From assembly GCA_015233895.1 (NCBI GenBank), contig JADFXG010000032.1:1968-38446 (forward strand): a stretch of 36,479 nt of DNA, written 5' to 3'. Shown piece after piece: positions 1 through 36,479 of this stretch. This DNA is from Nitrospirota bacterium (lineage in GTDB: Bacteria; Nitrospirota; Thermodesulfovibrionia; Thermodesulfovibrionales; Magnetobacteriaceae). The translations under genes were made by a program, and so were the position numbers. Below the pieces are notes generated by a model that was given only the letters and a program-made list of their open reading frames with translations, did no database searches and had not been told where the DNA came from. How positions within the stretch are numbered: the stretch's first letter is position 1; the number at the start of each line of letters is the position of its first letter.

Positions 1-977
1 CATTTATGTGCATAATCTATAACTGTATCATAGTCACGATTTTTGAAATAGTAAAAGGCCATCCATTGTAATGCATTAATTTCCATATCAATATATTTTT
101 CTCTTAAGGGAATGACCCAGCTATAAGGGTTATCTTTTAAAAATTCGCCCTCAGCACATATTTTTAACGCAGGTTCAAACAGGGAATGCGCTAAAGCATC
201 GTTATCTTCTTTAGCTGCCGCCTTTGCTTCATGTATCAGTTTTTCAAGCCTTAAGGCATCAACATAAGAGCCCTCCGGCAAAGTAAGAATATATGAACTG
301 CCGTTTGTTTTTAAATAAGATGATTGCTTTTTAATGGGAATGCCAGGCTGCAATGCTTCTCTTATTGTTCTTATACATTGTCGCAGAGTTGATTTTGCTT
401 TTTCAAAAGGTACGTCTTCAAAAAAAATATCTGTTAACGAATCTATGCTTACAGATGTGTGTGAATGAAATACCAGATAAGCAAAGATATAAAGAGCTTT
501 TTTTCTGTGCCATGAGGCTGGAAGTATTTTTCTGCTTCCAACAATAATCTCTAAGTTTTTGAACATATATACTTTAACAGGTTCCACATGGAAGGGCACA
601 GATGCACAGAGGGCTGCTTTCATCGCGGTTTCTCTAATCCCGGGGCTCTGAGTGTTGTCGCTTGTGTCTGCTATAAGCTCAGATACACAGGGTACACTCC
701 AGATTATGCTTGAGGCATCTTCAATCTGGCGTTTAAATGAAACTACATCACCTGTTTTTAAAAATATAGAGGCAACAAGATGAAGGTGAATCATAGCTTT
801 TGTGTAATGAGTGTCCGCAAAAACCTGATTTACCAACAAATCATTTGAATTTTTATTACAAAACTCCTCCACCTTTTTATGCAGTTCAGATAAACTATTG
901 TCATCCGCCTCAGCATGTAAAAGTTCTCTAAAAGAATCTAAATAAGTGTGATAATGCTTATAGAGTTCACCATCCAC
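1..977 (-). CDS. BTAD/SARP-type transcriptional regulator, partial (runs off left edge)
   Basis: An open frame of 325 codons reads leftward from a GTG at 977 to the window edge with no stop. About 150 residues of uncharacterised helical sequence precede a winged-helix-like segment with the motif SWHRKKALYIFAYLV and a following RQCIRTIREAL. This is the pattern of the OmpR-like DNA-binding domain of SARP/BTAD activators. The helical part after it (EALKLEKLI-like, then WVIPLREKYIDME and a TPR-like helix) fits the bacterial transcriptional activator domain. The DNA-binding domain resembles the C-terminus of the 1026-residue regulator at 29606. No ATPase domain lies upstream, so this is a shorter architecture or a truncated relative. 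The GTG overlaps the stop of a 38-codon ORF in another frame (TAGTG). A frameshift joining the two is possible. Target genes are unknown. Confidence 0.7.
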   Translation of the reverse strand, partial: MDGELYKHYHTYLDSFRELLHAEADDNSLSELHKKVEEFCNKNSNDLLVNQVFADTHYTKAMIHLHLVASIFLKTGDVVSFKRQIEDASSIIWSVPCVSELIADTSDNTQSPGIRETAMKAALCASVPFHVEPVKVYMFKNLEIIVGSRKILPASWHRKKALYIFAYLVFHSHTSVSIDSLTDIFFEDVPFEKAKSTLRQCIRTIREALQPGIPIKKQSSYLKTNGSSYILTLPEGSYVDALRLEKLIHEAKAAAKEDNDALAHSLFEPALKICAEGEFLKDNPYSWVIPLREKYIDMEINALQWMAFYYFKNRDYDTVIDYAHK

Positions 978-1093
978 TAGAGTGCACCGACTACGTCATT
1001 AGGAGAAACATCATATTTTCCAATGCCTCTTGTATCGTCTGTGTTTTTCGGCCCTGATGGTATACATTTATGCGAGTCACTTTCAAACGACAC
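977..1093 (-). other. 38-codon ORF overlapping the start of the BTAD regulator; possible frameshifted N-terminus
   Basis: GTG at 1093, preceded by a weak AGG seven bases upstream, opens a 38-residue frame. It ends at TAG 979-977, whose last G is the first base of the regulator's GTG. The final residues KYDVSPNDVVGAL would run smoothly into VDGELYKHYH of the regulator if one base were added. It is therefore either a tiny translationally coupled ORF or the N-terminus of the regulator separated by a frameshift. Neither can be settled from one sequence. Confidence 0.3.
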
Positions 1094-1430
1094 AGTTTAA
1101 CCTGATTCTTTCCTGATTTTTATCCTTCCAAATCTACCTTTGCTTTACTGAAAACACGCCATTACTCAAACAGTGATAATAATTTTTAGCGTACCCACAT
1201 ATCCGTTACTTATAATATGTCACAAAGTATAGTTTTTGTCAAGGTGAATGCCTCAGGGCAAACGCATTAGAAAAAAAAGGGTGTAGGATCAACAAGTTCA
1301 ATAACTGACAATTGTAACAAACTTGTAACATTTCCTTAATATTACTGTAATTATAAGTGTGTTTTAATACAATCAGAGCGATGGATAAAAGGGATGAACA
1401 TAAGAAAAACACTTACATAGGAGGCAAATA
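978..1430. other. Non-coding stretch between the BTAD regulator and the HMA-like gene
   Basis: About 450 bases without a convincing large gene. The left part holds the 38-codon ORF described separately. The rest is A+T-rich and serves as a divergent control region for the regulator (-) and the HMA-like gene (+). It includes two direct TTGTAACA repeats and a 16-codon leader ORF. I saw no tRNA, riboswitch fold or transposon end in it. Confidence 0.5.
1312..1330. promoter_or_regulatory. Tandem direct repeat TTGTAACA x2, candidate operator
   Basis: The octamer TTGTAACA occurs at 1312-1319 and again at 1323-1330, an 11-base period, which places both on one face of the helix. It lies about 100 bases upstream of the HMA-like gene. 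The second copy could also double as a poor -35 (TTGTAA). Binding-site function is inference. Confidence 0.3.
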
Positions 1431-1431
1431 A
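1381..1431 (+). CDS. Possible 16-residue leader ORF ahead of the HMA-like gene
   Basis: ATG at 1381 opens a 16-codon frame (MDKRDEHKKNTYIGGK) whose TAA overlaps the ATG of the next gene as TAATG. This overlap is typical of translational coupling. There is only a weak AGAG ahead of it, so it may not be translated. The strong GGAGG at 1420-1424 lies inside it and serves the downstream gene. Confidence 0.25.
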   Translation: MDKRDEHKKNTYIGGK

Positions 1432-1802
1432 TGGAACACTACGTGCATCATGTAAGAGGAAGGTTAAGAATAAAACTTCCCGGGCTGATAAACAACCCCT
1501 CAGGATACCAAAAGGTACACGATATGGTTAAAGCGGATGGTTCTTTTGAAATATCCAAAGTAAACCCAATAACCGGCAGTGTGGTAATAAGCTATGACTC
1601 AGATAGAATAACCCATAAAGAAATCCTTGACAATTTGGCACAAATTGGCCTGCTTGATCCCTCAAAGATAATCAACAACGACCAATACGTTAAAAACGCT
1701 ATTTCAAAGTTTGGAAACACAATTAATAAGACACTTACCGGAGCGTTTCTGGGCAGCGCCTTAGATGGTACGCCGCTTTCGTTTCTTGCAGCGTTAATTT
1801 AG
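1431..1802 (+). CDS. HMA-like (HMA_2-type) small protein
   Basis: 123 residues. The N-terminal half is a ferredoxin-like HMA-type fold without the CxxC metal site of classical HMA domains. It carries H3, H6 and H7, then GRLRIK at residues 10-15, and a later strand ITGSVVISYDSD. The same signature occurs near the N-termini of the P-type ATPase at 3018-6059 and the HMA-like protein at 6080-6568, so the three belong to one family set. The C-terminus (residues ~95-123) is mildly hydrophobic and could touch the membrane. Start: GGAGG seven bases before ATG. It converges with metK, and the two stop codons sit in one hairpin. A role in metal delivery to, or organisation of, the ATPase is inference; no enzyme motif is present. 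Confidence 0.75.
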   Translation: MEHYVHHVRGRLRIKLPGLINNPSGYQKVHDMVKADGSFEISKVNPITGSVVISYDSDRITHKEILDNLAQIGLLDPSKIINNDQYVKNAISKFGNTINKTLTGAFLGSALDGTPLSFLAALI

Positions 1803-1828
1803 CATTGTTATTTTTTTTAACAATGCTA
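1800..1828. terminator. Perfect 11-bp hairpin containing the stop codons of two converging genes
   Basis: TAGCATTGTTA (1800-1810) pairs perfectly with TAACAATGCTA (1818-1828) across a seven-T loop. The left arm begins with the TAG of the HMA-like gene, and the right arm ends with the TAG of metK read on the other strand. It is likely a bidirectional terminator or end-protecting hairpin. No long U-tract follows on either side, so intrinsic termination may be weak. Confidence 0.55.
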
Positions 1829-3013
1829 TTTTAGTAAATGTACCTTATCGGTCCTCTCCCACGGGACGTCAAGGTCTGTTCTGCCCATGTGGCCAAATAC
1901 GGCCAGCTTTCTATAAAATCCGTTTTTGTGTTTAGCTGGAAGATGTCTGAGATTAAACTCCTTTAATATTGCAGCCAGTCTGAAATCAAAATGTTTCTTT
2001 ACTAAAGATGCAATTTCCGCATCCGGTATGATGCCTGTGCCGTATGTATCCACGTAAAGACTCACAGGTCTGGTAAGCCCTATACAATAACTAAGGTACA
2101 GCTCGCACTGCTTAGCGAGCCCTGAGGCTACAACATTTTTTGCCGCATACCGCGCTGCATAGGCTCCGATGCGGTCCATTCTCATAGGGTCTTTTCCGCT
2201 TAATGCAGCCCCTCCGCCTCTTGCATAAGCCCCGTATGTATCCATTGAGGTTTTTCTGCCTGTAAGACCGGAGTGCGTAGAAGGCCCCCCTATAATGGAT
2301 GGTCCGTCGGGATTTATAAAAATAAGGGTGTTAGCGTCAGGCTTTAATGATTCAGCCTCAAAAACTGGTTTTATGATTGCTTCATAAACGTCTGACCTCA
2401 ACTCATCAATCTCCGGGCCGCTATGTTTATTCTGACTAACCACTACGGTAATACTGTGCACCCTGTAGGGAGCGTTGTCTTTGTACTCGATTCCTACCTG
2501 TGTTTTACCATCGGGCGTAAGGTACGGAATGACCTTGTTGATGCGTGCAGATTTTATTTGTCTTGCTAATTTATGTGCAAACACTATAGGGCTTGGCATA
2601 AGTTCCGGACCCTCATCGCAGGCATAACCAAACACTGTTACCTGATGTTTTCCCGCAATTTTTTCTATTTCATCATCAGAGAGTGAGTTTTCGTCAAACT
2701 CCGTATAACGCTTGTTTGTCTCCTCTTTGAGGCTTGTAACAATGCTGCATGTTTTAGAGTTAAACTCTTTTGTATTATACCCTACCGTGTCTATCATATT
2801 CCTTGCAACATTGGTAAAATCCACGCTTGCCTTAGAATCAAACCTCGCCGCTATAAACACTATTGCAGTGGAAACGGCACACTCAGCCACAATGTTTGAA
2901 TACGGGTCTTGTTGAAGAAACTTATCCACGATTGCATCGCTGATTTGGTCACACAATTTATCGGGATGTCCCTCTGTTACGGATTCAGACGTAAATACGA
3001 AATCATTTTTCAT
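1826..3013 (-). CDS. metK: S-adenosylmethionine synthetase
   Basis: 395 residues, the normal size for MAT. It makes S-adenosylmethionine from methionine and ATP in the cytosol. The N-terminus has FTSESVTEGHPDKLCDQISDA (GHPDK at 15-19, ATP and metal binding). The centre has the glycine-rich ARGGGAALSGKDP loop followed by MDRIGAYAARY, and the tail has LDVPWER near the end. Start ATG with GGGGTGA seven bases upstream. It begins four bases after the stop of the P-type ATPase, so it is very likely the last gene of the metal operon. That is an unusual partner for metK. No SAM-binding riboswitch is visible. Identification is secure. Confidence 0.97.
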   Translation of the reverse strand: MKNDFVFTSESVTEGHPDKLCDQISDAIVDKFLQQDPYSNIVAECAVSTAIVFIAARFDSKASVDFTNVARNMIDTVGYNTKEFNSKTCSIVTSLKEETNKRYTEFDENSLSDDEIEKIAGKHQVTVFGYACDEGPELMPSPIVFAHKLARQIKSARINKVIPYLTPDGKTQVGIEYKDNAPYRVHSITVVVSQNKHSGPEIDELRSDVYEAIIKPVFEAESLKPDANTLIFINPDGPSIIGGPSTHSGLTGRKTSMDTYGAYARGGGAALSGKDPMRMDRIGAYAARYAAKNVVASGLAKQCELYLSYCIGLTRPVSLYVDTYGTGIIPDAEIASLVKKHFDFRLAAILKEFNLRHLPAKHKNGFYRKLAVFGHMGRTDLDVPWERTDKVHLLK

Positions 3014-3017
3014 TATT

Positions 3018-6000
3018 TCACCCCTTTTTAGTTTTTTCGTTAAACAAATATGGTACTACTGCGTTACCGGCTATGACCAGAGCGTCAGCAATGCCGATTG
3101 GCGTGATTCCCAGTACTTTTCTAAGTGGAGGCACTAAAACGCACAAAATCTGAGCGGCAAACGAGGCTGACATCGCAATGTCGAGGTATTTATTTCTTGA
3201 GAGCCGCTCTTTGTCAAAAATACTGATTGTATCAGAGCGGCAACTGAGAGTGTGAAGAAGCTGTCCTGAGGTTAGTGTCATAAAGGCCAAAGTGTTAGCC
3301 TTTGGAGAGGCGCCATAGCGCCACAAACCATAACCATAGGCAGCCAGCGCTCCAAGGCTTAACGCAGATGATTCCTTTAAGAGTTTTTTCATATCAGAGT
3401 TATTTAAAATATGTTCAGAGGGGTCCCGCGGCTGCTTTGACAGTATATCCGGCTCAGGCGGCTCAAGGGCAAGTGCTAACCCCGGGAAAATATCTGTGGC
3501 AAGATTTATCCAAAGCAGTTGCATAGTGTTTAACGGCTGCCCTAATCCCGTAGCAAGTGTGGTAAACATAACTATTATCTCGCTCATATTAGTGGCAAGC
3601 AGAAAGTGAATAGATTTCCGTATGTTTCCGTATATAGTCCGTCCCTCTTTGATAGCTGTAACCATAGTGCTAAGGTCATCGTTTTCTAAAATAACGTCAG
3701 CCACTTCTCTTGCCAAATCGGTGCCATCTTTGCCCATGGCAATCCCTATATCGGCCGCCTTAAGGGCAGGGCCGTCATTTATTCCATCCCCTGTCATTGC
3801 AACAACCCGTCCGCTTTGCTGAAGAGCCTGCACTATCTGGTATTTGTGGGCTGGAGTCACACGGGCAAAAACATCCACGCGTTCGCACAAGTTTTTTAAC
3901 ACATCCGGCTCCAGGTCCTTAAGATGCCGTGAGTCCACGATTTCAAGCTTTCCGTTTCTGCTGATTCCCAATTCCTTGCCTATGGAATATGCCGTCAGAC
4001 TCTGGTCACCGGTTATCATAATCGTGTCTATGCCCGCATTATGAAAGGTTTTGACTACATCCTTTACGCCATTCCTTATTGGGTCGATCATTCCTATAAG
4101 CCCTAGCCAAACCATATTGTAGTTTCTAAACACCGGATCAATGCTGTCTGTGTTGTACCAGGCTACGCCCAGAATTCTGAGAGCTTTACCGGCCATGTAT
4201 TCGTTTTCATTTTCTATAGCCTGCCGTAATTCATCATCTAAGGAGATTATCTGTCCATCTATCATTACCTTACTGCACATGGAAAGCACCTCTATGGGGC
4301 TGCCCTTTACGGCAACTGGTATTTTCTCGTCGTCCTCGTAAAGTTTTTTATGGCCGTTCAGCCTGTTTTGTGGCAGCTCGTGCATGGTTGACATACAGTT
4401 ACGAGCCTCCGAACGATGGCATACCTCAAGCATCGGGAACTCATTCCGTAACGATACGACGTCAATGTCAGCCAGTATGGCGGCTTTAACAAGAGCGCTT
4501 TCGGTAGGCGATCCGGTTAGTTTATATGTTCCGCCTGCATTTTCAACCGCAGTTTCGTTGCAAAGAGCGCAAACCTCCAAAAGCAGCCTGAGTTCATCCA
4601 TATCAGTGGCATTAATGTTTTGAGAATCGACAGTAAACCCTCTGTCTGATACTTTTATTCGTTTAAGGCCTGCGTGAATGGCCACAGTGGTCATTTTATT
4701 TAGTGTGATGGTTCCGGTCTTATCAAAACATATAGTCTGGCAACAGCCAAGTGTTTCCACGGCTGCAAGATTTCGTATAAGCACGCCATGTTGTTTTAAA
4801 CTCTTTATTCCCAGAGAAAGAGTGGTTGTTGCAACTGTGGGCAGTCCCTCAGGCACCGCAGCCACTGCTAATGATATGGCGGTGTTTAACATTCTTAAAA
4901 ACGCATAGCCGCGTAAAATTCCGATAACAAATACCAGCGCACACACCCCGCTGCTTATATATACCAGTTGATTTCCCAGTACGTTTAGTTGTTTTTCCAT
5001 CGGGGTTTCGGGGGATTCGGCACTGTCAACCATGGACTGAATCATGCCAAGCTCTGTGTGTCTGCCGGTAGCCGTTACAACGGCTATTGCCTGGCCTCCG
5101 GTAACTGTTGTTCCCATATAAGCCATGTTGTATCTGTCACCCAGAGGAATATCCTCGTAATCAATCACATCTGGTGTTTTGACAACCGGCATACTTTCTC
5201 CGGTCAGTGCCGATTCATCTATACTTAAATGTTTTGCCGTTAAAATCCTGGCATCGGCGGCAACAAAAGTGCCGGGCTGTAAAAGCAATATATCCCCCGG
5301 CACAACTTTCTCACAACTGATTGTAATGGTAACGCCCTCTCTGAGCACTGCCGCCTCCGGCATTACAAGGTTTTTCAGGGCGCTGATGGTGCGCTCCGCC
5401 TGACTTTCCGTGAGATACCCAATGACTGCATTTATACCGACAACAGACATTACAATTGCGGCATCAAATATCCCTCCAGTAGAAACTGAAATCACCGCCG
5501 CTGCACACAGTAAAAACACAGGGAGCGAATTCAACTGACCTAAGAAAATACTTAAAGCGCTGCGCTTTACACTATCCGGCAGCATATTAGGACCGTACTT
5601 AATGAGGCCCTCGCTTACTTGCAAATTAGAAAGTCCATGATGTAACGATGTATTGAAAAACTCTGTAACTTTTTCCACAGCTATTGTGTGCCAATGCTTT
5701 TTGGGTTGTTCAGTTAGCTCACTTGAAACTACTTTTTTTGAGGCCTTTTTTTTCTTTAACGGCAGCGGTTGTTTTGTTTTCAAATCCGGTATCCGGATGC
5801 CATACTCAGTGGCTAATCTCTCTACTAATTGTTGCAGAGTAGATAAATCACAAGAGACTTTATAGATAACAAGCACGTTTTCGGTTAGAGCACTTATGGT
5901 AACGCTAATGACCTCATCGTTTTGGGACAGGTTATTATAAAGATAGTCTTTAAACCCGCTAAAACGTGAAAGTCCTCTTATTTTAAATCTGATCCTGCCT

Positions 6001-6059
6001 TTGACACCTTTATGTAATACAGTCAAGACTTGTGGTTCTGTGTTCATTTGACCTGCCAT
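3018..6059 (-). CDS. P2-type cation-transporting ATPase with N-terminal HMA-like domain
   Basis: 1013 residues. Residues ~10-90 form an HMA-like domain with GRIRFK at 21-26 and no CxxC, followed by a lysine-rich linker (101-110). The P-type core follows: cation-ATPase N domain (~122-165), TGES actuator loop 286-289, PEGLP at 403-407 in the fourth core helix, phosphorylated Asp446 in DKTGTIT, then GDGINDGPALKAADIGIAMG and a Cation_ATPase_C-like membrane tail. PEGLP instead of CPC/SPC marks a P2 (Ca/Mn/monovalent-like) pump, so the HMA tag on such a core is notable. Substrate is not readable; Ca2+, Mn2+ or Fe2+ are possible. ATG at 6059 lacks a clear ribosome site; the second Met (6047) has AGGT four bases ahead and may be the real start. 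It lies between the HMA-like gene and metK in one operon. Confidence 0.92.
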   Translation of the reverse strand: MAGQMNTEPQVLTVLHKGVKGRIRFKIRGLSRFSGFKDYLYNNLSQNDEVISVTISALTENVLVIYKVSCDLSTLQQLVERLATEYGIRIPDLKTKQPLPLKKKKASKKVVSSELTEQPKKHWHTIAVEKVTEFFNTSLHHGLSNLQVSEGLIKYGPNMLPDSVKRSALSIFLGQLNSLPVFLLCAAAVISVSTGGIFDAAIVMSVVGINAVIGYLTESQAERTISALKNLVMPEAAVLREGVTITISCEKVVPGDILLLQPGTFVAADARILTAKHLSIDESALTGESMPVVKTPDVIDYEDIPLGDRYNMAYMGTTVTGGQAIAVVTATGRHTELGMIQSMVDSAESPETPMEKQLNVLGNQLVYISSGVCALVFVIGILRGYAFLRMLNTAISLAVAAVPEGLPTVATTTLSLGIKSLKQHGVLIRNLAAVETLGCCQTICFDKTGTITLNKMTTVAIHAGLKRIKVSDRGFTVDSQNINATDMDELRLLLEVCALCNETAVENAGGTYKLTGSPTESALVKAAILADIDVVSLRNEFPMLEVCHRSEARNCMSTMHELPQNRLNGHKKLYEDDEKIPVAVKGSPIEVLSMCSKVMIDGQIISLDDELRQAIENENEYMAGKALRILGVAWYNTDSIDPVFRNYNMVWLGLIGMIDPIRNGVKDVVKTFHNAGIDTIMITGDQSLTAYSIGKELGISRNGKLEIVDSRHLKDLEPDVLKNLCERVDVFARVTPAHKYQIVQALQQSGRVVAMTGDGINDGPALKAADIGIAMGKDGTDLAREVADVILENDDLSTMVTAIKEGRTIYGNIRKSIHFLLATNMSEIIVMFTTLATGLGQPLNTMQLLWINLATDIFPGLALALEPPEPDILSKQPRDPSEHILNNSDMKKLLKESSALSLGALAAYGYGLWRYGASPKANTLAFMTLTSGQLLHTLSCRSDTISIFDKERLSRNKYLDIAMSASFAAQILCVLVPPLRKVLGITPIGIADALVIAGNAVVPYLFNEKTKKG

Positions 6060-6079
6060 TAGTTATTTATGAAATGTTA

Positions 6080-6568
6080 TTAACTTTTAGGACGCTTTGA
6101 AAATAGACCAAAAGCGTACCAAAATGCCGTGTACCAGGGAGGCAGAACGAACCTGCCTTTTGCAAGCTGCATGATTCCTGTGGTAAAGAGACTCAGGAAG
6201 GCTAAATCGGCCATATCTATGTCTCCGTTTGTAGCGTTTTTTATTTTTGTACTGAAAGATTTCATTAAGGAGGCGACCTGATCAACTGGTTTCCCTACTG
6301 GTACCAGAGCTCCCTCGGTGTGGTCAAACAAGTTGTTTTTACGGCAGTAGTCATATATTTCCGATGGAGTGCCGCTGTGCCTTATAAAAACTCCTCCGGT
6401 CAGATGGTTAGCCTCAACATATATAACAGTCTTGTTTTTTTGCAACTCTTCTGTTACGCTGTTAAAGTATTTGGCATTACCTTTTCTGGATGGCACTTTT
6501 ATTCTCAACCTGTCCTGCAGATTGTGTGAGGTGTAAGCTTGTGGAAGCGCTTGACTTTGATTGTTCAT
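6080..6568 (-). CDS. HMA-like protein with hydrophobic C-terminus, partner of the P-type ATPase
   Basis: 162 residues from ATG 6568, chosen over an upstream GTG/ATG because GGAGG sits eight bases before it. It begins four bases after the DUF5132-like gene. Residues ~12-85 are HMA-like, with H15 and DRLRIK at 19-24, the counterpart of GRIRFK in the ATPase. Then come NHLTGGVFIRH (a strand like that of the 1431 gene) and a C-terminal part with LAFLSLFTTGIMQLAKG and PPWYTAFWYAFGLF, which look membrane-associated. No catalytic motif is present. Position between a small membrane protein and the pump suggests a membrane-bound accessory, metallochaperone or scaffold. That is inference from context. 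Confidence 0.75.
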   Translation of the reverse strand: MNNQSQALPQAYTSHNLQDRLRIKVPSRKGNAKYFNSVTEELQKNKTVIYVEANHLTGGVFIRHSGTPSEIYDYCRKNNLFDHTEGALVPVGKPVDQVASLMKSFSTKIKNATNGDIDMADLAFLSLFTTGIMQLAKGRFVLPPWYTAFWYAFGLFSKRPKS

Positions 6569-6572
6569 AACC

Positions 6573-6833
6573 TTAAACCTCCATATCTCCCTGTGATTCC
6601 TCAAGCTCTGCCTTTGCCTCTGCCACAATATCCTCGGTTACCTCACCGAACTCTGCCATTGCAACCTTAGCCTTAGCCGTTAGTACCAGTGCCCCCTTTA
6701 TTGCGGCTTTGGTAAGCGGCTTTACGACCGATGCCAGAGCGCCAATCAATGCAGGGCCAATTACCACAGCACCAAGCCCTATCGCAAAACTTTTCATTGT
6801 ATCACCCTTAAAGGCATCTTCAAAAAATCCCAT
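6573..6833 (-). CDS. Small DUF5132-like membrane protein
   Basis: 86 residues: short amphipathic start, one hydrophobic segment rich in Gly/Ala (residues ~15-38, GLGAVVIGPALIGALASVV), then a lysine-rich helix and an acidic tail (EDIVAEAKAELEESQGDMEV). This layout matches DUF5132 proteins, which I recall being found next to HMA-tagged P-type ATPases. It also resembles mycobacterial PacL (DUF1490) scaffold proteins, which cluster metal pumps. The family call is from memory of the pattern. It is the first gene of the operon, with a G-rich ribosome site 11 bases before ATG. A scaffold or regulatory subunit role for the pump is inference. Confidence 0.7.
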   Translation of the reverse strand: MGFFEDAFKGDTMKSFAIGLGAVVIGPALIGALASVVKPLTKAAIKGALVLTAKAKVAMAEFGEVTEDIVAEAKAELEESQGDMEV

Positions 6834-6873
6834 ACTTTTTAATCCCCCTTTTTACCCCTGACGCGGCTTTTTA

Positions 6874-6886
6874 TGCTAAAATAGCA
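6874..6886. promoter_or_regulatory. Short palindrome upstream of the metal operon
   Basis: TGCTAAAATAGCA (5-bp arms, 3-base spacer) lies 40-53 bases upstream of the DUF5132-like ATG, in the 180-base gap that must hold the operon's promoter unless it is read through from the response regulator gene. Weak operator candidate. No convincing -35/-10 pair was found. Confidence 0.2.
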
Positions 6887-7013
6887 AATTATTGAGTCGT
6901 CCTGCGCTTGTGGAAAACCTTGATACCATTTGTTTATTTTACAGGGCAGATTGTTACAGAAGTGTTAATTATTTATTACAGTTATATTAAATTTTTGTTT
7001 TTAAGACCAATAA

Positions 7014-8693
7014 CTAAAGCAGTTCAGATATTTCCATATTACCGTTACCAGAAGACTTTATACTTTTATACTTGTCAACGAGTTGCAGGTATTTATTGTT
7101 ATCAGGCTCTATCTCATTTAATCGGGTAATGTATTTTTCACATTTGAATAAGTAGCGGTCATCTCTCCCATTCTTCTGTAAATATCCAATTATTGCCTTC
7201 AGTGCATTGAAATTTATAGTGAAATTTGAGGGCAAACCATCGGCAGCTTTCTCAAATAGTTCTATGGCTTCTGTGAGCATTCCCTTATCTATAAAATCAA
7301 CACCTTTGTTATTTATTCCGATTATTTCGGCTTTTGTCTCTGAAACAAAATCGGATCCCTCCTCCTCCATACCCAAATCCTTAAATGTGTCCTGTACAAC
7401 ACTTAGTATGTCGTTGTCAGAGAAGTTATTCCTTACTATATATTTCATTAATTCCATGCCCTTGCCTTTTTCATTGTTTTGAATAAAAGACTGAGCAATC
7501 TCAATAGCTAACTGGGGAGCAACTTTACCGCCAAGTTTTTTATAAATGTCTTCTGCCTCTTTTAAGGACGCCATAGATTTTTCACTTTCCTTAGTTTCTG
7601 CGTATATATGGCTCTTTAACAGTGTAGCCTGAAGCAAAACCTCGTTATTTTCAGCAAAGTCGTTCATTACATCTTTTACCATATCAAGGGCTTTAGCGGT
7701 TTCTTTCTTATTAACAAAAACCCTGGCAAGTTGCGTGTAATCGGAGGAGTCTTTGAAGATTGAGGTTTTTCCAAGTTTGATTGCATTTTTAAAGGATGAC
7801 TCTGCTGTGTTAAAGTCAGTGTTAGTAAAAGCGATGTTGCCAAGTGCCCTTTGCCTGAATATTGCTTTAGGTGATAAAGTTACAGCTTTTTGTAAAACCC
7901 CCTGGGCAGTGCTTTTCTCTCCTAATTCATCCAGAGTTTTAGCATACCAGTCATAAACGGGTATAAACTTATCGTTTTCATCAATAAGCGCTTTAAAAGT
8001 ATCTGCGGCATCTTGAAACCTCTTTGTATGGAAATAGATCTTTCCCATGTTAAACTGCGCCCACGGCAATTTGTACTTACTTAGCACCAATGAATACACA
8101 TCCTCTGCATTTTTATAATCGCCGTTTGTCATGTAAACTTCACCTTTTACCTTTAAAATATCAATGCGATAAGATGGCTTTTTCTGCAGTAAATCGTCAC
8201 ATAAGGCTATAGCCTCCGTGAAATTCTTACGCCTCATGACTGCGTCAATGTCTGCAAACAAATGTTTCTTCTCTTCAGTGGCCTTAATGCGCGCGACAAG
8301 TTCCTTAGTGGTAAATGGTTTTATAAGATATCCGTCCGGTTGGTAATCCATCACGCCCATAACCGAATTTATTGTGTTTTCAGCCGTTATCATCATAAAC
8401 ATTGTAGAATAACCAATTTTCTTTTTATATGCTAACTCTTCAAATATCTGATGGCCGTCCTTTTTGCCTTCTCCAAGGTTATAGTCGCAGAGGATTACAT
8501 CATATTGTTTAGTGGAAATCTTGGTTATTGCATCGTTTGCCTCCTCAGTAATATCGACCAATTTTGCGCCAAGAGAAAGAAGATTTCTTCTCAGGCTGTC
8601 TCTGAAGTCTTTGTAGTCGTCAACGATAAGGAATTTCTTGTCTTTTAGTACAGTCTCTACCGCCTGCTCGCGATTATACAGTGTTAGTGCTAT
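7014..8693 (-). CDS. Response regulator: receiver domain plus long TPR region (apparent ATA start)
   Basis: 559 residues if read from ATA at 8693. Residues ~20-135 are a complete CheY-like receiver: D25/D26 acidic pocket, phosphoacceptor D70 (LCDYNLG), T103 (MITAE) and K125 (LIKPF). The rest (~140-550) is helical TPR-type repeat (GEVYMTNGDYKNAEDVYSLVL, PWAQFNMGKIYFHTKRFQDAADTF). There is no DNA-binding or enzymatic output domain, so it probably signals by protein contact, as in TPR response regulators of chemotaxis or c-di-GMP circuits. The first ATG/GTG/TTG in frame is TTG 8561, which would destroy the receiver. AAAGGAGG sits six bases before the ATA, and the peptide from there (MALTLYNREQAVETVLKDKK) looks like a normal N-terminus. 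CTG at 8681 is an alternative. No paired kinase gene is adjacent. Confidence 0.85.
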   Translation of the reverse strand: MALTLYNREQAVETVLKDKKFLIVDDYKDFRDSLRRNLLSLGAKLVDITEEANDAITKISTKQYDVILCDYNLGEGKKDGHQIFEELAYKKKIGYSTMFMMITAENTINSVMGVMDYQPDGYLIKPFTTKELVARIKATEEKKHLFADIDAVMRRKNFTEAIALCDDLLQKKPSYRIDILKVKGEVYMTNGDYKNAEDVYSLVLSKYKLPWAQFNMGKIYFHTKRFQDAADTFKALIDENDKFIPVYDWYAKTLDELGEKSTAQGVLQKAVTLSPKAIFRQRALGNIAFTNTDFNTAESSFKNAIKLGKTSIFKDSSDYTQLARVFVNKKETAKALDMVKDVMNDFAENNEVLLQATLLKSHIYAETKESEKSMASLKEAEDIYKKLGGKVAPQLAIEIAQSFIQNNEKGKGMELMKYIVRNNFSDNDILSVVQDTFKDLGMEEEGSDFVSETKAEIIGINNKGVDFIDKGMLTEAIELFEKAADGLPSNFTINFNALKAIIGYLQKNGRDDRYLFKCEKYITRLNEIEPDNNKYLQLVDKYKSIKSSGNGNMEISELL

Positions 8694-8822
8694 CTCCGGC
8701 CTCCTTTCGTTCTCCTCTATTCCCTAATACTTCATAAACACTATTCGGTATTACAAACAAAAAACTTTATTTTCTAAAGAAAAAAGAGTCCGTCCGTGAA
8801 AAATCAAAAATTTAGCTTAGTT

Positions 8823-8838
8823 TGCTATAATACGTTTT
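8823..8838 (+). promoter_or_regulatory. Extended -10 promoter of pdxA
   Basis: TGCTATAAT (TG at 8823-8824, TATAAT at 8826-8831) is a perfect extended -10 element. The predicted start of transcription, about seven bases on, falls at the pdxA GTG (8839), with no ribosome site between. No good -35 is seen, as is usual for extended -10 promoters. Confidence 0.65.
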
Positions 8839-9840
8839 GTGTCAAGATTAATATTAATAACACAGGGTGATCCGGGAGGTATCGGGCCTGAGGCAGCGCT
8901 TAGGGCATATCTCACGTACAGGCCACAAAGGGCGGTGTTTGTCGGTGATATTAATGTCATTAAAGATGCCATGAGGCTTATCAACAACAGTACTCTCAGG
9001 ATAAACACAGTTGAAAATCCACTCGATGGTATTTTTGACGGTTCAACTCTAAACGTAGTAAATGTCACAGTTGCTGGACAGTACGAAAAGCGCAGAGCAA
9101 CCAAAGAGGGCGGCTTACTCAGCGCTCGGTGTATAGAAAAAGCAGTGGAATTAATTCTTAATGGAGAGGGTGAGGCTCTTGTCACAGCTCCGATTTCAAA
9201 AGAGGCGCTAAAACTTGCAGGCATACCTTATCCTGGCCACACTGAAATGCTTGCCGCTTTGACTGACACCGAAAACTTTGCCATGATGCTTGTTGGCGGC
9301 ACTCTTAGAGTGATGCTCGTTACCATCCATGAGGCGCTATCCAATGTGCCGCATCTCATTACAAAAGACAGGGTTGTTAAAACGCTCATTTTAGCTAACG
9401 CTGCAGCCTATATGCTTGGCATAGACACTCCTAAGATAGCCGTGTCGGCGCTAAACCCTCATGCCGGAGAGGCCGGTTTATTTGGCAGGGAGGAGATAGT
9501 GGAAATTGTACCGGCTATAGAGGAGGCGGCACGGATGGGTATTGCCGCAACCGGTCCTTTTCCGGCAGATACATTGTTTTATAAAGCTTACAGAGGACAG
9601 GTGGATATCGTGGTAGCAATGTATCACGATCAGGGGCTTATACCGCTAAAAATGGCAGCCTTTGAAAGCGGTGTTAACATCACAATAGGGCTACCCATCA
9701 TACGGACATCCCCTGATCACGGCACTGCCTACGACATTGCCTATAACTCAAAAAGTGCCGTCAATCCCCAAAGTATGTGCGAGGCTATGAGGCTTGCTGA
9801 AACTCTGAGGCCATATGTGCCAACATGCCGCTATGACTGA
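8839..9840 (+). CDS. pdxA: 4-hydroxythreonine-4-phosphate dehydrogenase
   Basis: 333 residues, normal for PdxA. The enzyme oxidises 4-phosphooxy-threonine with NAD in the DXP-dependent pyridoxal phosphate pathway. It has the N-terminal TQGDPGGIGPE signature (residues 8-18), the PYPGHTEML loop and the three expected metal-ligand histidines H164 (TIHEALS), H208 (LNPHAGE) and H263 (MYHDQG). TSPDHGTAYDIA lies near the C-terminus. The start is GTG 8839, because the signature begins only a few residues later and no start fits upstream. The -10 box is so close that the mRNA is probably leaderless. The 3' end overlaps the GtrA-like gene. Confidence 0.96.
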   Translation: MSRLILITQGDPGGIGPEAALRAYLTYRPQRAVFVGDINVIKDAMRLINNSTLRINTVENPLDGIFDGSTLNVVNVTVAGQYEKRRATKEGGLLSARCIEKAVELILNGEGEALVTAPISKEALKLAGIPYPGHTEMLAALTDTENFAMMLVGGTLRVMLVTIHEALSNVPHLITKDRVVKTLILANAAAYMLGIDTPKIAVSALNPHAGEAGLFGREEIVEIVPAIEEAARMGIAATGPFPADTLFYKAYRGQVDIVVAMYHDQGLIPLKMAAFESGVNITIGLPIIRTSPDHGTAYDIAYNSKSAVNPQSMCEAMRLAETLRPYVPTCRYD

Positions 9841-10288
9841 GATAAATTCTTATAGAAAGCAAACCATCAAACAGTTTGTCAGGTTTGCGCTTATAGGAGC
9901 CTTAAATACCATAGTTGATATGGCAATCCTCAATCTTGAAACCCTTCTGACAGGCCTTAAGACAGGCACGCCATTTGCCGTAGAAAAAGCAGTGTCGTTT
10001 CTTGTTGCCGTGATTTCTAGTTATTACCTTAATAAGAGATGGGCGTTTGAGTATAAATCTGAAAGAGGTAGGGTAGGGGGAAAATTCTCTCATTTTGTAG
10101 CCGTAAGTTTAATTGGGATGGTTGTTAATGTGGCATCGGCATCGTTTGTAGTAAATGTTGTGAGGCCATGGTTACATCTTACATGGATCGGGGATCAAAT
10201 CTGGGTCAACATTGGCTCACTTTGTGGAACAGCCTGCGGATTGCTCTTAAATTTTTTGGGTTACAAGTTTTTTGTGTTTAGATCTTAG
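9815..10288 (+). CDS. GtrA-family membrane protein
   Basis: 157 residues with four predicted membrane helices (around FALIGALNTIVDMAIL, VSFLVAVISSYYLN, FVAVSLIGMVVNVASASFVV and NIGSLCGTACGLLLNFLGYKFFVF). The pattern FxxxGxxNTxxD and the terminal NFLGYKFFVF are typical of GtrA, a family that helps flip undecaprenyl-linked sugars for surface glycans. ATG 9815 has GAGG four bases ahead and overlaps pdxA by 26 bases; ATG 9833 would overlap by 8. No glycosyltransferase partner is adjacent, although one lies at 24-25 kb. The specific substrate is not readable. Confidence 0.88.
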   Translation: MCQHAAMTEINSYRKQTIKQFVRFALIGALNTIVDMAILNLETLLTGLKTGTPFAVEKAVSFLVAVISSYYLNKRWAFEYKSERGRVGGKFSHFVAVSLIGMVVNVASASFVVNVVRPWLHLTWIGDQIWVNIGSLCGTACGLLLNFLGYKFFVFRS

Positions 10289-10312
10289 CTTCATATTTCA
10301 TTTAAATTTTGC

Positions 10313-10341
10313 TTGACAAGTTTAGAAATATGTGGTTAAAT
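10313..10341 (+). promoter_or_regulatory. Sigma70-like promoter of the protease-MORN unit
   Basis: Consensus -35 TTGACA (10313-10318), 17-base spacer, then TTAAAT (10336-10341). The next gene starts at 10466, giving a leader of roughly 115 bases whose content is unknown. Confidence 0.55.
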
Positions 10342-10465
10342 GTTGTCGGTTGTGTTCCATATGCCGTTGTGTAAATACATTAGTAATGTGAGACTTCGTT
10401 GTATATGTGTGAGGCGAGTTATAAAACTGGTTTATTAAATACAGTTTAAAGTTGTGGAGGTGCTT

Positions 10466-11152
10466 ATGTTTTTGAATGTAAAATACATGATGGTGTCTTT
10501 TGTCATGCTATGTTTGGTTCCATCCGTTGCATTTTCTGAGGTTACAATAGTAGATTTTCATGAAACATATGACGACAAAGTGCCTATATCAGGCTTAATC
10601 AGTGTAGGTGCTATGGTTGATGTGGATAACTCATTCTTTGACCCCCAATTTATAACTATAAAGATGCCTGAAACACAAAGTGCAAAGCTATGTATATCTA
10701 TAACCTCAAATGATGGACGCTATAGAGCTCAATATGAATATGATGTTAAGAATCAAAAAAGTGGCGCACTTACTTTGCCAACCAACACAAAGAAAAGCAG
10801 TGAACTAAAAAATTATAAAGATAAACAGGTAGTAATATTAGCTACACTTAATAAGACGTGTAAAGACAGTCCTGATAAGGTATTGTTTGCCAGTTGGAAA
10901 AAGACAATCGCTGGAAACTCAAATAAGTATTATGTTTACTTAAATTGGGCAAATAATGTATCTATTGTAATCAGTAATAATCCTAATGTGGATGTTGCAG
11001 TTTGCAAGAAAATTACTGATAAATCAATAGCTTATAATAACGAATGTTTACTGGATAATAAATACATGGGGGAAATCAATTTTGCTGTCAATAGATTTAC
11101 GGCAGCAAACGCGAAACTTCAGTTAATTCCATTACCATTGGTTTTACAGTAA
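10466..11152 (+). CDS. Secreted protein of unknown function
   Basis: 228 residues from ATG 10466; GGAGG five bases ahead favours it over GTG 10454. The N-terminus is a clear Sec signal peptide (MFLNVKYMMVSFVMLCLVPSVAFS, cut likely after AFS). The mature part is polar, Asn/Lys-rich and probably beta-rich. It has cysteines in KLCISI, KTCKDS, VAVCKKI and NECLL that could form disulfides. I do not recognise a family. It is first in a unit of three with an integral membrane protein and a secreted protease-MORN protein, two bases before the next gene. The unit is visibly richer in A+T than its neighbours, hinting at acquisition. Confidence 0.7.
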   Translation: MFLNVKYMMVSFVMLCLVPSVAFSEVTIVDFHETYDDKVPISGLISVGAMVDVDNSFFDPQFITIKMPETQSAKLCISITSNDGRYRAQYEYDVKNQKSGALTLPTNTKKSSELKNYKDKQVVILATLNKTCKDSPDKVLFASWKKTIAGNSNKYYVYLNWANNVSIVISNNPNVDVAVCKKITDKSIAYNNECLLDNKYMGEINFAVNRFTAANAKLQLIPLPLVLQ

Positions 11153-11154
11153 TT

Positions 11155-11991
11155 ATGAAAGCAAAACTCATAGGTTTTATAGTTATTCTTGCTGTCCCAG
11201 TAATATTTGTTCTATTAATGAACGTGACAACAACATTTAACATTACAGCACAGGTTGAGCGTATTGAATTTGATTCAGATGAAAAAAATCCAATAGAATG
11301 GGAATTACGCAAAGCTATCATTACTGAAAATGCGGATGAATCGTCAAAAAGAGTATTTACAGGAACTCTTACCATATCTGCGTCTTCTCATGTTGTTGTG
11401 GAACGTGTATCAAATGGACCTTTAACAATCAGTATTGATTCATTGCAAGACAATAAACAGGTAGGAACATATCTGAGCGAGAACAATTCATCCAGTATTC
11501 AAACAAGCAAAAAAATTGGAATAACGATTGATAATACAACAAGCTTTGTTAATAAAGGTCAGACAGTATTGCTGCCACTAATCGGGAAAGATGTCACTCT
11601 TGGCATTGTTGTAAATGATAAGCTGTGTGGGAGCGCAGCCATATTACGTTCCGGCAAGGTTACAATGCTCGGAAAGACAATTTTGGGTGATGTTTATAAA
11701 GTAATGGAGAGTACGTTAGATGCCGGAGATCAGATTACAATGAAAGGACAAGAGTCCTTGTCGTACGGCTTTGTTTTACTTGATGAGAGACCAGCATTGA
11801 CAGCCTCTTATAGGACTATCGGTAAATATGCATTGCTATCTCATACAGGCTTTAACTCTTATAGAATGTCAGCCTCGTGGTTAGACTTGCTTATGAAGAA
11901 TACGTTTGTAACGGCTTTATATACGATTTTAGGTGCAATATACAGTATTTATAAATTATTTTCCAAAAAGGAGAAAACATTGTATGAGTAA
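11155..11991 (+). CDS. Membrane protein with large extracytoplasmic domain, unknown function
   Basis: 278 residues. One hydrophobic helix sits at the start (residues ~4-26, LIGFIVILAVPVIFVLLMNV) and another near the end (~248-268, FVTALYTILGAIYSIYKLF). Between them lies a ~220-residue polar, beta-rich region, probably outside the cytoplasm, with repeated alternating segments such as FTGTLTISASSHVVVERV. No recognised domain or catalytic motif. The layout of two end helices around an extracytoplasmic domain recalls adaptor or GIDE-like membrane proteins, but no homology is claimed. Its stop overlaps the start of the protease-MORN gene by 8 bases (ATGAGTAA), implying coupled translation. Confidence 0.65.
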   Translation: MKAKLIGFIVILAVPVIFVLLMNVTTTFNITAQVERIEFDSDEKNPIEWELRKAIITENADESSKRVFTGTLTISASSHVVVERVSNGPLTISIDSLQDNKQVGTYLSENNSSSIQTSKKIGITIDNTTSFVNKGQTVLLPLIGKDVTLGIVVNDKLCGSAAILRSGKVTMLGKTILGDVYKVMESTLDAGDQITMKGQESLSYGFVLLDERPALTASYRTIGKYALLSHTGFNSYRMSASWLDLLMKNTFVTALYTILGAIYSIYKLFSKKEKTLYE

Positions 11992-13315
11992 TAAGCTTTT
12001 TATAATTTGTCTTGTGTGTTTTTTGTTTAGCGTCTCAAATTCATTTGCAGAAGAGGTCTTTATTAAGGCAAGTAATGACTATGGAAGGGGTATTACTAAA
12101 AGAGTTGGTAAAGATTGCTTTGTAATAACCGCTAAACATGTAGTGGAGAATGCTAACCCACCGGTAACCATATATTTTGAAGGTAACAGACATGCCGAGG
12201 GTACTCCATCCTCATTTGCAGCTACTGATTTAGCAGTTATTAAATTAGATAACTATAAAATAAATTGCTCAGATTATAGTATTGTTGAGAATATCAATAA
12301 TTTGGTAAAAAGAATGGTTTCAGGACAGTTAATAATTGCTGAGGAGGATGGCGCAACGAATAGAAAAACTGTAAAAATTGTTGGGACAGATGCTACAGAT
12401 ACATTCAAAATTAAATCTGAAACGGCAACTTTTATTTTACAAAAGGGTCATAGTGGAAGTGCCTTATATCTTGACGATAAAGGCACTCTCATTTTAGCTG
12501 GTATCTTACTATCTGTTAATAGTAAAGATAATATTGGAACTGTATATAAAATAAATTATATAAATGCAACTGTAAACCTTTATTTTGGAACCTATTATAG
12601 CAACACCATAACTACCATTTCACCTGAAACAGTGAAACCAACTGCAATGCCGACTCATATTTATGAAGGAAAAAGAGGGTGTATAAAGGGGGATTGCAGA
12701 AATGGTTACGGCATTCTAGTTTATGACGATAAATCACGGTATGAGGGTGAGTTTAAAAACGGAGGACTTAACGGTCAGGGAACCCTTGCCTACGCAAATG
12801 GCAATAAATATGTTGGAGTGTTTAGAGACGGACAAGTAAATGGACAGGGAAACTATACCTACGCAAACGGAGACAAGTACGTGGGACAGTTTAAAGACGG
12901 TAAAAGTGAGGGCGATGGAGTTTATACCTTTGGTAACGGCAACAAGTATGAAGGACATTTTAAAGATGCTAAATCAAATGGGTGGGGAGTCTTTACCTAC
13001 ACAAACGGCGACAGGTATGCAGGGCAGTTTAAGGATGGGAAAGGTGATGGAGATGGGCACTATACCTACGCAGACGGAACCAGGTTTGCCGGGCTGTTTA
13101 AAGACGGCAAAAAAAATGGGCATGGAGTTTATACATATGCAGACGGCAGCAAGTATGAAGGGGAATTTAAAGACAATAAAAAAGACGGTCGAGGAATATT
13201 CACCTATCCTGATGGCTCAAAGATAGACACGTCATTTGCAAACGATAAACCTGAGGAAAACTACCTCGTAACTATCGGAGAGAGAAAGGGAAAAAAAGAT
13301 AATAATTTCGAATAG
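11984..13315 (+). CDS. Secreted trypsin-like serine protease fused to MORN repeats
   Basis: 443 residues from ATG 11984, with AAGGAG ahead; this overlaps the previous stop. A Sec signal peptide covers ~1-22 (LFIICLVCFLFSVSNSFA). Residues ~24-205 form a trypsin-like (S1/S46-like) domain with a full triad: H52 in VITAKHVVE, D82 in ATDLAVIKL and S157 in KGHSGSALY. After a Pro/Thr linker (~210-228) come a degenerate MORN unit (CIKGDCRNGYG) and seven 23-residue MORN repeats from residue 253 (YEGEFKNGGLNGQG type). MORN repeats usually bind lipid or protein surfaces, so a tethered envelope protease is plausible. The fusion is unusual. Substrate and pathway are unknown. Coupling to the upstream membrane protein suggests they act together. 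Confidence 0.85.
   Translation: MSNKLFIICLVCFLFSVSNSFAEEVFIKASNDYGRGITKRVGKDCFVITAKHVVENANPPVTIYFEGNRHAEGTPSSFAATDLAVIKLDNYKINCSDYSIVENINNLVKRMVSGQLIIAEEDGATNRKTVKIVGTDATDTFKIKSETATFILQKGHSGSALYLDDKGTLILAGILLSVNSKDNIGTVYKINYINATVNLYFGTYYSNTITTISPETVKPTAMPTHIYEGKRGCIKGDCRNGYGILVYDDKSRYEGEFKNGGLNGQGTLAYANGNKYVGVFRDGQVNGQGNYTYANGDKYVGQFKDGKSEGDGVYTFGNGNKYEGHFKDAKSNGWGVFTYTNGDRYAGQFKDGKGDGDGHYTYADGTRFAGLFKDGKKNGHGVYTYADGSKYEGEFKDNKKDGRGIFTYPDGSKIDTSFANDKPEENYLVTIGERKGKKDNNFE
12740..13222 (+). repeat. Seven tandem 69-bp MORN-coding repeats
   Basis: Seven in-frame 69-base units, each coding Y/F-x-G-x-F-(K/R)-(D/N)-x4-G-x-G-x(3)-Y/F-x-(N/D)-G-x-(K/R). They are diverged at DNA level but share runs such as tttaaagacgg and acctacgcaaacgg. 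Copy number could vary by recombination. Confidence 0.8.
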
Positions 13316-13348
13316 ATGTGATTGTTCAGAAGCATGAATAATTTTCAA

Positions 13349-14086
13349 TCACGCACCGGCATTTTCAGCAGGCGCAGGTGCCTCAAGTCCCAGCTCTTTT
13401 AGTACTTTTAGCGCATCAGTCCAGACAACCGTTTTAGCTGACGGATTTCTCAGTAAATAGGACGGATGATATGTGGGCATTAGCTTGATTCCCTTGTAGT
13501 CCTTGAATTCGCCGCGCAGACGCGTTATTGGTCTATCAGTTGCTAAAATTGCCTTAGTTGCGACCGTTCCCAATGTTACTATGACCTCAGGCGTTATGGA
13601 TGCAATCTGACTTTTCAGAAAACCTATACACGCTTTGACCTCATCCTGCTCAGGCTCTCTGTTTCCGGGCGGACGGCATTTCACCACGTTTGCTATGAAA
13701 ACATCCTCACGCTTAAGCCCCATTTTATTTATAAGGCTGGTTAGAAGTTTGCCGGCGCGTCCAACAAATGGCCGCCCCTGCTCATCCTCATCTGCTCCAG
13801 GGCCCTCTCCTATAAACATCAGCCTTGCCTTTGCGTCACCCTCACCAAACACAATGTTCTTTCTCGTTTTGTGGAGCTTACATCGCTTGCAATTGCCTAT
13901 CTCGTGTCTTATCGCCTGAAGCGTCATGACCTCATTGCTGTTATCTATAGGTTCAGTGACAGAGTCAGGTTCAATTTGGGATGAAAATATTTCGTCTTTT
14001 CCCGAAATCGGTAAAAACTCAAACCCAATTGCCTCATATACTTTTAGAAATTCCACCATAGTTGCCGCAAATTCATTATTTCTCAT
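13349..14086 (-). CDS. Uracil-DNA glycosylase, family 4/5 (Fe-S type)
   Basis: 245 residues from ATG 14086 (AAAGG about eight bases ahead; a GTG at 14107 inside nadK is the alternative). It removes uracil from DNA in base-excision repair. Motif GEGPGADEDEQGRPFVG at 94-110 binds and activates at uracil. The four cluster cysteines are C66 and C69 (CKRC), C137 (KCRPPGNREP) and C153 (KACIGFL), the spacing of [4Fe-4S] family 4 enzymes. TYHPSYLLRN near the end is the leucine-loop/His motif. The N-terminal ~55 residues are an extra, low-conservation extension often seen in these proteins. It is last in a run of overlapping genes after nadK. Confidence 0.93.
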   Translation of the reverse strand: MRNNEFAATMVEFLKVYEAIGFEFLPISGKDEIFSSQIEPDSVTEPIDNSNEVMTLQAIRHEIGNCKRCKLHKTRKNIVFGEGDAKARLMFIGEGPGADEDEQGRPFVGRAGKLLTSLINKMGLKREDVFIANVVKCRPPGNREPEQDEVKACIGFLKSQIASITPEVIVTLGTVATKAILATDRPITRLRGEFKDYKGIKLMPTYHPSYLLRNPSAKTVVWTDALKVLKELGLEAPAPAENAGA

Positions 14087-14091
14087 ACCTG

Positions 14092-14943
14092 TTACCTTTC
14101 GCCCCACTTCAGTTTTTCCCTGAGAATCTGAAAATAGTCCCTCTCACAGGGTATCAAAAGTCTTGTCATGTGCGCTGAGCGTTTGACGCTTACCACGTCT
14201 TTTTCCTTTAAATGCTGTCCAAGCTGCCCGTCAAGAGTTAGATACACATCCTCACTACCAGATCCGACCACTATTTCTATAGACATGTCATCGTTAACCA
14301 CTATTGGCCGGTTTGTTAACGTGTGTGAACAGATTGGCGTAACAACGAAGCAGTGCAGGGTTGGATAGAGTATTGGGCCTCCTGCCGATAAAGAATAAGC
14401 CGTTGAGCCTGTTGGTGAAGACACAATTAATCCATCCGCTCTGAATGTGGTTACATAAGCACCGTCTATAAACATCTCAAGGTCAAATATTCTTGCCAGA
14501 GCCCCTTTTGTCACAACCACGTCGTTTAACACCGTATAAGTTGCAAGCGTTTTGCCATCCCTTATGACTGAGGCATTTAACATAATCCTGTCTTCTGACG
14601 CACACTTACCGTTTATTACCTTCTCTATGACATCAAATACCTCACCAATGCTTACCTCTGTGATAAACCCCAGTCCGCCCAGATTTATGCCAAAAATCGG
14701 AATGTTCTTTCCCGCCACAAGCCGCGAGGCAGCAAGCATGGTGCCGTCTCCGCCAAGCACCATTACCATATCACAATGCTCTGAGATTTCCTCTTGCGCT
14801 ACCCCGGTCTCTCCTATCTCCTGTGCCGAGTACGAGTCTATACAAACCTTTGTTGTCCTTTCCCTTAACCACGGAACAAGTTTTCTTAAAAGCTCAATGG
14901 CCTCTTTCTTGCCGCGTTTACAAATTATTCCAACTCTGTTCAT
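14092..14943 (-). CDS. nadK: NAD kinase
   Basis: 283 residues, the usual size. It phosphorylates NAD to NADP. GGDGT at 64-68 is the phosphate-binding signature. Further on are GINLGGLGFITE, the VLNDVVVTKG strand and DGLIVSSPTGSTAYSLSAGGPI, which line the NAD site. Start ATG 14943, inside the end of tsaE (26-base overlap), and the stop nearly touches the UDG start, so expression is coupled along the operon. Identification is secure. Confidence 0.97.
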   Translation of the reverse strand: MNRVGIICKRGKKEAIELLRKLVPWLRERTTKVCIDSYSAQEIGETGVAQEEISEHCDMVMVLGGDGTMLAASRLVAGKNIPIFGINLGGLGFITEVSIGEVFDVIEKVINGKCASEDRIMLNASVIRDGKTLATYTVLNDVVVTKGALARIFDLEMFIDGAYVTTFRADGLIVSSPTGSTAYSLSAGGPILYPTLHCFVVTPICSHTLTNRPIVVNDDMSIEIVVGSGSEDVYLTLDGQLGQHLKEKDVVSVKRSAHMTRLLIPCERDYFQILREKLKWGER

Positions 14944-15355
14944 CCACTCCCTCTATGGTTATTTCTCGTTCATTTTCACTAATGTACTCCAAATCAACTG
15001 TCACTGTAGCAGTTTCTGTCCCCTGAAGTTTATCAGCCCACTCGATGACCGCAATTCCATCAGCTCCGATGTATTCATATAGCCCTATGTCATCTATAGC
15101 GCTTAAATTATCCAGCCGGTAAAGGTCTATATGATAGAGTGGCACAGTACCCTCATGCTCGGCAATAATCGTAAAACTTGCGCTTGTTATATCGGTTTCA
15201 TTGATTCCGAAGGCTCCGGCTATTCCCTTAACCAGTGTGGTCTTGCCGCTGCCAAGCCCACCTGTAAGAAACACCGTGTCCCCTGGGCTAAGCAATTTAC
15301 CGAGTTTGTGCCCAATACACTTAGTGTCCCAGTCTGAGCTGCTCCTAAGCCGCAT
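14918..15355 (-). CDS. tsaE: tRNA threonylcarbamoyladenosine biosynthesis ATPase
   Basis: 145 residues. TsaE is the ATPase that cycles the TsaBD complex making t6A37 in ANN-decoding tRNAs. Walker A is GGLGSGKTT (32-40). TSASFTIIAEHEG, YHIDLYRL and IGADGIAVIEWADKL are the conserved TsaE segments. ATG 15355 lies inside the end of pgeF by 11 bases, and the 3' end overlaps nadK. tsaB and tsaD are not in the window. Confidence 0.95.
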   Translation of the reverse strand: MRLRSSSDWDTKCIGHKLGKLLSPGDTVFLTGGLGSGKTTLVKGIAGAFGINETDITSASFTIIAEHEGTVPLYHIDLYRLDNLSAIDDIGLYEYIGADGIAVIEWADKLQGTETATVTVDLEYISENEREITIEGVDEQSWNNL

Positions 15356-16088
15356 CGCCGCACGTTGAAAAGGTGATGAAAGCCCCCTGTCTGCCCGTGG
15401 TCACTGTGTTTTGTTTCTGTGCTCGCCGATACGAATGGTATTTGCTTACGCAATAGGTACAATCAGGCGATATCCAAATGTTTTCCGGATTTACTCCCAA
15501 ACGTAGTGCCTGAAGTTTATTGGCCACACTTAAATCTATGTGCTTACCCCCGGTTGGCTGTGTATAGATATAATCGCCCTCTCCGGAGGCACTTATAACC
15601 GCACTTATTACCTCTTCTCCAACCTCATAGCAGCAACCCCTGATTGAGGGCCCTATAGCTATTAACACGTCCGCCGCATCCGACTTAAATTCACTGAAAA
15701 ACTGTCTGAGAACGTTGCTTAATATCCCCTTAGCTGTTCCTCTCCAGCCGGCATGAATTGAGCCTGTTACCCTGCGCTTTCTGTCAAAAACCAAAATCGG
15801 CACACAGTCAGCACTCTGAACTCCTGTAATGATGTCATCTCTGTCAGTTATAACGGCATCGGCAACTGTGCCAGGGGTTGGCAGCGATGAACCTTTCCTT
15901 AAAACCACAACAACATCTGTGTGTTTTTGCAGTGGCATATAGAGGGGTTTTGACGAATCTGCCACATCCTGAATTTTAAGTCCGCGGCTGCCGTCCGTAA
16001 AAAACCCCTCTGCTTCATTGTGTCTGAATATCTCAGGATAAATTAAGTCATATCCGTTATTGACAGACTCATTTTGAGTTCTTAACAA
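15345..16088 (-). CDS. pgeF: Laccase-domain purine nucleosidase/peptidoglycan editing factor
   Basis: 247 residues, YfiH/PgeF family (multicopper-oxidase-like fold, now linked to purine nucleoside phosphorolysis and peptidoglycan quality control). Zn ligands H56 (QKHTD), C95 (SADCVP) and H112 (HAGWRGT) are all present. CCYEVGEEV, ISPDCTYC and YSYRR-like YHSYRRA are further family marks. The start appears to be TTG 16088, 20 bases inside the methyltransferase gene, with AAGGG eight bases ahead; no ATG fits. It overlaps tsaE downstream. Confidence 0.92.
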   Translation of the reverse strand: MLRTQNESVNNGYDLIYPEIFRHNEAEGFFTDGSRGLKIQDVADSSKPLYMPLQKHTDVVVVLRKGSSLPTPGTVADAVITDRDDIITGVQSADCVPILVFDRKRRVTGSIHAGWRGTAKGILSNVLRQFFSEFKSDAADVLIAIGPSIRGCCYEVGEEVISAVISASGEGDYIYTQPTGGKHIDLSVANKLQALRLGVNPENIWISPDCTYCVSKYHSYRRAQKQNTVTTGRQGAFITFSTCGDAA

Positions 16089-16692
16089 GCAAAAATCCCT
16101 TTATAAATCCAACCGGATCGCCTTCTTTTACATCAACGATTTTTACCGGTAAACCCTCTATAATGTCATCAATCATTCTGGTTACGCTTGCAAAGCTGTA
16201 GCTTAGAACGCTGTCAACTCTTTTTGCCACAGTCGAAGGCACTGCGCCGCTCCGAAACAGATGGTCAAATACCAGTATCTCACCGCCCGGCCTTACCACT
16301 CGTACAATCTCAGCCATTGCCTTACGGGGATCAAACACCACGGTCAGAAACAGGCTAAGGATTGCCTTGTCAAAGCTGTTACTGTCAAATTTGAGGTCTT
16401 CGGCATCCATCTTGTGTAACATTGTGTTATGTCCATACCGGAATGCTTTTGTTTTAAGTTTCCCAATTCCAAGCATTACATCGCTTATGTCTATTCCGTC
16501 AACATCAACGTTATCAGGAATAAACGGCAAGTCATGGCCGGAGCCTACCCCAGGCACTAACACTCTGTCGCCCTCTTTAAAATTTAACATGCCGATAGCT
16601 TTCTTTCTCCAGGGCCTTAGCGGCAGCATCAAGGCAGGATAAAAAAACGGGATAAACGTGTTAAAAGAAAGTGTTTTCAGTACATTTTTCAC
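16069..16692 (-). CDS. Class I SAM-dependent methyltransferase (paralogue of 27808-28440)
   Basis: 207 residues with GTG start and GGAGG seven bases ahead. The Rossmann SAM fold shows motif I VLVPGVGSGHDLPFI (~44-58), acidic GIDISDV (~66-72), a MDAEDLKF loop and RVVRPGGEILVFDH (post-I region). The N-terminal SFNTFIPFFYPALMLPLRPWR is hydrophobic and may bind membranes, as in PmtA-like phospholipid or quinone methyltransferases. The paralogue at 27808 shares most of these segments almost unchanged. Substrate unknown; a membrane lipid or quinone is an inference. It sits 22 bases after the HD-GYP gene and overlaps pgeF. Confidence 0.85.
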   Translation of the reverse strand: MKNVLKTLSFNTFIPFFYPALMLPLRPWRKKAIGMLNFKEGDRVLVPGVGSGHDLPFIPDNVDVDGIDISDVMLGIGKLKTKAFRYGHNTMLHKMDAEDLKFDSNSFDKAILSLFLTVVFDPRKAMAEIVRVVRPGGEILVFDHLFRSGAVPSTVAKRVDSVLSYSFASVTRMIDDIIEGLPVKIVDVKEGDPVGFIKGFLLVKNSK

Positions 16693-16714
16693 AGACTACC
16701 TCCTAAAAGGATTT

Positions 16715-18502
16715 TTAATTGTCTTTGCCGACATCATCAGTGGTTGGCAAAGTGGGGTCATATTTAATTCCATTGTACGTAAATGAATCTATCTGTTCCG
16801 GTGTTAATTCTCTTTTGGCATATTCGACAAACAGCCCACTGGTTATAAAGAAATCCACAATTTCCTTATCAAGGTGCTTGTCTTTAAGCATGAACCCTAC
16901 AATTCTAACACATTCGGAGAGTTTTTTACCCGGTCTGTATGGTCTGTCTTTTGCTGTCAGTGCCTCAAAAATATCCGCTATTGCCAATATTCTTGACTTA
17001 ATGCTCAGCTGTTCCGCCTTCTTACCGTGTGGATATCCAGAGCCGTCCAGCTTCTCATGATGTTCGGCAGCGTAGGTGGTAACATTCTTAAACTTCTTCG
17101 GCCACGGCAGCCCACCTAACATTTTTTCAGTCATTACAACATGATTATTGATTATCTCTCTCTCATCATCTGTAAGAGTACCCTTTGGTATAGAGAGATT
17201 GTGTAACTCATTTTCATCCAGGATCGGCATTTTTTTGCCGTCTATTTCTATCTCTATAGATGCAATCTCTTTAAGTCTTGCTAGTTTTTCATTAGCCATA
17301 AATTCACCACCTAAGTTGGACACTCTTATAAACTCTAAAGCATTTGAAAGACCCTCTAACTTACTGTTGAGTTCATCCTCAAGTTTGCCCAGCTTCTCAT
17401 CAGCATCTTCAGTTTTCTGACAAAGGATTTCACATTTTCTTTTAAGAAACTCGTTTTCAGTCTGTTTTTTCAGTAGTTCAAAACGTGCCTCTACAGTGTG
17501 TATCCTGTCATATATAGTTTCCAGCTTGGTTGCCTTGTCAACAACGTACTCCGGGGTTGTTATTTTACCTATATCGTGCATCCATGCGGCTATGTGAAGT
17601 TCATCCTCCTCATCACGTGTGAGTACCCAGTCCTGCCATCTCTCGTCATTTGAATTACAAAGCCCTTTGGCTATAGTTGACGTAAGGGCGGCAACACGTC
17701 TTATGTGGCCTCCGGTGTAGGCTGATTTTTCATCAATTGCACCTGCTATCACCTTAATGAAAGAGTCCAGGAGAACCCTCAGCCCTCGTATCAGAGAAGA
17801 GTTGGTTATGGCAATTGCCGCCTGCGATGCAAGCGATTCAACCAGTTTTTGAAAGCGTTGTGAAAATGACACCACTTTGCCGCTTTGATTTGTTGCGTTT
17901 AGAAGCTGTAATACACCTATGATTTCGTTTTCATGGTTTCTCATGGCAGTTACGAGCATGGATTTTGAACGGTATCCAGTTTTTTGGTCAAATGCCCTGG
18001 TTCCCTGAAAATCAAACCCTTCCACCTCATATACGTCCTCAATATTTACCGTTTTACCAGTCAGAGCTACATAAGCTGATACATTGTTTTCGTTCCTTGA
18101 GCCGTCCTCTTTGTAAAGCTGTACAGGGGGAAATTTTATTTCGCTGCCTTTTGTCCCGCCCATTATAAAACCCAGCGATTTGGTCCGGATTATTTTAAAA
18201 GCCAGAGTTCTTTCATCCTCACTCATTATGTACAAAGTGCCGCCGTCCGCTCCGGTAAACAGCATTGCTTTTTCCACTATCATTTCAAGCAATGCCTCCT
18301 GATTGCGCTCAGCAGACAAGGCTATCCCTATACTCATAAGTTCGTTTTTGTAGTGTTCACTGCTTTCTACAAGGGACGTCACCTCTTTTAAAACAATATC
18401 AACAAGTTCAGTACAGGACTTGCCCTCTCCTGAGAAAGAAGCTCTTAGCTTTTCATCAAACCCTGTTACAATTTCATCTACAACATCTTCTTTTGTAAAC
18501 AT
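16715..18502 (-). CDS. GAF domain HD-GYP phosphodiesterase
   Basis: 595 residues. After a short N-terminal helix comes a GAF domain (~60-235: ALLEMIVEKAMLFTGADGGTLYI ... IIGVLQLLNA). An HD-GYP domain follows with H265, HD at 309-310 (WMHDIGK), the HH pair at 481-482 and GYP at 489-491 (EKLDGSGYP). Such proteins hydrolyse cyclic di-GMP. The HD and GYP motifs are 180 residues apart because a ~100-residue coiled-coil-rich insert (~330-430) splits the domain. I recall this in one known HD-GYP subclass. No transmembrane helix, so cytosolic; the GAF would sense a small ligand. It lies 52 bases after cheX and 22 bases before the methyltransferase. Confidence 0.93.
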   Translation of the reverse strand: MFTKEDVVDEIVTGFDEKLRASFSGEGKSCTELVDIVLKEVTSLVESSEHYKNELMSIGIALSAERNQEALLEMIVEKAMLFTGADGGTLYIMSEDERTLAFKIIRTKSLGFIMGGTKGSEIKFPPVQLYKEDGSRNENNVSAYVALTGKTVNIEDVYEVEGFDFQGTRAFDQKTGYRSKSMLVTAMRNHENEIIGVLQLLNATNQSGKVVSFSQRFQKLVESLASQAAIAITNSSLIRGLRVLLDSFIKVIAGAIDEKSAYTGGHIRRVAALTSTIAKGLCNSNDERWQDWVLTRDEEDELHIAAWMHDIGKITTPEYVVDKATKLETIYDRIHTVEARFELLKKQTENEFLKRKCEILCQKTEDADEKLGKLEDELNSKLEGLSNALEFIRVSNLGGEFMANEKLARLKEIASIEIEIDGKKMPILDENELHNLSIPKGTLTDDEREIINNHVVMTEKMLGGLPWPKKFKNVTTYAAEHHEKLDGSGYPHGKKAEQLSIKSRILAIADIFEALTAKDRPYRPGKKLSECVRIVGFMLKDKHLDKEIVDFFITSGLFVEYAKRELTPEQIDSFTYNGIKYDPTLPTTDDVGKDN

Positions 18503-18554
18503 TTCATCCGCCTGTCAGAGTATTTACTTGCTTTAGCATTAAAGCTCAGACATT

Positions 18555-19076
18555 CTACTTTCTGTAAATCACCTTGCTTTTTACGCTGTACGCCCCCTCA
18601 AGTTTCCTTTTTTCCTCTTCAAAGCAAATTTCAACGTAAAACGGTCCTGCAGGCGTTTGAAACGGCACAAGCACTATCATACCCTTTGTCTTATGCGTTA
18701 TCGTGTGGTTTTTGCCCACTATAGTCGTTGGAATTGCCATGTTAAATTTATAGCCCTGTTCGGAGAGAATTTTTCGGCCTCCGCCTGAGACCATATTCGT
18801 AATCTCACCAACCATGTCGGCAATCTCTTCGTTTACTTCTGTCATTTTTTCACCAAGCATATTTGACGCTATGTGTAAAATTGCCTCCTCAGTAAAAGTA
18901 ATGGCTATAGAGCCTGAGGTTTTCTCACCGGCAAGACCTATCATGCCAGATATGTAACCCATTGCAGAGCTGTCAGCCTTTATACAAGGTGTGTTGTGTG
19001 TGACCTCAACGTTTGCCATAGTTTTTAGAATGTTTACGAGAGATTCCAAAAACGGATTGACAAAGTCAACATTCAC
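18555..19076 (-). CDS. CheX-like chemotaxis phosphatase
   Basis: 173 residues from GTG 19076, with GGGG eight bases ahead; it gives the usual CheX start (NVDFVNPFLESLVNILKTMA). A TTG at 19091 would add five residues. The EEIADMVGEITNMVSGGGRKIL helix carries the E-x2-N phosphatase signature that removes phosphate from CheY-type receivers. No other chemotaxis gene is adjacent. Its partner may be a receiver protein elsewhere, for example the TPR response regulator at 7-8.7 kb. Co-transcription with the HD-GYP gene suggests a shared signalling circuit. Confidence 0.88.
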   Translation of the reverse strand: MNVDFVNPFLESLVNILKTMANVEVTHNTPCIKADSSAMGYISGMIGLAGEKTSGSIAITFTEEAILHIASNMLGEKMTEVNEEIADMVGEITNMVSGGGRKILSEQGYKFNMAIPTTIVGKNHTITHKTKGMIVLVPFQTPAGPFYVEICFEEEKRKLEGAYSVKSKVIYRK

Positions 19077-19271
19077 ATCCTTTTCCCCCAACTCACGTTA
19101 CAAAACCCCACAGATATTTATCCAGGTATTTTATAGTTATAAAAATGCTCTATCCTCCTCTTACGCAAACGCCGCAAACACCTAAAACATTATAACAAAA
19201 ATACATAGGTTATTAAAAATTTTTTTATGTCAAGTAAAAATCTTTCAATAAAACTGATCAACACATTAAAA

Positions 19272-19299
19272 AAAGGGATTACACTCCGGTAACCCCTTT
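19272..19299 (-). terminator. Rho-independent terminator of the ferredoxin gene
   Basis: Read on the minus strand: an 11-bp stem (AAAGGGGTTAC with GTAATCCCTTT, one G-U pair), six-base loop, then seven T. It sits ~50 bases after the ferredoxin stop. Confidence 0.8.
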
Positions 19300-19348
19300 T
19301 CAAACAGATAACTTCCTAATACTTATGGAATTTAATAATTTACTTAAA

Positions 19349-19531
19349 CTACTCCCACTTAATTGCTTCAACCGGACAGGTGTCCATCGCCTCCTGGCAA
19401 TCACAATCGCCGCACTTTTCAGGGTGAGCTGCAAAAGCCTTATCCCCCTGCATTTCAAACACATCCGGACATAAAGACACACAAGTCTCACATGCTGTAC
19501 AAAGGTCCTGGTCAACAACAGGATTTTTCAT
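19349..19531 (-). CDS. Small [4Fe-4S] ferredoxin
   Basis: 60 residues. The first cluster motif is C-T-A-C-E-T-C-V-S-L-C-P (CxxCxxCxxxCP). The second half has KCGDCDCQEAMDTCPVEAIKWE, where the last Cys-Pro is the remote ligand typical of monocluster ferredoxins of anaerobes. The extra CxxCxC may or may not hold metal. A cytosolic electron carrier of low potential; partner unknown. AGGAG ahead of ATG, its own terminator, and a divergent promoter region shared with copA. It appears to be a single-gene unit. Confidence 0.93.
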   Translation of the reverse strand: MKNPVVDQDLCTACETCVSLCPDVFEMQGDKAFAAHPEKCGDCDCQEAMDTCPVEAIKWE

Positions 19532-19578
19532 TTAACTCCTCCTTAGTTTAGTTTTGTGTTTATTCTATATATGTAACG

Positions 19579-19597
19579 TTCCATACATCTCATGGAA
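19579..19597. promoter_or_regulatory. 19-bp dyad between ferredoxin and copA, candidate operator
   Basis: TTCCAT (19579-19584), seven-base spacer, ATGGAA (19592-19597). It covers the -35 region expected for a ferredoxin promoter whose -10 could be TAGAAT (minus strand, 19567-19562), and lies 29 bases upstream of the copA -10. The TTCC-N-GGAA dyad recalls metal-responsive MerR-family sites, but no regulator gene is adjacent. Confidence 0.35.
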
Positions 19598-19625
19598 ATC
19601 CTACAATTACTATTCACAATTAAGC

Positions 19626-19631
19626 TATAAT
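19626..19631 (+). promoter_or_regulatory. -10 box of copA
   Basis: Consensus TATAAT about 70 bases before the copA ATG. A poor -35 (ACAATT) lies 17 bases upstream, which would fit an activator-dependent promoter. Confidence 0.45.
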
Positions 19632-19701
19632 GTATAAAGAGCAAAATTCACATGACAATCATACACAAATTTCTTAAAAATTAGCAAGAGGAAAAAAAAA
19701 T

Positions 19702-21900
19702 ATGTCAGAGAAAAAAACGATAATAATACCGATAAGCGGTATGAGTTGTGCTGCCTGTGCTGCTTCAACAGAAAAAGCAATACGGTCACTTAGCGGTGTG
19801 TTTGAAGCCGGAGTTAATATTGCAACACACAAGGCTACGGTCACATACAATCCCGCACTTACATCGCCTGTGGAAATTGCCGGGGCCGTAAAGCGTGTGG
19901 GCTTTGCGGCAGTTATTACGGAAAGCGATACATCTAACGCAGAAACCAATGACGAACGCAGCGTTTTAAAATTTAACCTGATAATAAGCGCAACACTCTC
20001 GGCTGTGATAATGGCTGGCTCTATGTTTACAGTTCCAGTGCTTTCTAATCAGTGGTTGCTGCTTATATTTGCCAGTGTGGTGCAGTTTTGGCCTGGGGCT
20101 ACGTTTTATAAAACGGCACTTTCGGCGCTAAAGCACTTTTCATCAAACATGAACACACTTGTAGCTGTGGGAACATCGGCAGCGTATTTTTATAGTGCCT
20201 TTGAAGTGTTGTTTCCAAACACCATCTCTCATCACGGAACGCATCCCCACTTGTACTTTGAAACTGCAGCAGTAATCATAACGTTTGTTCTTATGGGGCG
20301 TTTTCTTGAGTTAACGGCACGGGGGCGCACCTCTGAGGCTATCAAAAAACTTATTGATCTGCAAGCTCTCACGGCATCAGTAATCAAAGACGGTGTGGAG
20401 CATCAGGTTGCAATTGATAAAGTAACAGTTGGAGATATGTTGTTAGTAAGGCCTGGGGAGAGGATACCCGTAGATGGAGAGATAACGGATGGAGGCTCGG
20501 CAATTGATGAATCTATGATAACTGGTGAAAGTTTACCGGTAGATAAAGGTGCCGGAGATAAAACTTATAGCGGAACGGTTAATACCTCCGGAGCTTTTAT
20601 AATGCGCGCCATTAAAACAGGGCAGGAATCAACGTTAGCCAGGATTATTAAACTCATAGAGGAGGCACAGGGCTCTAAGGCTCCAATCCAGAGGCTTGCT
20701 GACAAAGCGGCTGCTGTGTTTGTACCCTCAGTGATAGGGATAGCCGCTCTGACCTTTCTGCTATGGTTTGTGTTTAGCGATGGCGGGGCCAAAGCTATGA
20801 TGTCTGCAATTGCGGTATTGATAATAGCATGTCCGTGTGCTTTAGGGCTTGCAACGCCGACAGCCATAATGGTTGCTGCAGGGTTGGGAGCACAAAGGGG
20901 AATTTTAATACGAAACGCCGAGGCTCTTGAAAACCTGCACAGAGTAAAGGCAATAGCATTTGATAAAACCGGAACAATTACTGATGGTAAGCCTGCCGTT
21001 ACAGGTATTTTTGTTGAAAGTGGAATGGACGAAAGTGAGGCTCTTAAAATAGCCGCATCAGGCGAGCACTACTCAGAGCACCCTATAGCAAAGGCAATAG
21101 TGGCTGAAGCCATAAGCCGCTCAATTGAGCTTTTTGCATTTGATACGTTTAGTTCAATAACAGGAGGCGGAATAACCGGCACGATAAATGGCGGTAAGGA
21201 TACGGTTTTAATCGGAGGAGAAAAGCTCATCACCAGTTCAAAAGTGGATTTATCCAGCTTTAATGATAAAATTACCTCTATTTATGATGAGTCTAAAACA
21301 GCAGTCATACTATCAATTAACAATAAAGCACAAGCGGTATTTTCCATAGCAGACACAGTTAAAGTAAGCTCCAAGGCAGCCATTGGGCAGTTGAAACACT
21401 ATGGGATAGTGCCTGTCATGCTTACCGGAGACAATGAAACTGTGGCACAGTTGATTGCCAAAGATGTCGGCATAGATCGGGTGTATTCTGGGCTATACCC
21501 TGAGGATAAAGTAAAAGTAATCAGAGAGCTAAAAAAAGGGATGTTTACTGCAATGGTGGGAGACGGTATAAATGACGCTCCGGCACTGACAGAGGCGCAC
21601 GTTGGTATTGCCATGGGCACAGGAACAGGGATAGCAGTGGAATCAGCCGATATAACCCTTATTAAGGGTGACTTACTGAGTGTTTATGAAGCAATCAGAC
21701 TTTCACATCTTACGATTAAAACAATAAAGCAAAACCTGTTCTGGGCTTTTCTCTATAACATCATAGGAATACCTGTGGCTGCCGGTGTTTTGACACTTTT
21801 TGGCGGCCCTTCTCTAAACCCCATGCTTGCCTCACTTGCAATGTCTCTAAGTTCCGTGTCGGTTGTTACAAATTCACTGAGGCTTAAAAATAGTGTTTGA
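19702..21900 (+). CDS. copA: Copper-exporting P1B-type ATPase
   Basis: 732 residues. One N-terminal HMA domain holds CxxC at 16-19 ([10 protein letters not shown]). The P1B core shows TGES 274-277, the CPC ion site 377-379 (IACPCALG), phosphorylated D421 (DKTGT), the SEHPIA loop 458-463 and [10 protein letters not shown]. The end helices carry YN-x4-P (YNIIGIP) and MSLSS, the Cu+ selectivity residues of P1B-1 pumps. It exports Cu(I) across the inner membrane. ATG with GAGG ahead. Its HMA domain is of the classical CxxC type, unlike the HMA-like domains at 1.4-6.8 kb. Single-gene unit, divergent from ferredoxin. Confidence 0.96.
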
Positions 21901-21936
21901 TACGAGTTCTTTCCTTAATAATGTATTTCTAAGCCG

Positions 21937-22212
21937 TCACTCCTCAATCAAAGCCTCTTTTCTGTAGAAGTTTTTCCAAACAGAATATCCAACAGCTGTC
22001 AACATGCAGACAATATGAATAACCACAAGTGTTTTTCGCATTAAAGGAATACCGCCGGAAATAAACAGCGCTATCCAGTTTATCCGTGCTACGAATAAAA
22101 GCAAGCCTATCGGAAATATCAGGAAAAATATACCAAGACTTGCCATATAGCCAAACAACATACCTCTGCCGATTGTTGACACTAGTTTGTCCCAGTCTGT
22201 ACTGTTTTCCAT
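21937..22212 (-). CDS. Small two-helix membrane protein, unknown
   Basis: 91 residues with about three hydrophobic stretches (GYMASLGIFFLIFPIGLLLFV, WIALFISGGIPL, TLVVIHIVCMLTAVGYSVW) and charged ends. GGAGG nine bases before ATG supports translation. No family recognised. It converges with copA (36-base gap) and is separated from rnhA upstream by a palindromic element, so it may have its own promoter. Confidence 0.65.
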   Translation of the reverse strand: MENSTDWDKLVSTIGRGMLFGYMASLGIFFLIFPIGLLLFVARINWIALFISGGIPLMRKTLVVIHIVCMLTAVGYSVWKNFYRKEALIEE

Positions 22213-22241
22213 TTTTCTTTAACCTCCGTTTATATGTTATC

Positions 22242-22365
22242 CTAATTCTAATTCAATTGTCTAACTTCGTTGGCATCGTCAAAAAGCTCCTCAACGTACT
22301 AAAAGTACGCCTGCGTCGCTTTCTCCTTGCCGCCTTGTTATACTTCTGAATTAAAATTAGAATTA
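22242..22365. repeat. Palindromic dispersed repeat, copy 1
   Basis: Core 22251-22351 (attcaattgtctaacttcg ... ttatacttctgaat) matches 26445-26544 along its whole length, with roughly four of five bases identical. The core is itself an imperfect palindrome centred on GTACTAAAAGTAC. The outer arms TAATTCTAATT (22242-22252) and AATTAGAATTA (22355-22365) pair perfectly. The right arm reaches the stop of rnhA. It looks like a MITE- or REP-like element; no transposase is in the window. Confidence 0.7.
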
Positions 22366-22863
22366 TTTCCTGTTGTTTTTTGTCTTTTCATAAATCTCGT
22401 CAATAATGTGGTTATGTTCTTTTGCGGCTTTTTTGGAGAGCTGATCACAGAGTTCGTTTTCGGTGTCTCCAATGTGCCCGCGTATCCATTGAAAATTAAC
22501 TTGATGCTTTTCAGTGAGTGTCAGAAGTTTTTGCCATAAGTCGGGATTTAATGTTGGTGTGCCGTCTTTTTTGTGCCACCCCCGCTTTATCCAGCTCTGT
22601 ACCCACCCTTTTGTCATGGCATCAACGAGTAACCTTGAATCACTGTAAATGCTTACAACACATTTTTTTTTCAATGCCGAAAGCCCTGCTATTGCCGCCA
22701 TTATCTCCATGCGGTTATTGGTTGTCAGGCGATATCCGCCTGTGACCACTTTCTGCTTGCCATCAAATTTTAAGATTGCAGCATAGCCGCCGGGCCCGGG
22801 ATTTCCAACACACGCTCCATCCGTGTATATCTCAACATCCGGTATGTATATAATACTAGTCAC
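22363..22863 (-). CDS. rnhA: Ribonuclease HI
   Basis: 166 residues. It degrades the RNA strand of RNA-DNA hybrids. Catalytic residues D15 (YTDGACVGNPGPGG), E53 (NNRMEIMA), D75 (YSDSRLLV) and D140 (NELCDQLS), plus H130, are all in place, as is the KGWVQSWIKRGWHKKDG handle. GTG start with AAGGG ahead, one base after the proA stop, so it is co-transcribed with proA. Its last bases overlap the arm of the palindromic element. Confidence 0.96.
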   Translation of the reverse strand: MTSIIYIPDVEIYTDGACVGNPGPGGYAAILKFDGKQKVVTGGYRLTTNNRMEIMAAIAGLSALKKKCVVSIYSDSRLLVDAMTKGWVQSWIKRGWHKKDGTPTLNPDLWQKLLTLTEKHQVNFQWIRGHIGDTENELCDQLSKKAAKEHNHIIDEIYEKTKNNRK

Positions 22864-22864
22864 A

Positions 22865-24115
22865 CTAAACCCTTAACTGCCCGTCTCCCAGCACTATGAA
22901 CTTGCAGCAGGTCAAATCCTCTAATCCCATAGGGCCACGGGCGTGGAGCTTATCGGTTGATATTCCAATCTCTGCGCCCAAACCAAACTGTCCGCCATCA
23001 TTTAGCCGTGTGGAGGCATTAACCATCACCGCAGCCGAATCCACCTCTTTTAAAAACCGCATAGCGCGGCTATGGTCTTTTGTCACTATTGCCTCAGTGT
23101 GAGAGGAGCTGTATGTGTTTATGTGCTCTATGGCCTCATCAAAGCCATCCACTACGCGCACGTTCATCTTGAGTGCCAGATACTCGTTGTGATAATCGGT
23201 GTCCTTTACTGGTTTAAGCTCAGGGCATAACTTAAGAGTCCTTGCGCAGCCCAGAATTTCTACTCCGGCTGCCATAAGCCGCTCTGTCATTTTAGACAAA
23301 AACCGCTCTGCAACCGGCGCATCAACAAGCATAGTCTCCATAGCGTTACATGTGCCAGGCCGCTGCACTTTTGCGTTAAAACATATGTCAGAGGCCATCT
23401 CTAAATCGCAATCCCTGTCCACAAACACGTGACACACTCCCTTATAGTGCTTAAGCACTGGAATTGACGAATTTTCCACGACCGCTCTTATCAAACTCTC
23501 ACCGCCACGTGGAATTACCAAATCCACAAGCGTATCAAGTTTCAAAAGCTCCATTATGGCAGCTCTGTCGGTGTTTTCTATAAACGTTACAACGCCATCA
23601 TGTAATCCCTCGCTTCTTACCGCCTCCTTTAGAATTGAGACAATTGCGGCATTTGAATTAACCGCCTCAGAGCCGCCGCGCAGGATGACTGAATTCCCGG
23701 CCTTTATACAAAGCCCTGCGGCATCTGCCGTCACATTTGGCCTTGACTCGTATATTATGCAGATTGAACCAATGGGGCCCCGCATTTTACCAACCATCAT
23801 CTTATTGGGGCGTTTCCACATTTTTATGATTTCACCAACCGGGTCGGTCTGAGCTGCAACCTCGCGGAGCCCTGTTGCCATCTCCTCTATGCGCTTTAGA
23901 TTAAGAGTCAGTCTGTCAATCATTGCATCGCTTAGGCCAGCGGCTTTTGCACTTGCAACATCTTTTGCATTTTCAATTATTAATTTGTTGCTTTGTGACA
24001 TTATTAAATCTGCCATTTTTAGCAAAATTCTGTTTTTGACTTCAGTGTCGGCTACCCCTATTGATCTTGCTCCTGCTTTAGCCTCCCTGGCCTTTGTTTC
24101 CACGTATGCTCTCAC
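22865..24115 (-). CDS. proA: Gamma-glutamyl phosphate reductase
   Basis: 416 residues from GTG 24115 (GGAGG nine bases ahead); TTG 24121 is only three bases from that site, so less likely. It reduces glutamyl-5-phosphate to the semialdehyde in proline synthesis. Marks: PIGSICIIYESRPNVTADAAGLCIKAGN, the catalytic Cys in QRPGTCNAMETML, and GGQFGLGAEIGISTDKLHARGPMGLEDLT at the end. Overlaps the glycosyltransferase gene by ~38 bases. proB is not in the window. Confidence 0.96.
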   Translation of the reverse strand: MRAYVETKAREAKAGARSIGVADTEVKNRILLKMADLIMSQSNKLIIENAKDVASAKAAGLSDAMIDRLTLNLKRIEEMATGLREVAAQTDPVGEIIKMWKRPNKMMVGKMRGPIGSICIIYESRPNVTADAAGLCIKAGNSVILRGGSEAVNSNAAIVSILKEAVRSEGLHDGVVTFIENTDRAAIMELLKLDTLVDLVIPRGGESLIRAVVENSSIPVLKHYKGVCHVFVDRDCDLEMASDICFNAKVQRPGTCNAMETMLVDAPVAERFLSKMTERLMAAGVEILGCARTLKLCPELKPVKDTDYHNEYLALKMNVRVVDGFDEAIEHINTYSSSHTEAIVTKDHSRAMRFLKEVDSAAVMVNASTRLNDGGQFGLGAEIGISTDKLHARGPMGLEDLTCCKFIVLGDGQLRV

Positions 24116-25226
24116 ACTCAACTACCTCCACGGTTTTCTTATCTGCTTCCTCGCATATACTATATATGGATTCGGCTATTTTTTCCCACGTGCAATTCCT
24201 TGCGTGTTCTAAGCCCTTTGCTATCATATCATTTCTGTAGTCATTATCTCGTATAACCATTAAAATCAGCTTACCCAAAGTGACAGCATCATCTCCTTTA
24301 AAAAAAAGAGCGATATCCTTCCCTGTTTCATAAAGTGCCTCAATGTTTGACGATATTACGGGCACACCCGATGCCATGGCCTCAAGGAGCTTCATCCCTG
24401 AGCCCTCAGACAGTGACGGTTCTATGAAAATATCCGAGGCGGAATACCACATAGGATGTTCCTCACTCGTTACCGTGTCAATGTATATCAGTCTTTCATC
24501 CTCCGGCAGCTCTTCGTCATAGCGGTCGCGCTCTCCTATTATAACAAGTTTATGCGGGATACGGTCACATATTTCAAAAAAAGCCTTAAACAGAGTCTTC
24601 AGATTTCTGTATGGAAACAGTGTGCCAAAATAAAGTATATACGGAGAGTTTATATCCTTTGACTTTATAAATTCCAGTTTACTTTCAGCAGATACCGGTT
24701 TGAAAAAATGTGTGTCAACCGCTGCTCCTGTCACATGAATATTATCCCGCTTTAGATTAAATTCCCTTATGAGTTCGTTTCTTATAAACTCAGACATAGT
24801 TACGACCTCTATATGCTCCTGTGGGAGCTTCTCCAGGTAGCCGCGAAAGTACTGCCCGATAAGCCCGTCCGTTTGTGCATACAAAGGATTTAAGTCAGAC
24901 ACGGTAACTACAATCGGTGTAGTGGTGACTACCGGAAATTCTGTGTTTGGGCAAAACAAAACGTCTATTTCGTATTCTTTTAACAGATACGGTAAAACGG
25001 TGTTGTTAAACATGAGTCTGTTGAGGTTGTTTAACAGATTGCGGGGGCCTGATATATCCAGAGGGGTATTAACAAGGCGGTAGTCACCGGCTTTCCACAG
25101 AGGATACGGAGCAAACACCGTCGTGGATTGCTCCATAAGGCACAGAAGCCGCCCAACCTCCCGTGTAAACAAATTTGCGTTACCCGGTCCCAGACCGGAA
25201 AATGCGGCGTTTATTCCTAATTTCAT
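24078..25226 (-). CDS. GT4-family glycosyltransferase
   Basis: 382 residues with a GT-B fold. The N-terminal half has LGINAAFSGLGPGNANLFTREV; the C-terminal half has YILYFGTLFPYRNLKTLFKAF, HKLVIIGERD and the E-x7-E donor motif in IEPSLSEGSGMKLLEAMASGVPVISSN. It transfers a sugar from a nucleotide donor, probably for surface glycan. Acceptor and donor are not readable. It is the first gene of a minus-strand unit with proA and rnhA; the proA ribosome site lies inside its 3' end. Confidence 0.93.
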   Translation of the reverse strand: MKLGINAAFSGLGPGNANLFTREVGRLLCLMEQSTTVFAPYPLWKAGDYRLVNTPLDISGPRNLLNNLNRLMFNNTVLPYLLKEYEIDVLFCPNTEFPVVTTTPIVVTVSDLNPLYAQTDGLIGQYFRGYLEKLPQEHIEVVTMSEFIRNELIREFNLKRDNIHVTGAAVDTHFFKPVSAESKLEFIKSKDINSPYILYFGTLFPYRNLKTLFKAFFEICDRIPHKLVIIGERDRYDEELPEDERLIYIDTVTSEEHPMWYSASDIFIEPSLSEGSGMKLLEAMASGVPVISSNIEALYETGKDIALFFKGDDAVTLGKLILMVIRDNDYRNDMIAKGLEHARNCTWEKIAESIYSICEEADKKTVEVVECESIRGNKGQGG

Positions 25227-25264
25227 TACTTTTGCTACATCCTTATTTATAGATTTCTTGTATG

Positions 25265-25292
25265 TTGATAAGAGTCTTCAAGTTATTATAGT
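25265..25292 (+). promoter_or_regulatory. Possible promoter of the YeeE/YedE gene
   Basis: TTGATA (25265-25270), 16-base spacer, TATAGT (25287-25292), ahead of the CTG start at 25362. Moderate match only, in an A+T-rich divergent gap. Confidence 0.35.
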
Positions 25293-25361
25293 ATAAAAGA
25301 GTGAGTTATAGTAAGTTTATAATTTTTTTGGTAAAACCATAAACATCATAAGGGGGTTAGC

Positions 25362-26429
25362 CTGACAGGAATTGTAGTTTCAGGGTTAATAGTAGGGTTA
25401 ATGCTGGGCTGGGTGCTTCAGCGCGGGCGGGTGTGTATGAACTCAGCCTTCAGAGACATTATTTTTGTTTCCGATACGGTTATTTTCAGGGCCTACTTAA
25501 CCGCCCTTTTAATAACAATTGTCGGGGCAAATTTTTTGGAAGACTTTGGACTTGTTAAGACACTCTACAGACAGGGTTTTATGCCTTTGGCCAACATCTT
25601 TGGAGGCTATATCTTTGGCATAGGAATGGTTGCAGCCGGAGGGTGTGCAAGCGGTATATGGTACAAGGCAGGCGAGGGAATGGTTCCCTCCTGGGTGTCG
25701 GTTTTAGGTTTTGTTGCAGGCCTGCTTACTACTACTGAGGGAATGCTTTTGCGTCTTTACCAAATACTTTCAAATTATCAGTTGTGGCTCACTAATGAGG
25801 GAATACGGCTCCTTAGCACAAAAGAGGTCGAGCACTACTGGGCTGCCCAAATTGATATCTATCCTTTGACACTGTATAACTTATTGGGCATTAATAAGTG
25901 GATAGTTATAGCTGCACTGTCTGTATTGTTTATATTGTTTATATTGCGTGGGGAGTTTTCCTCTAAAGCAAAGCCGCGGGTGGGATATGTGTGGTACATA
26001 TCAGGTCTCCTGCTGGGGCTTATTGCAGTTGCGGCATGGTGGGCATCTGACCACTTTGGCGGCAAACCGCGTGGACTATCGTTTTCTGGTCCCACTATTG
26101 AACTATTCAGGTGGATTGCTCAGGGGGATGAACCCACCTGGAGTGTGTTTATGATAATAGGGCTTATGTTGGGCTCATTCGGAAGCGCAAGAGCGCTCAG
26201 GGAGTTTAAGTTAAAAACCAGCGCTGATGCCCGTGAGATGGTAAAAGTCTTTTTGGGAGGAATTCTTATGGGGTTTGGCGCTGCTGTCGGAGGAGGTTGT
26301 AATGTTGGCCACGGCCTTACCGGAGCTTCCACTTTAGCTGTCTCAAGCATAGTTACAACGATATTTATAGTTTTAGGTAATTGGACTATGGTGTATTTTA
26401 TGTTTATCAGACCTATGAGGGATGACTAA
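25362..26429 (+). CDS. YeeE/YedE-family sulfur-compound transporter (CTG start)
   Basis: 355 residues if begun at CTG 25362, with AGGGGG six bases ahead. The first in-frame ATG (25401) would cut into the first membrane helix and leaves no ribosome site. About nine helices. The conserved cysteine motifs of the family are RGRVCMNSAFRD, AAGGCASGIWYK and GGGCNVGHGLTG; in the thiosulfate importer TsuA such cysteines pass the substrate through the membrane. Substrate is likely thiosulfate or a related sulfur compound; a selenium role cannot be excluded. It precedes the pentaheme cytochrome with the palindromic element between. Confidence 0.92.
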   Translation: MTGIVVSGLIVGLMLGWVLQRGRVCMNSAFRDIIFVSDTVIFRAYLTALLITIVGANFLEDFGLVKTLYRQGFMPLANIFGGYIFGIGMVAAGGCASGIWYKAGEGMVPSWVSVLGFVAGLLTTTEGMLLRLYQILSNYQLWLTNEGIRLLSTKEVEHYWAAQIDIYPLTLYNLLGINKWIVIAALSVLFILFILRGEFSSKAKPRVGYVWYISGLLLGLIAVAAWWASDHFGGKPRGLSFSGPTIELFRWIAQGDEPTWSVFMIIGLMLGSFGSARALREFKLKTSADAREMVKVFLGGILMGFGAAVGGGCNVGHGLTGASTLAVSSIVTTIFIVLGNWTMVYFMFIRPMRDD

Positions 26430-26431
26430 TA

Positions 26432-26556
26432 ATACCAAGTAGCCTTCAATCGTCTAACTTTGTTGGCTTTGTCGCAAGCTCCTCAGCGTACGAAAAAGTA
26501 CGCCTGCGTCACTTGCTCCTAGCCGCCTCGTTATACTTCTGAATGCAACTCGGTAT
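26432..26556. repeat. Palindromic dispersed repeat, copy 2
   Basis: Core 26445-26544 is the second copy of the element at 22251-22351, with centre GTACGAAAAAGTAC. Its outer arms ATACCAAGTAGCC (from 26432) and the mirror GCAACTCGGTAT (to 26556) pair with few mismatches, but their sequence is unrelated to the arms of copy 1. It lies between the YeeE stop and the cytochrome start. Confidence 0.7.
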
Positions 26557-26599
26557 AAAAATAATAAATTACAATTACAACCTATGGAGGTTTAATGCT

Positions 26600-27805
26600 A
26601 TGATGACAAAACCGGTTTTATCGCTGTTAACTTTATTGACAGTGTTTTTTTCAGTTGCTAAACTTGACGCTGCTCCTAATACATTTGATGCCATAAACAC
26701 AATGGAGGAGCTCTATAAGTCCTCTGAGACATGTGCCGGCTGCCACGGCAACATATATAATCAGTGGAAAACATCCGTGCACGAATCCTCGTTGTTGCAC
26801 TCTCTTGACGGGATATACTCTTTCATAGTGGAGGGGATAGAGAGAGATCCGGCGCGAAAAGGCAGACCTCTGAAGACTGAGATTATGAAATGCCTTGGCT
26901 GTCATGCTCCCGTCATGGAATATGCATCGGAAAGACTCGTTAAAGATGTGGTGGATGCCATAAAAATGGCAGGAGGGAAAACCGCAGATAAAGACGCTAA
27001 GCAAAAAGCAAAAGAGCTTCTTTCGCACCTAAATGTCTCCTGTATCGTTTGCCACAACCTAAAGGCCGTGCCGCCTCCCAATTTTCCTGAAAAGCAAACC
27101 ATGTACGGCATCAAAGGGAATGGCAACACACCGTATCACAGTATAAAAAAGACTACTTTTCTTGACAACGCCATATTCTGTATGCAGTGTCACGGGGTTT
27201 ATACGGCACCGGACAGGGAGCAGATAATCTGCAGCACCATAGCGCAAAGTTACAGGGATCAGTACGTGGCAGCAGGAGGGCAGGTTACATGCCAGGAGTG
27301 CCACATGAAAAAACACAACCGTGGCCACACTTTTCCCGGTGCCTATGTGACAGATACGCTAAAGGAATCCATGACATTAGAGGTAAGTGCCCGTGCCATT
27401 AAAACTCAGTCCTATGGGGATAAAAAGTGGATACCTGCCGCTGCAATCACAGTGGACATTACAAACAACGCCGGACACAGAATACCGGATGGCTGTCTGT
27501 GGACATCAAGAGTGCTGCTTACGGTGACAGCCACAGGTGAAAACGAAAAGGTTATCTGGTCAGCCAGAAAGGAATTCTTTGAGCCTGGCATTGACATAGA
27601 GGGTAACAGACGGTATGACGCATGGGAGATTAAAGACATTTTAGACTATTCTCTGCCTCCCAGAAAGACGACCACTGAGAAATACTACGCCGTATTCCCT
27701 GAAAAGGAAAAACTCGTTAAAATTGAGGTTAATATCGTCTATATACACAAAGACGGCCTGCAATTTCCGGTTAATACAGAAAGAAAAGTGTTAAAATATA
27801 ATTAA
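26600..27805 (+). CDS. Periplasmic pentaheme cytochrome c
   Basis: 401 residues from ATG 26600 (GGAGG nine bases ahead; in-frame upstream starts run into the palindromic repeat). A Sec signal peptide (LSLLTLLTVFFSVAKLDA) is followed by five CxxCH heme sites at 45-49, 98-102, 148-152, 194-198 and 231-235. The spacing and the SETCAGCHGNIYNQWKTSVH opening resemble cytochrome c554-like multiheme proteins. The last ~140 residues have no heme site and form a beta-rich domain with NNAGHRIPDGCLWTSRVLL, seen in related respiratory multihemes. It is probably an electron carrier or a periplasmic reductase subunit. Redox partner unknown. The methyltransferase gene starts two bases after its stop. Confidence 0.9.
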   Translation: MMTKPVLSLLTLLTVFFSVAKLDAAPNTFDAINTMEELYKSSETCAGCHGNIYNQWKTSVHESSLLHSLDGIYSFIVEGIERDPARKGRPLKTEIMKCLGCHAPVMEYASERLVKDVVDAIKMAGGKTADKDAKQKAKELLSHLNVSCIVCHNLKAVPPPNFPEKQTMYGIKGNGNTPYHSIKKTTFLDNAIFCMQCHGVYTAPDREQIICSTIAQSYRDQYVAAGGQVTCQECHMKKHNRGHTFPGAYVTDTLKESMTLEVSARAIKTQSYGDKKWIPAAAITVDITNNAGHRIPDGCLWTSRVLLTVTATGENEKVIWSARKEFFEPGIDIEGNRRYDAWEIKDILDYSLPPRKTTTEKYYAVFPEKEKLVKIEVNIVYIHKDGLQFPVNTERKVLKYN

Positions 27806-27807
27806 TT

Positions 27808-28440
27808 ATGGGACTTGATGTTAAAAATATTTTAAAAAAGCTGTCCTTTAACACATTTATACCGTTTTTCTATCCATTTATGATGCTGCCGCTTAAGGGT
27901 TTTAGAAAAGAGGCGGTGCAGATGTGTAACTTTAAGGCCGGTGATAAGTTGATTATCCCCGGAGTTGGCACCGGTTACGACCTGCCCGATATTCCAAGAG
28001 GGGTAGTGATATACGGAGTTGACATAAGTGATGTTATGCTTAGCATTGCAAAAACCAAGTTAAAACTTCACGAAAAAAACAATAACATTAACCTCAGTAT
28101 CATGGATGCCGAAAAACTGGATTTTCCCTCCAATACATTTGACAAGGCAATACTGGGACTATTTCTGACCTGTGTGTATAATCCTCAAAAGGCTTTTGCT
28201 GAAATTGTCAGAGTCATGAAACCAGGAGGCGAAATCCTGATATATGACCACCTGCTACGGACAAATAAGTGGACACAGCCCATCATATCGCATTTGGATG
28301 TCTTGATGAAATATAACTTTTGCAGCGTCATAAGGATTTTTGAGGATGTGATAAAAGACCAGCCTGTCAAAGTTGTTCAAGTAAAGAAAGGAGACCCTTT
28401 TGGTTTTATAAGAGGGTTTTTATTGCGTAAGGATGTTTAA
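27808..28440 (+). CDS. Class I SAM-dependent methyltransferase (paralogue of 16069-16692)
   Basis: 210 residues. SAM motif I LIIPGVGTGYDLP, acidic GVDISDVMLSIAK, MDAEKLDF and RVMKPGGEILIYDH match the paralogue at 16 kb, as do the N-terminal LSFNTFIPFFYP and the C-terminal KKGDPFGFIRGFLLRK. The hydrophobic N-terminus suggests a membrane-bound substrate. Coupled to the pentaheme cytochrome by a two-base gap, hinting at quinone or lipid methylation tied to respiration; this is inference. Confidence 0.85.
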   Translation: MGLDVKNILKKLSFNTFIPFFYPFMMLPLKGFRKEAVQMCNFKAGDKLIIPGVGTGYDLPDIPRGVVIYGVDISDVMLSIAKTKLKLHEKNNNINLSIMDAEKLDFPSNTFDKAILGLFLTCVYNPQKAFAEIVRVMKPGGEILIYDHLLRTNKWTQPIISHLDVLMKYNFCSVIRIFEDVIKDQPVKVVQVKKGDPFGFIRGFLLRKDV

Positions 28441-28568
28441 CCAGCCATTTTCCATACTACTGCTGTAATCTCTATGTTTTCATTATAGGCCATCACTTTT
28501 TAACTGTGAAATCACATAATATGTTGTTGAATGTAATGCTGCGTCTAAATAATGCTGCCAAAACACAT

Positions 28569-28597
28569 TTGACATTTGTTAAATGTTTATGCACAAT
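28569..28597 (+). promoter_or_regulatory. Possible promoter with internal dyad ahead of the hydrolase operon
   Basis: TTGACA (28569-28574), 17-base spacer, CACAAT (28592-28597; four of six -10 matches). Within the spacer, ACATTT-GTT-AAATGT (28572-28586) is a perfect dyad and could be an operator, perhaps for the regulator encoded in the same unit. The gap 28441-28674 holds nothing else recognisable. Confidence 0.4.
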
Positions 28598-28674
28598 ACA
28601 AAACATCTCAGGCAGTGGAGTTATAAACTTGTCTGAGTTATTCTTTCGTTACAGAAATTTGCCGGCAGGCCATT

Positions 28675-29592
28675 ATGGAATTATTAACTATATTAAAAGA
28701 AGAAAGCGGCTCTCAGGAGGGTTATGTTAATCTCACTCACGGCCGGGTGTGGTATAAGATTTGTGGTATAAACACTGCAGGGCTGCCTCTGATAGTTGTC
28801 CATGGAGGCCCTGGGTTTTCACACGATTATCTTGAACCTCTGAGCGCACTTTCTGATGAGCGTCCGGTTATTTTTTACGAGCAGCTTGGCTGCGGAAACT
28901 CAGATAAATGCAGCGGTACCTCCAGATGGAACGTTGATTACTTTGGCAGTGAATTTGATAAGGTCTGTGCAGCACTAAACCTTAAATCCCGTCATATATT
29001 GGCTCATTCAGGTGCAGCAACTTTTGTTGTGCCCTCTGTGCTGTCAACTAAATGTCAGGGAGTTGCAAGTTTAGTTCTTGCAAGTCCTTTATTAAGCAGC
29101 AAAAGACTGACTGAAGACATTAAGAGCGCTGTAGCCATGCTGCCTGATGATTCTAAAATGATTCTTAGCACTTGCGGTAATCACTCTGAATCGTCTGTTA
29201 AAACTTTTACAGACGAGCAATTTACAGAGGCTATGACGGTCTGTTATAAGGAGTTTTACTGCCGCATAGACCCCTGGCCGGATTGCCTTAACAGAAGTTT
29301 AGAAAGGCTGAATCAAGAAATTTTTAACACTATGGTTGGTACAAGCATTTTTGACTTTACCGGAAATCTCAAAGACTATGATATAACTGACAAATTAAAA
29401 GGGCTCAGCATCCCGGTTCTTGTGACTTTTGGGGCATATGAGGAAAAGTTTTCAAATACAGGTACGTATTACAGCAGTAAAATACCCGGAGCAAAGCTGG
29501 TAATTTTTAACAACTCTTCTCATATGCCTCACCTTGAACAGAAGAGCGAATACATTAATTGTGTCAGGGAATTTCTTAGCGCACATGATTGA
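28675..29592 (+). CDS. Alpha/beta hydrolase, proline-iminopeptidase-like
   Basis: 305 residues. VVHGGPGFSHDYL (41-53) is the oxyanion-hole signature of prolyl iminopeptidases. FYEQLGCGNSD (68-77) follows the usual FYDQxGxGxS. The nucleophile elbow reads LAHSGAA with S112, where the family normally has GHSWGG. The base is H283 (SSHMPH). The acid position reads FGAYEEKFS (E256) instead of the usual YD, so the triad may be Ser-Glu-His or weakened. No signal peptide, so cytosolic. Substrate could be a peptide, amide or signal molecule. The regulator gene begins 13 bases later. Confidence 0.85.
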   Translation: MELLTILKEESGSQEGYVNLTHGRVWYKICGINTAGLPLIVVHGGPGFSHDYLEPLSALSDERPVIFYEQLGCGNSDKCSGTSRWNVDYFGSEFDKVCAALNLKSRHILAHSGAATFVVPSVLSTKCQGVASLVLASPLLSSKRLTEDIKSAVAMLPDDSKMILSTCGNHSESSVKTFTDEQFTEAMTVCYKEFYCRIDPWPDCLNRSLERLNQEIFNTMVGTSIFDFTGNLKDYDITDKLKGLSIPVLVTFGAYEEKFSNTGTYYSSKIPGAKLVIFNNSSHMPHLEQKSEYINCVREFLSAHD

Positions 29593-29605
29593 TTAAACAT
29601 CTCTT

Positions 29606-32600
29606 ATGCCAGACAAATTATCAAAGATAACGCCTCCTGAGCTGCACAATGTAGTTCAACGCAGGAGGTGTTTTGATATAGTTGACTTAGCTATGGAGGA
29701 AACTCCCATCGTGTGGATGTCAGCCCCTGCAGGTTCCGGTAAAACCACGTTAGCGGCAAGCTATCTCAAAAACAGACGTATCCCTCACCTTTGGTATCAT
29801 GTTGATAAAAACGATATTGATATTATGACATTTTTTAATTATATGAGCACGGCATTAAAGCCGCATATTAAAACCCAACTATTACCGAGTTTCACATCAG
29901 ATAACATCAAAGACATAGTGTCCTTTACGCTAACGTACTTTGAGAGATTGTTTGCAGAGATTGAGACTCCATTTATCCTTGTCTTTGACGATTGTCATGA
30001 TATACCCTCAGATTCAATGTTTCATGATGTGATGGCTAAAGGATTATCTTTGCTGATTAGTGGTATAAACGTAGTGCTATTAAGCAGAAACGAGCCGCCA
30101 CCTGCTTATATCAGATTGAAAGCAAACAGAAGTATCAGCCTAATACAATGGAACGATGTGAGGTTTACACTGAAAGAGACGACAGAGCTGATTAAGAACA
30201 CTGTAAAACATACCTTCGAAAAAGATACGATTGAAGATATATATAATAATACTGATGGCCTTGTAGCCGCTTTGATACTTACCATTGAGCAGATTAAAAA
30301 AAATCCTGCTCAATACACAGGCGCAGTTACACAAGGTCTGTTATTCGATTTTTTTTCAGGGAAGGTATTTGAAGCTGCAGACAGCGACGTTCAGGAGTTT
30401 CTACTTAAAACCGCATATTTCCCAGAGTTTACCGCAGAAATGGCAATAGCGCTGACAGGATATACTCTAACTCAAAAGCTGTTAAGACGTGACAGGGGAG
30501 GGTATTTTCTTACAGCAATACATTCAAACAATGCTGTGACATTCAGGTATCACGCACTATACAGAGAATTTCTGTTAAGGCAAGCTCAGGTTTATTATAG
30601 ACAACAAGTCCGTGAGATAACTTTGTCAGCCGCCGATGTTTTAGAAGAATCCGGATACATTGAACACAGCATCCAACTGCTTATAGAAATCAAACATTGG
30701 GACAGACTTCAACGACTTTTGCTTAAAAGTGTGCCGGGTTTGATAGCAGACGGAAGATATAATATTATTGATGCCTGGTTTTTGGCTTTACCGGATGAGT
30801 TTTTACAGGAGCAGCCGTGGCTGCTATACTGGAGTGGCATTAACAAGTTTTCCTTGAATCTTGAGGATGCCAGAAAAATACTTGAAGCCGTTTACCTTTT
30901 ATTTAAAAAGTTAAAAGAATCCGAGGGACAAATATTATCGCTGTGTGCAGTAATAAAGGCTTTAGTTATGGAGTGGAGGAATTTCCATCCTCTTGATCAT
31001 TGGATTAAGGAGTTTGAAGAGGAGTTAATCGAGGTCTATAGAAGCACTGACTCAATTGAAATTAAAGAAGAGGTAGTTGCAAGTATTGTTACGGCTTTGA
31101 TATTTCGCCAACCAAACCACAAGGACATTGATTACTGGTTACAAGAGGCTGACAATATAGTTTTACATTCAAAAAATGCAGAAATACGGATGTATATTGG
31201 CTATAATCTCACTCTTTACTATCTATGGACTGGTAGTGTATATAAGGCTGGTAACACTATAGAAACGTTACACCATGTGTACAGAAACACCCAAAAACAC
31301 CTTCTGTTAAGACTTATGTGTATGAGATGTGAATGTATGTGTACATTGTATAAAGCTTCATACAAGGATACGCTAAAAGTTGTTGAGGAGGGACTTAAGA
31401 TTGCTGATGAGACTGGTTTGCACTTAACGGATACAATGTTTTTAGGGTTAGGTATCTACTGTTTTCTTGCTCTGGGCAACAATGAGATGGCAGAAGTTTA
31501 TATGCAAAAAATAATATCTTACATGGGAGATATTCAGATCTATGGATTCTACTACTATCAGATGGCATCTTTGATTGCATATGCCAAAGGGAACTTTTCC
31601 ACTGCGATTGAGTATGGGGAGAAAAACATAGAATATACGGAACAATACGGCTGCCAACTTATGCAGGGAGTACATTTATCTATACTTGTATGTTTATTGG
31701 CAGAAGCTGGATATAATGACAAGGCTCTGCTTTATTTAGAACATCTTAAGAGAATTGGGCTTACTGCGAGGAGTTTACTTTTTACATATTTTTCATTAGA
31801 AATCGAAGCTCTTATTTCTGTAAATAATAATGACCTGCAGAGGTTTGAGGTAAAAATTGAGGAATTTGTAAGGATAGCTAAAGTTACAGGAATGAAGGGT
31901 ATGCTTCCGTTTCGTAAACATGTCCATATCTTATGTAAAACAGCGCTGGAAAGAGGAATTCAAACTGACTACGTAAAAGAAATCATAAGGCTTCATAATC
32001 TGACTCCGGGCGGCGACATGATAGATGACTGGCCGTATCCGGTTAGAATACACACATTTGGACGATTTAAAATCGAAAAGGACGGCAGGATATTAGAGTC
32101 CAGGGGGAAAATGCAGCAAAAACCACTTGCGCTGCTTAAAGAATTGGCTCTCTCTGAGGTCGGGGGTGTTAGTGCAGAGAAAATCTCAGAGTTTTTGTGG
32201 CCAGACTCTGATAGTGAAGCGGCTAAAACATCCTTTAACACGACGCTTCACCGCACTCGTAAGATGCTGGATTCTGAGGATAACAACTTTATACTTTACC
32301 ATGATGGAAAAGTTTCACTAAATCGGAAATTTGTATGGACAGATGTTTGGGCTTTCAACTATCTTAGCGAACGGGTGGAAGAGCTATACAAAAATCGTAC
32401 TGTAAACAGCGCAGCGTCAGATGATGATTTTAAAGAGGTTTTAGCTTTGTTGCTTAAAATCTATGATTTGTTAAGAGGATATTTTGTTTTACCAAACGAG
32501 GGGCATTTATTGCACCATGCCCCCTCCGTACAACAGCGAATCAGGGGCAGCATCTCCAAACTTGTGCATTGTGTAGCAAAATGGTGTCAGGATACAGGGG

Positions 32601-32686
32601 AGTTAGAAAAGGCAGATGAAATAAAGCAACTTTTTCAGATGATTACAGCACAGCAAGATATAGAAATTGACGGACTAACCTTGTGA
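29606..32686 (+). CDS. Large MalT-like ATPase/TPR regulator with C-terminal BTAD-type DNA-binding domain
   Basis: 1026 residues. A STAND-type ATPase domain leads: Walker A APAGSGKTT (40-48), Walker B FILVFDDCHD, then VVLLSRNEPPPAY. A long helical TPR sensor region (~330-800) follows. From ~811 comes RIHTFGRFKIEKDGR, a winged-helix OmpR-like domain (LLKELAL ... SEFLWPDSDSEAAKTSFNTTLHRTRKML), then a BTAD-like tail to the end. MalT itself ends in a LuxR HTH, so this is the BTAD variant. Such proteins oligomerise on binding an inducer and ATP. The inducer may be related to the hydrolase product; inference from operon position. No ribosome site is seen at ATG. The last 4 bases overlap the terC start. 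Confidence 0.9.
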   Translation: MPDKLSKITPPELHNVVQRRRCFDIVDLAMEETPIVWMSAPAGSGKTTLAASYLKNRRIPHLWYHVDKNDIDIMTFFNYMSTALKPHIKTQLLPSFTSDNIKDIVSFTLTYFERLFAEIETPFILVFDDCHDIPSDSMFHDVMAKGLSLLISGINVVLLSRNEPPPAYIRLKANRSISLIQWNDVRFTLKETTELIKNTVKHTFEKDTIEDIYNNTDGLVAALILTIEQIKKNPAQYTGAVTQGLLFDFFSGKVFEAADSDVQEFLLKTAYFPEFTAEMAIALTGYTLTQKLLRRDRGGYFLTAIHSNNAVTFRYHALYREFLLRQAQVYYRQQVREITLSAADVLEESGYIEHSIQLLIEIKHWDRLQRLLLKSVPGLIADGRYNIIDAWFLALPDEFLQEQPWLLYWSGINKFSLNLEDARKILEAVYLLFKKLKESEGQILSLCAVIKALVMEWRNFHPLDHWIKEFEEELIEVYRSTDSIEIKEEVVASIVTALIFRQPNHKDIDYWLQEADNIVLHSKNAEIRMYIGYNLTLYYLWTGSVYKAGNTIETLHHVYRNTQKHLLLRLMCMRCECMCTLYKASYKDTLKVVEEGLKIADETGLHLTDTMFLGLGIYCFLALGNNEMAEVYMQKIISYMGDIQIYGFYYYQMASLIAYAKGNFSTAIEYGEKNIEYTEQYGCQLMQGVHLSILVCLLAEAGYNDKALLYLEHLKRIGLTARSLLFTYFSLEIEALISVNNNDLQRFEVKIEEFVRIAKVTGMKGMLPFRKHVHILCKTALERGIQTDYVKEIIRLHNLTPGGDMIDDWPYPVRIHTFGRFKIEKDGRILESRGKMQQKPLALLKELALSEVGGVSAEKISEFLWPDSDSEAAKTSFNTTLHRTRKMLDSEDNNFILYHDGKVSLNRKFVWTDVWAFNYLSERVEELYKNRTVNSAASDDDFKEVLALLLKIYDLLRGYFVLPNEGHLLHHAPSVQQRIRGSISKLVHCVAKWCQDTGELEKADEIKQLFQMITAQQDIEIDGLTL

Positions 32687-33618
32687 CTCAGGTGTCTTTG
32701 CTAAGTATCTCGGTTTTTGTTGTTTTTACCGGTATTTCTCTTTATGTGGATATGCACTTCAACAAAAAGGACACGCAAGTCAGCGTAAAAAGCGCTGCCG
32801 TGTGGTCTGTCATCTGGGTACTGCTGGCGTTGTTATTTGCGGGTTTTATTGCTGTTACAGAAAGCACAGTTCATGCCTCACTGTTTACGGCGGGTTATTT
32901 TCTTGAAAAATCGCTTTCAGTGGATAATCTGTTTGTTTTTATGGCTATATTTGGTAGTTTCACTATAGAGGACAGGTATCAGCAAAGGGTATTGAATTTT
33001 GGAATTATTGGAGCGATTATTCTTAGGGTAATCTTTATTTTTGCAGGGACGTCATTGTTGCTTCTGGGAGCATGGGTCAATGTCATATTTGCGTTGTTTG
33101 TCTTATGGTCAGCCTGGCAAATGTATAAGCAAATCGGCAAAGATGATGAAAAAATCCACGATTACACGAATCATTGGTCAGTGAGGGCGGCAAAGCGTCT
33201 GATGCCTGTTTATCCGTATCTTAAGGATAACAAGTTTATAATAAAACACAATGGAAAGCGCCATATTACACCTCTTATGCTTTGTTTAACGGCGTTAGTG
33301 GTAGCTGATGTAGTGTTTGCTTTTGACTCAGTGCCTGCCGTTATAACAATCACACAAGTGCCGTTTTTAATCGTTACGTCCAATATATTTGCGATTCTCG
33401 GTATGCGCTCTATGTACTTTCTGCTTGCTACTGCTAAACGTTATGTGTGTTACTTAGAAATTTCTGTAGTCTTAATATTGGTATTTGTAGGGTTAAAAAT
33501 GCTGTTGGACTTTTTTGATATTTATCATATATCGCCTGCAATGAGCCTTGGTGTGTTATTTTTGGTTTTCGGCGGCTCTGTTGTCTTATCACTGATATAT
33601 CCCCAAAAGATAAATTAA
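32683..33618 (+). CDS. TerC/Alx-family membrane protein
   Basis: 311 residues, seven to nine membrane helices. The family motif ESTVHASLFTAGYFLEKSLSVDNLFVF and the second conserved acidic stretch VVADVVFAFDSVPAVITI are both intact. These acidic residues line the metal path. Alx/TerC proteins export Mn2+ and are linked to metalation of secreted proteins and to tellurite or alkaline stress. GTG start overlaps the regulator stop (GTGA), so its translation is coupled. The yybP-ykoY Mn riboswitch often found ahead of such genes is absent here, so control must come from the operon. Confidence 0.93.
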   Translation: MTQVSLLSISVFVVFTGISLYVDMHFNKKDTQVSVKSAAVWSVIWVLLALLFAGFIAVTESTVHASLFTAGYFLEKSLSVDNLFVFMAIFGSFTIEDRYQQRVLNFGIIGAIILRVIFIFAGTSLLLLGAWVNVIFALFVLWSAWQMYKQIGKDDEKIHDYTNHWSVRAAKRLMPVYPYLKDNKFIIKHNGKRHITPLMLCLTALVVADVVFAFDSVPAVITITQVPFLIVTSNIFAILGMRSMYFLLATAKRYVCYLEISVVLILVFVGLKMLLDFFDIYHISPAMSLGVLFLVFGGSVVLSLIYPQKIN

Positions 33619-33671
33619 TATGGGATGGCACTATCCACAAAAAAGATGTACATATTAAAGGATTTTAGAGA

Positions 33672-34061
33672 TTATTTTGATTCAACAGGGGTTTTGATTT
33701 CAATAATTAATACATCAAGCGATTTGGAAAGTTCCTCTGTCTCCTGAGGACTCATTCCGCGTTGTTCTTTACGAACTGCCTTAGTTCTGATAATGTTTAT
33801 CCAGTGTTGATAATTAATTTCCTCTTTCTGTGTAAGAGTCTTAGCTTTTTTCCTCTCATCCAAAACCATTTGTGCCTCTTTAAGCTTTGCAGAAATTTCC
33901 TTATTTCTAACAGTGGCTTTTGTTGCTGTAAACTCAGCTCCTGTTTCATCTGCCAATATAAACAGTGTCAGAACAACTGGAATCACTAAAAAACAAAATT
34001 TAAGTATGCGCAAAAGCAAACCGTTCATCAATAAGTTATCCCAAAATGTCTTCTTCGCCAT
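33672..34061 (-). CDS. Small membrane-anchored coiled-coil protein, unknown
   Basis: 129 residues. One membrane helix (residues ~16-36, LLRILKFCFLVIPVVLTLFIL) is followed by a charged helical tail with KEISAKLKEAQMVLDERKKAKTLTQKEE, probably coiled coil. No family recognised. It starts one base after the LysR stop on the same strand, so is translated from the same mRNA. Converges with the TerC gene. Confidence 0.6.
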   Translation of the reverse strand: MAKKTFWDNLLMNGLLLRILKFCFLVIPVVLTLFILADETGAEFTATKATVRNKEISAKLKEAQMVLDERKKAKTLTQKEEINYQHWINIIRTKAVRKEQRGMSPQETEELSKSLDVLIIEIKTPVESK

Positions 34062-34062
34062 T

Positions 34063-34974
34063 TTACTCTGTGTAAAGTTCTCCGTACTTGTAGTTTTTTA
34101 TAAAATTATGGAATTCCTCCACAACATGTGATGAGATATTTTTTTTTCTGTAAATGAGAGACATATCTCTCAAAATTCTTTCATTTTGTACCTTTAACGC
34201 TTTGAGGCCTCCGTTAATTACATCCCTGCGAACCACAAGCTTAGAAAGGAATGAGCCTCCTACTCCTGCATAAAGACATTCCTTTATCGCTTCAACACTG
34301 TCTGTTATAAGAAACACCCGAAGATTCTGCATGCTTAAGCCCTTTTTTATAAAAAACTGCTCGATGGCTAACCTTGTGCCGGACCCCTCCTCTCTTACTA
34401 TCACAGGCTCTTTCATTATAGTGTCAAGAGAGACCGAGGACTCAGACGACAACTTATGGTTGCTGCTGACAACAAAAAAAAGTTCATCATCATAAACTTT
34501 TTCTACAATAAACTTCTGTCCCTTCATATCAGACTCAACAAATCCAATATCAACACTTGAGGAATTTATCATATCCACTACTTTTTTAGTGTTTCCGATT
34601 TTAAGATGAATTCGTGCCCGCGGATTGATCTTTATGAAGTCAGCAATAATCTGAGGAATAAGGTAATTTCCTATCGTAAGGCTTGCTCCTACCCTGATGC
34701 TGCCCTTTGTCAAACCGGTAATTTTGCATATCTTTTTTTCAGCATCCCCATAGAGTGACAAAATGTCCTTAGCATACCGGTAGAGAATCTCTCCGGCAGG
34801 GGTTAAAGATGTGCTGTTTGTTGTTCTTTCAAATAGTTTTGTGCCATAATATTCCTCAATGACCTGTATCTGGGCACTGACTGCAGGCTGAGTCAGATGG
34901 ATTATCTCTGAGGCCTTTGAAAAACTCTTAAGCTCAGCAACCGTACAAAACACACGTAGCTTATAGTCCTCCAT
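34063..34974 (-). CDS. LysR-family transcriptional regulator
   Basis: 303 residues from ATG 34974 (GAGGAGG four bases ahead), which overlaps the end of the LOG-like gene by 14 bases. The N-terminal winged helix is FCTVAELKSFSKASEIIHLTQPAVSAQIQVIEE. The effector domain (~90-300) has VGASLTIGNYLIPQIIADF and VREEGSGTRLAIEQFF, like the CysB/CbbR group of LysR proteins. Typical LysR genes regulate a divergent neighbour, but here both sides are same-strand or convergent, so the target is not obvious. Confidence 0.93.
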   Translation of the reverse strand: MEDYKLRVFCTVAELKSFSKASEIIHLTQPAVSAQIQVIEEYYGTKLFERTTNSTSLTPAGEILYRYAKDILSLYGDAEKKICKITGLTKGSIRVGASLTIGNYLIPQIIADFIKINPRARIHLKIGNTKKVVDMINSSSVDIGFVESDMKGQKFIVEKVYDDELFFVVSSNHKLSSESSVSLDTIMKEPVIVREEGSGTRLAIEQFFIKKGLSMQNLRVFLITDSVEAIKECLYAGVGGSFLSKLVVRRDVINGGLKALKVQNERILRDMSLIYRKKNISSHVVEEFHNFIKNYKYGELYTE

Positions 34975-35443
34975 TGCCCTCCTCAGTCGCCAAAGTGCTG
35001 ATAGCAAGCTTAAAGGCTAAACTTACGGCCTCATCAACATCCTTTGCTGTAACAGTTCCGGGAATGTCCCAGCTCTTAAGCGTAACCACAGGTTTTTTCA
35101 GTTGAAGCCCATACGCTATTTCAGAAAGCGTGCCATACTCCCCGCCTATTGCAATGAGTGCGTCTGCTGTGTGAGCTATCACGGAGTTTCTTGCGATGCC
35201 GAGTCCGGTTGCTATTGTGATATCTACAAAACTGTTGGCAGATTTCTTGTCGGCCTGAGGGACAATACCAATAGTTAATCCCCCGGCTGACTTTGCACCC
35301 TTTGAGGCTGCCTCCATTACGCCGGTTAAGCCTCCGGTCACCAATAGGCCGCCCTTTTCAGCTATCAGTTTCCCTGCCGTAAGAGCGGCCTCAAGGTGCC
35401 AGTCACTAGCGACTCTGCCGCCTATTACTCCAATTTGTATCAC
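34961..35443 (-). CDS. LOG-like/TIGR00725-type nucleotide-binding protein
   Basis: 160 residues. Rossmann-like SLOG fold with IGVIGGR at the start, LLVTGGLTGVMEAASKGAK, and the loop IGGEYGTLSEIAYGLQLKKPVV, the counterpart of the PGGxGT-x2-E active site of cytokinin-activating LOG enzymes. Members can cleave nucleoside 5'-monophosphates or bind nucleotides; the real substrate here is unknown. GTG start, 10 bases after the glnA stop; overlaps the LysR start. Confidence 0.85.
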   Translation of the reverse strand: MIQIGVIGGRVASDWHLEAALTAGKLIAEKGGLLVTGGLTGVMEAASKGAKSAGGLTIGIVPQADKKSANSFVDITIATGLGIARNSVIAHTADALIAIGGEYGTLSEIAYGLQLKKPVVTLKSWDIPGTVTAKDVDEAVSLAFKLAISTLATEEGNGGL

Positions 35444-35453
35444 ACTAAATCAT

Positions 35454-36479
35454 TTAAATATCATAGTAGAGGAAAAACTCATAAGGATGGGGTCTCAGTC
35501 TCATGGCATCCACCTCGTTGGCTCTCTTATACGATATCCAAGTCTTAAGGGAATCCTCGGTAAATACATCCCCCTTTAAAAGAAAATCGTGGCTGTTCTC
35601 AAGATTAGTCAAAGCCTCATCAAGACTCCCCGGCATCTGGGGCACTGATGCCAACTCCTCCGGCTCAAGATCATACAAGTCCTTATCAAGCGCCTCACCC
35701 GGGTCTATCCTGTTCTGCACGCCGTCAAGTCCAGCCATCAGCATTGCTGAAAATGCAAGGTACGGATTACAGGACGGGTCTGGATACCTGACTTCACATC
35801 TTTTTGCCTTAGGGCTCTGAGAATACATAGGGATTCGGATTGAGGCTGAACGGTTTCTTGCAGAATATGCCAAATTTACCGGCGCTTCAAACCCCGGCAC
35901 CAGTCTCTTATAGGAGTTAGTTGTAGGGTTGGTTATAGCGGCTAATGCCTTTGAGTGTTTAAGAATTCCGCCTATATAGTGTAAAGCCATCTCACTAAGC
36001 CCTGCGTAGCCGTCTCCTGCAAATAATGCCTTGCCGCCTTTCCACAGACTCTGATGGGTGTGCATACCGGAGCCGTTGTCGCCAAAAAGTGGTTTAGGCA
36101 TAAAGGTCACTGTCTTGTTGTTTTTGTAGGCCACGTTTTTAGTTACATACTTAAACATCATCACATAGTCAGCCATCTTTACCAGTGGGGCAAATTTCAT
36201 GTCTATTTCAGCCTGTCCTGCCGTTGCCACCTCATGATGCTGTGCCTCTATCTCTATGCCACATTTCTGCAGCACCATGACCATCTCAGAGCGAAGGTCT
36301 TCAAACACATCGGTTGGGGACACAGGGAAGTAGCCCTCTTTGTGGCGCGGCTTGTAGGCAAGGTTTGGTTTTTCGTCACGCCCGGAGTTCCATATTCCCT
36401 CGATGGAGTCTATATAGTAGTAGCCCTCATTGGTTTTCTGGTCAAAACGTACATCGTCAAAGATGAAAAACTCAGCCTC
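35454..36479 (-). CDS. glnA: Glutamine synthetase type I, partial (N-terminus beyond right edge)
   Basis: 341 C-terminal residues are visible; about 128 lie outside the window. It joins ammonia to glutamate with ATP. The visible part opens with [10 protein letters not shown], a metal-ligand strand, then [25 protein letters not shown], and [18 protein letters not shown] with [20 protein letters not shown] near the end is the tyrosine loop adenylylated by GlnE in GSI-beta enzymes, so this is probably covalently regulated. It is followed closely by the LOG-like gene. An internal ATG/GTG start is not meant: the frame is open to the window edge. Confidence 0.97.

Follow-up and report, generated by a model that had tools for sequence, protein, structure and literature searches.

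We describe a three-gene unit that encodes a secreted-looking protein (A), a membrane protein (B) and a trypsin-like protease (C), found in a 36,479-nucleotide stretch of DNA from a Nitrospirota bacterium (hereafter the window; assembly GCA_015233895.1, contig JADFXG010000032.1, positions 1,968 to 38,446). Comparison of eleven such units at the sequence level showed that A, B and the protease are kept together across distant bacteria, that the catalytic triad of the protease is kept, that B and the protease can be fused, and that the C-terminal tail of the protease is replaced from lineage to lineage. The trio in the window is best explained as a single representative of a system that moves horizontally and had not been annotated before. 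The best explanation overall, to which we assign a probability of roughly 0.55, is a mobile envelope protease system, in which a periplasmic protease tethered by B and carrying an exchangeable recognition tail would act with or on A.

Organization of the unit and its insertion site

The genes A (10466-11152, 228 aa), B (11155-11991, 278 aa) and C (11984-13315, 443 aa) all lie on the forward strand, with a gap of 2 nt between A and B and an overlap of 8 nt between B and C. The GC content of the unit is 0.33-0.375, versus 0.41-0.48 in five neighbouring genes. An earlier reading of the window, made from its sequence only, had proposed an A+T-rich three-gene unit with coupled starts, and both features were borne out. 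It had also proposed a consensus promoter, which held in part. A perfect -35 element, TTGACA (10313..10318, forward strand), is retained as CTTGACA upstream of A in the nearest relative, the same-genus genome G002, while the -10-like hexamer TTAAAT, 17 nt downstream of TTGACA, is weak, and a promoter scan gave no passing site at this pair and 13 sites in all, against 13.4 expected by chance. The ribosome-binding site of gene A, GGAGG (10455..10459, forward strand), is aligned with a GGAGG in G002.

DNA identity between the window and three genomes of the same genus (G001, G002 and G003) ends at 10280-10291 on the left and restarts at 13342-13404 on the right, and the two genes that flank the unit were not seen side by side in any of the three. 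The trio is thus an insert at a synteny breakpoint, an A+T-rich segment of 3.05 kb that bears A-B-C (10292..13341, limits set by DNA identity, no strand assigned). The ORFs on its two sides are of 157 and 252 aa; we take the flanks to be a GtrA-like gene and a uracil-DNA-glycosylase-like gene. The genome that hosts the window (G000) is 3.71 Mb in size. Between G000 and G002, silent change exceeds replacement change in all three genes, with dN/dS values (NG86) of about 0.23 for A, 0.40 for B and 0.45 for the protease domain. By this codon comparison, A, B and C are under purifying selection between the two genomes.

Protein A carries a signal-like segment at its N-terminus and a conserved S-x-D-G-x-Y-x-A region, and two cysteines close to its C-terminus are invariant. 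Protein B has an outer domain of ~215 residues, flanked by hydrophobic helices at residues ~2-31 and ~250-277. These features agree with the previous description of A as a signal-peptide protein and of B as a membrane protein with a large outer domain. The second hydrophobic segment of the window's B is visible in the model and in the alignment only. In most units B has a hydrophobic segment at both ends; the first one is absent from the annotated B of Tistrella. No match was found for A in Pfam, NCBIfam or PADLOC (E<=1) or in PHROGs (E<=0.001), and no family for B in Pfam or PADLOC. All members of A and B that were scanned, those of the window included, fell below every curated cut-off in Pfam and NCBIfam and matched no PADLOC or PHROGs family at the limits used. 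Profile searches against solved structures gave nothing credible for either protein, and single-sequence AlphaFold models, with a mean pLDDT of 41 for A and 37 for B, were too poor to use.

In two of the eleven units, B and the protease occupy one reading frame: in G002 (locus L008, 7702-9855), where B, the protease and an FGE-sulfatase domain form a frame of 717 residues, and in Rhizobium sp. Pop5 (locus L123, 7708-10020). The hydropathy of these fusions indicates three hydrophobic segments, arranged such that the protease would lie outside. A fourth gene, D, encoding ~190-235 residues, is present in six of the eleven units and absent from the window. Some copies of D have a signal-like segment, one has a weak HEAT match, and the Paracoccus unit has two D genes in tandem.

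Distribution and conservation of the unit

In a sample of 395 genomes of the phylum, A was found in 2, B in 3 and the protease in 4, besides weak HtrA-like matches. These searches had suggested that the unit was confined to one genus, a view overturned by tblastn against 72,556 plasmid records, in which A, B and the protease occur together in Vibrio, Pseudoalteromonas, Rhizobium, Bosea, Tistrella, Cereibacter and Paracoccus. With A as the query, matches were obtained in Vibrio tubiashii, Vibrio sp. 09022, Rhizobium sp. Pop5 and two R. leguminosarum records, and B of V. tubiashii was found at an E-value of 1e-9. When the loci of these A and B matches were opened, the other two parts were found to adjoin. 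Later searches extended the list to Pseudoalteromonas, Tistrella, Cereibacter, Bosea and Paracoccus. Queries with A, with B and with the protease each reached distant homologues. A match to A or the protease was present in 17 plasmid records, with both present in 14 by tblastn and in two more on inspection (Pop5 and one Paracoccus record); the remaining one was a second Paracoccus record. The loci were inspected in 11 of the 17. One copy of the unit lies on a plasmid of the laboratory strain Cereibacter sphaeroides 2.4.1. On plasmids the genes are annotated as hypothetical proteins, with the exception of the Pop5 fusion, which is annotated as an ankyrin-repeat protein.

The BLASTP E-values between the window and V. 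tubiashii were 2e-24 for A, 4e-17 for B and 9e-22 for the protease. The homology was further examined with profiles in eleven units (two of the genus and nine from plasmids), leaving out the lineage of the target each time and searching all frames of the target locus. In the expected frame, A was recovered in all eleven units (E 1.5e-33 to 9.5e-13), the protease also in all eleven (E 4e-26 to 7e-11) and B in nine (E 4e-27 to 2e-4). The profiles missed B in Bosea and Paracoccus, where it was assigned by position and layout. The profile of D matched all six units that have D and none of the other five loci, the window included. The sole extra match of the A, B and C profiles was to the second frame of the broken A of Bosea (E 0.012). 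Since each locus was first detected through A, B or the protease, the presence of the gene used as query is given by construction; that of the other genes is not.

Counting B of Bosea and Paracoccus by position, A, B and C occur together in all eleven units. The genes are arranged differently between units (A-B-C, C-A-B, or C divergent from A-B), and the parts remain together throughout. We looked for independent occurrence of the three genes and for loss of the triad; the trio and an intact His-Asp-Ser triad were found in eleven of eleven units, the one exception being a distant, solitary protease in G001 (41% identical), in which the catalytic His is replaced by Asp and the Ser by Ile, with no A or B alongside. 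Divergence between pairs of units is correlated among A, B and C, with r of 0.83-0.94 over the eleven units and 0.42-0.68 over nine (minus two near relatives), a correlation to which shared host descent contributes. A is broken by a frameshift in Bosea and matches in two or three pieces in three of seven Cereibacter plasmids, so that the unit is dispensable or decaying there. One unit adjoins a type VI cluster, and one adjoins a caspase-like gene.

Within the genus, the unit of G002 occupies a different position (L008) and is 64% identical to that of the window in A and 61% in B. A TIG-domain gene downstream of that unit had no relative in 11 other genomes, and two scans of genome contigs with short peptide patterns gave no confirmed relative. 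A further apparent copy in G003 was rejected as independent: contig C158 of G003 matches the window at 99.93% identity across 3052 bases, yet the neighbouring gene is also present in G003 as a separate copy with 91% identity, so that C158 is probably stray. A phage origin was also considered and set aside, as neither A of the window nor that of V. tubiashii had a match in 50,697 phage records. Six scans of viral contigs gave no match; these used short peptide patterns, which can miss distant relatives.

The protease domain and its exchangeable tail

The trypsin-like domain of C spans residues ~23-202 (12050..12589, forward strand), with the catalytic codons of H52 at 12137-12139, D82 at 12227-12229 and S157 at 12452-12454. 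S157 had been named beforehand as the catalytic serine, an assignment that is correct given the conservation of the H52-D82-S157 triad in the relatives. Two cysteines of the protease are also invariant in all eleven aligned sequences. The Pfam Trypsin_2 score of C is 20.9 bits, below the cut-off of 27.6. With a profile of the protease family, the best solved relatives were DegP, DegQ and HtrA, at E-values of 8e-6 and weaker (DegP-like 5y28, E 7.8e-6). The score for the DegS family was 15.3 bits, far below the curated cut-off of 422.95, and Pfam scans detected no PDZ domain in the protease proteins of any of the eleven units. In PADLOC, the protease domain of C, and only this domain, matched LmuA (E 5e-10, 37.2 bits, 138 residues, 146 of 425 profile positions), and the protease of Vibrio 09022 matched HamA weakly (E 4e-4); PADLOC gave nothing for A, B, D or most of the proteases tested.

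The C-terminal tail of C (12680..13312, forward strand) consists of a CxxGDCxNG cap, seven MORN repeats and an end of the form TYPDGS...NDKP. The seven repeats noted earlier correspond to seven stretches of Pfam PF02493 (E 5.3e-36, 120.8 bits versus a cut-off of 22.5). Other units have other tails: FGE-sulfatase in G002 (E 2.1e-25), ankyrin in Rhizobium Pop5 (E 3e-10), repeated segments in the two Vibrio units, and another C-terminal domain in the rest, for which a discoidin-like fold is our guess.

The MORN tail is 54% identical to a stand-alone secreted MORN protein encoded on contig C13 of the host genome (G000), with the same cap and C-terminal end. Composition-standardised GC3 is 0.395 in the tail, 0.212-0.216 in the protease, 0.407 in four host genes and 0.451 in the stand-alone MORN gene. 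The contrast between the MORN tail and the protease has a Mantel-Haenszel z of 3.6, and the FGE tail of G002 has no such contrast (z 1.3). In a tree, the tail groups weakly with MORN proteins of the genus (78/83). The shared cap and end, the host-like codons, which the protease does not have, and the weak placement in the tree suggested that the MORN tail was probably grafted from a secreted MORN protein already present in the host, or from one closely related to it.

The sequence-only reading had taken the MORN units as a surface tether. This idea is weakened by the units that have no MORN and by the description of MORN repeats, in a re-evaluation, as protein-protein interaction modules, with no direct evidence found there for lipid binding as a general role (PMC7725318). 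MORN is one of several tails, and B, which is fused to the protease in two of the eleven units, is the likelier anchor. A view of the MORN repeats as the key to the function of the unit is not supported.

Proposed role, alternatives and relation to known systems

In the system that we favour, B would lie in the inner membrane and expose its large domain to the periplasm, as its hydropathy suggests, and would hold the trypsin-like protease there. The tail, whether MORN, FGE-sulfatase, ankyrin, repeats or another domain, may set the binding target or the site of the complex. A, small and with conserved cysteines, would be exported in soluble form and act as a regulator or a substrate of the protease. 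In the genome of the window, a secreted MORN protein from the same bacterial family was probably the source of the tail, and its capture would have given an old protease a new target. Counting against this system are the broken A of Bosea and of three Cereibacter plasmids, the solitary protease of G001, the B genes that the profiles missed in Bosea and Paracoccus, and the weak placement of the MORN tail in the tree. We put forward more tentatively, as a proposal that may well not hold, that A-B-protease(-D) represents a new, widely transferred class of envelope surveillance directed against invaders or competitors at the surface, with B as the platform, A as a secreted partner and a recognition tail changed by domain exchange.

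Defence or conflict is a possible but doubtful alternative, in which the tail would sense an invader at the envelope (phage, predator or type VI attack) and the protease would then activate a toxic A or destroy its target. Its patchy, plasmid-borne, insert-like distribution is consistent with this, as is the replacement of its tails, which resembles that in conflict systems; such systems change tails. The LmuA match of the window's protease domain, its only one in PADLOC, and the weak HamA match in Vibrio 09022 point the same way, as do genes in the vicinity: close to the Pseudoalteromonas unit there is a match to a type IV restriction enzyme (E 3e-205), and the surroundings of the Vibrio 09022 unit include an HNH nuclease and a DrmC-like protein. 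Trypsin-like proteases fused to LmuA and HamA, and acquired by several antiphage systems, are described in a recent study (PMC12799240). However, its main text mentions neither signal peptide nor periplasm, whereas the proteases here look secreted; PADLOC has no match for A, B, D or most of the proteases; and phage records and viral contigs yielded nothing. The links to neighbouring genes come from few loci and were counted without a control, which leaves defence a rival.

That the protease simply matures A or a surface protein, with a tail that merely positions it and senses nothing, appears rather unlikely. A stands beside the protease in all eleven units and their divergences are correlated, as such processing would have it, but a constant substrate leaves the replacement of the tail by unrelated domains unexplained. 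Housekeeping quality control of the envelope in the manner of DegS/HtrA is improbable: DegP, DegQ and HtrA are the closest solved relatives of the protease profile (E 8e-6 and weaker), but none of the eleven proteases has a PDZ domain, the DegS score falls far short (15.3 bits versus 422.95), and A, which turned up in two of the 395 phylum genomes sampled and elsewhere on plasmids, is too patchy for a housekeeping gene. A decaying insert without function, which the pseudoenzyme of G001 and the broken A of Bosea and some Cereibacter would fit, is very improbable in view of the purifying selection on A, B and C between G000 and G002 and the triad intact in every unit. Envelope quality control and defence, both suggested previously for the trio, are possible roles. 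The statement that no described pathway is recognisable stood in the libraries and searches used, and no description of a protease-MORN or an A-B-protease combination was found in the literature covered, which left out most subscription journals and all bioRxiv preprints.

Systems that sense trouble in the envelope are so far known mostly as housekeeping systems. The mobile, B-tethered protease system proposed here is accessory and moves on plasmids, has two partner families outside all libraries used, and changes its tail by domain replacement. It joins 'hypothetical proteins' of seven proteobacterial genera into one testable system, and gives a concrete gene set for asking what is sensed and what is cut.

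The functional kind, an anchored envelope serine protease, is known; the gene system fits no known family tested. The unit shares with DegS/HtrA a trypsin-like domain with an H-D-S triad, export as judged by sequence, and a domain C-terminal to the protease; it differs in the lack of PDZ, scores far below the family cut-offs, location on plasmids, two partner genes that fall in no family tested and tails that are unrelated between lineages. Among antiphage systems, the match of the window's C to LmuA of Lamassu is limited to the protease domain, and that of the Vibrio 09022 protease to HamA of Hachiman is weak. Unlike Lamassu, the locus in the window has no LmuB SMC-like ATPase beside the unit, its flanking ORFs (157 and 252 aa) being too small. 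In contrast to the nuclease-protease pairs of the antiphage study (PMC12799240), the gene directly upstream of the window's C is B and not an MBL nuclease; an MBL-fold match was found only downstream of the V. tubiashii unit. The unit's protease further differs from the antiphage proteases in being exported by sequence, unfused to a known defence enzyme and partnered by A and B. A caspase-annotated protein of Azospirillum (L121), which adjoins a type VI locus, combines a protease-class domain with a MORN stretch; given its caspase annotation, and with no A or B identified there, it is a parallel only. The stand-alone secreted MORN proteins of the genus lack a protease and lie outside A-B units, and they share with C the CxxGDCxNG cap, the MORN repeats and the C-terminal end.

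Contig C158 and the start of the window

In G003, a genome from the same genus as the window, contig C158 (L010) is 3052 bases long and was found to be 99.93% identical to the window. G003 also carries a diverged copy of its own of the neighbouring gene. The contig is probably a stray in the G003 assembly. Near the start of the window itself, at 1431-6628, small proteins were observed grouped with one large ORF, which we take to be P-type ATPase-like.

Gene A and the surroundings of plasmid units

The gene for the secreted-looking protein, gene A, seems to be broken in some strains of Cereibacter, because its match fell into two to three pieces in 3 of the 7 plasmids (among the loci, L133 4171-5614). 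The Bosea gene A was observed to be divided over two frames (L128 about 5932-6640), with the annotated gene beginning past the break. A tandem pair of genes resembling D, the fourth gene of some units, adjoins the Paracoccus unit (L131 7037-8265). Downstream of the Vibrio tubiashii unit lies a gene for an MBL-fold hydrolase, with a type VI secretion cluster 4 kb beyond it (L120 7949-9229, 11695-14639).

MORN repeats outside the unit

MORN repeats scored above the cut-off in 17 of the 19 genomes searched. Relatives from the same bacterial family (L012 and L013) carry long MORN arrays in frames of 867-896 residues, the start of which is presumably J-domain-like. On plasmid p4 of Azospirillum argentinense, a MORN stretch lies within a gene annotated as caspase family (L121 3318-5486), with genes for a phosphatase, TssA and a serine/threonine kinase close by; this gene, adjoining a type VI locus, represents a further case of a protease-class domain with MORN repeats.
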